Source of the DNA: Pseudoprimorskyibacter sp.
GTDB taxonomy: Bacteria > Pseudomonadota > Alphaproteobacteria > Rhodobacterales > Rhodobacteraceae
Assembly (NCBI GenBank): GCA_029251265.1
Contig: JAQXDR010000148.1
Span: forward strand, 1-50,706
DNA length: 50,706 nt
Direction of reading: 5' to 3'
Shown here one piece after another: positions 1 to 50,706 of this stretch; the first letter of the stretch is position 1, and every line of letters begins with the position of its first letter. The notes below the pieces were generated by a model. It had not been told where the DNA came from. It saw only the letters and a list, made by a program, of their open reading frames with translations, and ran no database searches. The position numbers and the translations under genes are program-made.

Positions 1-56
1 GCTTCCTGTTCCTTCAGCATTGCTATGATCTGTTCGTCGCTAAATCGCTTCTTCAT
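1..56 (-). mobile_element. IS3-family OrfA, first 18 codons (runs off the window)
   Basis: Reading leftwards from the ATG at 54-56 gives MKKRFSDEQIIAMLKEQE, the usual N-terminus of IS3-family OrfA, a helix-turn-helix protein that helps transposase OrfB bind the IS ends. Only 18 codons are inside the window. An AAAGGA element about 10 bases upstream fits a ribosome site. The terminal inverted repeat should lie between about 60 and 92; I cannot fix its edge. This OrfA type normally travels with a different OrfB from the remnant to its right, so two IS3-type elements probably abut here. Family call is good; subgroup is inference. Confidence 0.7.
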
Positions 57-91
57 TTGTCTGTCCTTTGGTTGGGCAGACTCTGCAACAA

Positions 92-947
92 AATGGAGGA
101 GTATTAGGGGCGCAGGTCATTTTACAGATCGCCCCTGCTACGTTCTACGCACATTTGGCTATCGAAAATGACCCCAGCAAAACGTCTGACCGTGCCAAGC
201 GTAACACTGAACTGCACCCAGAGGGGAAGCGTGTTTGGAAAGAAAACCTTGAGGTTTATGACGCAGGCAAACTGTGGCACGCGATGAAGCAAGAGAAATT
301 TTATATCGCGCGCTGCACTGTTGAACGGTTAGTGCGTGACATTGGTATGAAAGCTGTCCGGCGCGGCAAGAAGGTGAAGACAGCTTGGCCGTTTAAGGCT
401 CTGGCCAGGTTATGGACATAGTGAACAGGCAGGTCCGTACAACCATGCCCAATCACCTTTGGATGTCTGATTTTCCTAAGTCTCGACTTGGCAGGGGTTT
501 GTCTACACCGCCTTTGCGATCGATATCTTTACCAACAAGATCGTTGACGGGTGGGCATCTAAATCGCAACAGACACAATTTGTTCTGGATGCCTTGGAAC
601 AGGCACATTACGATCGACAGCCTACGGATAATTTGTTCCACCAAAGTGAAAGCGGCAGCCAATATCTGTCGATCAAATACACCGAACGGCCAGCCGATGC
701 TGGGCTGGAACCCAGCACCGGCACCGACGTTTGTTCGTATGGCAATGCACTCACCGAGACAATGATTGGCCTGTTCAAGGCAGACGTCATTTACAGAGGA
801 GCTCCATCGAATTCTGACGGCGCCGTCGACTGGGAAACCCTCAGGTGGGTCGACTGGTTCACCAATCGCCGCCCGCTAACACCCATCGGATACATCACTC
901 TAACCGAAGCCGAGCAATGTCCATGCAGGCATGAACACATTCGATAA
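92..947 (+). pseudogene. IS3-family transposase OrfB remnant, frameshifted
   Basis: Three overlapping frames together spell an IS3 OrfB (rve integrase, DDE). Frame 2 to about 405 carries the N-terminal part (LQIAPATFYAHL, YDAGKLWHAM). Frame 1 at about 412-475 carries VNRQVRTTMPNHLWMSDF, including the first catalytic Asp region. Frame 3 from about 486 carries TWQGFVYTAFAIDIFTNKIV and continues to SESGSQYLSIKYTERPADAG, TETMIGLFKADVIY and WVDWFTNRRPLTPIGY, which includes the DDE glutamate region. At least two frameshifts (about 405-412 and 476-486) and loss of the first codons make it inactive. The usual HSDRGSQY box reads HQSESGSQY. It ends about 80 bases from the 3' end of the gene transfer agent cluster. 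Confidence 0.85.
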
Positions 948-1030
948 AGTCGCCTCGGAAGACCTAAATACTCTCCGGTAAATACTGGGGCGGTTCAACA
1001 TTTCTCCAATTGTCAGCTTTGAGATAGTTC

Positions 1031-4000
1031 TCAAGCTGCTAAGACGGAAAATGGACCAGAACCAAACCGCGTGGACAGTTGAGCAACCTTTATTACAACG
1101 TGAGGTCCGTCAGCAGCACGCGCCTCTTGAGAGTATACAAAAAGCGGAGTCGTCAAAATTTCTTCTCTCAACAGCAGTCCATCTCTCTCTATGCGCAAGA
1201 TATATTGCTCGATTTCTTCACCAAGAGGCACCTCCAGCGCGTTCCATTGGTCTCCATCGATCCGGGTACGACGAATCCAGCTTACGTGTAGATTTTCTGA
1301 TACAGTCTTGGCTCGCAAATGAACGACACTGTAGGGCCGCAAACCATTTCCCAAAAATGCATTGGTCTGATGAATATAAGAGCCATGATCATAACTCTGG
1401 GATGCAGGCCCAATTCGGTAGTGTCGCAAAATCCCACGTGATGACGACGGCATCGGCAATTGCTCCGGCACACCGTTCAAAGCCACAAGGTAAGAGCCAA
1501 CCGGCCAGAGCGTTGGCATAACACCATCTGTGCCAAGTCTCCCACGCAGACGTCGCGACAGATCGTAGGTCCGCGTGCCCACCAAAGTTGCGACGCCCGC
1601 TTGGAAAATTTCCCACACGTCAGATGTGCCATCACCAATAGCAAATGTGTTGCCTCCGGCCAGCAGCATTTCGGAGTCGATTGAAGATAAATTACCGCTT
1701 GTAAGCCGAACCCGCAATGGATCTCCACGGTCTAACGTAGCAGAACTTGCCGAATGCATCTCGCTTTGCGTGACACCAATAATTGATTGTCTTTCGATCG
1801 TTTCATCAAGCCTATATGCAGAATCGGTTGCACTGGAGTAAATTGCAACTGGTCCAGTCCAAGGACGCGCAGCGACCGCAACATGTGGCGCGTGTGAATC
1901 CTCGTCTCCAGTGAGAAGTGGCAAATCCAAGAAAAGAGGGAAAACTGGCGCTGCTGGTGTGATTGATGGCAAGGATACAGGGGCATCAGAAAACCTTGCC
2001 GGCACGTATATACTTGTGTCGGTCCGCGTCGCGTCACATATAATTTCAGTTCCGATCTCTACGCGATCAATTCGTACAATGATCGATTGTATCCCAAGTT
2101 CCAAATCAACCAGATCCCCGGGACCAAGATGCAGATAGGACAAAGGTAAAGCAAACCGAACAGTATCCCGCGATATTTGAGCATCCTGCAACCAACGTTC
2201 CGCTAATTGTCGACCTTCACCTCGTGTCAAAACCAAAGGCAATTCCGACGCAGCAGCGCCAGAAAATGTGCTCTTTTGTAAAGTGGCCTCTTCCACGATC
2301 TCACGATGTTCGCCATCTGCCTCTATAAAGCGTACGCGAACACGCTCCGGCAGTTCAGCCAGTGGTGCTCGGGTCTGCTGTACAAGAGCATCAGATTCAG
2401 AATTTTCGGCTAAAACTGACGTATCAACTTTTGCCAGAACGGCATCGGATCGCTGTGAAAAAGATAAAACTCCGGCCCGTTCCACCGCATCCAAACCATG
2501 GGCCAACAACAGCGGCTGCAACGCCTGTCGAGCATCTTGGACGTCATCCAAAGCATAGCCTCGTATCAGGCCTGATAGACGCGATGTATCAACGTCATAC
2601 AAACCTGCTTCAGCGCAAATATCCTCTATCAATCGAGCAACGGGGGTGTTGCTCATCCGACCCGAGATCCAGTGACCACGTGCATAATTCGACCCATCAC
2701 TCCAAAGCGTCTCGGCGTTGGGAAACCAAGGGTAAGGTCGTGCATCCCAAGCCCAGACAAAAGCATGCGACATGTCCACCATAGATTTTTGATAAATGGT
2801 GCTTATCGGCGAATTATTGGCCCAATATCTATGCATTGCGTTCAGGTAGGCATTTTGAATACCCTCATCTCTACCACCCGAAGAGTACGGTGGTAGCGCA
2901 CTTTCAGAAGATTTCGGATCAACAAATAGATTTGGTGCATTGGTGCCTTTATCTACCGCCGCGCAACCGAGTTCGGTAAACCAAATGGGTTTGGATTCAG
3001 GGACCCAAGCTGTTGCATTGGATTGGCGTATACCATCAATCCTTTCGTGGTGAGCGTTCTGCCACCAACTGCGGATATCCTTGTAGCGATAGATCCAGGG
3101 CTCTGAATGATCACCATCTAAAATTAAGCTGCGGATTTGTGCGTCGCGGTCTGATTGGCTCGCGTAGTACCAGTCAAAGCCCTCACCGCCCTCAATGTTG
3201 GCATCCAGATACTCCAGATTGGCAATATTTCCCCAATGTGCATCCACATGGTTCTGACTATCCCGCCAATCACTCAATGGCATGTAATTATCTATGCCAA
3301 TAAAATCGATATCGTCGTCAGCCCAAAGCGAATCAAGGTGAAAGTAGACATTCCCGCTACCATCTTGTGGATGATACCCAAAATATTCAGACCAATCTGC
3401 CGCATAACCTATTTTGGTATCAACACCCAAAAGACCGCGCACTTCCGCCGCTAATGATCTTAATTGGTGAACAGCGGGGAAGCCGGTTAGACCACGTAAA
3501 TGGGTCAAGCCACGCATCTCAGATCCAATACAGAATGCTGCAACTCCCCCAGCGGCTGCGCAGAGCGCCGCGTTGTGCAAGATAAACCGTCGATAACTCC
3601 ATTCAAGTGGACCGGTGTAGACAACACGTCCCGCTGCCACAGTAAAATCAGCTGCGCTGGCTGAGCCGAAAAAAGACGCAACTTCGGCGTCAGCGATTGC
3701 TGTACCATCTGGCGAATTTGGCCTTCCAGGTGCTGCGGATCCGGTAATTCTACCGCGCCATGGGAACACCGGTTGATCAACCGCCCCTGACCATGGATCG
3801 ATTTTCCCGTTTCCTGCTATCTGATCCATCAGAATGAACGGATAGAACATCACCTCGCGCGAAGATGAGTGAATCGCCTTAATCGCCTCAATAACCGATG
3901 CATCCGCAGGTGTTCCACCGTACAGTGGCTTGTCTTGGTCAGAAGGTACAACTTTTGCAGAAGCGCGGTTCAGTCCAGATACAGTCCAAGGCATGGAACC

Positions 4001-4900
4001 ATCTTGCTGATTTTGTTCGACCATTGGACGTAATTGGCAAGAACCACACCTCAGATCGTCTCCGAACCAACTTACAACTAATGAAACCGTTCCGCAATTT
4101 GGCAAATCGGTTTCAAGTGCAGACAGTGACGTCTCGAGGTCGGACAAGCCTGACGGTGTGTTTACATTGCTTACCCTGACATCACCAGCGCCAAGGTCAA
4201 AATTGACAGGTGTGGTCGCCAGCGTATATTCACCGGACCCCGGCATAAGCGCAACCGCCTGGATATTTTCAGCAACATCTGACGCCGCACGCACGACCTC
4301 AAAACTGAATTGCGGCACTCGATTGCCAAATCGTTCAAGTAAAAGGTCCTCAATGACAATATACGCCAAACCTCGATAGGCCGGCACACGCCCCGTACCT
4401 TCAACTGCTTCCATGCGTGGATCGGGTACTTGGTCCTCAGATCCGTGATAGATTCGCATATCAAAATCCCGTAAGGACATTTCAACGCCATCAACCCAAA
4501 CTCTTGAAACACCTTTAATTTCGCCTTCACAAAGCCCTATGGCGAGTGAGACCGAATAACTATACTTGCGTACTTGTGGCTGGGATGTTGCACCTTTGCC
4601 GCCACCTTCTGTGACCATATGTTCCGCAAATTGCGACGCCCAGATAACATGTCCCCCAAGACGCACCCGTCCCCAAGTTCTTGCAATTGAAGATCCTTCT
4701 CCCGAGCTTGTTATGCGTAACCTTTCCAAGCGCGCAGTTTCGACAGCGTCCGCACCCTGCCCCAATAACCTTTGATCAAGAGAGCGCCCCAGTGTGGCAC
4801 CCGCAAATCGGCCCACTGTTGCCATAGACATTCCCATTAAGGTACCGCCGGTTGCAGCACCCGCCGCCGCACCCGCAGCTGAAAGAAGAAGCGTAGCCAT
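1031..4900 (-). CDS. GTA g15: large tail-tip (megatron) protein
   Basis: A 1289-residue protein, the last and longest gene of the gene transfer agent cluster. RcGTA gp15 homologues form the baseplate/tail tip that touches the host cell. The N-terminus (about residues 1-30) is Gly/Ala-rich and hydrophobic. The middle (about 430-740) matches the GTA TIM-barrel-like domain, with NYMPLSDWRD and PIWFTELGC. About 820-960 matches the Phage-tail_3 type domain (GEGRQLAERWLQDAQ, LHLGPGDLVDLEL). The C-terminal part resembles the Rcc01698-like C-terminal domain. It starts three bases after the stop of g14, so the two are probably coupled. It appears full length for the family and undamaged although IS debris lies just downstream. 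Identification is from order, size and motifs. Confidence 0.93.
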   Translation of the reverse strand: MATLLLSAAGAAAGAATGGTLMGMSMATVGRFAGATLGRSLDQRLLGQGADAVETARLERLRITSSGEGSSIARTWGRVRLGGHVIWASQFAEHMVTEGGGKGATSQPQVRKYSYSVSLAIGLCEGEIKGVSRVWVDGVEMSLRDFDMRIYHGSEDQVPDPRMEAVEGTGRVPAYRGLAYIVIEDLLLERFGNRVPQFSFEVVRAASDVAENIQAVALMPGSGEYTLATTPVNFDLGAGDVRVSNVNTPSGLSDLETSLSALETDLPNCGTVSLVVSWFGDDLRCGSCQLRPMVEQNQQDGSMPWTVSGLNRASAKVVPSDQDKPLYGGTPADASVIEAIKAIHSSSREVMFYPFILMDQIAGNGKIDPWSGAVDQPVFPWRGRITGSAAPGRPNSPDGTAIADAEVASFFGSASAADFTVAAGRVVYTGPLEWSYRRFILHNAALCAAAGGVAAFCIGSEMRGLTHLRGLTGFPAVHQLRSLAAEVRGLLGVDTKIGYAADWSEYFGYHPQDGSGNVYFHLDSLWADDDIDFIGIDNYMPLSDWRDSQNHVDAHWGNIANLEYLDANIEGGEGFDWYYASQSDRDAQIRSLILDGDHSEPWIYRYKDIRSWWQNAHHERIDGIRQSNATAWVPESKPIWFTELGCAAVDKGTNAPNLFVDPKSSESALPPYSSGGRDEGIQNAYLNAMHRYWANNSPISTIYQKSMVDMSHAFVWAWDARPYPWFPNAETLWSDGSNYARGHWISGRMSNTPVARLIEDICAEAGLYDVDTSRLSGLIRGYALDDVQDARQALQPLLLAHGLDAVERAGVLSFSQRSDAVLAKVDTSVLAENSESDALVQQTRAPLAELPERVRVRFIEADGEHREIVEEATLQKSTFSGAAASELPLVLTRGEGRQLAERWLQDAQISRDTVRFALPLSYLHLGPGDLVDLELGIQSIIVRIDRVEIGTEIICDATRTDTSIYVPARFSDAPVSLPSITPAAPVFPLFLDLPLLTGDEDSHAPHVAVAARPWTGPVAIYSSATDSAYRLDETIERQSIIGVTQSEMHSASSATLDRGDPLRVRLTSGNLSSIDSEMLLAGGNTFAIGDGTSDVWEIFQAGVATLVGTRTYDLSRRLRGRLGTDGVMPTLWPVGSYLVALNGVPEQLPMPSSSRGILRHYRIGPASQSYDHGSYIHQTNAFLGNGLRPYSVVHLRAKTVSENLHVSWIRRTRIDGDQWNALEVPLGEEIEQYILRIERDGLLLREEILTTPLFVYSQEARAADGPHVVIKVAQLSTRFGSGPFSVLAA

Positions 4901-4903
4901 GGA

Positions 4904-5338
4904 TTACTCCTGAATTGGAAGAACAAAGCGCCCGACGATCCGACGACGCCAAGGTAATGAAAGGCGGCTTTCGATCACGCCATGACCTGAATAAGCATGA
5001 ATAAATTGAGGATTATCGCCAACCTTGGACTGTATCCCCAAATGCTTTGCCACCGAACCAGTTCGCATGCGAAACAACAAAACGTCCCCAACCACACACT
5101 CACCCAAAGTTTTTACAACCATATGTCTATGGCCTGCGCGCATAAGACATTCATCACCCTGTGGCTCAGACCAATCCATTGAATATGCGGGCACATCTTC
5201 CGGTTCGGAGCCGAACGTCTCTCGCCACACACCACGTAATAAGCCCAGACAATCACAACCGGCACCTTTGACAGAGGCTTGATGAACATAAGGGGTTCCA
5301 ATCCAGGATCGGGCAATTTCGATTACACTACCACTCAT
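4904..5338 (-). CDS. GTA g14: NlpC/P60 cell-wall peptidase of the tail
   Basis: A 144-residue NlpC/P60-fold protein. In RcGTA the homologue sits in the tail tip and is thought to cut peptidoglycan during DNA delivery. The catalytic cysteine motif GCDCLGLLRG is at about residues 27-36, and the likely histidine is in AKHLGIQ at about 98-104. The N-terminus (MSGSVIEIARSWIGTPYVHQ) is the typical start of this fold. Its ATG overlaps the end of g13 by four bases (5335-5338), and g15 follows after three bases. No signal peptide is seen, as expected for a virion part. Size and motifs agree with the family. Confidence 0.93.
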   Translation of the reverse strand: MSGSVIEIARSWIGTPYVHQASVKGAGCDCLGLLRGVWRETFGSEPEDVPAYSMDWSEPQGDECLMRAGHRHMVVKTLGECVVGDVLLFRMRTGSVAKHLGIQSKVGDNPQFIHAYSGHGVIESRLSLPWRRRIVGRFVLPIQE

Positions 5339-6222
5339 CGCCGCGATCCTCCCGTTCCTTCAGCTCGCGAGGCCGGATGAACCAAAACCCAATCATCCGA
5401 AGGCAAATCTGGAAATCCTCTAAAATTCAGAACGTTATTGAATTTATCGCGACAGGACTGAAATCGTCGATCACATCCAGCGGTGATTTCAAATTCATCG
5501 CCAGAGCCAAGATCCACAGCAAACGGAACCCAAGGCGTGACCCACCTTTGTCCGTCAATCAATTCATCTCGCTTTACGAACTGTTTCAAACCAATCCCAC
5601 TGCCTGAAGTGAGCCGAAGCACTCCACGCAAAAACCAGTTCTCGGCAAAGCCATTTCCAGCCCCTAGACAGATCGAACCATCGTCTGAATCAATGTCAAA
5701 AATCGAACCTTCCCAACGATAACCGGCGGTATCCGTATCAAACCTACAGCGTGAATCTCCCAACGCAGCATCACATGATACCTGGAAAATACGGCCAGTT
5801 GGCTTATTCAAATGCTCAGTTAGTCCGCGTAGTTCAGCTCGAAAAGTACCAGCCTCGCGTACGATTTCACCTATCGTTCCGCAGAAAAGAACATGACGCT
5901 GTGAAACGTCCTGCCAATTGACAATCCAAATCGTGACCGATGCGTTGTCATATCGACCCGCTTCAATATCAGCATCCGAAATCAAGTCTGACCTCAAGGC
6001 TCCAAGGGCTTCGGAATTGTCTACAGACAGTCCTGAACTGATCTGAAGCATTTTTGCGGTCATTCCGGAGTCTGCGCGAAACAGGAGACCATCGAAATTC
6101 AAGTCAACATCATGATCAGTAAACCCCAACTCAAACCCGTCAGATCGTATAATTTTCCATGCTCGCGCGAGGGTCGTGGTTCCAGTGCAAAGATGGGCAA
6201 ACAAGTTTTCTGGTAATAACAT
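5335..6222 (-). CDS. GTA g13: tail hub protein (DUF2163)
   Basis: A 295-residue DUF2163/phage BR0599-type protein, the hub joining distal tail and tail tip. Cysteines occur as VLFCGTI, VSCDAALGDSRCRFD, GSICLG and AGCDRRFQSCRDKF. The last motif is conserved in the family. In the published RcGTA structure the hub carries an iron-sulfur cluster; that this copy does so is inference from the conserved cysteines. The start overlaps the stop of g12 by one base, and the end overlaps the g14 start, so translation is probably coupled. Full length for the family. Confidence 0.93.
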   Translation of the reverse strand: MLLPENLFAHLCTGTTTLARAWKIIRSDGFELGFTDHDVDLNFDGLLFRADSGMTAKMLQISSGLSVDNSEALGALRSDLISDADIEAGRYDNASVTIWIVNWQDVSQRHVLFCGTIGEIVREAGTFRAELRGLTEHLNKPTGRIFQVSCDAALGDSRCRFDTDTAGYRWEGSIFDIDSDDGSICLGAGNGFAENWFLRGVLRLTSGSGIGLKQFVKRDELIDGQRWVTPWVPFAVDLGSGDEFEITAGCDRRFQSCRDKFNNVLNFRGFPDLPSDDWVLVHPASRAEGTGGSRR

Positions 6223-6854
6223 CAGATACGAACCTCAATTATTGGAACATCAGGTACTTCTCCTGCGCCAAAGTTGGCCAAGCTTGTGATGATCCTGTCA
6301 GTGTCAAAGCGGACCGGTACGTCAAATTCATACCCAGCCGTTATCTGCGCACCGACCGCCGGTGGCGTATGGAATGTGATTAAGCCAATTGTCGTATCAA
6401 TGGTGTAATCTTCACCCGCTTGTTGAGGAATGTCGTCAACGGCCACAATAACAGAGCCCTCGACCGGTTTCATGATTGGGCGCACATACGACGCGCCACC
6501 TGAATCATATGCTTTGACCAGATTGAATTCGCTGGCATCCCCGTTGCCGGTTCCCAACAACTGATCAGAATTAGCGATTTCGCCTGACGGCAAGCAAGAC
6601 TTGAAATCCGCCCAATCTTTCCATCGAAATGCAAAAAGTTGACCCTGACGCGCTTCAAAAAAAGATACCAGTTCGGCCATATCATCCAAAGACAAAACAC
6701 CAATGCCCGCATCATAATGACGTCGGGAATGTGCCCAAAGACCATTACGCTCCTCGTGCCCACTTGCGAGGGTCACAATATCTGTACGTCGTTGCGGACC
6801 ACCCAATGATCCATAGCTGATCCGGGTTGGAAATCGTATATTATGAAAGCTCAT
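6222..6854 (-). CDS. GTA g12: distal tail protein (DUF2460)
   Basis: A 210-residue DUF2460 protein, the distal tail protein that caps the tube and carries the hub. Conserved stretches are FPTRISYGSLGGPQRRTDIV near the start, LFAFRWKDWADFKSC in the middle and VRFDTDRIITSL near the end. It lies 12 bases after g11 and runs straight into g13. Position, length and motifs all match the RcGTA order. Confidence 0.93.
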   Translation of the reverse strand: MSFHNIRFPTRISYGSLGGPQRRTDIVTLASGHEERNGLWAHSRRHYDAGIGVLSLDDMAELVSFFEARQGQLFAFRWKDWADFKSCLPSGEIANSDQLLGTGNGDASEFNLVKAYDSGGASYVRPIMKPVEGSVIVAVDDIPQQAGEDYTIDTTIGLITFHTPPAVGAQITAGYEFDVPVRFDTDRIITSLANFGAGEVPDVPIIEVRI

Positions 6855-6866
6855 ATCTCAGTCCCT

Positions 6867-7520
6867 TCACCTGTTACGTTGACCGCGCGCCAGCGCCCTC
6901 GTCATATGCGCAGCAACTTGACCTTGGCTGCGTTGAAAGCCCTGCACATCTGGGGTCTGGATATTAATAATGATTGTTGGTGCCGCGGCTGAACCAGAAT
7001 GTGCCCGAACGCCCAGTGAACCATCCGCACCTCGGGTCAATGGCATGATTGCCTCGGGGCCTGCTTCGCCCATCAAACCAGTAGCGCCACGCATTGGAAA
7101 AACTGTCGGCGAGGAAACCACGCCTCCCTTTGCAAAAGGCATAACACGACCTTGCGCAAAACCTGCACCGTTCGAAAACGGTATCACACCAGCGAACAAC
7201 CCGCTTACACCGTCGGTTATTGCCCCAGCCAGATGATCTGTGACTGGCTTGGTTGCCGCGCGAAAAGTGCTTCGTACCATCGAGTTCGCGGCAGACCGAA
7301 GAGCATCGGACATACGCGTCCCATCCACAACGATATCTTCCAAAGCGCCGGATAATCCACGACTTAGTGTTTTTTCGAAACGGGATACGCTTTGCTGGCT
7401 TGCCGCCATTGCATTTTGCATCCGCTCAAGTTCTTTGGCAAAGGTGGATGCAACGAGCGTAGCATCTCCCAAGCCTTCGATTAGATCATCAATGTCCTCA
7501 GACGTCATGTCTTTGGTCAT
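6867..7520 (-). CDS. GTA g11: short tape measure protein
   Basis: A 217-residue tail tape measure protein. GTA tape measures are very short compared with siphophage ones, in line with the short GTA tail. The N-terminal half is helical (about residues 10-60); the middle is Gly/Ala-rich and hydrophobic (LAGAITDGVSGLFAGVIPF); then comes the conserved MPFAKGGVVSSPTVFPM and MGEAGPEAIMPL block. The ATG overlaps the stop of g10.1 (ATGA at 7517-7520). A second ATG four codons inside (MTSEDIDDL) is an alternative start. Confidence 0.92.
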   Translation of the reverse strand: MTKDMTSEDIDDLIEGLGDATLVASTFAKELERMQNAMAASQQSVSRFEKTLSRGLSGALEDIVVDGTRMSDALRSAANSMVRSTFRAATKPVTDHLAGAITDGVSGLFAGVIPFSNGAGFAQGRVMPFAKGGVVSSPTVFPMRGATGLMGEAGPEAIMPLTRGADGSLGVRAHSGSAAAPTIIINIQTPDVQGFQRSQGQVAAHMTRALARGQRNR

Positions 7521-7720
7521 GGCACAGTCTCTCTTTGCGAAATGTCAGGATAGGACACGGCCAAAGCATCCAGCCGCGCTCTTGTCATTACCGGGGGAAC
7601 ACGATCCGCCCCAATGAGGATTTGCAGTTCTTGCGGCGTTAACAACCAGAACACTTCCGGCGCCAACCCAAGATCACGCAGCCCCAAACGCATCAGGGCT
7701 GGCCAGTCAAAGTTAGACAT
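7517..7720 (-). CDS. GTA g10.1: tail assembly chaperone, second gene
   Basis: A small (67-residue) protein beginning MSNFDWPALMRLGLRDLG, matching the phage tail assembly chaperone family that lies between gp10 and the tape measure in GTA clusters. It contains LAPEVFWLLTPQEL, the family core. I chose the ATG at 7720 over the upstream in-frame TTG/ATG region because homologues start at this Met and the overlap with g10 is then only eight bases. The two chaperone genes correspond to the G and GT products of lambda, which arise by frameshift there; here they are separate overlapping ORFs. Confidence 0.85.
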   Translation of the reverse strand: MSNFDWPALMRLGLRDLGLAPEVFWLLTPQELQILIGADRVPPVMTRARLDALAVSYPDISQRETVP

Positions 7721-8042
7721 CCACATTTCCCGGCTCAGCAAAAGCTAGGGCAAGTAACCTAGCAGCGGCTTTGGCCGCAGCCATTGGTCCTCCGTCAATT
7801 TCCGCGGAAAGCAAATCGTCTCGACCAAGACCCGCGCCGCCCCCGCTTAAACCGGCACCCAGTAAAGCAATTACGTCGGCAGATCTAAAGGCCCCGCTTT
7901 CAAAACGCTCTACAAGATCAACCAAGCTTTCGGTCTGCAACTTGTCTTCTAACTCAGCCAACGCGCCTAGCGTCAAACGCATGATATGAGGGGTTCCATC
8001 GATCACAATATCGACTTCCCCACGCCACGGATTACTCATCAC
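7713..8042 (-). CDS. GTA g10: tail assembly chaperone (GTA_gp10)
   Basis: A 109-residue GTA gp10 family protein, probably a chaperone for the tape measure during tail assembly. It starts MMSNPWRGEVDIVIDG and has LTLGALAELEDKLQTESLV, the conserved core. The ATG overlaps the stop of g9 by four bases (8039-8042), and the 3' end overlaps g10.1 by eight bases. It is expected to act in the cytoplasm and to be absent from the mature particle; this is family knowledge. Confidence 0.9.
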   Translation of the reverse strand: MMSNPWRGEVDIVIDGTPHIMRLTLGALAELEDKLQTESLVDLVERFESGAFRSADVIALLGAGLSGGGAGLGRDDLLSAEIDGGPMAAAKAAARLLALAFAEPGNVDV

Positions 8043-8452
8043 GCAGCCACGAAGGTTAGTTGGCTCGCAGACGCCATAGACATCTCATACGTTGCCTCAC
8101 CGTTGTAATTGCCGGCATATTCTAGGCCGGTAAGTTGAAAAGCACCTTCAACCACGCCAAAATCTGGAATGATGACTTGGAAGTTCTGTATCGCTCCATC
8201 AAAAAAAATCTCGCGCGCTTTTGCATCGGTTGCATCATCCCGAAACACACCAGAACCAGATAGGGATGCAGAACGTACGCCCGCGCCACCAAGCAATTCA
8301 CGCCACCCTCCTGCACTTTCGATTGACGTCACATCAACTGTTTCAGCATTAAAGCTCAACCGTGTCGCCCTGAGACCTGCTAGGGTCTGAAAGCTACCGG
8401 CACCGTTTGTGTCGATCTTGATCAAAAGATCTTTTCCGTTTTGTACACTCAT
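8039..8452 (-). CDS. GTA g9: major tail tube protein
   Basis: A 137-residue TP901-1-type major tail protein that forms the tail tube. The N-terminus MSVQNGKDLLIKID, the ATRLSFNAETVDVTS block and the C-terminal NGEATYEMSMASASQLTFV are family hallmarks. It lies 26 bases after g8 and overlaps g10 by four bases. The length agrees with RcGTA gp9. Confidence 0.93.
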   Translation of the reverse strand: MSVQNGKDLLIKIDTNGAGSFQTLAGLRATRLSFNAETVDVTSIESAGGWRELLGGAGVRSASLSGSGVFRDDATDAKAREIFFDGAIQNFQVIIPDFGVVEGAFQLTGLEYAGNYNGEATYEMSMASASQLTFVAA

Positions 8453-8478
8453 CTGAGTAACTCCATCTTACTTTTGGG

Positions 8479-8886
8479 TCATTCATCATCGACACGAGCA
8501 CGGAACGTTAAATCGATCCGTCGGGTGCCATCACTGGTGCGCCTTGCATCTGCGCGCAAAAACCAAAGTCCTGCCAACGTGCCTCGGTTCAAAGGCAAAT
8601 TAGCCTTGTGCAAAACATCGCTAATTCGACCAGCGACAGTTTTTGCACCTGAAAATCCCGCTTCTTCACTGATCACCGACACGCTAAAATCGTGACGGGC
8701 ACCTGAATTGGTTTTATCAGACCGATCCCGAACTTTTTCCGGACCCAACGTTACATAAACGTCGGGCAAAATACCCGGAGGCGCCGCATCGTAGACAGCA
8801 TCTCCAATCTGATTTATCAAGTCAGGGTCGGAAACCAAGGTAGTATATACCGCGCTCTGCAGAGCCGCGGAAACAGCATAGCTCAT
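8479..8886 (-). CDS. GTA g8: tail terminator protein (DUF3168)
   Basis: A 135-residue DUF3168 protein, which closes the tail tube at the head side. I start it at the ATG 8884-8886 (MSYAVSAALQSAVYTTL), not at the more upstream in-frame ATG at 8913, because this ATG overlaps the g7 stop as ATGA and homologues begin here. Conserved parts are YVTLGPEKVRDRSDKTNSG and HDFSVSV. It is followed by g9. Confidence 0.9.
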   Translation of the reverse strand: MSYAVSAALQSAVYTTLVSDPDLINQIGDAVYDAAPPGILPDVYVTLGPEKVRDRSDKTNSGARHDFSVSVISEEAGFSGAKTVAGRISDVLHKANLPLNRGTLAGLWFLRADARRTSDGTRRIDLTFRARVDDE

Positions 8887-9221
8887 GCGGCCACCTCCTC
8901 TGTTGTGTGGCACATCAGATAACGCCCACCGGGATCGCCGAGTGTCACGGCGTCAATTCGATATAAGCGTGTCCCCTCACGTAGCCGTTGTCCTGCCTGA
9001 GGTCTGGATGATGTTCCAACAGGCGATGCACGAAGAGTAATTCGCAATGCGACCTTGGATAAGGTGCCAGCCTCTCCATCATCGGCCCGTCCAGTCCGGG
9101 GTTTTACCTCCGCCCAGACTACGCCCAACTTTGTCCAACCTTCGATCAAGCCACCAGCACCATCAGAGACGGCCTGCGGCGCCTCTAGCACCAGCTTGCG
9201 GTTCAAATGTGGACGCTTCAT
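8883..9221 (-). CDS. GTA g7: head-tail joining (stopper) protein
   Basis: A 112-residue protein starting MKRPHLNRKLVLEAPQ, of the phage head closure/head-tail joining family. The in-frame reading extends upstream to 9287, but the ATG at 9219-9221 forms an ATGA overlap with the g6 stop and gives the usual N-terminus. The central GWTKLGVVWAEVKPR and the C-terminal RYLMCHTTEEVA are typical. It ends in an ATGA overlap with g8. Confidence 0.88.
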   Translation of the reverse strand: MKRPHLNRKLVLEAPQAVSDGAGGLIEGWTKLGVVWAEVKPRTGRADDGEAGTLSKVALRITLRASPVGTSSRPQAGQRLREGTRLYRIDAVTLGDPGGRYLMCHTTEEVAA

Positions 9222-9808
9222 GCGCCCATCCCCAACCGAAGTTTGCGATAGCGTGAAAGCAGCGCGGTAACACCAAATGGCATGCACCCGTCGGACAAGG
9301 CGGTCTCATCACGATATTCATAATAGTGTGCGGCAAGTAACAGTACTGCCTGACGCAAGTCCGCGGGCACGTCATCAAAGCTGGGGCCATATCCACCAAC
9401 AAATTGGATCTTAGCCGAACCTGTGGAAGGAATGCCTGAAAATGGACGGGCAACCGCAACCAGTAAGGGCTCGGTCATGTCTTTGATCAGACGCCAGCCG
9501 CTAAGCTGTGACGTGATGCTTCCTTCTGCATCAGCAAAATGAACGGACTCTACCGACAAAACCGGCGCTATCGGAAAAGGTTGGCGTTCCGGTGTTTTCC
9601 AGTCCTGTAAGGTCAATCTGAACTCACGAGAGATCAGCGCCTTATCCGTCCGACCCTCGATAGCAGCCATGGCCGCCCGCAAAAAGGATGCCAAAAGACT
9701 ATCCTGCAAATCATCTTCGGCAAAGCCACTGCCAAGCCGCAAATGGTCTTTCAGTTCTGCCACAGGCAAGGCCTCGTCTGGAACTTGTGTTTCCTCGTTC
9801 AACATCAA
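9218..9808 (-). CDS. GTA g6: head-tail connector (adaptor) protein
   Basis: A 196-residue protein of the phage connector/phiE125 gp8 type that binds below the portal. VAELKDHLRL near the N-terminus and DVPADLRQAVLLLAAHYYEYRD near the C-terminus are the family signatures (helical adaptor fold). It is separated from g5 by about 147 bases that hold two inverted repeats, the largest gap in the g5-g15 block. The 3' end is coupled to g7. Confidence 0.92.
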   Translation of the reverse strand: MMLNEETQVPDEALPVAELKDHLRLGSGFAEDDLQDSLLASFLRAAMAAIEGRTDKALISREFRLTLQDWKTPERQPFPIAPVLSVESVHFADAEGSITSQLSGWRLIKDMTEPLLVAVARPFSGIPSTGSAKIQFVGGYGPSFDDVPADLRQAVLLLAAHYYEYRDETALSDGCMPFGVTALLSRYRKLRLGMGA

Positions 9809-9850
9809 TGCAACCTCTACAATGGACGGATGTCCCCCAAGTCTCTTGAA

Positions 9851-9943
9851 AACGGGCGCGCAGTATTCGCAATGCGCGGGGACGGAGGGGAGCTACAGCA
9901 CATCTTGATCATCCACGCGCCCGTTGAAGGGACCGGAGGTCCC
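9851..9943 (-). promoter_or_regulatory. Two inverted repeats after the capsid gene
   Basis: Between g5 and g6, AACGGGCGCG (9851-9860) and CGCGCCCGTT (9916-9925) are perfect 10-base arms 55 bases apart. GGGACC (9929-9934) and GGTCCC (9938-9943) form a tight stem with a three-base loop. Neither is followed by a U-run in the minus direction. Inference: RNA structures that stabilise the capsid mRNA or reduce readthrough, favouring excess capsid over tail proteins. Confidence 0.5.
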
Positions 9944-9955
9944 GTCACAAACCCC

Positions 9956-11134
9956 TTAAGAGGCTGCGAATTTCAAAAGCTTGATCGCGGCAAAGTCGCT
10001 GACGTCACCTCCGACACGCTTAGTCGCATAGAAAAGCACATGAGGCTTGGCACTGAAGGGATCGCGCAAAACACGAAGATCAGGACGTTCGGCGATGGTA
10101 TATCCTGCACCAAAATCACCAAATGCAATCGCAAACGTGCCACTGGAAATATCCGGCATATCTTCTGCAATCATGACAGGGTAGCCCAAAAGCCGCGCTG
10201 GCTCTCCTGCGGCAAGACCGTCTGCCCAAAGATGGCGTCCATCATTATCCTTGAGCTTGCGCACAGTTCCCGCCGTCTTTGAGTTCATCACAAATGACCC
10301 GTTTGCACGGTATTGGGCACCCAAGGCATAAACCAAATCAATGATTGCATCGCCATCAGCATCAAAGGCCCCGTCCACACCTGTAGCGACGTATCCCAGG
10401 TTACCCCAACTCCACGCGTTATCGGCCACTGCTGAATGAGACAAAAAGCCCATTGGCTTGTCATTACCATCACCTGAAACAAAAGCTGCCGCTTCCGCGC
10501 GGGCAAAGGTTTCGGCAATACGGCCAGCCAACCATCCCTCAACGTCAAAGGCACTGTCATCCAGCAAACGCTGACTGGCCTTCGGCAGCGCATTCAATTC
10601 ATAAAGTGGGATCGAAATACGATCAATGGATGGCGTCCCGGTCTCCACAACAGCGCCACTTTCTGTGGCCCAACCCGATCCGGCTTCGGTATGGTCAACT
10701 AAAACATCATAGGACGTCGCTTCGACTTGAACGACATTTGCAATCGCACGGAGAGACGCTGTCGACGACAGCACCGACATCACGCTGTCGGAGGTGATAG
10801 GATCCACCAGATAGCCACCATCCGAATTCACAGCCGTTGACATGGACTTGCCCTCAACAGGCAGCCCGCGCAGCGCATCATCATCGCCAGAGCGCAAATA
10901 CGCGTTAAAAGCTTTGGCATGCGGCACCTCTACCGAGGCCTCCGTTGACAATGCGGGGCGTGCAGCACGTGCGGTGGTACGGTCAAAATGGGTCATACGT
11001 TCTTCCTGTTTATGGAGTTTTTCCTGAAGCTCGGCCCGTAGGCCCTTGATGTCGCAAACGAGTCCCGCCAAAGCGTCGCCCACCTGTACGACCGGGGACA
11101 CATCTTCCCCGGTCCGAGAAGTCATCTCGGTCAT
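9956..11134 (-). CDS. GTA g5: major capsid protein (HK97 fold)
   Basis: A 392-residue HK97-type capsid protein. The N-terminal part (about 1-90) is charged and helical, like the scaffolding region cleaved by the prohead protease. The mature part starts around the KAFNAYLRSGDDDALRG segment and includes the conserved GGYLVDPITSD and MGFLSH motifs and the C-terminal GYTIAERPDLRVLRDPF. It lies 38 bases after g4, in the usual order protease-capsid. The length and motifs agree with RcGTA gp5. Confidence 0.95.
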   Translation of the reverse strand: MTEMTSRTGEDVSPVVQVGDALAGLVCDIKGLRAELQEKLHKQEERMTHFDRTTARAARPALSTEASVEVPHAKAFNAYLRSGDDDALRGLPVEGKSMSTAVNSDGGYLVDPITSDSVMSVLSSTASLRAIANVVQVEATSYDVLVDHTEAGSGWATESGAVVETGTPSIDRISIPLYELNALPKASQRLLDDSAFDVEGWLAGRIAETFARAEAAAFVSGDGNDKPMGFLSHSAVADNAWSWGNLGYVATGVDGAFDADGDAIIDLVYALGAQYRANGSFVMNSKTAGTVRKLKDNDGRHLWADGLAAGEPARLLGYPVMIAEDMPDISSGTFAIAFGDFGAGYTIAERPDLRVLRDPFSAKPHVLFYATKRVGGDVSDFAAIKLLKFAAS

Positions 11135-11172
11135 ATATTTCTCTCTCTTTCGTATCGGTGAAGCGTGCGTCT

Positions 11173-11721
11173 TCAGACGCCCGCCAACTCCCGCCGCGCC
11201 GCCTCAAGCGAACGCGCCAGTTTGCGCAGGTCAGCGTCTTTGGGGCCTTCACCCTTGGACGCCACCCTCGCACTGGGCAGCATAGGAAAGGTCACAAGCG
11301 AAACCTCCCATAGCTCCAGTTCCGTCAGGACCCGCTGTCCCTGATCATTCTTCGTGGCTTTCAGGGTCCGGTACCCAATGGACAACCCATCAATGGCACC
11401 CGCTGCGATAAGGGACGCAGCTTCGCGGCCCTTGGCAACCGTGTCTAGTAGTCGGCCCTTTACCCAAAGTCCGCGCCCGTCTTCCCGCACCTCATCCCAG
11501 ATACCAATGGGCTGTGCAGGATCATGCTGCCAGAGCATTTTGACCCCTCGCCTTTCCACGGACAATCGCTTCAGCGAGTTGGCATAAGCACCCGCTTCGA
11601 CCACGTCCCCACCGTGATCACAAGCACCAAACACTGAGGCGTAACCCTCGATACGGCTGCCCTCCAGAACGGTTACCTCCGTATCGAACCGGCAGAATTT
11701 CTGTTCTAATCCGCTGTGCAT
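11173..11721 (-). CDS. GTA g4: prohead maturation protease
   Basis: A 182-residue HK97-type prohead protease (peptidase family U35). The expected histidine is in KMLWQHDPAQPIG (about residues 60-72), and the catalytic serine is probably in GAIDGLSIGYR (about 108-118). A conserved acidic stretch, TELELWEVSLVTFPM, follows. It matures the capsid protein g5. It sits between g3.5 (11 bases upstream) and g5. Full length for the family. Confidence 0.94.
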   Translation of the reverse strand: MHSGLEQKFCRFDTEVTVLEGSRIEGYASVFGACDHGGDVVEAGAYANSLKRLSVERRGVKMLWQHDPAQPIGIWDEVREDGRGLWVKGRLLDTVAKGREAASLIAAGAIDGLSIGYRTLKATKNDQGQRVLTELELWEVSLVTFPMLPSARVASKGEGPKDADLRKLARSLEAARRELAGV

Positions 11722-11732
11722 TCAAAACTCCT

Positions 11733-11963
11733 TTAACTGCCCAAAGCATTCTGACCAACAGCCAGAAACCCTTGAAAAGCTTGCGCTAAGATTACGGCAA
11801 CCACACCGTAGACGGTTAACCACAAACGTTTTTCCAATCTCTCCATCAGTGTCTCAAGACGGTTGATACGTTCGGTCAATGTTTCAACCTGCAGCCCATG
11901 AACCCGTTCCAAAGACTCAAGTCGTAAACCGGGAACGCACTGAAATTCCGACGGTCTACCCAT
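11733..11963 (-). CDS. GTA g3.5: small coiled-coil membrane-like protein
   Basis: A 76-residue protein found at this place in GTA clusters; its role is not settled. Residues about 15-47 are a predicted coiled coil (LERVHGLQVETLTERINRLE and onwards), followed by one hydrophobic segment (LTVYGVVAVILAQAFQGFLAV). I use the ATG at 11963; a TTG directly before it is also in frame. It overlaps the g3 stop by eight bases. Confidence 0.85.
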   Translation of the reverse strand: MGRPSEFQCVPGLRLESLERVHGLQVETLTERINRLETLMERLEKRLWLTVYGVVAVILAQAFQGFLAVGQNALGS

Positions 11964-13143
11964 CAATTGGCTCCAGTGGCAGCGGTGGCAAACCCAGCAG
12001 TGCGCGTTTTTCGGCGGCTGTCAGGAATTCCGCGCCAACGACACGTTTCCATTGCGCATCTCGTTCGCTTGCCAACGCAGGCACCTGATCAAGGTCCGGT
12101 CTGAGGGTCACTGTTTCATTCATCAAGCGGCCAAGCCATGTGCTGATTTGGGCACTGACACGCGTTGCCAACGGCAGAACTGTCAGTCGATAAAACGCTC
12201 TGTTCGCCTCTTGATAGTTTGCAAATGTTGCCTCGCCCGGGATACCTAACAACATTGGCGGCACACCAAAGGCCACTGCTATCTCTCGGGCGGCTGCTTC
12301 TTTGGTCTTTTGGAATTCCATATCTGATGGCGAAAACCCCATAGGTTTCCAATCCAGTCCACCTTCTAGCAACATCGGACGACCGGCATTGCGCGCGCCC
12401 TGATGATGGGTCTCCATTTCCGATACCAGACGGTCATATTGATCTGAACTCATGCTGCCCTGTCCATCGGAACTACGATAGACGATCGCTCCTGAAGGGC
12501 GTGCGGCGTTATCCAATAATCCCTTGGACCAATGGCTTGCGGAATTATGCACATCAATAGCCTGAGCCGCCGCCTGCAGCGGTGAAAACCCATAATGATC
12601 ATCTTGTGGATGAAAACTTTTTATATGGCAGATCGTTGGCGCGGCGGTCGTAATGTCAAACCGATGCGTCCGGGCGCCAACCGTGTAATCATAGGCTACC
12701 GGCCAACCATCCTGACCAGGAACAATCCGCATCCGATCAGACCGCAGCACATGCAGTTCTAGCGGCACACCATCTGCGCCGGGCACAGCTTCTATATAGG
12801 AATTTCCTGACAAAAGAAGTTGCGCAAACAAGGCCTCCAAAAGTTCCGCACGACCCTGTCCAAGGTTTGGCGATGACATCAATTGAAGCATCGGATGGGA
12901 TTCGAACCGACGCTCAACATCTTGGCAGACCAACGGCAACGCGGCAGCTGCTTCGGCAATTAGTTTAATCGCGCGAAAGCCAACTGGATTTCCTGAAAAA
13001 CCCGCGCGGGTCAAAGACACCGCATCCCGTGGCGTCCAGGCCACCCGGCCAGAGGTTGCATAGGCCACCAAAGGACCCGTGGCGCTGGCTTTACGCTCGG
13101 GTGGCTGGTTCGTGTCGTCAGCTTTGCGCAGAAAATCGAACAC
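11956..13143 (-). CDS. GTA g3: portal protein (HK97 family)
   Basis: A 395-residue HK97-type portal, the dodecamer through which DNA enters and leaves the head. Motifs: GNPVGFRAIKLIAEAAAALP, LSGNSYIEAVPG, HIKSFHPQDDHYGFSPLQAA and AFGVPPMLLGIPGEATFANY, all diagnostic. The start is GTG at 13143 with an AAGGAG site seven bases upstream. A 201-base non-coding gap separates it from the terminase gene. Confidence 0.95.
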   Translation of the reverse strand: MFDFLRKADDTNQPPERKASATGPLVAYATSGRVAWTPRDAVSLTRAGFSGNPVGFRAIKLIAEAAAALPLVCQDVERRFESHPMLQLMSSPNLGQGRAELLEALFAQLLLSGNSYIEAVPGADGVPLELHVLRSDRMRIVPGQDGWPVAYDYTVGARTHRFDITTAAPTICHIKSFHPQDDHYGFSPLQAAAQAIDVHNSASHWSKGLLDNAARPSGAIVYRSSDGQGSMSSDQYDRLVSEMETHHQGARNAGRPMLLEGGLDWKPMGFSPSDMEFQKTKEAAAREIAVAFGVPPMLLGIPGEATFANYQEANRAFYRLTVLPLATRVSAQISTWLGRLMNETVTLRPDLDQVPALASERDAQWKRVVGAEFLTAAEKRALLGLPPLPLEPIDG

Positions 13144-13344
13144 GCGGCGTCTCCTTGTCGCTTAACTCTTTCCGGGGACCGCCCGGTCGGTAGCAAGAAC
13201 AATCGCCCCAAATGTTTAAAAGCACTTGAGGCAACCGAACGGCGAAGCAAGTACAACGCAACAATGATTTTTTATGACATAATTACAGACTGTTAAATGA
13301 TTTTCACCTAGATTAACTTTGCTAAATGCACAGGTCTATCTTGG
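13144..13344 (-). other. AT-rich non-coding gap between terminase and portal
   Basis: About 200 bases without a convincing ORF in a cluster where most neighbours touch or overlap. The half next to the terminase stop (about 13262-13344) is visibly AT-rich; the rest contains only the g3 ribosome site (AAGGAG). An internal promoter is possible but I see no clear -35/-10 pair. Confidence 0.5.
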
Positions 13345-14757
13345 TCAGATTGAACGAAACCGTGGTTGACGCCACTTGGCTGCCGGCACAATAAGGGCTT
13401 CGGTCAAGGCCCAGACAAGCGCATCAACGCGATCCGGGCTTCCCTTGCCGTCATACCCTTTTAACGTCATGCGGGTCATCTGATCCTCAAGCACATCCAA
13501 CCCGGCCAGATGCGACACCCGTCCCTGCTCGTATAGGGCCGCAACCGGTTCTGCACGCGCGACCTTACCCTTAGACGCATGTACCTTGGTCAACGGCACC
13601 AGCGGATCCACCTGCCGCAAAACAGTTTCTACGAGATCCCCACCCTGGTTGACCTCTGCGACCAAACGATCGCCGCCCCATTTTTCCATGGCCGTTATCG
13701 CACGGCGAGCCCAAGCCGTTGGCCCGACACCCTGAACGGTAGCATCGTCCAAAACCACGGCGCGCCAATCTTGTGGTGCGCCCTGCATAACCGCCCCTAC
13801 GACGACTATTCCACAGGCGTCCGATCCCTTGTGACCGGTCACAGGTGGGTCAACGGCAACTAAAACCCTGTCAAACTCAGGCGGCGTCTTCAAACGGGCC
13901 GTATCGAGATCATCGGCGCGCCATAACGCGCCCTCCGCCTCTTCAACCAAAACGCCGTCCAATTCCTGACGACCAAGACGTGTCCCTGCGTAGCGCGCCC
14001 GAACCTCTTCTAGAAAACTGTCGGCCAGATTTGCACGGTTCGCTTCGGTCGGTGCATGGGTCACGACTGTTGACGGGCTGTTCAATAATTGCCGCAGTGC
14101 GGGAACTGATCGTGGGGTGGTCGTGACACACACTTGGGGACGATCACCAAGCCGCAAGGCAAACTGCAACATATCCCACGTATCGCCAGCCTTTTTCCAT
14201 TTTGCCAACTCGTCCACCCAAGCTGCATCAAACTGGGGCCCTCGCAATCCCTCGGGATCATGGGCCGAAAATGCCATAGCCTCGGCTCCGTTGGGCCATG
14301 TCAGGCAACGCCGCGTTGCGCTCCATGTTGGACGCCGGTCTGGCGGAGAACACGCAAGGATCCCGCTTTCCCCAAACACCATGACCTCACGCACCTGATC
14401 GAGGGTCTCTCCGACAAGCGCCACCCGTTTGGCTTGGCCTTTATCCAAGGGGCGTGCGCCCTCGACCATGGAACGAACCCACTCCGAACCCGCGCGGGTT
14501 TTACCCGCGCCGCGTCCTCCCATGATCACCCAAGATCGCCAATTGCCCTGCGGCGGCAATTGATGCGGCAGGGCCCAGAACTCGAAAAGAAAAGGGAGAG
14601 CTAAAAGCTCTCCCTCACCCAGTTCAGCCAGGAAGGCGTCCCGCGTCGCAGCAGGTTCGGATCCGAGCCAAGCGGCACCCGATCTCAACGCGTGCGATGT
14701 CAAGGTCGAGTCCGTAGTCTCCGGCAACACCGGAGTTTTGTCGGTTAATTTGGTCAA
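13345..14757 (-). CDS. GTA g2: terminase large subunit
   Basis: The DNA-packaging motor, about 470 residues with the chosen start. Walker A is IMGGRGAGKTRAGSEWV; Walker B is AAWVDELAKWKKAGDTWD. The C-terminal nuclease has RVLVAVDPPVTGHKGSDACG, RLVAEVNQGGDLVETVL and SPDRVDALVWALTEAL, with acidic metal ligands in place. The longest reading starts at ATG 14871, deep inside g1. I prefer TTG at 14757, which has a GGAG site about seven bases upstream; a GTG at 14730 is another option. Overlap with g1 is real in every case. Headful, host-DNA packaging is expected from RcGTA. Confidence 0.93.
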   Translation of the reverse strand: MTKLTDKTPVLPETTDSTLTSHALRSGAAWLGSEPAATRDAFLAELGEGELLALPFLFEFWALPHQLPPQGNWRSWVIMGGRGAGKTRAGSEWVRSMVEGARPLDKGQAKRVALVGETLDQVREVMVFGESGILACSPPDRRPTWSATRRCLTWPNGAEAMAFSAHDPEGLRGPQFDAAWVDELAKWKKAGDTWDMLQFALRLGDRPQVCVTTTPRSVPALRQLLNSPSTVVTHAPTEANRANLADSFLEEVRARYAGTRLGRQELDGVLVEEAEGALWRADDLDTARLKTPPEFDRVLVAVDPPVTGHKGSDACGIVVVGAVMQGAPQDWRAVVLDDATVQGVGPTAWARRAITAMEKWGGDRLVAEVNQGGDLVETVLRQVDPLVPLTKVHASKGKVARAEPVAALYEQGRVSHLAGLDVLEDQMTRMTLKGYDGKGSPDRVDALVWALTEALIVPAAKWRQPRFRSI

Positions 14758-14962
14758 GTTCTTTCTCCGTTTCTCGGGCTGCACGCAGCCAGTAGCGAAG
14801 TTCCGACAACACCGCGTTGCCGTCCTTCTTGGTAGCCTCTCCAGTCCGAGCTCTCTTTCGGAGCTCTTCAAGGTCTTCGACCATGTCCGCCAACATCTGT
14901 GCGATTTTCTGGCATTCGTCTTCCAGCGCCGAAGCGCGCTCTTCGATTTTGATCAAGGTCAT
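14624..14962 (-). CDS. GTA g1: small terminase-like protein
   Basis: A 112-residue, mostly helical protein (MTLIKIEERASALEDECQ... then LEELRKRARTGEATKKDG and LRYWLRAARETEKELDQINR) that matches RcGTA gp1, a small terminase subunit that lacks the specific DNA recognition of phage TerS. The reading frame stays open up to 15103, but that start lies within a promoter and terminator hairpin, so I begin at ATG 14962. An ATG at 15013 directly after the hairpin U-run is the alternative. The 3' part overlaps g2 by roughly 130 bases. Confidence 0.82.
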   Translation of the reverse strand: MTLIKIEERASALEDECQKIAQMLADMVEDLEELRKRARTGEATKKDGNAVLSELRYWLRAARETEKELDQINRQNSGVAGDYGLDLDIARVEIGCRLARIRTCCDAGRLPG

Positions 14963-15013
14963 CTGCTCGTCTTGCCTTTTTTTTGGCTGTTTTGGATCTC
15001 CGTCCAACGGCAT

Positions 15014-15049
15014 AAAAAAACGACCACCGAGGTCACCCCCGGGGCCGTT
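15014..15049 (-). terminator. Strong terminator-like hairpin in the g1 leader
   Basis: On the minus strand AACGGCCCCGGGG, loop GTGA, CCTCGGTGGTCGTT, then T-run. With one bulged U the stem has 13 pairs (two G-U) closed by a GNRA loop and followed by five more U residues. It looks like a complete intrinsic terminator. It lies 26 bases beyond the -10 box of the putative GTA promoter and 51 bases before the g1 ATG. It is either an attenuator of the GTA operon or the end of the upstream yicC-gmk operon. Confidence 0.7.
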
Positions 15050-15074
15050 TGCCCAATTCGTCCAGCATGTCATA

Positions 15075-15103
15075 ACTCTATCTTCGACCGTGCGGTCTGT
15101 CAA
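15075..15103 (-). promoter_or_regulatory. Putative GTA promoter
   Basis: TTGACA (15098-15103) and TAGAGT (15075-15080) with exactly 17 bases between them on the minus strand. The spacer contains GACCG-CA-CGGTC, an imperfect dyad that could be an operator. Transcription would start near 15068 and run through the leader hairpin into g1. It is the best sigma70-like match upstream of the cluster; regulator binding (GafA or other) cannot be judged from sequence alone. Confidence 0.55.
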
Positions 15104-15228
15104 ATCTGACCCATCGCGACATAGGTGTAACCGTCTGGAAACAATTATCTTTTTGGAATTAACCTAAAGGAAACTTTTGTAGAACGCTCGGTCTGCCAAC
15201 CGCGTCAATCAAAAGCATCAAGCTGTTG

Positions 15229-15756
15229 TCAAACCTCAATTTTCCGAAGCCCGGCCGCAAATCTTTGGCTGTTGGCCTGATATACCTGAGCAGAAAGCCT
15301 TAACCCCTCGATCGCAGCCTCATCCAGCGCACGAACAACCTTTCCAGGCATCCCCATCACCAATGATCCATCTGGGATTTCCTTGCCTTCGGTGATCAAA
15401 GCACCGGCCCCAATCAGGCAATTCCGACCGATTCTTGCACCGTTTAGAATCGTTGCTCCCATTCCAATCAGGCTATTGTCCCCAATCTGACACCCGTGCA
15501 GCATGACTTTGTGACCAATCGTACATCCTGCGCCAATGCTCAACGGAAAACCAATATCCGTGTGCAGGACACAGTTTTCCTGCACATTGCTGCCCGCGCC
15601 CACGGTTATTGTTTCGTTGTCACCTCGTATTGTGGAACAAAACCAAATGCTGGCTGCGCTTTTGATCACAACGTTCCCAATAACGTTGGCGTCTGGCGCA
15701 ATCCAGGCATCCGCCGCAATTTCAGGTGCCAGACCATCTAAAGAATAAATCGTCAT
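15229..15756 (-). CDS. Gamma-carbonic anhydrase family protein
   Basis: A 175-residue left-handed beta-helix protein of the gamma-class carbonic anhydrase/YrdA-PaaY family. Repeating hexapeptides run through most of the length, for example [20 protein letters not shown] and [16 protein letters not shown]. Candidate metal histidines are in [22 protein letters not shown]. The family binds zinc or iron in trimers; true carbonic anhydrase activity is not certain and many members have unknown substrates. Its ATG overlaps the gmk stop by four bases, so it is the third gene of the yicC-gmk operon. Confidence 0.9.
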
Positions 15757-16397
15757 TTCTGTCCCTCTAGAAATTCCTGCTGCAAGCTGCGCACATGGGC
15801 CGTCAAGGTCGGCTGCTGATCACGCCGCATGCGTTCAGCTTCGACAATCGTGCGCAAGCGTCTCTCTGTGGCATCAAGATCGTCGTTGACCAACACATAA
15901 TCATATGCGCTCCAGTGGCTGATCTCGTCCCAACTTTTTTGCATGCGCTTTGCAATGATCTCGGGACTGTCCTGACCACGGGTCTCCAAACGCCGTCGCA
16001 GTTCTGTGATGGAGGGCGGCAACAGGAAAATTGACAGAGCGAATTTGCCAAGGCCACTGTTTCGGATCTGCTGCTCTCCTTGCCAATCCACATCAAAAAG
16101 AACGTCGCGCCCGGCCTCAATGCTGTCCTTCACAGGGCCTGCGGGCGACCCATAAAAGTTGCCAAACACATGGGCATGTTCCAGCATCTGACCATCAGCG
16201 ACCTGAGTTTTAAAAGCATCCTGAGAAAGAAACAGATATTCGCGCCCATGCTGTTCACAAGCCCGTGGTGCGCGCGTGGTTGCCGAAACAGAAAAGCTAA
16301 GACTTGGGTCCCACGCCATCAATCGACGCGCCAAAGTGGATTTTCCCGCGCCTGATGGTGAGGATAGGATAATCAAAAGACCACGACGGGTGCTCAT
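15753..16397 (-). CDS. gmk: Guanylate kinase
   Basis: A 214-residue guanylate kinase (GMP + ATP to GDP + ADP). P-loop [15 protein letters not shown] at about residues 12-26; the GMP-binding region includes [10 protein letters not shown] and [12 protein letters not shown]; lid region [16 protein letters not shown]. It follows yicC after three bases and overlaps the next gene. The size fits the family. Confidence 0.97.
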
Positions 16398-16400
16398 CAG

Positions 16401-17291
16401 TTACTCCACATTTTGGACTTGTTCACGCATTTGATCGATGACGGTTTTCATCTCTAACCCGACCGCTGTTAACCCAGAAGACTGCGCTTTTGAACACAAC
16501 GTGTTGGCTTCTCGATTAAATTCTTGCATTAAAAAATCTAGCTTACGTCCGACAGGCTTTGGATCTGACACCAGAACATAGGCTGCGGTGATATGACTGC
16601 GCAGTCGATCAATTTCTTCGGTAATGTCAGATTTCACAGCAATCAACGCAAGTTCCTGTGCAACCCGGTCAGGATCCATATCACTTACAAGCGTAATACG
16701 TTCTAATGCCTGCGATAGCCTTTCATTCTGTGCATCGCGGCGGCGCTCTACCTCTGTTTCAGCCTGCGACACCAAACCCTCAATGTCTTGTAGATGGCGC
16801 AACAATATCGCGGCCAGCGCGGCGCCCTCACTCTGACGCATCTGCACAAAAGCCGCCGCAACCTCATCAAATTCCAAAAGAAGCTTATCGCACAGTGCTT
16901 TTGGATCAGTTTCGTCGACTGCGAGTTCCATTACACCACGCTGTCCTAATAGATCCGCTGCGGTGGACGGAGCAAGATGTAGGCCCCGATCTGCAGCCTC
17001 CGTTTCTAAAGCCGCAAAAGCATCCAGTACCGCATCCATCTGTACAAGATCCAAACGCAAAACAGACGCACGTTCACCTGACGCATTCATCCGCAATCCA
17101 ACGGTCACGCTTCCACGGCTGATGCGTGCGGACAGGATCTTGCGCAGACCGACCTCTAACCCGTCGATCCAGTCGGGCACGCGCACGCGCACATCCAGCC
17201 CCTTGGCATTGACGCCGCGCAGTTCCCAGCTCCAGCGTAGCCCATGGCCCGTTCCCTGCTTGTTAGCAAACCCGGTCATTGATTGGCGCAT
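16401..17291 (-). CDS. YicC family endoribonuclease
   Basis: A 296-residue YicC/YloC protein beginning MRQSMTGFANKQG, the standard N-terminus. The C-terminal DUF1732 region has EIDRLRSHITAAYVL and GRKLDFLMQEFNREANTLCS, with conserved acidic residues. Recent work describes YicC as a ribonuclease acting on RNA in sRNA turnover; that is family knowledge. I chose the ATG at 17291 because a GGGGA site lies just before it; the open frame runs on to 17507 without any support. First gene of the operon with gmk. Confidence 0.93.
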   Translation of the reverse strand: MRQSMTGFANKQGTGHGLRWSWELRGVNAKGLDVRVRVPDWIDGLEVGLRKILSARISRGSVTVGLRMNASGERASVLRLDLVQMDAVLDAFAALETEAADRGLHLAPSTAADLLGQRGVMELAVDETDPKALCDKLLLEFDEVAAAFVQMRQSEGAALAAILLRHLQDIEGLVSQAETEVERRRDAQNERLSQALERITLVSDMDPDRVAQELALIAVKSDITEEIDRLRSHITAAYVLVSDPKPVGRKLDFLMQEFNREANTLCSKAQSSGLTAVGLEMKTVIDQMREQVQNVE

Positions 17292-17525
17292 CGCGTCCCC
17301 TTTCTGAAAGCATTGAATTATCGCGGTTTTTTGAGTGATGGCAAGCCCAAGAGAACAAACACCAGCTCGACCACGCCTTTTGGCATTAACCATTTTGCAA
17401 CTTCGATAAAGAAATTCATAAAAGTTCGGAGTACTAAGATTAAAAGCAAATTCGTAGCAAATGTGTGGCGAAGTGGAAGCACTTCGGCTGGTTAACATGG
17501 CGCGCAACTAAAAGAGGACGAAATT

Positions 17526-18161
17526 TTGTCAAATGGTAATCCTAACAACATCGTTTCTCTAGCGCGGCATATCCGGGGACAGGAAACGGCGCCCCAACGC
17601 GAGGTTGAAAATTACTGGAACTCCCTGCTTCGCGACGGAGAAATCCCTATGCGCAGTGCGGTCGATCCACGCGCGATCCAGAACGCTCTGGAATATTGCT
17701 TTATAGCCGAACGGGTTACCAGCACGATGTCGCGCCTTCGCGTCACGGGCAATCATCTGAGCGACCTTATGGGAATGTCAGTGTGTGGAATGCCGTTGGC
17801 TTGTCTTTTTAATGCTGACGCCCGAAAAACATTGGCCGATGCAACCGACAAACTGTTCAATGAGCCGGCGATCATTCATATGGAAATCAGCAGCGATGGG
17901 CCATCACAGATGACAGGAGATCTGGTTCTCTTACCGATGCGGTCGGATCTAGGCGATGTGACACGCTCACTTGGATGCATGGTCACGCACGGACGCATCC
18001 ATCGTGCACCACGTAGGTTTGACATCACCAATGTACGCATCCGATCTGTTCTATTTCCGGATCAACACACCGAAGTGGAAATAGATCAAATGCCAAAGCA
18101 CACAGATCTGTCAGGCAAACCAAAAGAGAATTATCTAAAACTGATCATTTCCAAAGATTAG
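17526..18161 (+). CDS. PAS_5 domain protein
   Basis: A 211-residue single PAS_5-type protein (alphaproteobacterial PAS family). YWNSLLRDGEIPMRSAVDPR near the start and RVTGNHLSDLMGMSVCGMP in the middle are typical; the C-terminal tail is disordered. No output domain is visible, so it may act through a partner protein or bind a ligand; the function is unknown. It starts at TTG with GAGGA about eight bases upstream. It diverges from yicC across 234 bases. Confidence 0.85.
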   Translation: MSNGNPNNIVSLARHIRGQETAPQREVENYWNSLLRDGEIPMRSAVDPRAIQNALEYCFIAERVTSTMSRLRVTGNHLSDLMGMSVCGMPLACLFNADARKTLADATDKLFNEPAIIHMEISSDGPSQMTGDLVLLPMRSDLGDVTRSLGCMVTHGRIHRAPRRFDITNVRIRSVLFPDQHTEVEIDQMPKHTDLSGKPKENYLKLIISKD

Positions 18162-18189
18162 ATCATACCAGTCCAATGCGTTCTCTTTC

Positions 18190-18207
18190 AGAGGGATCAA
18201 TCCCTCT
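18190..18207. terminator. Convergent hairpin between PAS gene and DAHP synthase
   Basis: AGAGGGA-TCAA-TCCCTCT, a seven-base perfect stem in the 85-base convergent gap. It has no long T-run on either side, so it is a moderate candidate for a two-way terminator. Confidence 0.5.
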
Positions 18208-18246
18208 TCCATTTTGGGTACCAAACCAGAAGAGGGAAAAAGCCTG

Positions 18247-19611
18247 TTAAGACGCAACCTTCCGCGCCATTCGCGCCTGCGTCAACTCTTCAGCCACAAG
18301 AAAGGCCAATTCCAACGACTGGCTTGCATTCAGCCGCGGATCACACGCCGTGTGATACCGATCGCTTAAATCCTCATCAGTTACACTGTGCACGCCGCCG
18401 GTGCATTCTGTTACGTCCTCACCGGTCATCTCAAAATGCACGCCGCCTGGATTTGTTCCTTCTGCTCTGTGGATGCTAAAAAATTCGCGAACTTCACGCA
18501 GAACAGAGTCGAAAGGCCTTGTTTTGTAGCCAGTGCCAGATTTGATTGTGTTGCCATGCATTGCATCACACACCCAAAGAACGTTGGCGCCCTCTTCCTT
18601 GACCGCTTGGATCAAACGCGGCAAGTGTTCACCCACTTTGCCTGCACCAAATCGCGCGATCAGGGTCAGCTTGCCATCTTCATTTCCAGGGTTCAGCTTT
18701 GCCATCAGAACCTTAAGGTCGTCAGCCGTGGTGGTAGGACCACATTTCAGCCCAACAGGATTCATGACGCCGCTTGCAAATTCCACATGCGCGCCATCAG
18801 GCTGGCGCGTGCGGTCACCAATCCAGATCATATGCCCAGAGCCAGCCAGCCAGTTACCACTAGTCGAATCCATTCGAGTCAACGCTTCTTCGTATTCCAG
18901 CAAAAGCGATTCATGGCTGGTGTAAAAATCCACAGATTGTAGGGTGTGGGCGGTATCGTTGGTGACACCAGCCGCATTCATGAAATCAAGCGTATCACTG
19001 ATACGATTGGCCATATCGCGGTAACGCGTGGCCTTTTCGCTCTCTGTAAACCCTAATGTCCATGAATGCACCTGATGGACGTCGGCGTAACCACCCGTTG
19101 AAAACGCCCGCAAAAGGTTGAGCGTCGCTGCGGCCTGCGTATACGCCTGAAGCATTTTACGCGGATCGGGGATACGCGCTGAAGGTGTGAAATCAAGCTC
19201 GTTGATGATGTCACCGCGATAGCTTGGCAGTTCCAACCCGTTGATCGTTTCTGTCGGGGCACTGCGCGGTTTTGCAAATTGTCCGGCCATACGACCCAAT
19301 TTTACAACAGGAACTTTCGCGCCGTAGGTCAGCACAATCGCCATCTGCAACAGAACTTTAAACGTATCGCGTATGCCATCCGCACTGAATTGCTCGAAAC
19401 TCTCGGCGCAATCGCCACCTTGAAGCAAGAACGCCTCGCCACGCGCAGCAGCGCCAAGTTGCGTCTTTAGCCTGCGCGCCTCTCCGGCAAACACCAGCGG
19501 CGGATACTTGGCAAGCTGGGCCTCAACTGAACGAAGCGCGTCCTGATCGGTATACTCAGGCATCTGAATGCGGGGCTTGGCGCGCCAATCAGATTTCTGC
19601 CACTGTGTCAT
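18247..19611 (-). CDS. Class II DAHP synthase
   Basis: A 454-residue class II 3-deoxy-7-phosphoheptulonate synthase, joining phosphoenolpyruvate and erythrose 4-phosphate in the first step of aromatic amino acid synthesis. Motifs: [12 protein letters not shown] with the metal cysteine, [27 protein letters not shown] and [19 protein letters not shown] start at ATG 19611 ([13 protein letters not shown]); the in-frame extension to 19662 has no family support. It is alone in its transcription unit and diverges from the GlxA-type regulator. Confidence 0.96.
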
Positions 19612-19800
19612 CGCTCTGGTCCTTATTAATGCCGCCTTGCGCAGCTGTTGATATCGTCGCAAACATATACAGGCCTCAGCAACAAGAGACCACCCAGCAA
19701 TTGCATTTGCGGTGCTTTTGAGCAGTTGCCCTTCTGTTAAGCTGTGGCTAGGAATGTTTAGGCATTGTTTCTATCGACCCAAAACCAATAGGATTCCGGC

Positions 19801-20787
19801 ATGGACCACGCGACCCGTTCAGGCAGCAAACCGCGCCGATTCGTGTTTGTCTTGCTACCGCAATTCACTTTACTCAGCTTTGCGGCAGCCATTGAAACTT
19901 TGCGCCTTGCAAATCGGATGGCTGGACGGGACGTCTACGATTGGATCGTGACCGGTGAAGGGGGACAGGAAATTCGCTGTTCAGCCGGGTCAATGTTCCG
20001 CCTTGACTGTGACCTACCTGAGCTTTTCCGAGATGATACCGCTTTGGTATGCGGAGGACTTGACGTTCAGGTTGGGACGACCAAGCGACTACTCAATTGG
20101 TTGAGACGAGAGGCCAGGCGCGGAATTACACTGGGCGGCTTGTGCACCGCAGCGTATACGTTGGCACGGGCTGGACTGCTGGATGGCAAGCGCGCTACGA
20201 TACACTGGGAAAACCACGACAGCTTTGTCGAAGAATTTGACGAAATCGAAATCACCAAGTCTGTTTTTGTCCGCGACGGAAATCGGGTCACTGCTGCGGG
20301 CGGCACAGCTGCGGTAGATTTAATGTTGCGGATCGTGGCCGAAGACCATGGTGAGGATCTGGCAAACGCAGTTGCCGATCAGCTTGTTTATAATACCATC
20401 CGCACAGACCAAGACACACAGCGCCTGTCGGTGCCAACACGGATCGGTGTACGCCACCCAAAACTGGCGATGGTCATCCAAATTATGGAAGCCAATATCG
20501 AAGAGCCCATCAGCCCCTCATTGCTGGCGGAACGTGTTGGAATGTCGACGCGTCAGCTTGAACGCCTCTTCCGCCGCTACCTGAACCGCAGTCCCAAGCG
20601 ATATTATATGGAGCTGCGACTTCAAAAAGCCCGAAACCTTTTGATGCAAACGGATATGACCGTGATCAATGTCGCGCTCGCCTGTGGATTTGCGTCGCCG
20701 TCTCATTTTTCGAAATGCTACCGGGCGCATTATGACACCACCCCGTACCGCGAACGCGGCACAATCGCGACCCGTCCGGTGGTTTGA
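19801..20787 (+). CDS. GlxA family AraC-type regulator
   Basis: A 328-residue regulator with an N-terminal DJ-1/PfpI-like domain (about 10-185; GGLCTAAYTLARAGLLDGKR around the nucleophile elbow) and a C-terminal AraC HTH pair (about 225-320; RVGMSTRQLERLFRRYLNRS and VALACGFASPSHFSKCYRAH). The elbow cysteine is retained (LCTAA). This architecture is that of GlxA/CdhR/GbdR proteins, which often control quaternary amine or amino acid use; the ligand here is not known. It precedes a desaturase remnant in the same direction. Confidence 0.93.
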   Translation: MDHATRSGSKPRRFVFVLLPQFTLLSFAAAIETLRLANRMAGRDVYDWIVTGEGGQEIRCSAGSMFRLDCDLPELFRDDTALVCGGLDVQVGTTKRLLNWLRREARRGITLGGLCTAAYTLARAGLLDGKRATIHWENHDSFVEEFDEIEITKSVFVRDGNRVTAAGGTAAVDLMLRIVAEDHGEDLANAVADQLVYNTIRTDQDTQRLSVPTRIGVRHPKLAMVIQIMEANIEEPISPSLLAERVGMSTRQLERLFRRYLNRSPKRYYMELRLQKARNLLMQTDMTVINVALACGFASPSHFSKCYRAHYDTTPYRERGTIATRPVV

Positions 20788-20873
20788 AAAAGGGATTGCA
20801 AGCGCTGCTTCAGCAGCACTAACCTTTTCAGACTGGCAAAAATGCGTCGAAGGATCGTTTACAGTGTACTTGC

Positions 20874-21765
20874 ATGCGACCGACCGCGTCCGTCCCAACA
20901 GCCAAACCAACGCGCTGTAAGGCACAGTTTATTGGGACGCGCCGAAATCAATCTGGCTTTTTGTCCTGATCATAGGCTCCGTTGCAGCAGTCATTTTCAC
21001 ACCAAGTTGGAGCGGCGTCTTTGTGTTCCTGGCCACAACGGTACTTACCGTTTGTGCCGTCATTCTGTTGGTATGCCCAGACTTCTTATTCACAAGTCTT
21101 TTCAGACGCTAAAGTGGCTGGAATACCTGCTGGTCTGGCTTGCCGTACTTGTTGGAATGGCGGGTCCCTTCGGAATGATCCGCGCGCATGACATGCGGGA
21201 CTGGCACCAACGCCAAACCATTTGCCCCCCACATCCAAGCCATAACGCCAGTTTTTGGCGTGATGCTTGGTGGCAACTGCATTGCAGGTTCGATCTCGAC
21301 CACCCGCCGCTTTTTCAAATTGAACCCGAGATCACAAATGACCGCATCTATTGCTGGATGGAACGACATTGGCGGGCACAACAACTCGTTCTTGCAGTGC
21401 CATTATTCTTGTTTGGCGGCGTCGGGTTCGTGCTATGGGGAATTTGCACGCGTGGTGCTGTATCGCTAACCGGACACTGGATAATCGGGCATTTCGGACA
21501 CAAGACTGGACATCAAGGATGGTCTGTCCAAGGACTGCCAGTCCAAGGGTATAACCTCCGGGGTCTTGGATTAATTGCTTTTGGGGAAAATTGGCATTCC
21601 AACCATCATGCCTTTCCACATTCCGCCAAGCTGGGTCTTGCGAAAGGTCAATTAGATCCCAGCTACTGGTTTATCAAATCACTAGAAGGTTTGGGTCTGG
21701 CGCATAAAATCCTTGGGCCCAGTGACCGACCTGAACGCAGTGGTCTTGTTAAATTAGAAAAGTGA
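20874..21765 (+). pseudogene. Fatty acid desaturase, frameshifted and missing a metal histidine
   Basis: The reading needs three frames. A possible start MRPTASVPTAKPTR (20874 onward), then GTVYWDAPKSIWLFV... to about 21058, then GHSVGMPRLLIHKSF to the end at 21765. Both joins need small indels (about 20918 and 21058). The rest is a membrane acyl-CoA desaturase: WLEYLLVWLAVLVGMAGPFG, HDMRDWHQRQ, FGENWHSNHHAF and the C-terminal GLGLAHKILG. The first histidine box, usually HRLLIH, reads PRLLIH, so the di-iron site would be incomplete even if frames were restored. I call it a decayed gene; sequencing errors alone would not explain the missing histidine. Confidence 0.8.
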
Positions 21766-21809
21766 AGCACGCTTGAATCTCTTCACTAAGAATGCGGAAC
21801 ACAACAGAG

Positions 21810-21869
21810 CGATTTTCGGTTACGACATGCAAAAGGGACAAAGTCACCCCCATTCAGTACCGAAAATCG
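21810..21869. repeat. Inverted repeat in the gap after the desaturase remnant
   Basis: CGATTTTCGGT (21810-21820) and ACCGAAAATCG (21859-21869) are perfect 11-base arms with 38 bases between. The 254-base gap 21766-22019 between convergent genes holds only this and the rplA terminator. It could fold as an RNA stem or mark a small element; no ORF fits it. Confidence 0.5.
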
Positions 21870-21965
21870 TCCCACACGAGCTTGGCGATCCGTAACACCC
21901 AAGATACAAGCCTATAAAATCCTGCACAAAGTGATTACCGTATTTTGAGTAACCACATAAAAGCC

Positions 21966-21990
21966 AAGGGCGCCCCACTTGGAACGCCCT
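21966..21990 (-). terminator. rplA terminator
   Basis: On the minus strand AGGGCG, a 12-base loop, CGCCCT, then TGGCTTTTAT. It lies 30 bases after the rplA stop. The stem is short but G/C-rich, with an adjacent possible G-U pair; it is a reasonable intrinsic terminator. Confidence 0.6.
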
Positions 21991-22019
21991 CACTACCTGT
22001 AATCATGCGCCCTGAAAGA

Positions 22020-22718
22020 CTATTCGCTCGCAGCGCTATCAACAGATACCGAAATGCCCGGGCCCATGGTCGAGCTCAGGGAAATCTTGTTCATATACGA
22101 CCCTTTAGCCCCCGACGGCTTGGCTTTGGCCACTGCCGTGACAAAGGCACGGATGTTCTCGACAAGTTTGTCGGCGTCAAAGGAAGCTTTGCCAATACCG
22201 GCGTGTACCACGCCTGCTTTTTCAGCCTTGAACTGGACCTGACCGCCCTTAGCGTCCTGAACGGCCTGCGCCACATCCATTGTAACAGTGCCAACTTTGG
22301 GGTTTGGCATCAAGTTGCGCGGGCCCAGAATTTTACCCAGACGGCCAACGACAGGCATCATATCAGGGGTTGCAATGCATCGGTCAAAGTTGATTTCGCC
22401 GCCTTGAATTGCTTGCATCAGGTCTTCAGCACCTACGATATCAGCTCCTGCCGTTTGCGCTTCGTCAGCTTTGGCACCGCGCGCGAAAACAGCCACGCGA
22501 ACTGTTTTACCTGTCCCGTTAGGCAGACCAATGACACCACGTACCATTTGGTCCGCGTGGCGCGGGTCGACACCAAGGTTCATAGAGATTTCAATAGTTT
22601 CATCAAACTTTGCGACGGCGTTGCCCTTAATCAAAGCAACGGCTTCTTCGACGGTCACGTTATTTTTGCCCGCAAAGGCGTCACGTGCAGCGCGGGTGCG
22701 TTTTCCAAGCTTAGCCAT
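22020..22718 (-). CDS. rplA: 50S ribosomal protein L1
   Basis: A 232-residue L1 protein of the L1 stalk, which moves exit-site tRNA and can repress its own operon. Start [15 protein letters not shown]; core [31 protein letters not shown]-terminal [14 protein letters not shown]. It follows rplK with one base between. rplJ, rplL and rpoB, the usual next genes on the chromosome, do not follow; the desaturase remnant does. Confidence 0.98.
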
Positions 22719-22719
22719 T

Positions 22720-23169
22720 TTACTTTACCTCGATACCCATCGACTTGGCAGAGCCAAGGATGATCTGCATTGCGGCCTCAACGTTGTTCGCGCTCAGGTC
22801 TTTCATCTTTGCTTCTGCAATTTCACGAACCTGCGCAACGGTCACTGTCGCGACGGTTTCACGGCCGGGCAGTTCTGCACCGCGCGGACGGTTGCGCTTG
22901 CCGACAGGCTTTAGACCCGCAGCTTTTTTCAGGTAATATGACGCAGGCGGCGTCTTGATGTCCATCGTGAACGACTTGTCTTGGTAGTAAGTGATCACGG
23001 TCGGGCACGGTGCGCCTGGCTCCATTTCCTGCGTTTTTGCGTTAAACGCCTTGCAGAATTCCATAATATTGATGCCGCGCTGACCCAATGCCGGACCCAC
23101 GGGGGGCGATGGGTTGGCTTTGCCAGCCGGAATTTGCAGCTTCATGCTGCCAATAAGCTTCTTGGCCAT
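22720..23169 (-). CDS. rplK: 50S ribosomal protein L11
   Basis: A 149-residue L11 that binds 23S rRNA at the GTPase centre. Start [16 protein letters not shown] with GGAGAG just upstream; [20 protein letters not shown] and the C-terminal RNA-binding part with [14 protein letters not shown] are standard. The frame stays open upstream to 23280 without support. No secE or nusG lies upstream, where they often occur in relatives. Confidence 0.98.
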
Positions 23170-23494
23170 GTGGCCTCTCCTTTTATCAACAGGCTTCAGG
23201 ATCGCGATCCAAGCCCTAAGTCGATGCGGTTCGGTGCAGCGCCGCGACGCCCCTTGCCTCCCGCATGGATTCGTTGCCAAACGGACAACACGGGTGGCGT
23301 TACAACCAAATGGCTATGCGCGCAACCATATTGCCCCGATGTACTGTAAAATGGGTTTATAATCGCCATCACATATTAATTACCGAATACGACATAAGTA
23401 GCTGCAAGTGGCGGACCATGCTGTAGAATATACCAATCACCGCACCCTGATTTCGCTTAGCCACACCCAAGCGTCATTGCACGAAAGTCAAACT

Positions 23495-23692
23495 ATGGAC
23501 AGGCTCCAGATTTATATTCCTCTGCTGGTTATCGCACTTATTGATTTCCTTTTGTTTTTCAAACGCACGAAAACGGATGGAGAGCCGGCGACTTGGCGCC
23601 AACGAATGAAACGCGCGAACCGGAAACGCAGGCTCAAATATAAAATCGGCTTGGCCCGCGCGCGCGACGATGCTGGATACGGTGCGGGATGA
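23495..23692 (+). CDS. Small single-pass membrane protein
   Basis: A 65-residue protein with one hydrophobic segment (YIPLLVIALIDFLLFF, about residues 6-21) followed by a very basic tail (RMKRANRKRRLKYK). The longer reading to ATG 23408 lacks a ribosome site as well; I chose the Met just before the hydrophobic segment. There is no strong Shine-Dalgarno. A perfect TATAAT lies upstream at 23358-23363. Function unknown; could be a conserved hypothetical of this family. Confidence 0.5.
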   Translation: MDRLQIYIPLLVIALIDFLLFFKRTKTDGEPATWRQRMKRANRKRRLKYKIGLARARDDAGYGAG

Positions 23693-23769
23693 CGACGACC
23701 TGAGACTTTGTACCGCTTCCGGTAATCTTGGGGGTTTGCGGTCTTAAAGTCAGGGAAACAATTGGATCG

Positions 23770-24867
23770 TCACTTTGGCGCCATTCGGTAAAGCCCCCCG
23801 TTTCCGACACTCAAAAACCATAACGCTCCATCCGGTCCTTGCCGCACATCGCGCACACGCGATGTCGCTTTGCCTGAAATCTGCTCAATTTCGCGCAAAG
23901 GTGCGCCAGACAAGCGGGAAATATAGTCGAACTTCAAAGATCCGATAAAGGCATCACCGCGCCAGCTGGCAATAATGCCATCATAAAAGGTCATCCCAGA
24001 CGGGGCTATAGACGGATCCCAGTATGTTTCCGGCTGCTCCATCCCCGGTTTGGCAGTGCCTTCGCCAATTTTCCTACCGCTGTAGTGACGTCCGTAGGCG
24101 ATAACGGGCCAGCCATAATTTGCACCGCTTATTACACGGTTTACTTCGTCTCCGCCCTTCGCACCATGTTCGTTGATCCAAAGCTGGCCGTCGCGGTCCA
24201 ACGCGGCCCCCTGAGGGTTGCGGTGTCCAAAGCTCCAGATTTCAGGGATCACCCCTTCACGCCCAATAAACGGATTGTCTTTGGGAGCGGCACCATCGCG
24301 CGTAATCCGCAAGACAGAGCCATTCTCCATACTTAAATCTTGTGCCGATGGCCGGTCTCCGCGATCTCCAACAGTGACAAACAACGTGCCGTCCGGAGCC
24401 TCCACCAATCGCGATCCGAAATGTCGGCCACCCGAGGATCCTTTTGTCATTTCGAAAATTGTCTGGCCCTCTCGCAAACTGCGCCCGTCTTGCGCCAGCT
24501 CAGCTCGGAAAACAGCCGTTCCAGCGCCACCACGTTGACGCTTTGCATACGTAAAAAACAGCGTACGTGACGTTGCAAAATCACGCGGCACCAGCACGTC
24601 AAGCAATCCACCCTGCCCGCGCGCCGCGACGCGCGGCACACCCCGCACTTTCGTGCGACGACCGTTTTTAACCAACCAAAGCTGGCCACCGCGTTCCGTA
24701 ATTAGGATACCACCATCGGGCAAAAAGCCGAACGCCCACGGCTCGTCAAGATCAGCGACAACCAAGGACACCTCTAAAGGGCCGGATTTGGTTTGTATGA
24801 CCTCTGCAATCGACGCTGATGCAGCCCAACACAAAATAAACAGCGGAAACAGAAAACGGGAGTACAT
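23770..24867 (-). CDS. PQQ-dependent aldose sugar dehydrogenase (YliI-like)
   Basis: A 365-residue soluble beta-propeller of the glucose/sorbosone dehydrogenase family, predicted periplasmic. A signal peptide spans about residues 1-20 (LFPLFILCWAASASIAE). Motifs: LDEPWAFGFLPDGGILITER, RHFGSRLVEAPDGTLFVTVG with the likely catalytic His, SFGHRNPQGAALD and NEHGAKGGDEVN. PQQ synthesis genes are not in the window. It stands alone between divergent neighbours. The substrate is not predictable. Confidence 0.92.
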   Translation of the reverse strand: MYSRFLFPLFILCWAASASIAEVIQTKSGPLEVSLVVADLDEPWAFGFLPDGGILITERGGQLWLVKNGRRTKVRGVPRVAARGQGGLLDVLVPRDFATSRTLFFTYAKRQRGGAGTAVFRAELAQDGRSLREGQTIFEMTKGSSGGRHFGSRLVEAPDGTLFVTVGDRGDRPSAQDLSMENGSVLRITRDGAAPKDNPFIGREGVIPEIWSFGHRNPQGAALDRDGQLWINEHGAKGGDEVNRVISGANYGWPVIAYGRHYSGRKIGEGTAKPGMEQPETYWDPSIAPSGMTFYDGIIASWRGDAFIGSLKFDYISRLSGAPLREIEQISGKATSRVRDVRQGPDGALWFLSVGNGGLYRMAPK

Positions 24868-25285
24868 GATGCGGCCTCACTCAATTATCGCCCCGATCCT
24901 GAGGATCCAGCACGTTCAGGGCAAGATCCTAAATGCATAAGGTTGGACACAGCGACCGCTTTGTACAAAACATCGTGAGATTTCGGGCCTGACCCAAGCG
25001 ACACACTCGCACGATAACTGCGCAAAGCGCCTGAGCAAACATCTTGGCTGACATTTACATAAAGCCGCTATCGCTTTCCCAACACTTTGGGTTTGCACCA
25101 TCCAGACCATTCCTGAAAAGCTCGGCTCTCGTTTTAGCGTCACTGTTTTTGGTTTCAGGCTGGCCAAGGAATATCAACATTCAGTTAGAAATGACGGGTT
25201 AGCCCCCCTTTCCTTTTTTACTGGGCCGCCATAGGCTCTGCCAAGGATAGAAATGTCCGACGTCAACACGGGGAGAATCAAAAAA
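24868..25285. other. Intergenic region upstream of the ABC importer
   Basis: A divergent gap of 418 bases between the sugar dehydrogenase and the binding protein gene. It must hold both promoters, but I see no well-matched -35/-10 pair and no convincing ORF. A GGGAGA site sits ten bases before the binding-protein ATG. A pyrimidine-rich tract is at about 25203-25220. Confidence 0.4.
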
Positions 25286-26482
25286 ATGAAAAAACTTCTT
25301 ATGACCGCAGCCGCGGGCGCACTTTGTGCATCCACAGGCTTCGCTGGTGGCCATTCGGAAATTAAACTGGGCGTAATCCTCGGTTTTACTGGCCCAATTG
25401 AATCGCTGACACCATCAATGGGCGCCGGAGCTGAATTGGCGATGGCCGAAGTCACAGAAAGTGGCGCGCTTTTGGGCGGGGCGTCCGTAACACCCGTGCG
25501 CGGCGACAGCACATGTATTGACGCAGGCGCAGCAAGTGCAGCAGCAGAGCGTTTGATCACATCCGATGGTGTCAAAGGCATTGTGGGCGCAGACTGCTCG
25601 GGCGTAACCGGAGCAATCCTGAATAACGTGGCGCTGCCAAACGGCGTTGTCATGGTATCGCCATCAGCAACATCACCTGCGCTAAGCCACACTGATAACG
25701 CCGATAACGGCCTGTTCTTTCGCACAGCGCCATCCGATGCACGTCAGGGCGTCGTGATGACAGAGGTGTTGATGGAATTGGGCATTAATGAAGTAGCAGT
25801 GACCTACACCAACAACGACTACGGCAAGGGACTGGCTGACAGCTTTGAAGCGGCCTACACCGCAGCTGGTGGAACTGTAACAGTCAATTCACCCCACGAA
25901 GATGGCAAGGCAGACTATTCAGCCGAGGTCGGTGAACTTGCGGCCGCTGGTGGCGATCGTCTTGTCGTTGCAGGCTATGTCGACCAAGGCGGTTCTGGCA
26001 TCGTGCGCGCGGCTCTGGACACAGGCGCGTTTGACACGTTCCATTTCCCTGATGGTATGATCTCGGCGGCTTTGACCGAGAACTTCGGTTCGGAAATCGA
26101 CGGCTCCTCGGGTCAGCACCCTGCCCCATCAGACGAACTCGCCGCACGGTTCAGCGATTTGGTTGGTGGTGCTTTTGACAGCTCATCGCCTTTCACACCA
26201 GAAAGCTACGACGCCGCGGCACTGATCATGCTGGCAATGCAATCTGCAAATTCGGCAGAGCCGGGCGACTACAAGGACCACATCTTTGCAGTGGCCAATG
26301 CCCCGGGTGAGCCGATCCAAGCTGGGGAATTGGGCAAAGCGCTCGAGATCCTTGCAGCCGGTGGCGAAGTCGACTTAATCGGTGCAACTGGCGTAGAGCT
26401 TGTTGGACCTGGCGAAGCCGCCGGCGCATATCGCGTTGTTGGCTTTGAAGGTGGCGAAGAAGTCACCGCTGGACGCAAGTAA
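25286..26482 (+). CDS. Branched-chain amino acid type ABC binding protein
   Basis: A 398-residue periplasmic binding protein of the Peripla_BP_6 (LivJ/LivK) family. The signal peptide is MKKLLMTAAAGALCASTGFA, followed by GGHSEIKLGVILGFTGPIES. Ligand-contact regions are around GIVGADCSGVTGAI, VSPSATSPALS and VTYTNNDYGKGLADSF. I start at ATG 25286, with GGGAGA upstream, rather than at 25253. It begins the importer gene set; the relatively long loop AFDSSSPFTPESYDAA is usual. The substrate could be an amino acid, amide or related compound. Confidence 0.93.
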   Translation: MKKLLMTAAAGALCASTGFAGGHSEIKLGVILGFTGPIESLTPSMGAGAELAMAEVTESGALLGGASVTPVRGDSTCIDAGAASAAAERLITSDGVKGIVGADCSGVTGAILNNVALPNGVVMVSPSATSPALSHTDNADNGLFFRTAPSDARQGVVMTEVLMELGINEVAVTYTNNDYGKGLADSFEAAYTAAGGTVTVNSPHEDGKADYSAEVGELAAAGGDRLVVAGYVDQGGSGIVRAALDTGAFDTFHFPDGMISAALTENFGSEIDGSSGQHPAPSDELAARFSDLVGGAFDSSSPFTPESYDAAALIMLAMQSANSAEPGDYKDHIFAVANAPGEPIQAGELGKALEILAAGGEVDLIGATGVELVGPGEAAGAYRVVGFEGGEEVTAGRK

Positions 26483-26505
26483 CCAACCGTCGTCACTATA
26501 CCGGG

Positions 26506-26526
26506 CAGCCCGTGTTTCACGGGCTG
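26506..26526 (+). promoter_or_regulatory. Stem-loop after the binding protein gene
   Basis: CAGCCCGTG-TTT-CACGGGCTG is a perfect nine-base stem in the 70-base gap before livG, with no U-run. Such stem-loops usually protect the upstream mRNA and lower readthrough so that the binding protein outnumbers the membrane parts. Confidence 0.7.
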
Positions 26527-26552
26527 TCTGACGTAGCGCAAAGGATATCGCC

Positions 26553-27332
26553 TTGATCGAGGTTACCGATGTCGTCAAACAATTCGGTGGATTTCGTGCC
26601 GTGGATGGTGCGACGCTACGAATTAAAACTGGATCCATCACCGGCCTTGTTGGTCCGAATGGAGCCGGAAAAACAACGCTTTTCAATGTGATAGCAGGCG
26701 CGCTGCCGCCAACATCCGGTCGCGTCAGGATGGACAACGAGGACATCACGGGACTTGCCCCGCACGTCCTATTCCACAAAGGCTTGCTGCGTACATTTCA
26801 GATTGCACATGAATTTTCGTCAATGACCTGCCGCGAAAACCTGATGATGGTTCCCGGGCATCAATCAGGCGAAACCCTGTGGAACGCGTGGTTCGGTAGA
26901 GCCCGGATAGAACAGGAAGAAGCCACGCTACTGAAAAAGGCCGATGAAGTTCTCGAGTTTCTGACGATTTCACATCTTAAGGATGAAAAGGCAGGCAACC
27001 TGTCCGGTGGGCAGAAAAAATTACTGGAACTGGGCCGCACCATGATGGTCGACGCAAAGATCGTGTTTCTTGACGAGGTTGGTGCCGGTGTGAACCGCAC
27101 GCTTTTGAATACGATTGGCGATGCGATCCTGCGGTTGAATAAGGAACGCGGATATACTTTTTGCATGATAGAACACGACATGGATTTTATCGGCAGATTG
27201 TGCGATCCGGTGATTGTTATGGCCGAAGGCCGCGTTCTGGCTGAGGGCACAATCGACGACATCAAGGCCAACGAACAGGTGATCGAAGCCTATTTGGGCA
27301 CTGGTTTGAAGAATAAGGCCGCAAACGCGTGA
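26553..27332 (+). CDS. ABC importer ATPase, LivG type
   Basis: A 259-residue ATPase for the amino acid importer. Walker A GPNGAGKTT, signature LSGGQKKLLELGRTM, and Walker B VFLDEVGAGVN, where the usual DEP reads DEV, common among alphaproteobacterial LivG relatives. A C-terminal VIEAYLG is the family end. It starts at TTG with AAAGGA seven bases upstream. Confidence 0.93.
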   Translation: MIEVTDVVKQFGGFRAVDGATLRIKTGSITGLVGPNGAGKTTLFNVIAGALPPTSGRVRMDNEDITGLAPHVLFHKGLLRTFQIAHEFSSMTCRENLMMVPGHQSGETLWNAWFGRARIEQEEATLLKKADEVLEFLTISHLKDEKAGNLSGGQKKLLELGRTMMVDAKIVFLDEVGAGVNRTLLNTIGDAILRLNKERGYTFCMIEHDMDFIGRLCDPVIVMAEGRVLAEGTIDDIKANEQVIEAYLGTGLKNKAANA

Positions 27333-27470
27333 GACAAAGGACTCCAAAGATTGCGACGCTTTGCACGAACCCTCGCCGATGCCGACTCGCCGGACGTAAT
27401 CTGCAAGCGAAAACATATTGCCTACCTGCACACAGCGCAAAACACTTAGATCAAGACGAAAGGGAACCGT

Positions 27471-28184
27471 GTGTCTGAGCCTTTCCTCATCGGAGACAGT
27501 ATGACAGGCGGATATGGGCGTGGGGCCGATATCCTGCACGGCTGCACTATCGCGGTTGAACGCGGACAGATCGCGGTCATCGTAGGCCCGAATGGCGCAG
27601 GCAAGTCCACCGCGATGAAAGCCGTTTTTGGCATGCTAAATGTGCGGGACGGCGCGGTTCGGCTGGGCGGAAAGGACATAACCGGCCTGTCACCACAAGA
27701 TCGGGTGGCAGAGGGTATGGGATTTGTCCCTCAGACGCAGAACATCTTCACTTCGCTTACAGTGGAAGAAAATCTTGAAATGGGGGCTTTTCTGCGTCGG
27801 GACGATATCTCTGAAACGTTGGAACAGGTCTACGACCTGTTCCCCATTCTCAGGGACAAAAGACGCCAGGCCGCCGGTGAGCTGTCTGGCGGACAACGCC
27901 AACAGGTTGCCGTTGGACGCGCTTTAATGACACAGCCACAGGTCTTGATGTTGGATGAACCCACAGCTGGGGTCAGCCCGATTGTTATGGACGAACTGTT
28001 TGACCGCATCATCGAAGTTGCCCGAACCGGAATTTCAATTCTGATGGTCGAACAAAACGCCCGACAGGCTCTGGAAATCGCTGACAAGGGCTATGTGTTG
28101 GTTCAGGGGCGGAATGCCCACACAGGCACTGGCCAAGAATTGCTGGCAGACCCGCAAGTGCGGCGTAGCTTTCTGGGGGGCTGA
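27471..28184 (+). CDS. ABC importer ATPase, LivF type
   Basis: A 237-residue second ATPase of the importer. Walker A GPNGAGKST, signature LSGGQRQQVAVGRALM, Walker B VLMLDEPTAGVSP and the family C-terminus with VRRSFLGG. It starts at GTG 27471 with AAGGGA upstream. The 138-base gap after livG is long for this type of operon and holds no recognisable gene. Confidence 0.93.
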   Translation: MSEPFLIGDSMTGGYGRGADILHGCTIAVERGQIAVIVGPNGAGKSTAMKAVFGMLNVRDGAVRLGGKDITGLSPQDRVAEGMGFVPQTQNIFTSLTVEENLEMGAFLRRDDISETLEQVYDLFPILRDKRRQAAGELSGGQRQQVAVGRALMTQPQVLMLDEPTAGVSPIVMDELFDRIIEVARTGISILMVEQNARQALEIADKGYVLVQGRNAHTGTGQELLADPQVRRSFLGG

Positions 28185-28202
28185 GACGATGTTTGGTTTC
28201 AA

Positions 28203-28322
28203 ATGCGTAGCACCAGCCCGTATTCTGGCGATGTCGAAATTTTGCGGCGCGACATTCAGGCTTTGGACCGTATTGCGACGCGACATGGCCTGCCTGAATC
28301 TGATGCCTTGCCTGCCTTGTGA
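28203..28322 (+). CDS. Possible 39-residue protein between livF and livH
   Basis: The 147-base gap holds a short reading MRSTSPYSGDVEILRRDIQA... ending at TGA 28322, with helix-like, acidic/basic composition and typical codon use. A second reading from ATG 28189 (48 residues, Cys-rich) has a better ribosome site but less protein-like content. One of the two may be expressed, or the frame may be broken. Function unknown. Confidence 0.3.
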   Translation: MRSTSPYSGDVEILRRDIQALDRIATRHGLPESDALPAL

Positions 28323-28331
28323 GGACGCTCA

Positions 28332-29345
28332 ATGATTGATTTTCTGAATGCGCTTGTGGTGCTTGCTAACTTTGTGCTGGTGCCTGCCATTGCCTATGGA
28401 AGCCAGCTCGCCCTCGGGGCTTTGGGTGTCACGCTGATTTATGGTATCTTGCGGTTTTCCAACTTTGCCCATGGCGATACCATGGCGATGGGCACCATGG
28501 GCGTCATCTTTGCGACTTGGTGGCTGCAATCACTGGGTGTAAGCTTTGGCCCATTGCCGACCGCTCTTTTGGCTTTGCCGTTTGGCATCGCTTTTGCTAT
28601 TGCCCTCACGCTTGGGACAGACCGTCTGGTCTATCGATTTTATCGCGCACAACGGGCGAAACCTGTGATCTTAGTTATCGTGTCAATGGGCGTAATGTTC
28701 ATTTATAACGGACTTACGCGATTCATCATCGGACCCGGCGATCAGCGGTTTTCTGACGGTGAACGGTTCATTATTTCCGCGCGTGAGTTCAAACAGATGA
28801 CTGGCCTGCGCGAAGGTCTCGCGATTAAGACCACGCAAGGCATTACGCTTGTCACCGCCATTATTGTCGTGATTGTATTGTTTTGGTTCCTCAACCGAAC
28901 CCGCACGGGGAAATCCATGCGCGCATATTCTGATAACGAAGATCTGGCGCTGCTTTCTGGTATCAGCCCCGAACGCGTTGTTATGGTGACTTGGTTGATT
29001 GTGGCGGCCCTAGCGACCATTGCAGGCACCCTTTATGGATTGGACAAATCCTTCAAACCCTTCACCTATTTCCAACTCCTTTTGCCCATTTTTGCAGCCG
29101 CAATTGTGGGCGGATTAGGCAATCCTCTCGGCGCAATTGCTGGGGGGTATCTGATCGCGTTTTCCGAAGTCGGGATCACGTATGCGTGGAAAAAGGTGCT
29201 GCGATATCTGCTGCCAGAAAACCTCGAGCCTTCGACGCTGATGCAGCTTTTGGGGGTTGAGTATAAATTTGCAGTCAGCTTTGCGCTTCTTGTAGTGGTA
29301 TTGCTGTTCCGACCCACGGGTATCTTCAAGGGGAAATCGGTATGA
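28332..29345 (+). CDS. ABC importer permease, LivH type
   Basis: A 337-residue permease with about eight hydrophobic segments. Typical stretches: SQLALGALGVTLIYGILRFS near the start, HGDTMAMGTMGVIF, ARTATG-like loop RTRTGKSMRAYSDNEDLALL and GGLGNPLGAIAGGYLIAFSE. GAGGA lies about six bases before the ATG. Its stop overlaps the livM start. Confidence 0.93.
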   Translation: MIDFLNALVVLANFVLVPAIAYGSQLALGALGVTLIYGILRFSNFAHGDTMAMGTMGVIFATWWLQSLGVSFGPLPTALLALPFGIAFAIALTLGTDRLVYRFYRAQRAKPVILVIVSMGVMFIYNGLTRFIIGPGDQRFSDGERFIISAREFKQMTGLREGLAIKTTQGITLVTAIIVVIVLFWFLNRTRTGKSMRAYSDNEDLALLSGISPERVVMVTWLIVAALATIAGTLYGLDKSFKPFTYFQLLLPIFAAAIVGGLGNPLGAIAGGYLIAFSEVGITYAWKKVLRYLLPENLEPSTLMQLLGVEYKFAVSFALLVVVLLFRPTGIFKGKSV

Positions 29346-30676
29346 CGGATCGCGTGCGGACAGTATTTCTGTTTGGCCTTGTAGCCGTTTTGATCATCGG
29401 CACTGGAATCTCCCAAAGTTGGAATTCCGCGCTTGGAATTTTGAACATGGGATTGATCAGCGCCATCATGGCGCTTGGTGTGAATTTGCAATGGGGCTTT
29501 GCGGGGTTGTTCAACGTGGGCATCATGGGGATGGTCGCACTGGGTGGCCTTGCTGTGGTTTTGGTCTCTATGCCTCCTGTGCCGGACGCATGGGCGGCAG
29601 GTGGGCTAGGCGCTGTTGCGGGACTGTGTATTGGTGCTGCAACAATAACACTGGCTATTTTTGCGTGGTCGCGGGCCCCGAAGCGATGGCGCGGATGGAC
29701 AGTTGCCGCAATTTTGATCATTGGCTTCGTGTTCTATCGGATGATCTTTGCGCCATCTACCGCCGCAATCGAGGCCGTAAACCCAGCCGGCACGGGCTAT
29801 CTAGGCGGTATCAATCCAGGCGGCGCCGGAAATTTCAAGTCGTGGGGTTGGATCACTATTCTGGCTTGGCCCTTGGGCGGTGTTTTGGCCGCTGGCGCTG
29901 CTTGGGCGATTGGCAAAACAGCACTTGGTCTGCGGTCAGATTATCTGGCAATTGCCACGCTTGGGATTGCCGAGATTGTGATTGCAGTGCTCAAGAACGA
30001 AGACTGGCTGACGCGCGGTGTTAAGAACGTAGTGGGCTTACCACGCCCCGTTCCTTACGAGATCGACCTGCAAGCGGATGCCAGCTTTGTGGATCGTGCA
30101 GCTGGTTTGGGGTTGGACCCCGCCACGGCGTCAACCCTCACAGTCAAGATTGGCTACAGTTTGCTGTTTACAGCCGTTCTTTTGATCTTGCTGGTCTTGG
30201 CACAACTGGCGCTGAAATCGCCATGGGGTCGGATGATGCGTGCCATCCGCGACAATGAGGTATCAGCGCGGGCAATGGGCAAAGATGTCACCGCGCGCCA
30301 TTTGCAGATTTTTATCCTCGGCTCGGCTATCTGCGGGGTCGCGGGGGCTATGCTCACCACGCTTGAGGCACAGCTGACACCCGCCAGCTATCAACCCCTG
30401 CGGTTTACATTCCTGATATGGGTGATGGTGATCGTGGGAGGGTCTGGCAATAATCTAGGCGCTGTTCTGGGTGGATTCATTATATGGTTCTTGTGGGTTC
30501 AGGTAGAACCGGCTGGTGTTTGGCTGATGTACATTATTACGGCAGGAATGCCCGAAGGCGCCCCTCTGCGCGAACATCTTCTAGCGTCAACACAGCATAT
30601 GCGCCTTTTGACCATGGGAACAATACTCTTGCTGGTCTTGCGATTTGCACCAAGAGGACTTTTGCCAGAACGCTAA
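29342..30676 (+). CDS. ABC importer permease, LivM type
   Basis: A 444-residue permease, the partner of the LivH protein. NMGLISAIMALGVNLQWGFA near the N-terminus, LRSDYLAIATLGIAEIVIAV, the coupling loop WGRMMRAIRDNEVSARAMGKD and the C-terminal GSGNNLGAVLGGFIIWFLW are typical. It overlaps livH by four bases (ATGA). An insertion of about 90 residues (about 85-170) makes it longer than many LivM proteins. Confidence 0.93.
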   Translation: MTDRVRTVFLFGLVAVLIIGTGISQSWNSALGILNMGLISAIMALGVNLQWGFAGLFNVGIMGMVALGGLAVVLVSMPPVPDAWAAGGLGAVAGLCIGAATITLAIFAWSRAPKRWRGWTVAAILIIGFVFYRMIFAPSTAAIEAVNPAGTGYLGGINPGGAGNFKSWGWITILAWPLGGVLAAGAAWAIGKTALGLRSDYLAIATLGIAEIVIAVLKNEDWLTRGVKNVVGLPRPVPYEIDLQADASFVDRAAGLGLDPATASTLTVKIGYSLLFTAVLLILLVLAQLALKSPWGRMMRAIRDNEVSARAMGKDVTARHLQIFILGSAICGVAGAMLTTLEAQLTPASYQPLRFTFLIWVMVIVGGSGNNLGAVLGGFIIWFLWVQVEPAGVWLMYIITAGMPEGAPLREHLLASTQHMRLLTMGTILLLVLRFAPRGLLPER

Positions 30677-30712
30677 AAGCAGGGGCAAATTACAACGATA
30701 ATCAACTTCCTA

Positions 30713-30734
30713 GTCATCCATGCATAAGGATGAC
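30713..30734. terminator. Weak convergent hairpin after livM
   Basis: GTCATCC (30713-30719) and GGATGAC (30728-30734) form a seven-base stem with an eight-base loop in the 61-base gap between convergent genes. There is no U-run in either direction, so the call is weak. Confidence 0.35.
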
Positions 30735-30737
30735 ACA

Positions 30738-31826
30738 TCAAGGTTCAGTTGAGAAAATATGACACCGCTTACGCGGCACAGAAAGCCACATCGCCGTACC
30801 ATTCGGCGGTAGAAAGACATTTGGCACAGTGGCTTTGAAAACGTCCCCGCTGGTGTCCATACGGAATTCGACCAAGCTTTCTGCGCCCATAAACCGCGCA
30901 CGTTCTACCCGCCCACGAGCGGCCGCGCCAAAATCCTTTGTGGGATGCGGGCCTTGACCATCACGATCAAAATCCAAGGATACATGCTGCGGGCGAAAGC
31001 CGATTTCGACTTCGGTGCCGTCCGCGTAACCGGGTACAAGAAAATCCCCAAAAGGTGTCGACGTCAATGCATTGCGGACCACACCGCGCACAAGATTGAC
31101 GTCGGAGAAAAATGCCATCGCCGCCCGGTCTGCGGGCTGGTTGTAAATATTATACGGCCCCCCCACCTGCACAATCCGTCCGTCACGCATCAAGGCAATT
31201 TCGTCAGCCATCCGCATTGCCTCTTCAGGCTCGTGCGTGACCAGCAAAACGGCTGCGCCCTCTTCTTTTAATAGATCAATCGTCTCATCGCGGATGCCAT
31301 CACGCAATCGGTTGTCCAATCCTGAAAAAGGTTCATCCATCAACATAACCTTTGGGCGCGGGGCAAGTGCGCGCGCCAGTGATACGCGTTGTTGCTCTCC
31401 TCCAGACAGCTGATGTGGGAAAGCATCAGCGTAATGCGCCAGCCCCACACGATCCAAAAGCTCTCGCACTCGATCTTTTGTTGAGGGGTCCTTGCCACGA
31501 AGACCAAAGCCAATATTGCGCGCAACGCTCATATGTGGAAACAGCGCAAAATCCTGAAAGATAAGTCCAACATTGCGATGCTCTGGTGGGACGTGGCGAT
31601 CCGGACTGGCCACACAAGAGCCATCGACATAAATCTCGCCAGCATCAGCCGTCTCTACCCCTGCAATCATGCGCAATGTGGTCGATTTCCCACATCCTGA
31701 CGGGCCTAGCAGACAGGTGACCCTGCCCGCGCCAATATGCAAGGACACATCTGACACAACGGTGCGCCCATCAAACTGTCGCCGCAGAGTACGAATATCC
31801 AAAAGAGGGCAATCAGTTTGTGGCAT
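30738..31826 (-). CDS. FbpC/PotA-type ABC transporter ATPase, orphan
   Basis: A 362-residue ATPase with a TOBE-type C-terminal regulatory region. Walker A LLGPSGCGKSTTLRM, signature HQLSGGEQQRVSLARAL, Walker B VMLMDEPFSGLD and switch histidine LLVTHEPEEAM. The binding site RIVQVGGPYNIYNQPADRAA is typical for ferric iron or polyamine importers. No permease or binding protein is next to it, so it is either an orphan or serves a transporter elsewhere. Confidence 0.9.
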   Translation of the reverse strand: MPQTDCPLLDIRTLRRQFDGRTVVSDVSLHIGAGRVTCLLGPSGCGKSTTLRMIAGVETADAGEIYVDGSCVASPDRHVPPEHRNVGLIFQDFALFPHMSVARNIGFGLRGKDPSTKDRVRELLDRVGLAHYADAFPHQLSGGEQQRVSLARALAPRPKVMLMDEPFSGLDNRLRDGIRDETIDLLKEEGAAVLLVTHEPEEAMRMADEIALMRDGRIVQVGGPYNIYNQPADRAAMAFFSDVNLVRGVVRNALTSTPFGDFLVPGYADGTEVEIGFRPQHVSLDFDRDGQGPHPTKDFGAAARGRVERARFMGAESLVEFRMDTSGDVFKATVPNVFLPPNGTAMWLSVPRKRCHIFSTEP

Positions 31827-32191
31827 TTGAAAAAAACTCTTGATAGCGGGCGGTTATCTACGGGACGCAGGTGTCGCTAAGGATGTAGCGGTGGACGCAG
31901 TCGGAAACAAGTCATCCGCAACCCCATCGCTACACTGAGTTTAACAGCCACATCAAAGACAGGATCGACCAAAATGGACAGACGAACACCTTTTGGAAAG
32001 ACGATTTTCTGATTGAAGCTCGTTAATGGGATACTCTTGGTCTTTTATGCATCCTAAAAAGCCCCTTTGTTACACAAACCCGCCAACTCGCGTCATCATT
32101 CCTTACCGCAGCGCTTGCGCACCACATCATGACTAAGGTATAGTATTTTATAACAATATCTTGCGTGTAATTTCCCGATAGGCGGCTTTAC
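31827..32191. other. Intergenic region upstream of gyrA
   Basis: A divergent gap of 365 bases. TGTAGCGGTGG (31884-31894) and CCATCGCTACA (31924-31934) form an inverted repeat with one mismatch and a 29-base loop. A TATAGT at about 32132-32140 is a weak -10 candidate for gyrA. A short open frame at about 31890-32030 without a start codon is the only other signal. Confidence 0.35.
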
Positions 32192-34909
32192 GTGACCGAA
32201 ACCCCGGACACCCCAGACTCTTCAACCGATTTGCCACCGGAACGCCCGGCAGGCCCATCGATTTCGATCACCGAAGAGATGAAAACTTCGTATCTCGATT
32301 ACGCAATGAGCGTGATTGTTTCACGAGCCATTCCCGATCTGCGAGACGGTCTTAAACCCGTTCACCGGCGGATCCTTTTTGCGATGCACGAGACTGGCAA
32401 TAGCCATGACAAATCCTATCGCAAGTCGGCCCGGCCGGTGGGGGACGTCATGGGCCAGTACCATCCTCATGGTGACAGCGCGATATACGACGCCTTGGTA
32501 CGGATGGCACAAGATTTTTCGATGTCGTTGCCGCTTTTGGATGGGCAAGGCAATTTTGGATCTATGGATGGAGATAACCCCGCCGCCATGCGCTATACCG
32601 AAGTGCGCATGGACAAACCGGCGGCCTATATGTTGGCCGACATCGACAAAGACACGGTTGATTTTCAAGACAACTATGACGGCAAACAAAAAGAACCCAC
32701 CGTTCTGCCCGCACGCTTTCCGAACATGCTGGTCAACGGGGCGGGCGGTATCGCCGTCGGCATGGCAACGAATATCCCGCCACACAATCTGGGCGAGGTC
32801 GCCGATGCAACACTTGCCTTGATTGAAAACCCGGATCTGTCATCCGAAGACCTCATTCAATTTGTCCCCGGACCGGATTTCCCAACCGGCGGGCTATTGC
32901 TTGGGCGATCCGGGGCGCGTCGCGCCTATCTTGAAGGACGGGGCAGCACGATCATTCGGGCACGCACTCACACAGAGGAACTGCGCAAAGACCGTTGGGC
33001 AATCGTCGTGGATGAAATCCCCTATCAGGTCAATAAAGCTACGATGATCGAACGGATTGCCGAGGCCGCACGCGACAAACGGATTGAAGGCATTGCGCAT
33101 GTGCAGGACGAATCCGATCGCAATGGTGTGCGGGTTGTGGTTGAGCTGAAACGGGATGCGACCCCTGATGTGGTGCTGAACCAGCTGTTTCGGTTTACCC
33201 CCATGCAGACATCCTTCGGTTGCAATATGCTTGCCCTGAACGGCGGGCGTCCGGAACAATTGACCCTACGCGGATTTCTGACGGCGTTCATCGACTTTCG
33301 TGAAGATGTCGTCGCCCGTCGTACGGCTCACCTGCTGCGAAAGGCGCGGGAACGCAGCCATATTCTATGCGGATTGGCCGTAGCAGTCAGCAATGTTGAC
33401 GAGGTAGTCGCCACAATCCGTTCCAGCGCCGATGCTGCCGAAGCCCGCCGTCGTCTTATGGAACGTGCCTGGCCTGCCCAAGATATCGCGGCCTACATCC
33501 GCTTGATCGACGATCCGACGCATAAAATCAATGAAGACGGGACCTACCACCTGTCCGAGACACAGGCGCGCGCAATCCTCGACCTGCGGCTGCAACGCCT
33601 GACACAACTGGGCGTGAAAGAAGTCACAGACGAGCTGGAGCAGCTGGCCGAAAAGATCAAGGAATACCTGTCGATCCTGGCATCGCGGGACCGCATCATG
33701 GAGATTATCTCAAACGAATTGCGTGAAGTGCGCGACCTCTTTGCTGTTCCGCGCCGCACCGAGATTGTCGAATGGTCCGGTGATATGGAAGACGAAGACC
33801 TGATCGAACGCGAAGACATGGTCGTGACGATCACCCAGACCGGATATATCAAACGAACGGCTTTGGCTGATTTCCGCGCCCAGCGCCGCGGCGGCAAAGG
33901 TTTGGCCGGGATGCAAACAAAAGACGACGATGTGGTCACGACGTTGTTCGTCGCGAATACGCACACGCCACTGTTGTTCTTTACGACGGATGGTATGGCC
34001 TACAAGCTTAAGTGCTGGCGTCTGCCCCAATCCGGCAGAACAGGCAAAGGCAAAGCCATCGTCAACATTTTGCCGATCCCACAGGGCGTGTCGATTGCCG
34101 CCATTATGCCGGTCGACCGCGACGAGGACGAGTGGGACGATCTTCAAATTGTCTTTGCAACATCTGCAGGGACCGTGCGTCGTAACAGGCTATCTGATTT
34201 CACCAATGTCATGCGTAATGGCAAAATTGCGATGAAATTTGAAGACGATCATGCCGACACCAAACTGATCAATGCCCGGATCTGTTCCGAAGACGACGAC
34301 GTTATGTTGGTGACGAACTCGGGCCGTGCCATCCGATTCCAAAGTACGGACGTGCGCGTCTTTAATAGCCGCGCCTCCGTCGGTGTCCGGGGTATTCTGC
34401 TGAAGCCTGACGACGAAGTGGTGAGCATGGCCGTCATCCGCCATTTCAAAGCAGATGCACAGGAACGTGTGGCCTATCTCAAAATGCGACGCGCGGTGGC
34501 AGGCTTGGCAGACGACACAGAGACTGATGAAGACGATGTTCCCGCCGGGTTGATCACACAAGAGCGCTATGCCGAAATGTCTGCGGCTGAAAACCTGATG
34601 CTGACAATCACTGCCAATGGCATGGGCAAGCTAAGCTCGAGCCATGACTATCCTGTGCGCGGGCGCGGTGGGCAAGGGGTGCAGGCGATCGACAAAGCCA
34701 TGCGCGGCGGTGCGCTCGTTGCAACCTTTCCGGTCGAAATGGATGATCAGGTCATGCTCGCAACCTCGGGCGGCCAGTCAATTCGGGTGCCAGTGGAAGG
34801 CATAAGCTTCCGATCGCGCAGTGCTGGTGGCGTTCGGGTGTTTAACACCCGTGCTGATGAAACCGTGGTCAGTGTCGCATGGATCGCTGAGCAAGAAGAC
34901 GAAGCCTGA
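32192..34909 (+). CDS. gyrA: DNA gyrase subunit A
   Basis: A 905-residue gyrase A: catalytic breakage-reunion part and C-terminal beta-pinwheel. Active tyrosine in AMRYTEVRM (Tyr135). The quinolone region reads [17 protein letters not shown], with Ser and Asp at the two positions most often changed in resistance, i.e. wild type. GyrA box QRRGGKG is present, so true gyrase rather than topoisomerase IV. It starts at GTG with AGGCGG upstream. The C-terminal acidic tail (QEDEA-like) is common. Confidence 0.98.
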
Positions 34910-34973
34910 CGTTCGGGCTAGGTCCACGATTTACGACATTTTGCAGCGTCGGCAGAACGCTTCCGCCGGCGGT

Positions 34974-35399
34974 TTAGTGAGGGACTGCAAAAAGCATCCA
35001 TTGACCTATGCGTTTAAGCTCATGACCACCCGAAGTCTTAAGAGCTTGGTTGGCTTCCAAATTGTCAATCGGGCACCCGACCAAGAGGTATGTGTGATCC
35101 AATAAATCCAGCGTTGCTGCACTTTCACCAATCACACTGCATGCGCTGTTGGCATTAGGATAAGAACGAACAACCACCAAACCAACCCCGTCCGGTGATT
35201 GACCAAACGTCTCTTTTTCAACCGGCGCTTCATCCACTTGCAAAACAGCGATTGAGCAATTTGTTGCATCCGGGTCGGATGGATTACAAATATGATCTTC
35301 GGATGGCTGCATGCACCCTGACACAGAAGCTGCGGCAACGAACATAACACATAAACGCACCCAAACCGGCCGTGGGTCAGAAAACCGAACAACAGGCAT
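34974..35399 (-). CDS. Putative lipoprotein
   Basis: A 141-residue protein starting MPVVRFSDPRPVWVRLCVMF. Its hydrophobic segment ends in the lipobox-like ASVSGC (Cys about residue 29), so it is probably lipidated and membrane bound. The body has several Cys (ICNPSDPDATNCS, SACSVIG, LVGCPID). I recognise no family. It ends 64 bases from the gyrA stop, convergent. The frame stays open to 35423. Confidence 0.6.
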   Translation of the reverse strand: MPVVRFSDPRPVWVRLCVMFVAAASVSGCMQPSEDHICNPSDPDATNCSIAVLQVDEAPVEKETFGQSPDGVGLVVVRSYPNANSACSVIGESAATLDLLDHTYLLVGCPIDNLEANQALKTSGGHELKRIGQWMLFAVPH

Positions 35400-35550
35400 A
35401 TTGCATCTCGTTTTCCAAGCCACCCAAATTCACACGCACGGGACATTGATCCAGTGCAAGCCTATTCCTCGGTAAGCCCAGGCGTCAAGATTGGCTCTTT
35501 TCAGTCTCAGACGGCTTCACAAGCAACTGGCAGGAGGCGTTTTCAAAACG

Positions 35551-37020
35551 TCAGAGCTTGTATAGGGCACCAAATTTGGTCTCCAGATAGTTCAAGAGTG
35601 GTTCGGGTCGTGGGCTAAACCCCGCTGCATGTATAATCGTTTCTTGTGGTGTGCGCAGGCTTCCGTAGCGCTGCAAATTTGCGCCAAGCCAATCGGTTGC
35701 CGGACTTGCATCCCCCTGTGACAGAGCAGCATCTACATCCGGGACAGCATCGCGCAAGGCTTCGTTCAGGCATCCAGCGTACACATTGCCCAAGGCATAC
35801 GTCGGAAAATACCCAAACAAGCCAACGGACCAATGAACATCCTGCAATACGCCATTAGACGCCCGGTCCACCGCATATCCAAAATCTGCCTTGAAGCGGT
35901 CGTTCCACGCGGCCTCGAGGTCACTGACTTGCAGATCACCGGCCACAAGAGCGCGCTCGAGGTCAAATCGCAGCATAATATGCAGATTGTACTGAATTTC
36001 ATCCGCTTCTGTCCGGATATACCCCCGCCGGACCTTATTCACAGCCGCATAAAATGCGTCCGCGTTTTGCAGACCTAAATCGCCAAAGCGGGTGCGCATT
36101 TTTTCATAAAGCCAGCCTGTGAACGCACGCGATCGCCCCAATTGATTTTCATAAATGCGGCTTTGGCTTTCATGCACGCCCATGGACACACCACGCCCCA
36201 AGGGCGTAAGTGCATAAGCTTGATCGATTGCAAGCTCATAGGCCGCATGCCCGACCTCGTGAATGGTTGAATATACACAATTGAATGGATCACGGTCTGA
36301 TGTCCGCGTGGTGATACGCACATCATTCCCCGATCCAGAGCTGAACGGATGGACCGCCTTGTCAATACGTCCACGATTGCGATTATAACCAAAGGCGTCG
36401 GCGACGTCTTTCGTTAGTGCCATTTGCAGGGTTGGATCGAAATGCCCATCCAGATCTGCCGGAGCCTGCTGATCCAGAACCTTTTCACGCAAGGACACCA
36501 ACCGCGGTCGCATGGCGTCAAAGATGGCTGCAATTTCGGCAGCAGTTGTGCCAGGTTCATAATCCTGTAACAGGGCATCATACGCATCCCCACCATCAGC
36601 AACGGCGGTGGCCTCTTCACGGCGCAGCGCCAAAACCTCTGTCAGGATCGGAGCAAACGCAGCCACATCGTCTTCTGCGCGCGCTTGCGCCCAAATTCCC
36701 TGCGCGCGGCTGGTGACGCGCGCAACCTCTTCTGCCAATCTCGCGGGCACCTTACTCGCACGGTCGAAAGTCCGCTGAATTTCGCGGATTTGCGACCGCG
36801 CCACCGGATCTGTTGGCGACACCTTGGCAAGCCAGTCACCTACCCTAGGATCGGTCCGGCGCGCATGCAGCACGGCCTCAATGGCAGCCATTTCCTCGGA
36901 GCGTTGTTCCGCCGCGCCGCTTGGCATCATCGTTTCCTGGTCCCAGCCCAGTCGCTCGGCCACCCGACCCAATGCTTCGGTTTGGCGCTGATATGCCATC
37001 AGTTCATCATAAGCGGTCAT
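35551..37020 (-). CDS. Carboxypeptidase M32 (Taq type)
   Basis: A 489-residue metallocarboxypeptidase, cytoplasmic. The zinc motif is HEVGHAAYE (His254 and His258), and the glutamate ligand is in MGVHESQSRIYENQLGRS about 28 residues further on. The family motifs DVRITTR and the RTEADEIQYNLHIMLRF helix are present. It follows ctaA by three bases, so the two are probably cotranscribed. Confidence 0.95.
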   Translation of the reverse strand: MTAYDELMAYQRQTEALGRVAERLGWDQETMMPSGAAEQRSEEMAAIEAVLHARRTDPRVGDWLAKVSPTDPVARSQIREIQRTFDRASKVPARLAEEVARVTSRAQGIWAQARAEDDVAAFAPILTEVLALRREEATAVADGGDAYDALLQDYEPGTTAAEIAAIFDAMRPRLVSLREKVLDQQAPADLDGHFDPTLQMALTKDVADAFGYNRNRGRIDKAVHPFSSGSGNDVRITTRTSDRDPFNCVYSTIHEVGHAAYELAIDQAYALTPLGRGVSMGVHESQSRIYENQLGRSRAFTGWLYEKMRTRFGDLGLQNADAFYAAVNKVRRGYIRTEADEIQYNLHIMLRFDLERALVAGDLQVSDLEAAWNDRFKADFGYAVDRASNGVLQDVHWSVGLFGYFPTYALGNVYAGCLNEALRDAVPDVDAALSQGDASPATDWLGANLQRYGSLRTPQETIIHAAGFSPRPEPLLNYLETKFGALYKL

Positions 37021-37023
37021 ATA

Positions 37024-38166
37024 TCAGGCTCCTTGTATGCGGTCGACTTGAGGATATTGCGCAGCAAACCGCGACCTTAAAATCAGGACCCACAGCACAA
37101 TAGCGCCAAACTGGTGGCCGATGGCCAGCTGCCACGGCGCGGCATACAACACTGTCATGACACCGAGCGTCATTTGCAACAGCAGGACCGCGAATATAGC
37201 GTTAAACCAGTACCGGGTCCGTGAATTCGGTGACTTTCGCGCACGCAGCCAAACAACCACACCAAATAGCATCAGCCCATATCCCGCCAACCGATGCATG
37301 AACTGCACTAGTCCTGCGTTTTCAAAGAAGTTTCGCCATGCGGGGATCATATCAAAGGCCAATGGCGGAAAAAACTGCCCCGCCATAAGAGGCCAGTCGT
37401 TGTAGGTGCGACCAGCGTCTATTCCTGCCACAAGCGCGCCTAGTAGAATTTGCAAAAATGCAAAATGCATCAGACCTGTCCCCATAGAAAACAGCTTGGC
37501 TTCGCGCAAACGTCGCGATTGCATCAGATCACGCTCCGGGCGTCCCAAAAGTAAAATGAACCACGACAGAAAGCCAAAGATCACAAAGGCAAGCCCCAAG
37601 TGTGTTGCCAGCCTGTACGAGGCGACGTCCAACATGGTGCCAGTCAGTCCTGAGGATACCATCCACCAACCGACAGCCCCTTGCAGCCCGCCCAACGCGC
37701 CAAGCAATAAGAGACGCGGCGTCCAGCCAACGGGAATTTGGCGACGGATTAAAAAATAGACAAAGCCCAACGCCCAAACCAATCCGATGACCCGCCCCAG
37801 CTGCCGGTGACCCCATTCCCACCAAAAAATGACCTTGAATTCGGCCATCGACATGCCCTTGTTTTGCAACTGGTATTCTGGGATCTGGCGGTACTTGTCG
37901 AACTCCACCTGCCAATCTGTCGCCGTCAAAGGGGGCACAGCTCCGGTCACAGGCTTCCATTCGGTAATCGACAAGCCGCTGTCTGTCAGGCGGGTCAATC
38001 CACCGACAAGGATCATCACTGCAACCAGCGCAAAAATTATACACAGCCAAATGCGGATCGCCCCACGGGAATCCCGTCGACCGCGATCAATCAATCCGCC
38101 CTGTGGTGGGACGGTGTCGTCAAAAGCGTCAGTAACCTCTTCAAAGATGCTGCGAGTGCCGCTCAT
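37024..38166 (-). CDS. ctaA: Heme A synthase (COX15/CtaA)
   Basis: A 380-residue membrane enzyme converting heme O to heme A for cytochrome c oxidase. About eight hydrophobic segments in two four-helix bundles. Histidines of the heme sites are in WWEWGHRQLGRVIGL, SYRLATHLGLAF, MHRLAGYGL and IGHQFGAIVLW. The N-terminal EVTDAFDDT is soluble. It precedes the M32 gene and follows trmJ with 62 bases between. Confidence 0.96.
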   Translation of the reverse strand: MSGTRSIFEEVTDAFDDTVPPQGGLIDRGRRDSRGAIRIWLCIIFALVAVMILVGGLTRLTDSGLSITEWKPVTGAVPPLTATDWQVEFDKYRQIPEYQLQNKGMSMAEFKVIFWWEWGHRQLGRVIGLVWALGFVYFLIRRQIPVGWTPRLLLLGALGGLQGAVGWWMVSSGLTGTMLDVASYRLATHLGLAFVIFGFLSWFILLLGRPERDLMQSRRLREAKLFSMGTGLMHFAFLQILLGALVAGIDAGRTYNDWPLMAGQFFPPLAFDMIPAWRNFFENAGLVQFMHRLAGYGLMLFGVVVWLRARKSPNSRTRYWFNAIFAVLLLQMTLGVMTVLYAAPWQLAIGHQFGAIVLWVLILRSRFAAQYPQVDRIQGA

Positions 38167-38228
38167 GGACCTGTCCTTTGATTATATTTGTTTGACCATA
38201 GTGTATGTGGTGTTTGGCGCGCTTCAAG

Positions 38229-38966
38229 TCAGTCTTGATGCCGCGCCCATCGCACCATTTGACGCAGGATGCCATGCAACATCTGGACGTCAGCACGGGT
38301 CAGGGGCATGCGGCTCCAGAAATTGCGCAGATTACGGATCATACCTGCGGCTTTTGTTTCCGGAAAAAAGAACCCTGCCTCGGTCAGCTGTTTTTCATAA
38401 TGATCCGCAAGCTTTTCAATTTCAATCTGAGCTGCCCACTCACCGCCGGCAAGCTCGTCTTGTCGCGCAGGGGGCTGATCCGCCAATCGACGCCATTCAT
38501 ACCCCATAAGAAGCGCGCATTGCGCGAGGTTAAGTGACGCAAATTCCGGATTGACCGGCACAGTCACAATTGCATTGGCGACAGCGATGTCATCATTTTC
38601 AAGCCCCGAACGTTCGGGTCCGAACAAAACAGCCACCTTTTCACCTTTCGCAAGACGCGCATGTGCTTCGGCCATCGCTCCTTGCGGGGAATACACCGGC
38701 TTTGTCAAACCGCGTGGTCGGGCCGTTGTGGCAAAAACATAATGACAGTCAGCGACAGCATCTGCTGTGGTGGGATAGACTTGTGCTGCATCCAGCAAAC
38801 GCCCCGCGCCAGACGACATTGCAACGGCCCGCGGGTTAGGCCACCCATCACGCGGTGCGACCAGACGCATCCGGTCTAAACCAAAATTCCACATCCCCCG
38901 CGACGCCGCGCCAATGTTTTCGCCCATTTGGGGACGGACAAGAACAAACGCAGGTTGGGATGTCAT
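38229..38966 (-). CDS. TrmJ-type SPOUT RNA methyltransferase
   Basis: A 245-residue SPOUT methyltransferase. RPQMGENIGAASRGMWNFGL is the N-terminal motif; SAM-binding knot: KVAVLFGPERSGLENDDI and VPVNPEFASLNLAQCALLMG. TrmJ 2'-O-methylates position 32 of tRNAs; the exact target here is inferred. The C-terminal part with AGMIRNLRNFWSRM is typical of this subfamily. Confidence 0.9.
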   Translation of the reverse strand: MTSQPAFVLVRPQMGENIGAASRGMWNFGLDRMRLVAPRDGWPNPRAVAMSSGAGRLLDAAQVYPTTADAVADCHYVFATTARPRGLTKPVYSPQGAMAEAHARLAKGEKVAVLFGPERSGLENDDIAVANAIVTVPVNPEFASLNLAQCALLMGYEWRRLADQPPARQDELAGGEWAAQIEIEKLADHYEKQLTEAGFFFPETKAAGMIRNLRNFWSRMPLTRADVQMLHGILRQMVRWARHQD

Positions 38967-39376
38967 GAAGTAGCTTTCTTTTGATCCGGGACAGGAATTT
39001 TGTCTATGCGAATAAATGTAGTCAGGTAGAAGCCGTTTACCGCGCTCGACCAGTTAAGAGCAAGTCCCCACAAGCTGAGCATGTCATGCCATACGGACGC
39101 GATTTCAAAAAAAACGGCCCAGATATCCTTGTATCTTTCATCCAAAGAGACATCTGTTTGGATACATGCACCAGTCCATTTATCTTTAGAAAATCAATCA
39201 GTCTTGGCAATCAAATAACGGATCCGAGCGCGGCAACTTTGTCCAAATGCACGGGCGTCGCAAAACTACGTCATGGCCTGTTTTGTCGACAACAGCCCAC
39301 ATACCACGACCCAACCATGGTCAAACGCAAACTTGGACGCTAAAGAGGCCCTAACCAAAGTTCCAAGGAGCCGGAA
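38967..39376. other. Intergenic region, TrmJ to ThiE-like
   Basis: A divergent gap of 410 bases. Two open readings cross it: plus 38981-39343 (120 residues) and minus 38963-39145 (60 residues, TTG start, one hydrophobic stretch). Neither has a ribosome site or recognisable family. AAGGAG lies just before the ThiE-like start. I see no clear promoter. Confidence 0.35.
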
Positions 39377-39997
39377 ATGGCCGATACCGAGCAGCCACAA
39401 ATTTATCTTGTAACCCCGCCGACAATCAATTTGTCAGAGTTCCCTAACAAATTGGCCGCCGTTCTCGATGCGGTAGACGTGGCCTGCTTGCGGCTTGCTT
39501 TTGCTGGTGGAGACGAAGACGCTTTGTCACGTGCAGCGGATATACTTCGCGACGTCGCACATCAGCGTGATGTTGCTGTGGTCATTGACCAGCATTTGGT
39601 TCTGGCACAACGGTTGGGGCTAGACGGCGTGCACCTGCTGGACACCCGCAGCGTGCGCACTGCGCGAAACGATTTGGGCAAAGACGCCATCGTTGGTGCC
39701 TTTGCAGGAACATCACGTCATGACGGCATAGCTGCCTGCGAAGCGGGCGCAGATTACGTCAGCCTCGGCCCCGTCGGACAAAGCAGCTTGGGCAATGGCG
39801 CGCCAGTCGATCCAGACGTATTCGCCTGGTGGAGCGAAATGATTGAAATCCCCGTTGTTGCAGAGGGTGCGCTGACCCCAGAACTAGTCAAAAACATTGC
39901 CTCCGTTGTCGATTTTGTTGCCATAGGAGATGAAATCTGGTCAACAGAAGATCCTGCTACAGCGCTGGCGACTTTTGTGAGTGCTACGGCCGGTTAA
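39377..39997 (+). CDS. ThiE-like TIM-barrel protein with degenerate active site
   Basis: A 206-residue TIM barrel of the thiamine phosphate synthase/TenI family. The fold signature is clear (VVIDQHLVLAQRLGLDGVHL, AGADYVSLGPV, EIPVVAEGAL). But the usual Q-x-R-x-K motif on strand 2 reads ACLRLAFAG, and the loop after GPV lacks the TxTK phosphate-binding residues (reads GQSSLGNGAP). It is probably not a standard thiamine phosphate synthase. Start at ATG with AAGGAG about seven bases upstream. Convergent with chpT. Confidence 0.75.
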   Translation: MADTEQPQIYLVTPPTINLSEFPNKLAAVLDAVDVACLRLAFAGGDEDALSRAADILRDVAHQRDVAVVIDQHLVLAQRLGLDGVHLLDTRSVRTARNDLGKDAIVGAFAGTSRHDGIAACEAGADYVSLGPVGQSSLGNGAPVDPDVFAWWSEMIEIPVVAEGALTPELVKNIASVVDFVAIGDEIWSTEDPATALATFVSATAG

Positions 39998-40079
39998 TAT
40001 GCACCTTGCTTGCACAACGGCCAAGTCACGATTTCCTCAAATACATCGGCATTGAATCAATGGACAACCTGCGCGGCTT

Positions 40080-40682
40080 TTAAGCGTCTATCTCAATCGA
40101 CACGGTATCGGGCGTATTTTTGACCCGAAGCAAGGCATCATGCTCTGTTATCAGGGCTGGCAGTAATACAAACTGAACTTTTGATGGCGACAGGATTGAC
40201 GATGTTGCGCCAGAGAGGGAATCCCACAATCCGCTATCGATCTGGATATGGGGACCTGTGCCTGATATTTTCCATGCTGTTGCATCCTGTCGGACAACGA
40301 TTTCCCCGCCGCGTGGTAACGCGACCTCTAAGCACATGATAGCAAGCATTGCCAATTGTGCCTGCATACGGCTTGCATTGCCTGCGTCCCACACCATTTT
40401 GATCCGTCCGCCTCGACTTATGTCAGACAAAATCGCTTGCAAATCACGTTGCGCCACGTTTTGGTCAGGGCTGGACTGACCAAATGCGATACGAAACAGC
40501 TTTATGCGTGCCATTGCCGCGTCAACGCTTTCCCGGATCAGTTCCATTTCCGGACTAACCACATTCTCTCCGCCCAATTCAAGTAACTCGAGACCATTGT
40601 TGATGGCACCAATTGGACTAACTAGATCATGACAGATGCGCGATCCGATAAGAGCCGCTAAAGTATTTGGCGTAGCAGTCAT
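40080..40682 (-). CDS. chpT: ChpT-type histidine phosphotransferase
   Basis: A 200-residue HPt-like protein. It has the helix with the phospho-accepting histidine, GSRICHDLVSPIGAINNGLE, and a degenerate ATPase-like second domain without nucleotide motifs. ChpT passes phosphate from CckA to CtrA and CpdR; in R. capsulatus this relay is needed for gene transfer agent maturation and release. I use the ATG at 40682, as homologues begin MTATPNTLAALIG-like; the frame extends upstream to 40793. It diverges from DUF3553 by 27 bases. Confidence 0.85.
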   Translation of the reverse strand: MTATPNTLAALIGSRICHDLVSPIGAINNGLELLELGGENVVSPEMELIRESVDAAMARIKLFRIAFGQSSPDQNVAQRDLQAILSDISRGGRIKMVWDAGNASRMQAQLAMLAIMCLEVALPRGGEIVVRQDATAWKISGTGPHIQIDSGLWDSLSGATSSILSPSKVQFVLLPALITEHDALLRVKNTPDTVSIEIDA

Positions 40683-40709
40683 GACCTTGATCCAAAACAG
40701 GAGAGCACC

Positions 40710-40895
40710 TTGAACGACCTGAATGCATTTCTCACTCCCGGTATGGTGGTCACCCATCCAGACAGACCCGATTGGGGTCGTGGCCAGGTGCAATCCAACA
40801 TTGCGGGACGGATTACTGTAAACTTTGAAGAAACTGGTAAAGTAGTCATAGATGGATCACGCATTCTGTTGTTTCCGGTGTTCGACGTGTCGTGA
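40710..40895 (+). CDS. DUF3553 protein
   Basis: A 61-residue DUF3553 protein (HPDRPDWGRGQVQSNIAGRI, then TVNFEETGKVVID), a small beta-barrel-like domain also found at the end of some UvrD-type helicases. It begins at TTG 40710 with AGGAG seven bases before. The promoter must lie inside chpT. A terminator follows at 40907. The role is unknown; the chpT neighbourhood is often seen in relatives. Confidence 0.85.
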   Translation: MNDLNAFLTPGMVVTHPDRPDWGRGQVQSNIAGRITVNFEETGKVVIDGSRILLFPVFDVS

Positions 40896-40906
40896 GCTTG
40901 CATATG

Positions 40907-40932
40907 CTGGTGTGATGCACCAGTGATTTTTT
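40907..40932 (+). terminator. Terminator of the DUF3553 gene
   Basis: CTGGTG-TGATG-CACCAG followed by TGATTTTTT, twelve bases after the DUF3553 stop. A short stem with a good T-run, a plausible intrinsic terminator. Confidence 0.7.
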
Positions 40933-41010
40933 CACTGTGGATACATTCGGCAACTAAATCATGGCGATTTGCTAACCCATTATCCAGACCTTGGTTTTGC
41001 AGTGGAATAG

Positions 41011-41025
41011 TTAACAGAGGGTTAC
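41011..41025 (+). promoter_or_regulatory. CtrA-like site upstream of olsB
   Basis: TTAA-CAGAGGG-TTAC matches the CtrA consensus TTAA-N7-TTAA at seven of eight positions. It lies 79 bases before the olsB start. It may place ornithine lipid synthesis under CtrA; a chance match is also possible. Confidence 0.35.
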
Positions 41026-41103
41026 ACGGTTGGGTGCATTGGTTGCATAAAGTCGCCTGATTGCCTATGTCGTTCTAACCGTGTCTTTGGTAGCTCCGCC
41101 CTT

Positions 41104-41865
41104 ATGACTTTTTCAGAGCCAAAATTTTTGGTCCGTTTGGCCCGCAATGATCATGAAATCCGCGCCGCTCAACGCCTGCGCTACGACATTTTTGTGCGCG
41201 AACTGGGCGGCGACGGTCCGATGGTCGACCATGCTGCCCAGATCGAAACAGACCGTTTTGATTGTTACGCAGATCATCTTCTTTTGATCGATAGCGCTTT
41301 GCCAGACGAACCTGTCGTCGGCGTCTACCGCCTGCTGCCAGACGACAGAGCCAAGGCAGCGGGGCAATTCTATTCCGAAAACGAATACGACCTGTCTCCC
41401 TTGCGAAAAAGCGGATTACGCCTTTTGGAACTGGGTAGATCTTGCCTGCATCCGGATTACAGGGGCGGTGTTGCCATGTATCATATGTGGCAGGCTCTAG
41501 CGCGATACGTCGAAAAGCATGACCTACAGGTCCTGTTTGGGGTCGCCAGTTTTCATGGAACCAATGTAGCGTCGCTTGCCCATCCTTTGTCACAGCTACA
41601 TGACCGACATCTTGCTCCGCCTGAGTTACGCGTGCGGGCCCACGAGTATACCGCGATGAACCTTCTGTCGACCGATGCGATCGAGCGCCGCCGTGCAGCG
41701 GTTGAAACACCAGCATTGATTAAGGGTTATCTGCGTCTTGGAGGATTTGTCGGAGATGGTGCCTATGTCGATCATGCTTTTAACACAACAGATGTCTGCC
41801 TGATCCTTGATACGAAAAGAATGAATGCACGCCAGCGCAGCATTTATACAGGAGAGCGCGCATGA
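41104..41865 (+). CDS. olsB: Ornithine acyltransferase OlsB
   Basis: A 253-residue GNAT-like enzyme that adds a 3-hydroxyacyl chain to ornithine, first step of ornithine lipid synthesis. Family motifs: AAQRLRYDIFVRELGGDG, ETDRFDCYADHLLLID, LELGRSCLHPDYRGG and FGVASFHGTN. The end overlaps olsA by four bases, so the two form a transcription unit, as in Rhodobacter. Confidence 0.92.
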   Translation: MTFSEPKFLVRLARNDHEIRAAQRLRYDIFVRELGGDGPMVDHAAQIETDRFDCYADHLLLIDSALPDEPVVGVYRLLPDDRAKAAGQFYSENEYDLSPLRKSGLRLLELGRSCLHPDYRGGVAMYHMWQALARYVEKHDLQVLFGVASFHGTNVASLAHPLSQLHDRHLAPPELRVRAHEYTAMNLLSTDAIERRRAAVETPALIKGYLRLGGFVGDGAYVDHAFNTTDVCLILDTKRMNARQRSIYTGERA

Positions 41866-42689
41866 CCCCTTGGGCCGGTGTGCCCGATCCAGAGTGGCCC
41901 CAGATCAGCCTGCGCGCCTGGCTACGCATTTTTGCAAAGGGTTTCTGTTTGGCAGGCGTCGTTTTTGGCGGGTTGGCCGTTCTTCTGTTGACGCGACTGA
42001 TCGAACGCCCATTTTATGGGCTTCATCGCCCTATTACGCCTCACATCACAGTCACAGTATGCCGCATTGCGTTGTTTATCATAGGTCTTTCTGTGGTGCG
42101 CCGTGGAACACCTTTGCATGAGCCCGGGGCCATGGTGGTCAACCACGCCTCTTGGCTGGATGTTTTTGTTCTCAACAGCTCTCGCGCTCTTTATTTTGTG
42201 TCGAAGGCCGAAGTCGCATCATGGCCCGGTATAGGGTGGCTTGCCCGAGCGACAGGCACTTTATTCATCCGCCGAGATCCGCGCGAGGCAATGGTCCAGA
42301 GGCAAGCTATGGAAAATCGACTTTTGGCCGGGCATCAGCTTTTGTTTTTTCCCGAGGGAACCTCGACCGACGGTCGCCGTGTATTGAAATTCCGAAGCAC
42401 ATTGTTTGCAGCCTTTTTTTCGGATGCACTGCATCATGCCGTGTCGTTGCAGGCCGTCAGTATGATCTATCATGCGCCACGTGATGCAGATGTACGTTTT
42501 TACGGATGGTGGGGTGATATGAGCTTTGGGCGGCATCTGCTGATGGTGCTTGCGTCCCCACGCCACGGTCATGTGGAATTGATCTACCACCCCCCGATCC
42601 GGGTGGATGCCTATCCAAATCGCAAATCGCTGGCGGCCACGCTTGAGGCGCAGGTCCGCAACGGCCACCCTGCCCTGAACACGCTTTAG
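41862..42689 (+). CDS. olsA: Lyso-ornithine lipid acyltransferase OlsA
   Basis: A 275-residue PlsC-type acyltransferase, second enzyme of ornithine lipid synthesis, membrane bound. HX4D motif VVNHASWLDVFVL; FIRRDPREAM and the EGTS motif FPEGTSTDGRRVLKFRS. One hydrophobic segment is at about 25-50 (AGVVFGGLAVLLL). Starts inside olsB (ATGA). Confidence 0.92.
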   Translation: MTPWAGVPDPEWPQISLRAWLRIFAKGFCLAGVVFGGLAVLLLTRLIERPFYGLHRPITPHITVTVCRIALFIIGLSVVRRGTPLHEPGAMVVNHASWLDVFVLNSSRALYFVSKAEVASWPGIGWLARATGTLFIRRDPREAMVQRQAMENRLLAGHQLLFFPEGTSTDGRRVLKFRSTLFAAFFSDALHHAVSLQAVSMIYHAPRDADVRFYGWWGDMSFGRHLLMVLASPRHGHVELIYHPPIRVDAYPNRKSLAATLEAQVRNGHPALNTL

Positions 42690-42794
42690 GTCCCTACGCT
42701 GAAGAACAGCTCGGGACATTTCGTTTCGTCAAAGCCGGCTGTTTCAGACACGCACACTCAGGAAAAATAAAGATGCCAGACAAAGGCCCGCACA

Positions 42795-44060
42795 CTAGTT
42801 TCTGATCGTCCCGTCGCCGGATACCAGGTATTTAAATGAGGTCAGCTGTTCTGCTCCCACTGGACCGCGTGCATGCATTTTGCCTGTTGCGATGCCAATT
42901 TCCGCGCCCATACCAAATTCACCACCGTCGGCAAATTGGGTGGATGCATTGTGCATCAAAATGGCACTGTCCAATTGGGCGAAAAAGGCACCAACAGCGG
43001 CATCATCCTCGGTAACAATGCAGTCAGTATGCTGACTTCCGTACTGGCGAATGTGGGTAATGGCGTCGGAAAGATCATCGACCACACGTGCAGCGATGAT
43101 CATATCAAGAAATTCCTTGCCCCAGTCACCATCTGTGGCGGGAACCACGCCAGGAATTTTCTGCAGATCAGGATCGCCACGCACCTCGACACCTGCCTCC
43201 AAAAGAGCCTGAACAGCCGCCTTACCCACAGTGTCCAACACAGAACGATGTATCAGTAAACATTCCGCAGCGCCGCAGATCCCAGTGCGTCGCGTCTTGG
43301 CATTCAACACCACACGCAACGCCTTTTCCAGATCGGCAGCGGCATCCAAATACACATGGACGATGCCCTCAAGATGCGCAAATACAGGCACCCGCGCCTC
43401 GCGCTGAACAAGACCCACCAACCCCTTGCCACCACGCGGGACAATCACATCGATGTAATCTGTCATTTTCAGCATTTCAGAAACTGCGGTCCGGTCCCGT
43501 GTCGGCACGCGCTGAATAGCATCCCTAGGCAAACCAGCCGCATCCAGCCCCTCAACAAGGCAGGTATGGATAGCACCCGCACTGTGAAAGCTTTCCGAGC
43601 CTCCGCGCAGGATGACAGCGTTGCCAGCCTTTAGGCACAAGGCCCCTGCGTCTGCGGTCACATTAGGGCGGGACTCGTAGATCACACCAATCACCCCCAA
43701 CGGCGTTCGCACCCGCTTGATCTGTAATCCAGAGGGACGATCCCAATCCGCGATAACCTCTCCGACAGGATCATTCTGTTGGGCTACCGTGCGCAATCCA
43801 TTCGCCATGGACTGAATGCGTGGGCCGTCCAGCATCAATCGGTCCATCATCGCAGACGACAGTCCTTTGGATCGCCCGAATTCCAAATCCTGCGCGTTAG
43901 CGGAAATGATTTCGGAACGGCGTGACCATACGGCATCTGCCGCCGCCATCAAAGCCTGCGTTTTGGCCTCTGGCGTCGCCACAGCCAGATGTGACGCCGC
44001 ATCGCGTGCGCGCTGGCCAAGATCCAGCATTAAATCGGAGATAGCAACAGTTTCAGACAT
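42795..44060 (-). CDS. proA: Glutamate-5-semialdehyde dehydrogenase
   Basis: A 421-residue gamma-glutamyl phosphate reductase, proline synthesis step 2. Catalytic Cys in [61 protein letters not shown] are diagnostic. It follows proB by 21 bases and ends the obgE-proB-proA unit. Confidence 0.97.
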
Positions 44061-44081
44061 CAGCGTTTCCTATAGCGAGGG

Positions 44082-45200
44082 TCAAAGGGCCATATCATCA
44101 CGGTGAATTAGGACCGCGCGTCCCGAGTATCCCAGAAGACCCTCAATTTGCGAAGAATGGTGGCCTTGGATCAAACGCGCCTCTGATGAGGTGTAGCGCG
44201 ATAGTCCCTGGCCCAGCACACCATCAGGTCCAGTGATCGTGACAGGCTCTCCGCGACCAAATTCGCCGGTCACATCACGGACCCCGGCAGGCAAAAGCGA
44301 TGTGCCACGCGCCAAGGCACGCACCGCGCCCGAATCGATTGTCAACACGCCCCTTGGCTTCATCGCTGCAATCCACCCCTTACGGGCTGCACGCGGATCA
44401 CCTTCGGCAATGAACCATGTGGCGCGCGCGCCGGTTTCCAGCGCACGCAAAGGACGTGTTACGGACCCTTCAGTGATGACCATAGCACATCCCGCAGCCG
44501 TGGCTGTCCGCGCGGCCATTACCTTAGTTTTCATACCGCCTTTGGACAATCCAGACCCGGCATCACCAGCCATTGCTTCGATTTCAGGTGTGATATTTTC
44601 AATAACTGGAAACCATTTTGCGGCCTTATCGGTGGTTGGGTTGGCGCTGTAGAAGCCGTCTACATCAGACAGTAGCACCAACACCTCTGCGCCAACTGTT
44701 ACAGCCATCTGCGCTGCCAGCCGATCATTATCCCCGTATCGGATTTCATCCGTTGCAACGGTATCGTTTTCATTGACAATCGGGACAGTGCCCAAAGACA
44801 AAAGCGTTTCAAGCGTTGCTCTGGAATTCAGGTACCGGCGGCGGTTTTCGCTATCTTCAAGCGTGACCAGCACCTGTGCGGCGGTCAGTGCGTGTGGAGC
44901 CAGAGCCTCTTGATAGGCCCGCGCAAGCTGGATTTGCCCCACGGCAGCCGCGGCTTGGGATTGTTCCAACGCAAGCGGTCCTGCCGGCAAGCTTAATACC
45001 TGCCGACCCAAGGCGATCGACCCTGACGATACCAAAACCACGTCAGCACCGCGTGCTCGAAGCGCCGCAACGTCTTGGGCCAAGCCCGTCAACCAAGCCG
45101 CACGCAAAGACCCGGTGGTTCGATCCACCAACAAGGCGGACCCTATCTTAATCACAACGCGACTTGCCGTCGTCAATGATGTTTCAGTCAGGGGCGCCAC
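44082..45200 (-). CDS. proB: Glutamate 5-kinase
   Basis: A 372-residue kinase, proline synthesis step 1. Amino acid kinase part: [12 protein letters not shown] at about residues 14-25, [36 protein letters not shown]-terminal PUA domain starts around residue 275 ([20 protein letters not shown]). Start GTG with AGAGGA upstream; overlaps the end of obgE by 13 bases. Confidence 0.97.
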
Positions 45201-46222
45201 GTGTCTTCCTCTTTGGGGGGATTTTTAGCTGCCCGCGCATCATCAATCTGTGCCTGCAAAGCCCGCAAAATTTGTGTTGTGCCCTCACCACTGGCACCCG
45301 ACATCATATGAACATGCGTGCCCACTTCGGCCTGAAGTTCATCCCTCAGAAAGCTGCGTTCTTCGTCGTCAAGGGCGTCAATCTTGTTCAAGACAACGAT
45401 GCGTGGCTTGCCTTCCAGTCCCGCGCCATAGGCTTTGATTTCACCTAAAATTGTTTGATAGTCCTCGATAAGGCTGCCTGACGTCCCATCGACAAGGTGC
45501 AACAACGCAACGCAGCGCTCCACATGTCCAAGGAATAAATCCCCCAAACCGCGGCCTTCATGTGCGCCTTCGATCAAACCGGGTATATCCGCAACGACAA
45601 ACTCGCGGTTATCTACACCAACAACGCCAAGATTGGGATACAGCGTTGTAAACGGATAATCTGCAATCTTGGGCCGTGCATTTGAAGTGGCGGCCAGAAA
45701 CGTGGATTTGCCTGCGTTGGGCAGCCCCAGCAATCCAATATCGGCAATCAGTTTCAAGCGTAACCAGATGGTTCTGTCTACGCCAGGCTGCCCTGGATTC
45801 GAACGACGTGGTGCTTGGTTGGTCGAGGATTTGAAATGCAGATTCCCCCAGCCTCCGTTACCGCCTCGTGCCAGAGGGATGCGTTGTCCAACAGTCGTTA
45901 GGTCAGCTATCACCGTTTCCTGATCTTCATCCAAAACTTCGGTCCCAACGGGCAGCTTAAGCACGATGTCTCCACCGTCAGCGCCGGTCCGCTGGCGTCC
46001 CATACCAGGGCGACCATCATCAGCAAAATAGTGTTGCTGATAGCGAAAATCTATAAGGGTGTTTAAACCGTCAACAGCCTCAGCGTAGACTGTTCCACCC
46101 CCACCACCATCGCCACCATCAGGACCGCCGTATTCGATGAATTTTTCACGTCGGAAGCTGATGCATCCGTTGCCGCCTGCTCCTGATCGAATATAGACCT
46201 TACACAGATCGAGGAATTTCAT
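45188..46222 (-). CDS. obgE: GTPase ObgE/CgtA
   Basis: A 344-residue Obg GTPase, acting in ribosome assembly and stress response. Glycine-rich Obg domain in residues 1-158 ([20 protein letters not shown]); G domain with [17 protein letters not shown], the switch [16 protein letters not shown], and NKID. It lacks a long C-terminal OCT domain, as in many alphaproteobacteria. First gene of the unit with proB and proA. Confidence 0.97.
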
Positions 46223-46475
46223 TACAGATCGCCTTTGTTATGGTATCGCGCGGGTGTATCAGGCTGCGCGAGAACTTCAAATGGGTTTGCGGGTTGAGCG
46301 GCTGGACAAGCACAAAAGCACCCACATTACCAAATTCTGATCCTGTCGCAAAATGCGCCAAAGCCATCGCGACCTGGGCCACCCATAGGCCAATCGCGTA
46401 CTATATTGATCGCAACGCTCAAAAAACTGAACACAACATGTGCGATACCCATACTGCATGCTAACCGGACCGAAG

Positions 46476-47021
46476 TCAGGTACTTCCCATCTTTCGCAGA
46501 TATGTCCAAGTCTGCACATTTGCATTTCGTGCGACTGAGAATGACTCTGCGTCGCCGATGTATTCGAAACCAGCATTAGTCAGGACCCGTGCCGATGCTG
46601 GATTATCCTGAAAGACATTGGCAAATATTGTACAGTTTCTGAGCGGATTTGATTCTAGCAAGGCCTTCACCGCAGCGCGGGCTACCCCGCTGTTCCAATG
46701 TGGCGGGCCCACCCAGTAGCCGATTTCAGATTGACCACGATCCAATATTTTGAGCGAAATAAGACCCATACATTCTGGAAGACCAGTTCGTAGACCATCC
46801 ATGACCCAAACGATTTCTTCGCGGTCCGAGCAACAGGCTTGAGCAATAAACGCATCTATCGCCCCCGGCGGCATCGGATGCGGAATCCGAGAAGTCATGA
46901 GCGCCACTCTTTTGTCGCTTGCATAATAGCTCAGCAGTCCCTTGTCCGATACGCGAACTGGGCGTAGATCGAACAGCTCGGTTGCGATGCTCGATTGCGT
47001 TTTGGTCTGATCGAGGCTCAT
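46476..47021 (-). CDS. GNAT family acetyltransferase
   Basis: A 181-residue GNAT of the RimJ/RimL type (Acetyltransf_3). DLRPVRVSDKGLLSYYASDK, then IGYWVGPPHWNSGVARAAVK with the acetyl-CoA loop, and ENPAS-like FQDNPASARVLTNAGFEYIG. Target unknown. It sits between rpmA and obgE, a place where relatives often carry one or two GNAT genes. The 253-base stretch after it (46223-46475) has no convincing gene. Confidence 0.85.
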   Translation of the reverse strand: MSLDQTKTQSSIATELFDLRPVRVSDKGLLSYYASDKRVALMTSRIPHPMPPGAIDAFIAQACCSDREEIVWVMDGLRTGLPECMGLISLKILDRGQSEIGYWVGPPHWNSGVARAAVKALLESNPLRNCTIFANVFQDNPASARVLTNAGFEYIGDAESFSVARNANVQTWTYLRKMGST

Positions 47022-47135
47022 GAAAGCGCCTCCTCTTTATAGTGAGCGTGACACATCTTTTTCCGAAAGAACACTGCCGTCTGTTCCGGAGCCGTTCACA
47101 TCCAGCCTAACCCAAGACTGCTTCAGCCAGGAAAA

Positions 47136-47169
47136 CGAAAAAGGGGACTAGCGTTGCCGCTGGTCCCCT
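47136..47169 (-). terminator. rpmA terminator
   Basis: On the minus strand AGGGGACCAGCG, loop GCAA, CGCTAGTCCCCT then TTTTTCG. An 11-pair stem with one mismatch, GNRA loop and U-run. A strong intrinsic terminator 31 bases after the rpmA stop, so the GNAT gene needs its own promoter or readthrough. Confidence 0.85.
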
Positions 47170-47199
47170 GGGTCATATACAGTGCCTTGGGTCTGGCGG

Positions 47200-47469
47200 T
47201 TATTCTGCGGCCTCAGCCATTGGAGCCACCGAAATAAATGTTCGGCCTTTGAGGCCTTTGGAGAAGGTTACCGCACCTTCCAATGTGGCAAAGATTGTGT
47301 GGTCTTTGCCCATTCCAACGCCTTCGCCTGGCCAAAACTTTGTTCCACGCTGGCGGACGATAATATTACCGGGGATCGCGCGCTGACCACCGTAGAGCTT
47401 TACGCCCAAGCGCCGGCCGGCACTGTCACGTCCGTTACGGGATGAACCACCTGCTTTTTTGTGTGCCAT
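47200..47469 (-). CDS. rpmA: 50S ribosomal protein L27
   Basis: An 89-residue L27 near the peptidyl transferase centre. [20 protein letters not shown] at the start, then LGVKLYGGQ and [20 protein letters not shown]. It follows rplU by 14 bases and ends at a strong terminator. Confidence 0.98.
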
Positions 47470-47483
47470 GGGTCAGTCTCCTT

Positions 47484-48089
47484 CTATTCGGCGATCTGGG
47501 CTTTGGCCTGATCGACCCAACCCTCGCGTTCGATACGGCCCTTAAACGACAACTTTTCGTTATAGGCGGCGATGTCTTCTTCTGTCCACGCAGCGATTTG
47601 CGCGAAACTGGTCACGCCTGCTGCCAATAGTTTTTTCTCAAGCGCTGGACCCACTCCGGACAACACCTTAAGGTCATCCGAAGATGCAATCGCGTCCGTG
47701 GCTGGTGCAACATCAGCGACCATTCCAGTCGACGATCCAGTACCAACCGCGGCTTTGACGCCAGTATCATTAGCACCCTCAGTCAAAATGGACGTTACAC
47801 GCACAAGCGTCAATTGCTGACGGTGGCCCCGTGTCCGTTTTGAACTGTGCTTACGGCGACGCTTCACGAAAGTGATTACTTTATCGCCTTTGACCTGATC
47901 AACAACTTCGGCCTGCACTGCCGCTCCGTCGACCAAGGGTGCTCCGACGATGGTGGTGTCTCCACCAAGCATCAAAACATGATTAAATTGCACAGTTTCA
48001 CCTGCATCAGCAGCCAGCTTTTCCACCCGGAGCGTATCGCCCGACTGGACCTTGTACTGTTTGCCACCGGTTTTCATCACCGCAAACAT
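47484..48089 (-). CDS. rplU: 50S ribosomal protein L21 with C-terminal extension
   Basis: A 201-residue L21. Residues 1-103 are the normal protein ([18 protein letters not shown], then [18 protein letters not shown]). It is followed by a linker rich in Ala, Gly, Thr and Ser, and a helix-hairpin-helix-like domain ([36 protein letters not shown]) at about 135-201. The same arrangement is common in this family. The ATG at 48089 gives the standard L21 start; the open frame reaches 48161. Confidence 0.96.
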
Positions 48090-48225
48090 ATCGGTCTTCC
48101 TTATCGTTTCGCGTTCTGTGGTCCCAGCGATCGGCGTTTTCGGGCTTTTTAGAGAGCCCACCTCGAACAGCGCATGTCAAAAACTAAAAAGGGCGGGTTA
48201 AAGCGCTCCTCGTACAGTGTGCGCG

Positions 48226-48254
48226 CTTATCTGCGCAACATTGTTCTCTGTCAA
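48226..48254 (-). promoter_or_regulatory. rplU-rpmA promoter
   Basis: TTGACA (48249-48254) and GATAAG (48226-48231), 17 bases apart on the minus strand. The leader before the L21 start contains GGGCT-8 bases-AGCCC, a possible regulatory hairpin. It lies just after the start of the intergenic gap that follows the DUF2059 gene. Confidence 0.6.
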
Positions 48255-48267
48255 TGCCAAAACCCGA

Positions 48268-49077
48268 TCAAAGATCTGTCGCATCCATCTCTTGGGCGAG
48301 GGCAAAGCCAAGGTTATAAGAAATATCGTTGAACATCTGGTTGTAGCCCTCAAACAAAGCCCTGTTTAGGATTTGGCCCGTCTCAGTTTCACTAAACTCG
48401 ATATAGGACCGCAGATCGTCGGAAGAAAGCGGTGCATAAGCCATTAATAAAAAACTGAACACCCATTCCACAGTTTCGGTTCTGGTATCAGGTTCGCTCT
48501 CCCAAACGAGTTGAAGAATGTCTGTTTCGGTTAGCGCGATCCCCCCCGCGTCCGCCATACCAAAATAAAATTGGATAGAAGAGTTTAGATTACCCGCCAC
48601 ATTGGTATCGATAAGATCATTGGCCTGAACGAACCTCTCAAGATGTCGTATCCGCAGTTCATTAGACGCTGTTAGGTCTCGAAACTGGTCGCGTGCAGCC
48701 GCGTCGATTCCGTCGTCGACCATTGCTCGGCGCGCAGAAATCTCCAACTCGACGACATGCGCGCCAACTCCGTCATCAAAGAACGCAACGATCGAGCTCA
48801 GATCCTGACCTTCAAGGATGGATGACATGCCCCTCTGGACCGTTTCTTCCATGGTTGGCGCATCGTAAATCCTATTTAATACAGTGTTCCATGAACTATC
48901 AGCCCCGCCGGACCGCATATCGGTGGCCAGGTCACGAGCGTAATCCAAACCCTCGCTGCGCATCACATCAACCATCTGCGGTATAGCAAGTAATTCGAAA
49001 ACACGTTCTAACGATGCAGCCGTGCCCAATGTCGGCAAAACGCATGCGACCGCAACAACAATGGCGCGTAATGTCAT
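48268..49077 (-). CDS. DUF2059 family exported protein
   Basis: A 269-residue protein with a signal peptide (about 1-20, TLRAIVVAVACVLPTLGTAA). DUF2059-like helices with LERVFELLAIPQMVDVMRSE near the start, and YIEFSETETGQILNRALFEG near the end, the DUF2059 core. Predicted periplasmic, function unknown. It is the first minus-strand gene after the IS1380 remnant. Confidence 0.75.
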   Translation of the reverse strand: MTLRAIVVAVACVLPTLGTAASLERVFELLAIPQMVDVMRSEGLDYARDLATDMRSGGADSSWNTVLNRIYDAPTMEETVQRGMSSILEGQDLSSIVAFFDDGVGAHVVELEISARRAMVDDGIDAAARDQFRDLTASNELRIRHLERFVQANDLIDTNVAGNLNSSIQFYFGMADAGGIALTETDILQLVWESEPDTRTETVEWVFSFLLMAYAPLSSDDLRSYIEFSETETGQILNRALFEGYNQMFNDISYNLGFALAQEMDATDL

Positions 49078-49569
49078 AAGACACCTCTATTCAAAACCAC
49101 GTAGTGTAAAAGAATAGTATTTTCCTGACGCCTGCCAACCCAACGCGTGATTATGCACCGTAAAGATCGCGTGAAGTCCTAAAAAGTAGCCCCATTGCTT
49201 AGTCGCAGTTCCATCAACTGCATAAAGTGATATTTTTCAACACGACGATCACCATTAAAGCTTTGATAAGCGGATCTGCTAATTACGAAGTCCCGTTGTA
49301 AGTTGGACTGTCTGAGTTGCAGCAAAGCTGGCCTCTCGCCAACGCGGACGTGCACAAGACCAATTGGCGCGCCACTTGGATCACAGGTCTGACATGTGGT
49401 GATGACCTAATACCAAGCGATTGGTAGCGGTCATCCACAGTTGTGACCGATGGCGCAGCTTGGACGTCACTGAAGCCCACATTCCCCCAGTACGACGTGC
49501 AAAATGATGGATGCTGGGCCTGAATTGCGTTATTTATCAATATAATAATGCGCGGTTGTAGGCGGATTT
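49078..49569. other. Non-coding region before the IS1380 remnant
   Basis: About 490 bases with no convincing gene. The only open reading (minus 49283-49540, 85 residues) resembles nothing known to me. The left end of the IS should lie in this stretch, but I could not identify an inverted repeat. It is likely worn mobile DNA. Confidence 0.4.
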
Positions 49570-50706
49570 ATGGTACGCCCTGTGGGTGCGGCTCCAAACA
49601 GCCTTCAGAAGGTCAATTTTGACCGACGCGTGCGGCTTGAGTTCCGTGGGTCCCAACTTGAGGTCCGATAGCAGGCCTGCTGGTCTTTTGAGAGTTGGAC
49701 GAAGCGTTTGAGCTCTGTGATCTTGTACGGACTGGGTTGACCGACGATCGCGCCGGCAAAAACAAGCAGCAGTGAGCTGACGGGCCTATTTCGGCAGAGC
49801 GTCTTTAGCCGACTGGCGGGATACGCGGATGTTAACGACGCCAAACAGCTGTTCCAGGATCCAGTAATGAGGCAGGTTGTGGGTGGGCGAGCCGTCGATT
49901 GCGGAGCGGCCTGTCCAACACAGATGGGCCGCTTTGAGACCACAACCTGTGCAATGCCTGCCAATCTTTAAGCCCTGACCTCCTTGAGCGGCCAGTAGAT
50001 TGATCAGTTTCATGATTGTATTGGCTTAAAGTATATCGTTCTGGACATGGATAGCCCAATAAGTCCAACCCACGGCAGCCAGAAGGATACTGCATGGAAC
50101 GGTCCCTTTGGATGTACGTGCTATCACCCCAATTTTATCTTCAATCAATTTGGGATGCTTGAAGCCTGCACTTTGCGACCTGAAAACGTGCATAGCTGTG
50201 AAGGCTGGAAAGCGCTCTTGGAGCCAGTGATCGTGAGATATGCAAAGCGGCCGATTATGCCGTTCTTTCGGGCGGATGCAGCTGATGTAAATCCGGAACT
50301 TTATCAGACATTGGAAGATGCAAGATATGTCTATGCCATTCGCCTGCGAGCCAACAACGTCCTGCGCGAGCATATTGGGCACTTGCTGCGCCGAACGGTT
50401 GGCCGCCCTTCGCGGTTCAAGAGCAAACGGTTCTTCGCAGGCTTCGAATGCTGGGCCTCTTTGTAGCAGAAAGCCAGACGCGTTGCTGCCAAAGTCGAAT
50501 GGCATTCAAGAGAACTGTTTCCTCGGGTTGGATTTGTTGCGACCAACATGGCCATGGACGCCGACTGGGTTGTCCGCTTCTACAATCGCCGGGGCACGGC
50601 TGAACAGGCGATCAAAGAGGGCAGGCACGTCATCAACTGGACCCGCCTGTCATGTAAACGACCCGTCGACAATGAAGTCCGGCTGTAATTGCACGCGCTC
50701 GGCTAC
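49570..50706 (+). pseudogene. IS1380-family transposase, decayed (runs off the window)
   Basis: From MVRPVGAAPNSLQKVNFDRR the N-terminus of an IS1380 DDE transposase can be followed through frame changes: to 49669 in frame 1, GLLVF...ELDEAFELCDLV in frame 3 (49674 to about 49772), then FRQSVFSRLAGYADVNDA onward in frame 1. LDMDSPISPTHGSQKDTAWN carries a catalytic Asp; WNGPFGCTCYHPNFIFNQFG, FRADAADVNPELY and RRGTAEQAIKEGRHVINWTR follow. In-frame stops are at 49689, 49969, 49996, 50464 and 50686, plus 49669 at the first shift. Clearly dead. The stops at 49689 (expected Arg), 50464 (expected Trp) and 50686 (expected Gln) fit C-to-T or G-to-A changes. Confidence 0.88.

Follow-up and report, generated by a model that had tools for sequence, protein, structure and literature searches.

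The window, by which we mean the whole stretch of 50,706 nucleotides that was analysed, carries on its minus strand a structural cluster of the RcGTA type, in which portal, capsid and large terminase (TerL) are confirmed by Pfam. The promoter, hairpin and g1 that make up the leader region of this cluster all lie on the minus strand, and upstream of them on the same strand are yicC, gmk and a hexapeptide-repeat gene (15229-15756). Broken frames resembling an IS3-type transposase (68-947, recognized by eye) lie beside the GTA cluster, at its end. The front of the operon has the following features:

15098..15103, minus strand: -35 element TTGACA; TTGAC[T/A] is kept in a promoter-independent alignment of loci
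15081..15097, minus strand: 17-nt spacer GACCGCACGGTCGAAGA with a candidate GafA (GafZ-like) element; CG-NN-CG core and CGGTC conserved
15097-15086, minus strand: dyad GACCG-CA-CGGTC inside the spacer; perfect form in only 2 of 143 loci
15075..15080, minus strand: -10 element TAGAGT, from the sequence
15051..15074, minus strand: initial transcribed sequence, consensus CAWGCTRGAAGAARTGGGC; GCT[AG]G at most 22 nt from the -10 in 139 of 146 loci
15050-15018, with U-tract 15020-15014, minus strand: T1, terminator-like leader hairpin; from fold, conservation and covariation
14992..15007, minus strand: small second leader hairpin TTGGA-CGGAGA-TCCAA; weak in the window, stronger in many relatives
14624..14962, minus strand: g1 (position of the GTA small terminase), ATG start; start aligns with relatives
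14580..14616 (stem 14616-14592), minus strand: T2, terminator-like hairpin with U-rich tail; 11 pairs, -18.1 kcal/mol
13345..14754, minus strand: terL (large terminase), start codon provisional, frame open to 14871; from Pfam

A promoter of the form TTGACA-17-TAGAGT, with a dyad in its spacer and followed by a hairpin and g1, had been claimed in a preliminary description of this DNA, and it is present there on the minus strand. Transcription is predicted to start at A15068, which would give a leader of 106 nt up to the ATG of g1; T1 begins ~18 nt past this start and spans about 20-50 nt after it. The T1 stem in the window has 14 pairs when three basal A-U pairs are counted, with a GUGA loop of the GNRA type, one bulged U, a calculated energy of -22.2 kcal/mol and seven T residues at 15020-15014. 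The loop and the U-run are those of the earlier account, and its 26-base gap is corrected here to 24 nt between the -10 element and T1. Between T1 and g1 the region of the small second hairpin is more stable than its own shuffles in 86% of 146 loci, and this hairpin may mask the ribosome site. In many relatives, e.g. L022, L036 and L191, a hairpin CTCTCGTGCGGAG..GCATGAGAGG with CGGA toward the loop is found between T1 and the g1 start. Read from ATG 14962, g1 encodes 112 aa, and its frame has no stop as far back as a TTG at 15103 (159 aa) that overlaps the -35 element; since the frame reaches so far and the starts of the relatives match ATG 14962, the danger of a mis-annotated 5' end, of which the preliminary description had warned, is real, and g1 starts in GTA clusters are easily mis-annotated.

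Taken by itself, the sequence of the window remains within chance expectation, with 4 promoter-like sites observed against 3.1 in shuffles and with 20 of 200 shuffles folding as well as the 139-nt leader, so that the case for a leader element rests on conservation. Folding of the plus strand of the region gave nothing beyond shuffles. The promoter-plus-spacer pattern has one exact match in the host genome and, with 2 mismatches permitted, 5 sites as compared with 8 for a reversed control pattern. A covariance model of the leader, built from 66 leaders (R1, see below), has one match in the host genome (E 3.5e-17), the next best having an E of 0.13.

For the comparison with relatives, TerL was found in 352 of the 394 genomes of the family, and loci were drawn from family genomes (130, the window's own included) and from relatives among the Rhodobacteraceae and roseobacters (80). 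Enough upstream DNA was available for 209 loci, of which 191 were non-redundant, and the loci were oriented by tblastn. A terminator-like hairpin, defined by a dG of at most -12 plus TTTT and searched in a 250-nt leader region, occurs in 161 of the 191 loci; the same rule gives 28 of 191 for shuffled leaders and, in control stretches, 22 of 187 for upstream coding sequence and 22 of 187 for g1. A promoter score of at least 28 was reached by 162 loci, and in 146 of these the hairpin starts 6-60 nt past the -10 element, at a median distance of 25 nt (quartiles 24-25) and with a median energy of -22.8 kcal/mol. Sixteen promoter-bearing loci have no hairpin under the strict rule; when weaker U-tracts are allowed, a looser rule that was applied without a shuffled control, the hairpin is found in 157 of the 162, and five are still without it.

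The model R1 matches 305 of the 394 family genomes at E <= 0.01, counting matches anywhere in a genome irrespective of proximity to g1; among the R1 matches listed (150 places in 150 genomes) the weakest has an E of 7e-13, and weaker matches may be ordinary terminators. Across 289 genomes of the class, R1 matched three family members out of the five listed there and, weakly and through the hairpin part only, three other genomes. Forty-two of the 49 loci tried from the set of 80 relatives have a leader match, that of L176 being through the hairpin part only. Most of the related genera that were examined retain the pairing of a promoter with a putative stop signal. The earlier claim of a terminator in the operon's own leader is upheld as far as it concerns a conserved, covarying hairpin whose distance from the promoter is fixed, and termination at this hairpin is predicted from its sequence.

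The conservation extends to the promoter itself. A motif in the spacer, GCGNACGGTC, and the beginning of the transcribed sequence (consensus given above) recur across loci, and the spacer measures 17 nt in 143 of the 146, although these motif figures are biased upwards, as the promoter score by which the 146 loci were picked includes the spacer and initial-sequence motifs. An alignment on the terminator plus GCT[AG]G alone (145 of 161 loci) avoids the promoter score, and from it a -35 of TTGAC, the CG-NN-CGGTC motif within GCGNACGGTC and a TA-rich -10 emerge, with CAWGCTRGAAGAARTGGGC surrounding the anchor, in which GCT[AG]G is fixed by construction. The perfect five-pair spacer dyad, to which the preliminary description had drawn attention, is a local property of the window; its frequency is about that expected from the column frequencies, and palindromy beyond the CG-NN-CG core shows no excess in the 143 loci. 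We have rejected the dyad as a conserved element, and it is the motif around it that is conserved. The initial transcribed sequence is a candidate pause or loading element, in which, despite its strong conservation, no clear -10-like pause element was seen by eye.

An alignment of leaders across roseobacters had been suggested as a check for compensatory changes in the stem, and such changes were found in two separate sets of loci. The first alignment consists of 66 of the 146 hairpin loci, hand-picked after the sequences had been viewed, and includes 11 stem pairs; 91.0% of its cells are paired against 78.7% in shuffles, 93 cells are double changes against 25.7, and the covariation score is 0.407 against 0.194, with none of 500 shuffles reaching any of these values and slid versions scoring at most 0.194. 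The second is the gappier alignment of the other 80 hairpin loci, on which RNAalifold returned 4 pairs only and for which 8 outer pairs were set by hand. Here 91.9% of cells are paired (85.0% shuffled), double-change cells number 41 (12.2 shuffled), and the score is 0.291 (0.170 shuffled), each beyond all 500 shuffles. On the TerL tree, where 31 rows have a tip, no fewer than 4 switches between A-U and G-C are counted for one stem pair, and for a second pair no fewer than 6 changes from one Watson-Crick type to another. Given the double changes in both sets and the repeated switches on the tree, the alignments identify T1 as a kept structure, beyond mere inheritance of sequence.

The second terminator-like hairpin, T2, lies just past the g1 stop in the 5' coding end of terL, over its conserved first codons (EGELLALP). 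It is more stable than the codon-shuffled mean in 84 of 104 loci, and in 51 loci it is equalled by 5% or fewer of 50 shuffles, the codons for these shuffles having been pooled over all loci and left unmatched for G+C. At least 9 of the 11 pairs are present in 50 of the 104 loci, and T2 is absent from the other 54, R. capsulatus among them. Its arms co-vary as GGGAGAGC/GCTCTCCC (15 loci), GGGAGGGC/GCCCTCCC (10) and GGGAGCGC/GCGCTCCC (2), with GGAAGAGC/GCTCTTCC and GGAAGCGC/GCGCTTCC in one locus each, and these changes alter the encoded residue (E, G or A at codon 3). Over the 104 loci, 75.8% of cells are paired, as compared with 71.0% in shuffles (maximum 72.6) and at most 61.5% in slid versions; there are 55 double-change cells where shuffles give 25.6 (maximum 34), a count that the slid control at -2 surpasses with 61, and one pair, with at least 21 state changes on the tree (mismatches included), contributes 36 of the 55. 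In the operon front of 74 loci there are 225 terminator-like matches in the sense and 52 in the antisense direction, with 61 matches in the bin of T1, 31 in that of T2 and no antisense matches in either. Sense-only peaks can be made by codons, as seen for a peak at terL +450, and this weakens the case for T2, which is nevertheless likely to be a second lock, its covariation being weaker than that of T1. The +450 peak was rejected as a third terminator-like site, as it consists of diffuse hairpins over conserved WPNGA..AF codons. This weak sense-only peak (terL +430..+510, about 14271 in the window) comprises 27 matches in the 74 loci, was seen in 45 of 104 loci and is probably codon-driven.

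Beyond the family, 27 other alphaproteobacterial TerL loci gave no clear excess, 10 having a sense and 6 an antisense terminator-like site before g1. A promoter-like sequence can be seen by eye before the terminator-like site in L251/L254, L263, L265, L266, L272 and L274, and L253 and L258 have an AACGGT spacer and a CANGCT start in common (by eye and one regex). The sites outside the family hint at an older origin of the leader arrangement.

Insights into what might act at this leader can be drawn from studies of the activator GafA. Relatives of GafA are annotated as DUF6456 (PMC9638019), and the host genome has one DUF6456 gene, a frame of 368 aa identified with the PF20057 profile, as its gafA candidate; a DUF6456 gene is present in 364 of the 394 family genomes. 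(PF08299, tried as a probe for gafA, had one host match, taken for dnaA.) GafA of R. capsulatus is reported to bind one of five 50-bp probes, that at 76-125 bp before g1; its C-terminal domain binds this probe too, and an N-terminal piece binds the two adjacent probes (PMC6363796, PMC9638019), so that the spacer is not GafA's sole contact. When the bound probe is mapped on the R. capsulatus locus L191 (strain SP108, with the same g1 start assumed, ATG at 3790), it occupies 3665-3714 and runs from the end of the -35 through the spacer, the -10 and the initial sequence to the foot of T1. The Caulobacter protein GafZ has its homologous counterpart in the C-terminal portion of GafA, and GafA has been suggested as a possible antiterminator (PMC11150451, Tran & Le 2024).

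The sequence analysis provides the anatomy of the leader, the fixed spacing, the covariation of T1, the conservation of spacer and initial sequence together, and a candidate for gafA. From these we infer termination at T1 and T2, a GafA-dependent readthrough and a pause for loading. The layout is that of the AlpA and lambda Q operons, GafZ is an antiterminator and GafA binds the probe just described, and for these reasons T1, and probably T2, can be read as locks that GafA opens. The marks of operons of the antitermination type, namely a conserved element in the spacer, a putative terminator before the first gene and a gene for the presumed activator in the same genome, are recognizable here. 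We therefore consider it probable, by analogy, that the GTA late operon has a promoter-proximal lock of the kind used by lambda Q, AlpA and Caulobacter GafZ, opened by GafA. T1, as an intrinsic terminator ~20-50 nt past the start, would keep the late operon shut, and T2 at the start of terL would probably be a second stop in this species and in about half of the relatives studied. Without the activator, polymerase from the GTA promoter would halt at T1 and leave a leader RNA of ~50 nt. GafA (DUF6456, a fusion homologue of Caulobacter GafY and GafZ) would bind within the spacer that separates -35 from -10 and load on RNA polymerase that is still at the conserved first bases; the modified polymerase would then run past T1, T2 and the stops beyond them, in the manner of lambda Q at pR'-tR' and of AlpA at alpB. 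The conserved pairing of promoter and stop suggests, in short, that the activator of particle production works partly by taking polymerase through the stop. Counting against such a lock are the route through RpoZ-omega by which GafA works in R. capsulatus, omega not having been pulled down by GafZ (PMC11150451), and models of GafZ that are unlike Q or AlpA.

A different role for T1 would be that of an insulator, blocking housekeeping transcripts that arrive from upstream (from mltG, or here from the hexapeptide gene) before they reach the lethal GTA genes, while the GTA promoter's own polymerase passes T1 because activated initiation is strong. The upstream gene is indeed co-directional in most loci, with mltG in this position at 145 of 187 loci (116 of these carry the hairpin at its fixed site), and the window has no other terminator between 15229 and 15103, i.e. 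between the hexapeptide gene and the promoter. Of the 42 loci without a co-directional mltG, 28 have the hairpin. Against an insulator, the position of T1 is fixed relative to the promoter (by the quartiles given above). The longest upstream frame is on the opposite strand in 21 loci, and Pfam confirms a divergent gene in 11 of these. Five of the 11 (L098, L107, L110, L126 and L128) lack T1, which speaks reasonably for shielding as an additional role; their promoter blocks are weak too (scores 20-28), and the whole promoter-leader block seems to have been lost. The other six (L015, L028, L046, L118, L120 and L173, in which L015/L173 and L046/L120 are related pairs) keep T1, contrary to what shielding would lead one to expect. 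A further terminator-like site precedes the -35 in 27 of the 116 mltG loci with T1, some of these sites resembling coding hairpins, and R. capsulatus (L191) is among them, its promoter being preceded by a separate terminator and followed by T1. Three decayed GTAs each keep mltG and the promoter-leader element: L228 (G053), in which the front part of TerL is fused to the end of g15; L276 (G260), which is without portal and most of TerL; and L277 (G306), which is without g1, TerL and portal. Their retention of T1 behind mltG favors the insulator and, being explicable by shielding too, counts against a lock opened by GafA. Since T1 as an insulator would stop the GTA's own transcripts as well, and in view of its tie to the promoter, we regard insulation as an unlikely explanation of the hairpin. 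A simpler variant, that the hairpin is not conserved and serves solely to end the yicC-gmk transcript, had been named in the preliminary description as grounds for giving up its proposal, and it does not agree with the survey: none of 186 other loci shows gmk, yicC or the hexapeptide gene in the 1.4 to 4 kb of DNA covered per locus, and T1 has neither the distribution nor the placement of a plain upstream-operon terminator, occurring as it does at divergent loci too and in a position tied to the promoter. In the window the GTA lies behind yicC, gmk and the hexapeptide gene (15229-17507) in place of the usual mltG, and either the cluster or the neighbor has moved in this lineage.

The leader is both conserved and structured, and a second hairpin, often GGA-bearing, follows T1 in many relatives, as might be expected of classical cis attenuation or of a riboswitch, in which a leader peptide, a ligand or a competing hairpin would set the balance of termination and readthrough. 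The preliminary description had spoken of a possible attenuator, which in the strict sense is not supported and appears extremely improbable: a leader ATG is found in only about 57% of 145 loci, for which reason a leader ORF was rejected, the window has no Rfam match at the gathering score, the beginning of T1 so close to the predicted start leaves scant room for an upstream antiterminator stem, and the lowest-energy fold of the leader in the window (one sequence) retains T1. Protein-loaded antitermination is the better fit to the leader layout. Promoter and terminator together would also yield an RNA of ~50 nt whose 5' end is highly conserved, and T1 might mark where a short regulatory RNA transcribed from the GTA promoter ends, with g1 expressed by ordinary leakage. 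The AlpA and lambda Q operons have a like layout without such an RNA, T2 would be left unexplained and a literature search found no GTA leader RNA; this explanation appears very improbable to us.

If the putative lock opened by GafA is accepted for this operon, the question arises how widely it might apply. That GafA is a Q-like antiterminator throughout the RcGTA family, with each late operon carrying a covarying leader terminator and, in many genera, an additional terL-coded second terminator that costs amino-acid changes, is a proposition that we hold tentatively and would rate at somewhat below an even chance. Were it true, this lethal cluster would be silenced mainly at elongation and less at initiation, and the arrangement would have been retained from an ancestral prophage, perhaps traceable outside the family. 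We found no report of a leader terminator in Rhodobacterales GTAs in a search of the open-access literature, and the word "terminator" is absent from the main text of Fogg 2019 (PMC6363796) and of Sherlock & Fogg 2022 (PMC9638019), the latter of which describes the switch-on of the archetypal GTA by GafA as still under study. A conserved leader terminator would give the idea of antitermination by GafA a physical target in the model organism, and a lock there would explain why the C-terminal domain of GafA binds between the -35 and the start. One reporter could test the question of antitermination by GafA, and promoter fusions that end before the hairpin may report something different from those that include it.

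Several known systems invite comparison with the arrangement proposed here. In phage lambda, tR' is farther from the transcription start than T1 is in this leader. A study of the Bartonella BaGTA, which belongs to a GTA lineage unrelated to RcGTA, reportedly describes the use of antitermination by a GTA and in this resembles our proposal. The closest parallel is PgtaT of Caulobacter crescentus with GafY and GafZ, where, as here, a homologous activator and cluster are combined with an activator element between -35 and -10, GafZ requiring a palindrome in that position, and where the leader is long and the earlier annotation of gtaT had a wrong TTG start, upstream of the real transcription start (PMC11150451). 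GafZ brings about a partial readthrough by RNA polymerase of terGTA and of rrnB T1 (PMC11150451). The Caulobacter terGTA follows directly after the first gene, gtaT, a position comparable to that of T2, and consists of three 150-bp repeats, whereas the sites described here are a compact hairpin before g1 and another inside the terL coding sequence. The excerpted report mentions no leader hairpin at PgtaT, and a leader deletion from +90 to +214 was harmless to GTA production there (PMC11150451); GafA, moreover, is a single protein that needs RpoZ-omega, where Caulobacter has GafY plus GafZ. AlpA of Pseudomonas aeruginosa acts at alpB through an element between -35 and -10, with an intrinsic terminator before the first gene, as in the present case (PMC7969949). 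It shares the lysis of a subset of cells and an activity raised by ppGpp, and is described as indifferent to the loss of omega (PMC7969949), in contrast to GafA. GafZ is said to resemble neither Q nor AlpA in sequence or structure (PMC11150451). A sigma-dependent pause is proven for lambda Q (PMC7171158) and is a guess only for the leader described here. Lambda Q resembles the DNA-binding helices of sigma factors (PMC7171158), as the C-terminus of GafA tentatively does (PMC9638019), and at pR'-tR' it combines a binding element embedded in the promoter with the antitermination of a late virion operon (PMC7171158), which is the combination that we propose for the GTA.
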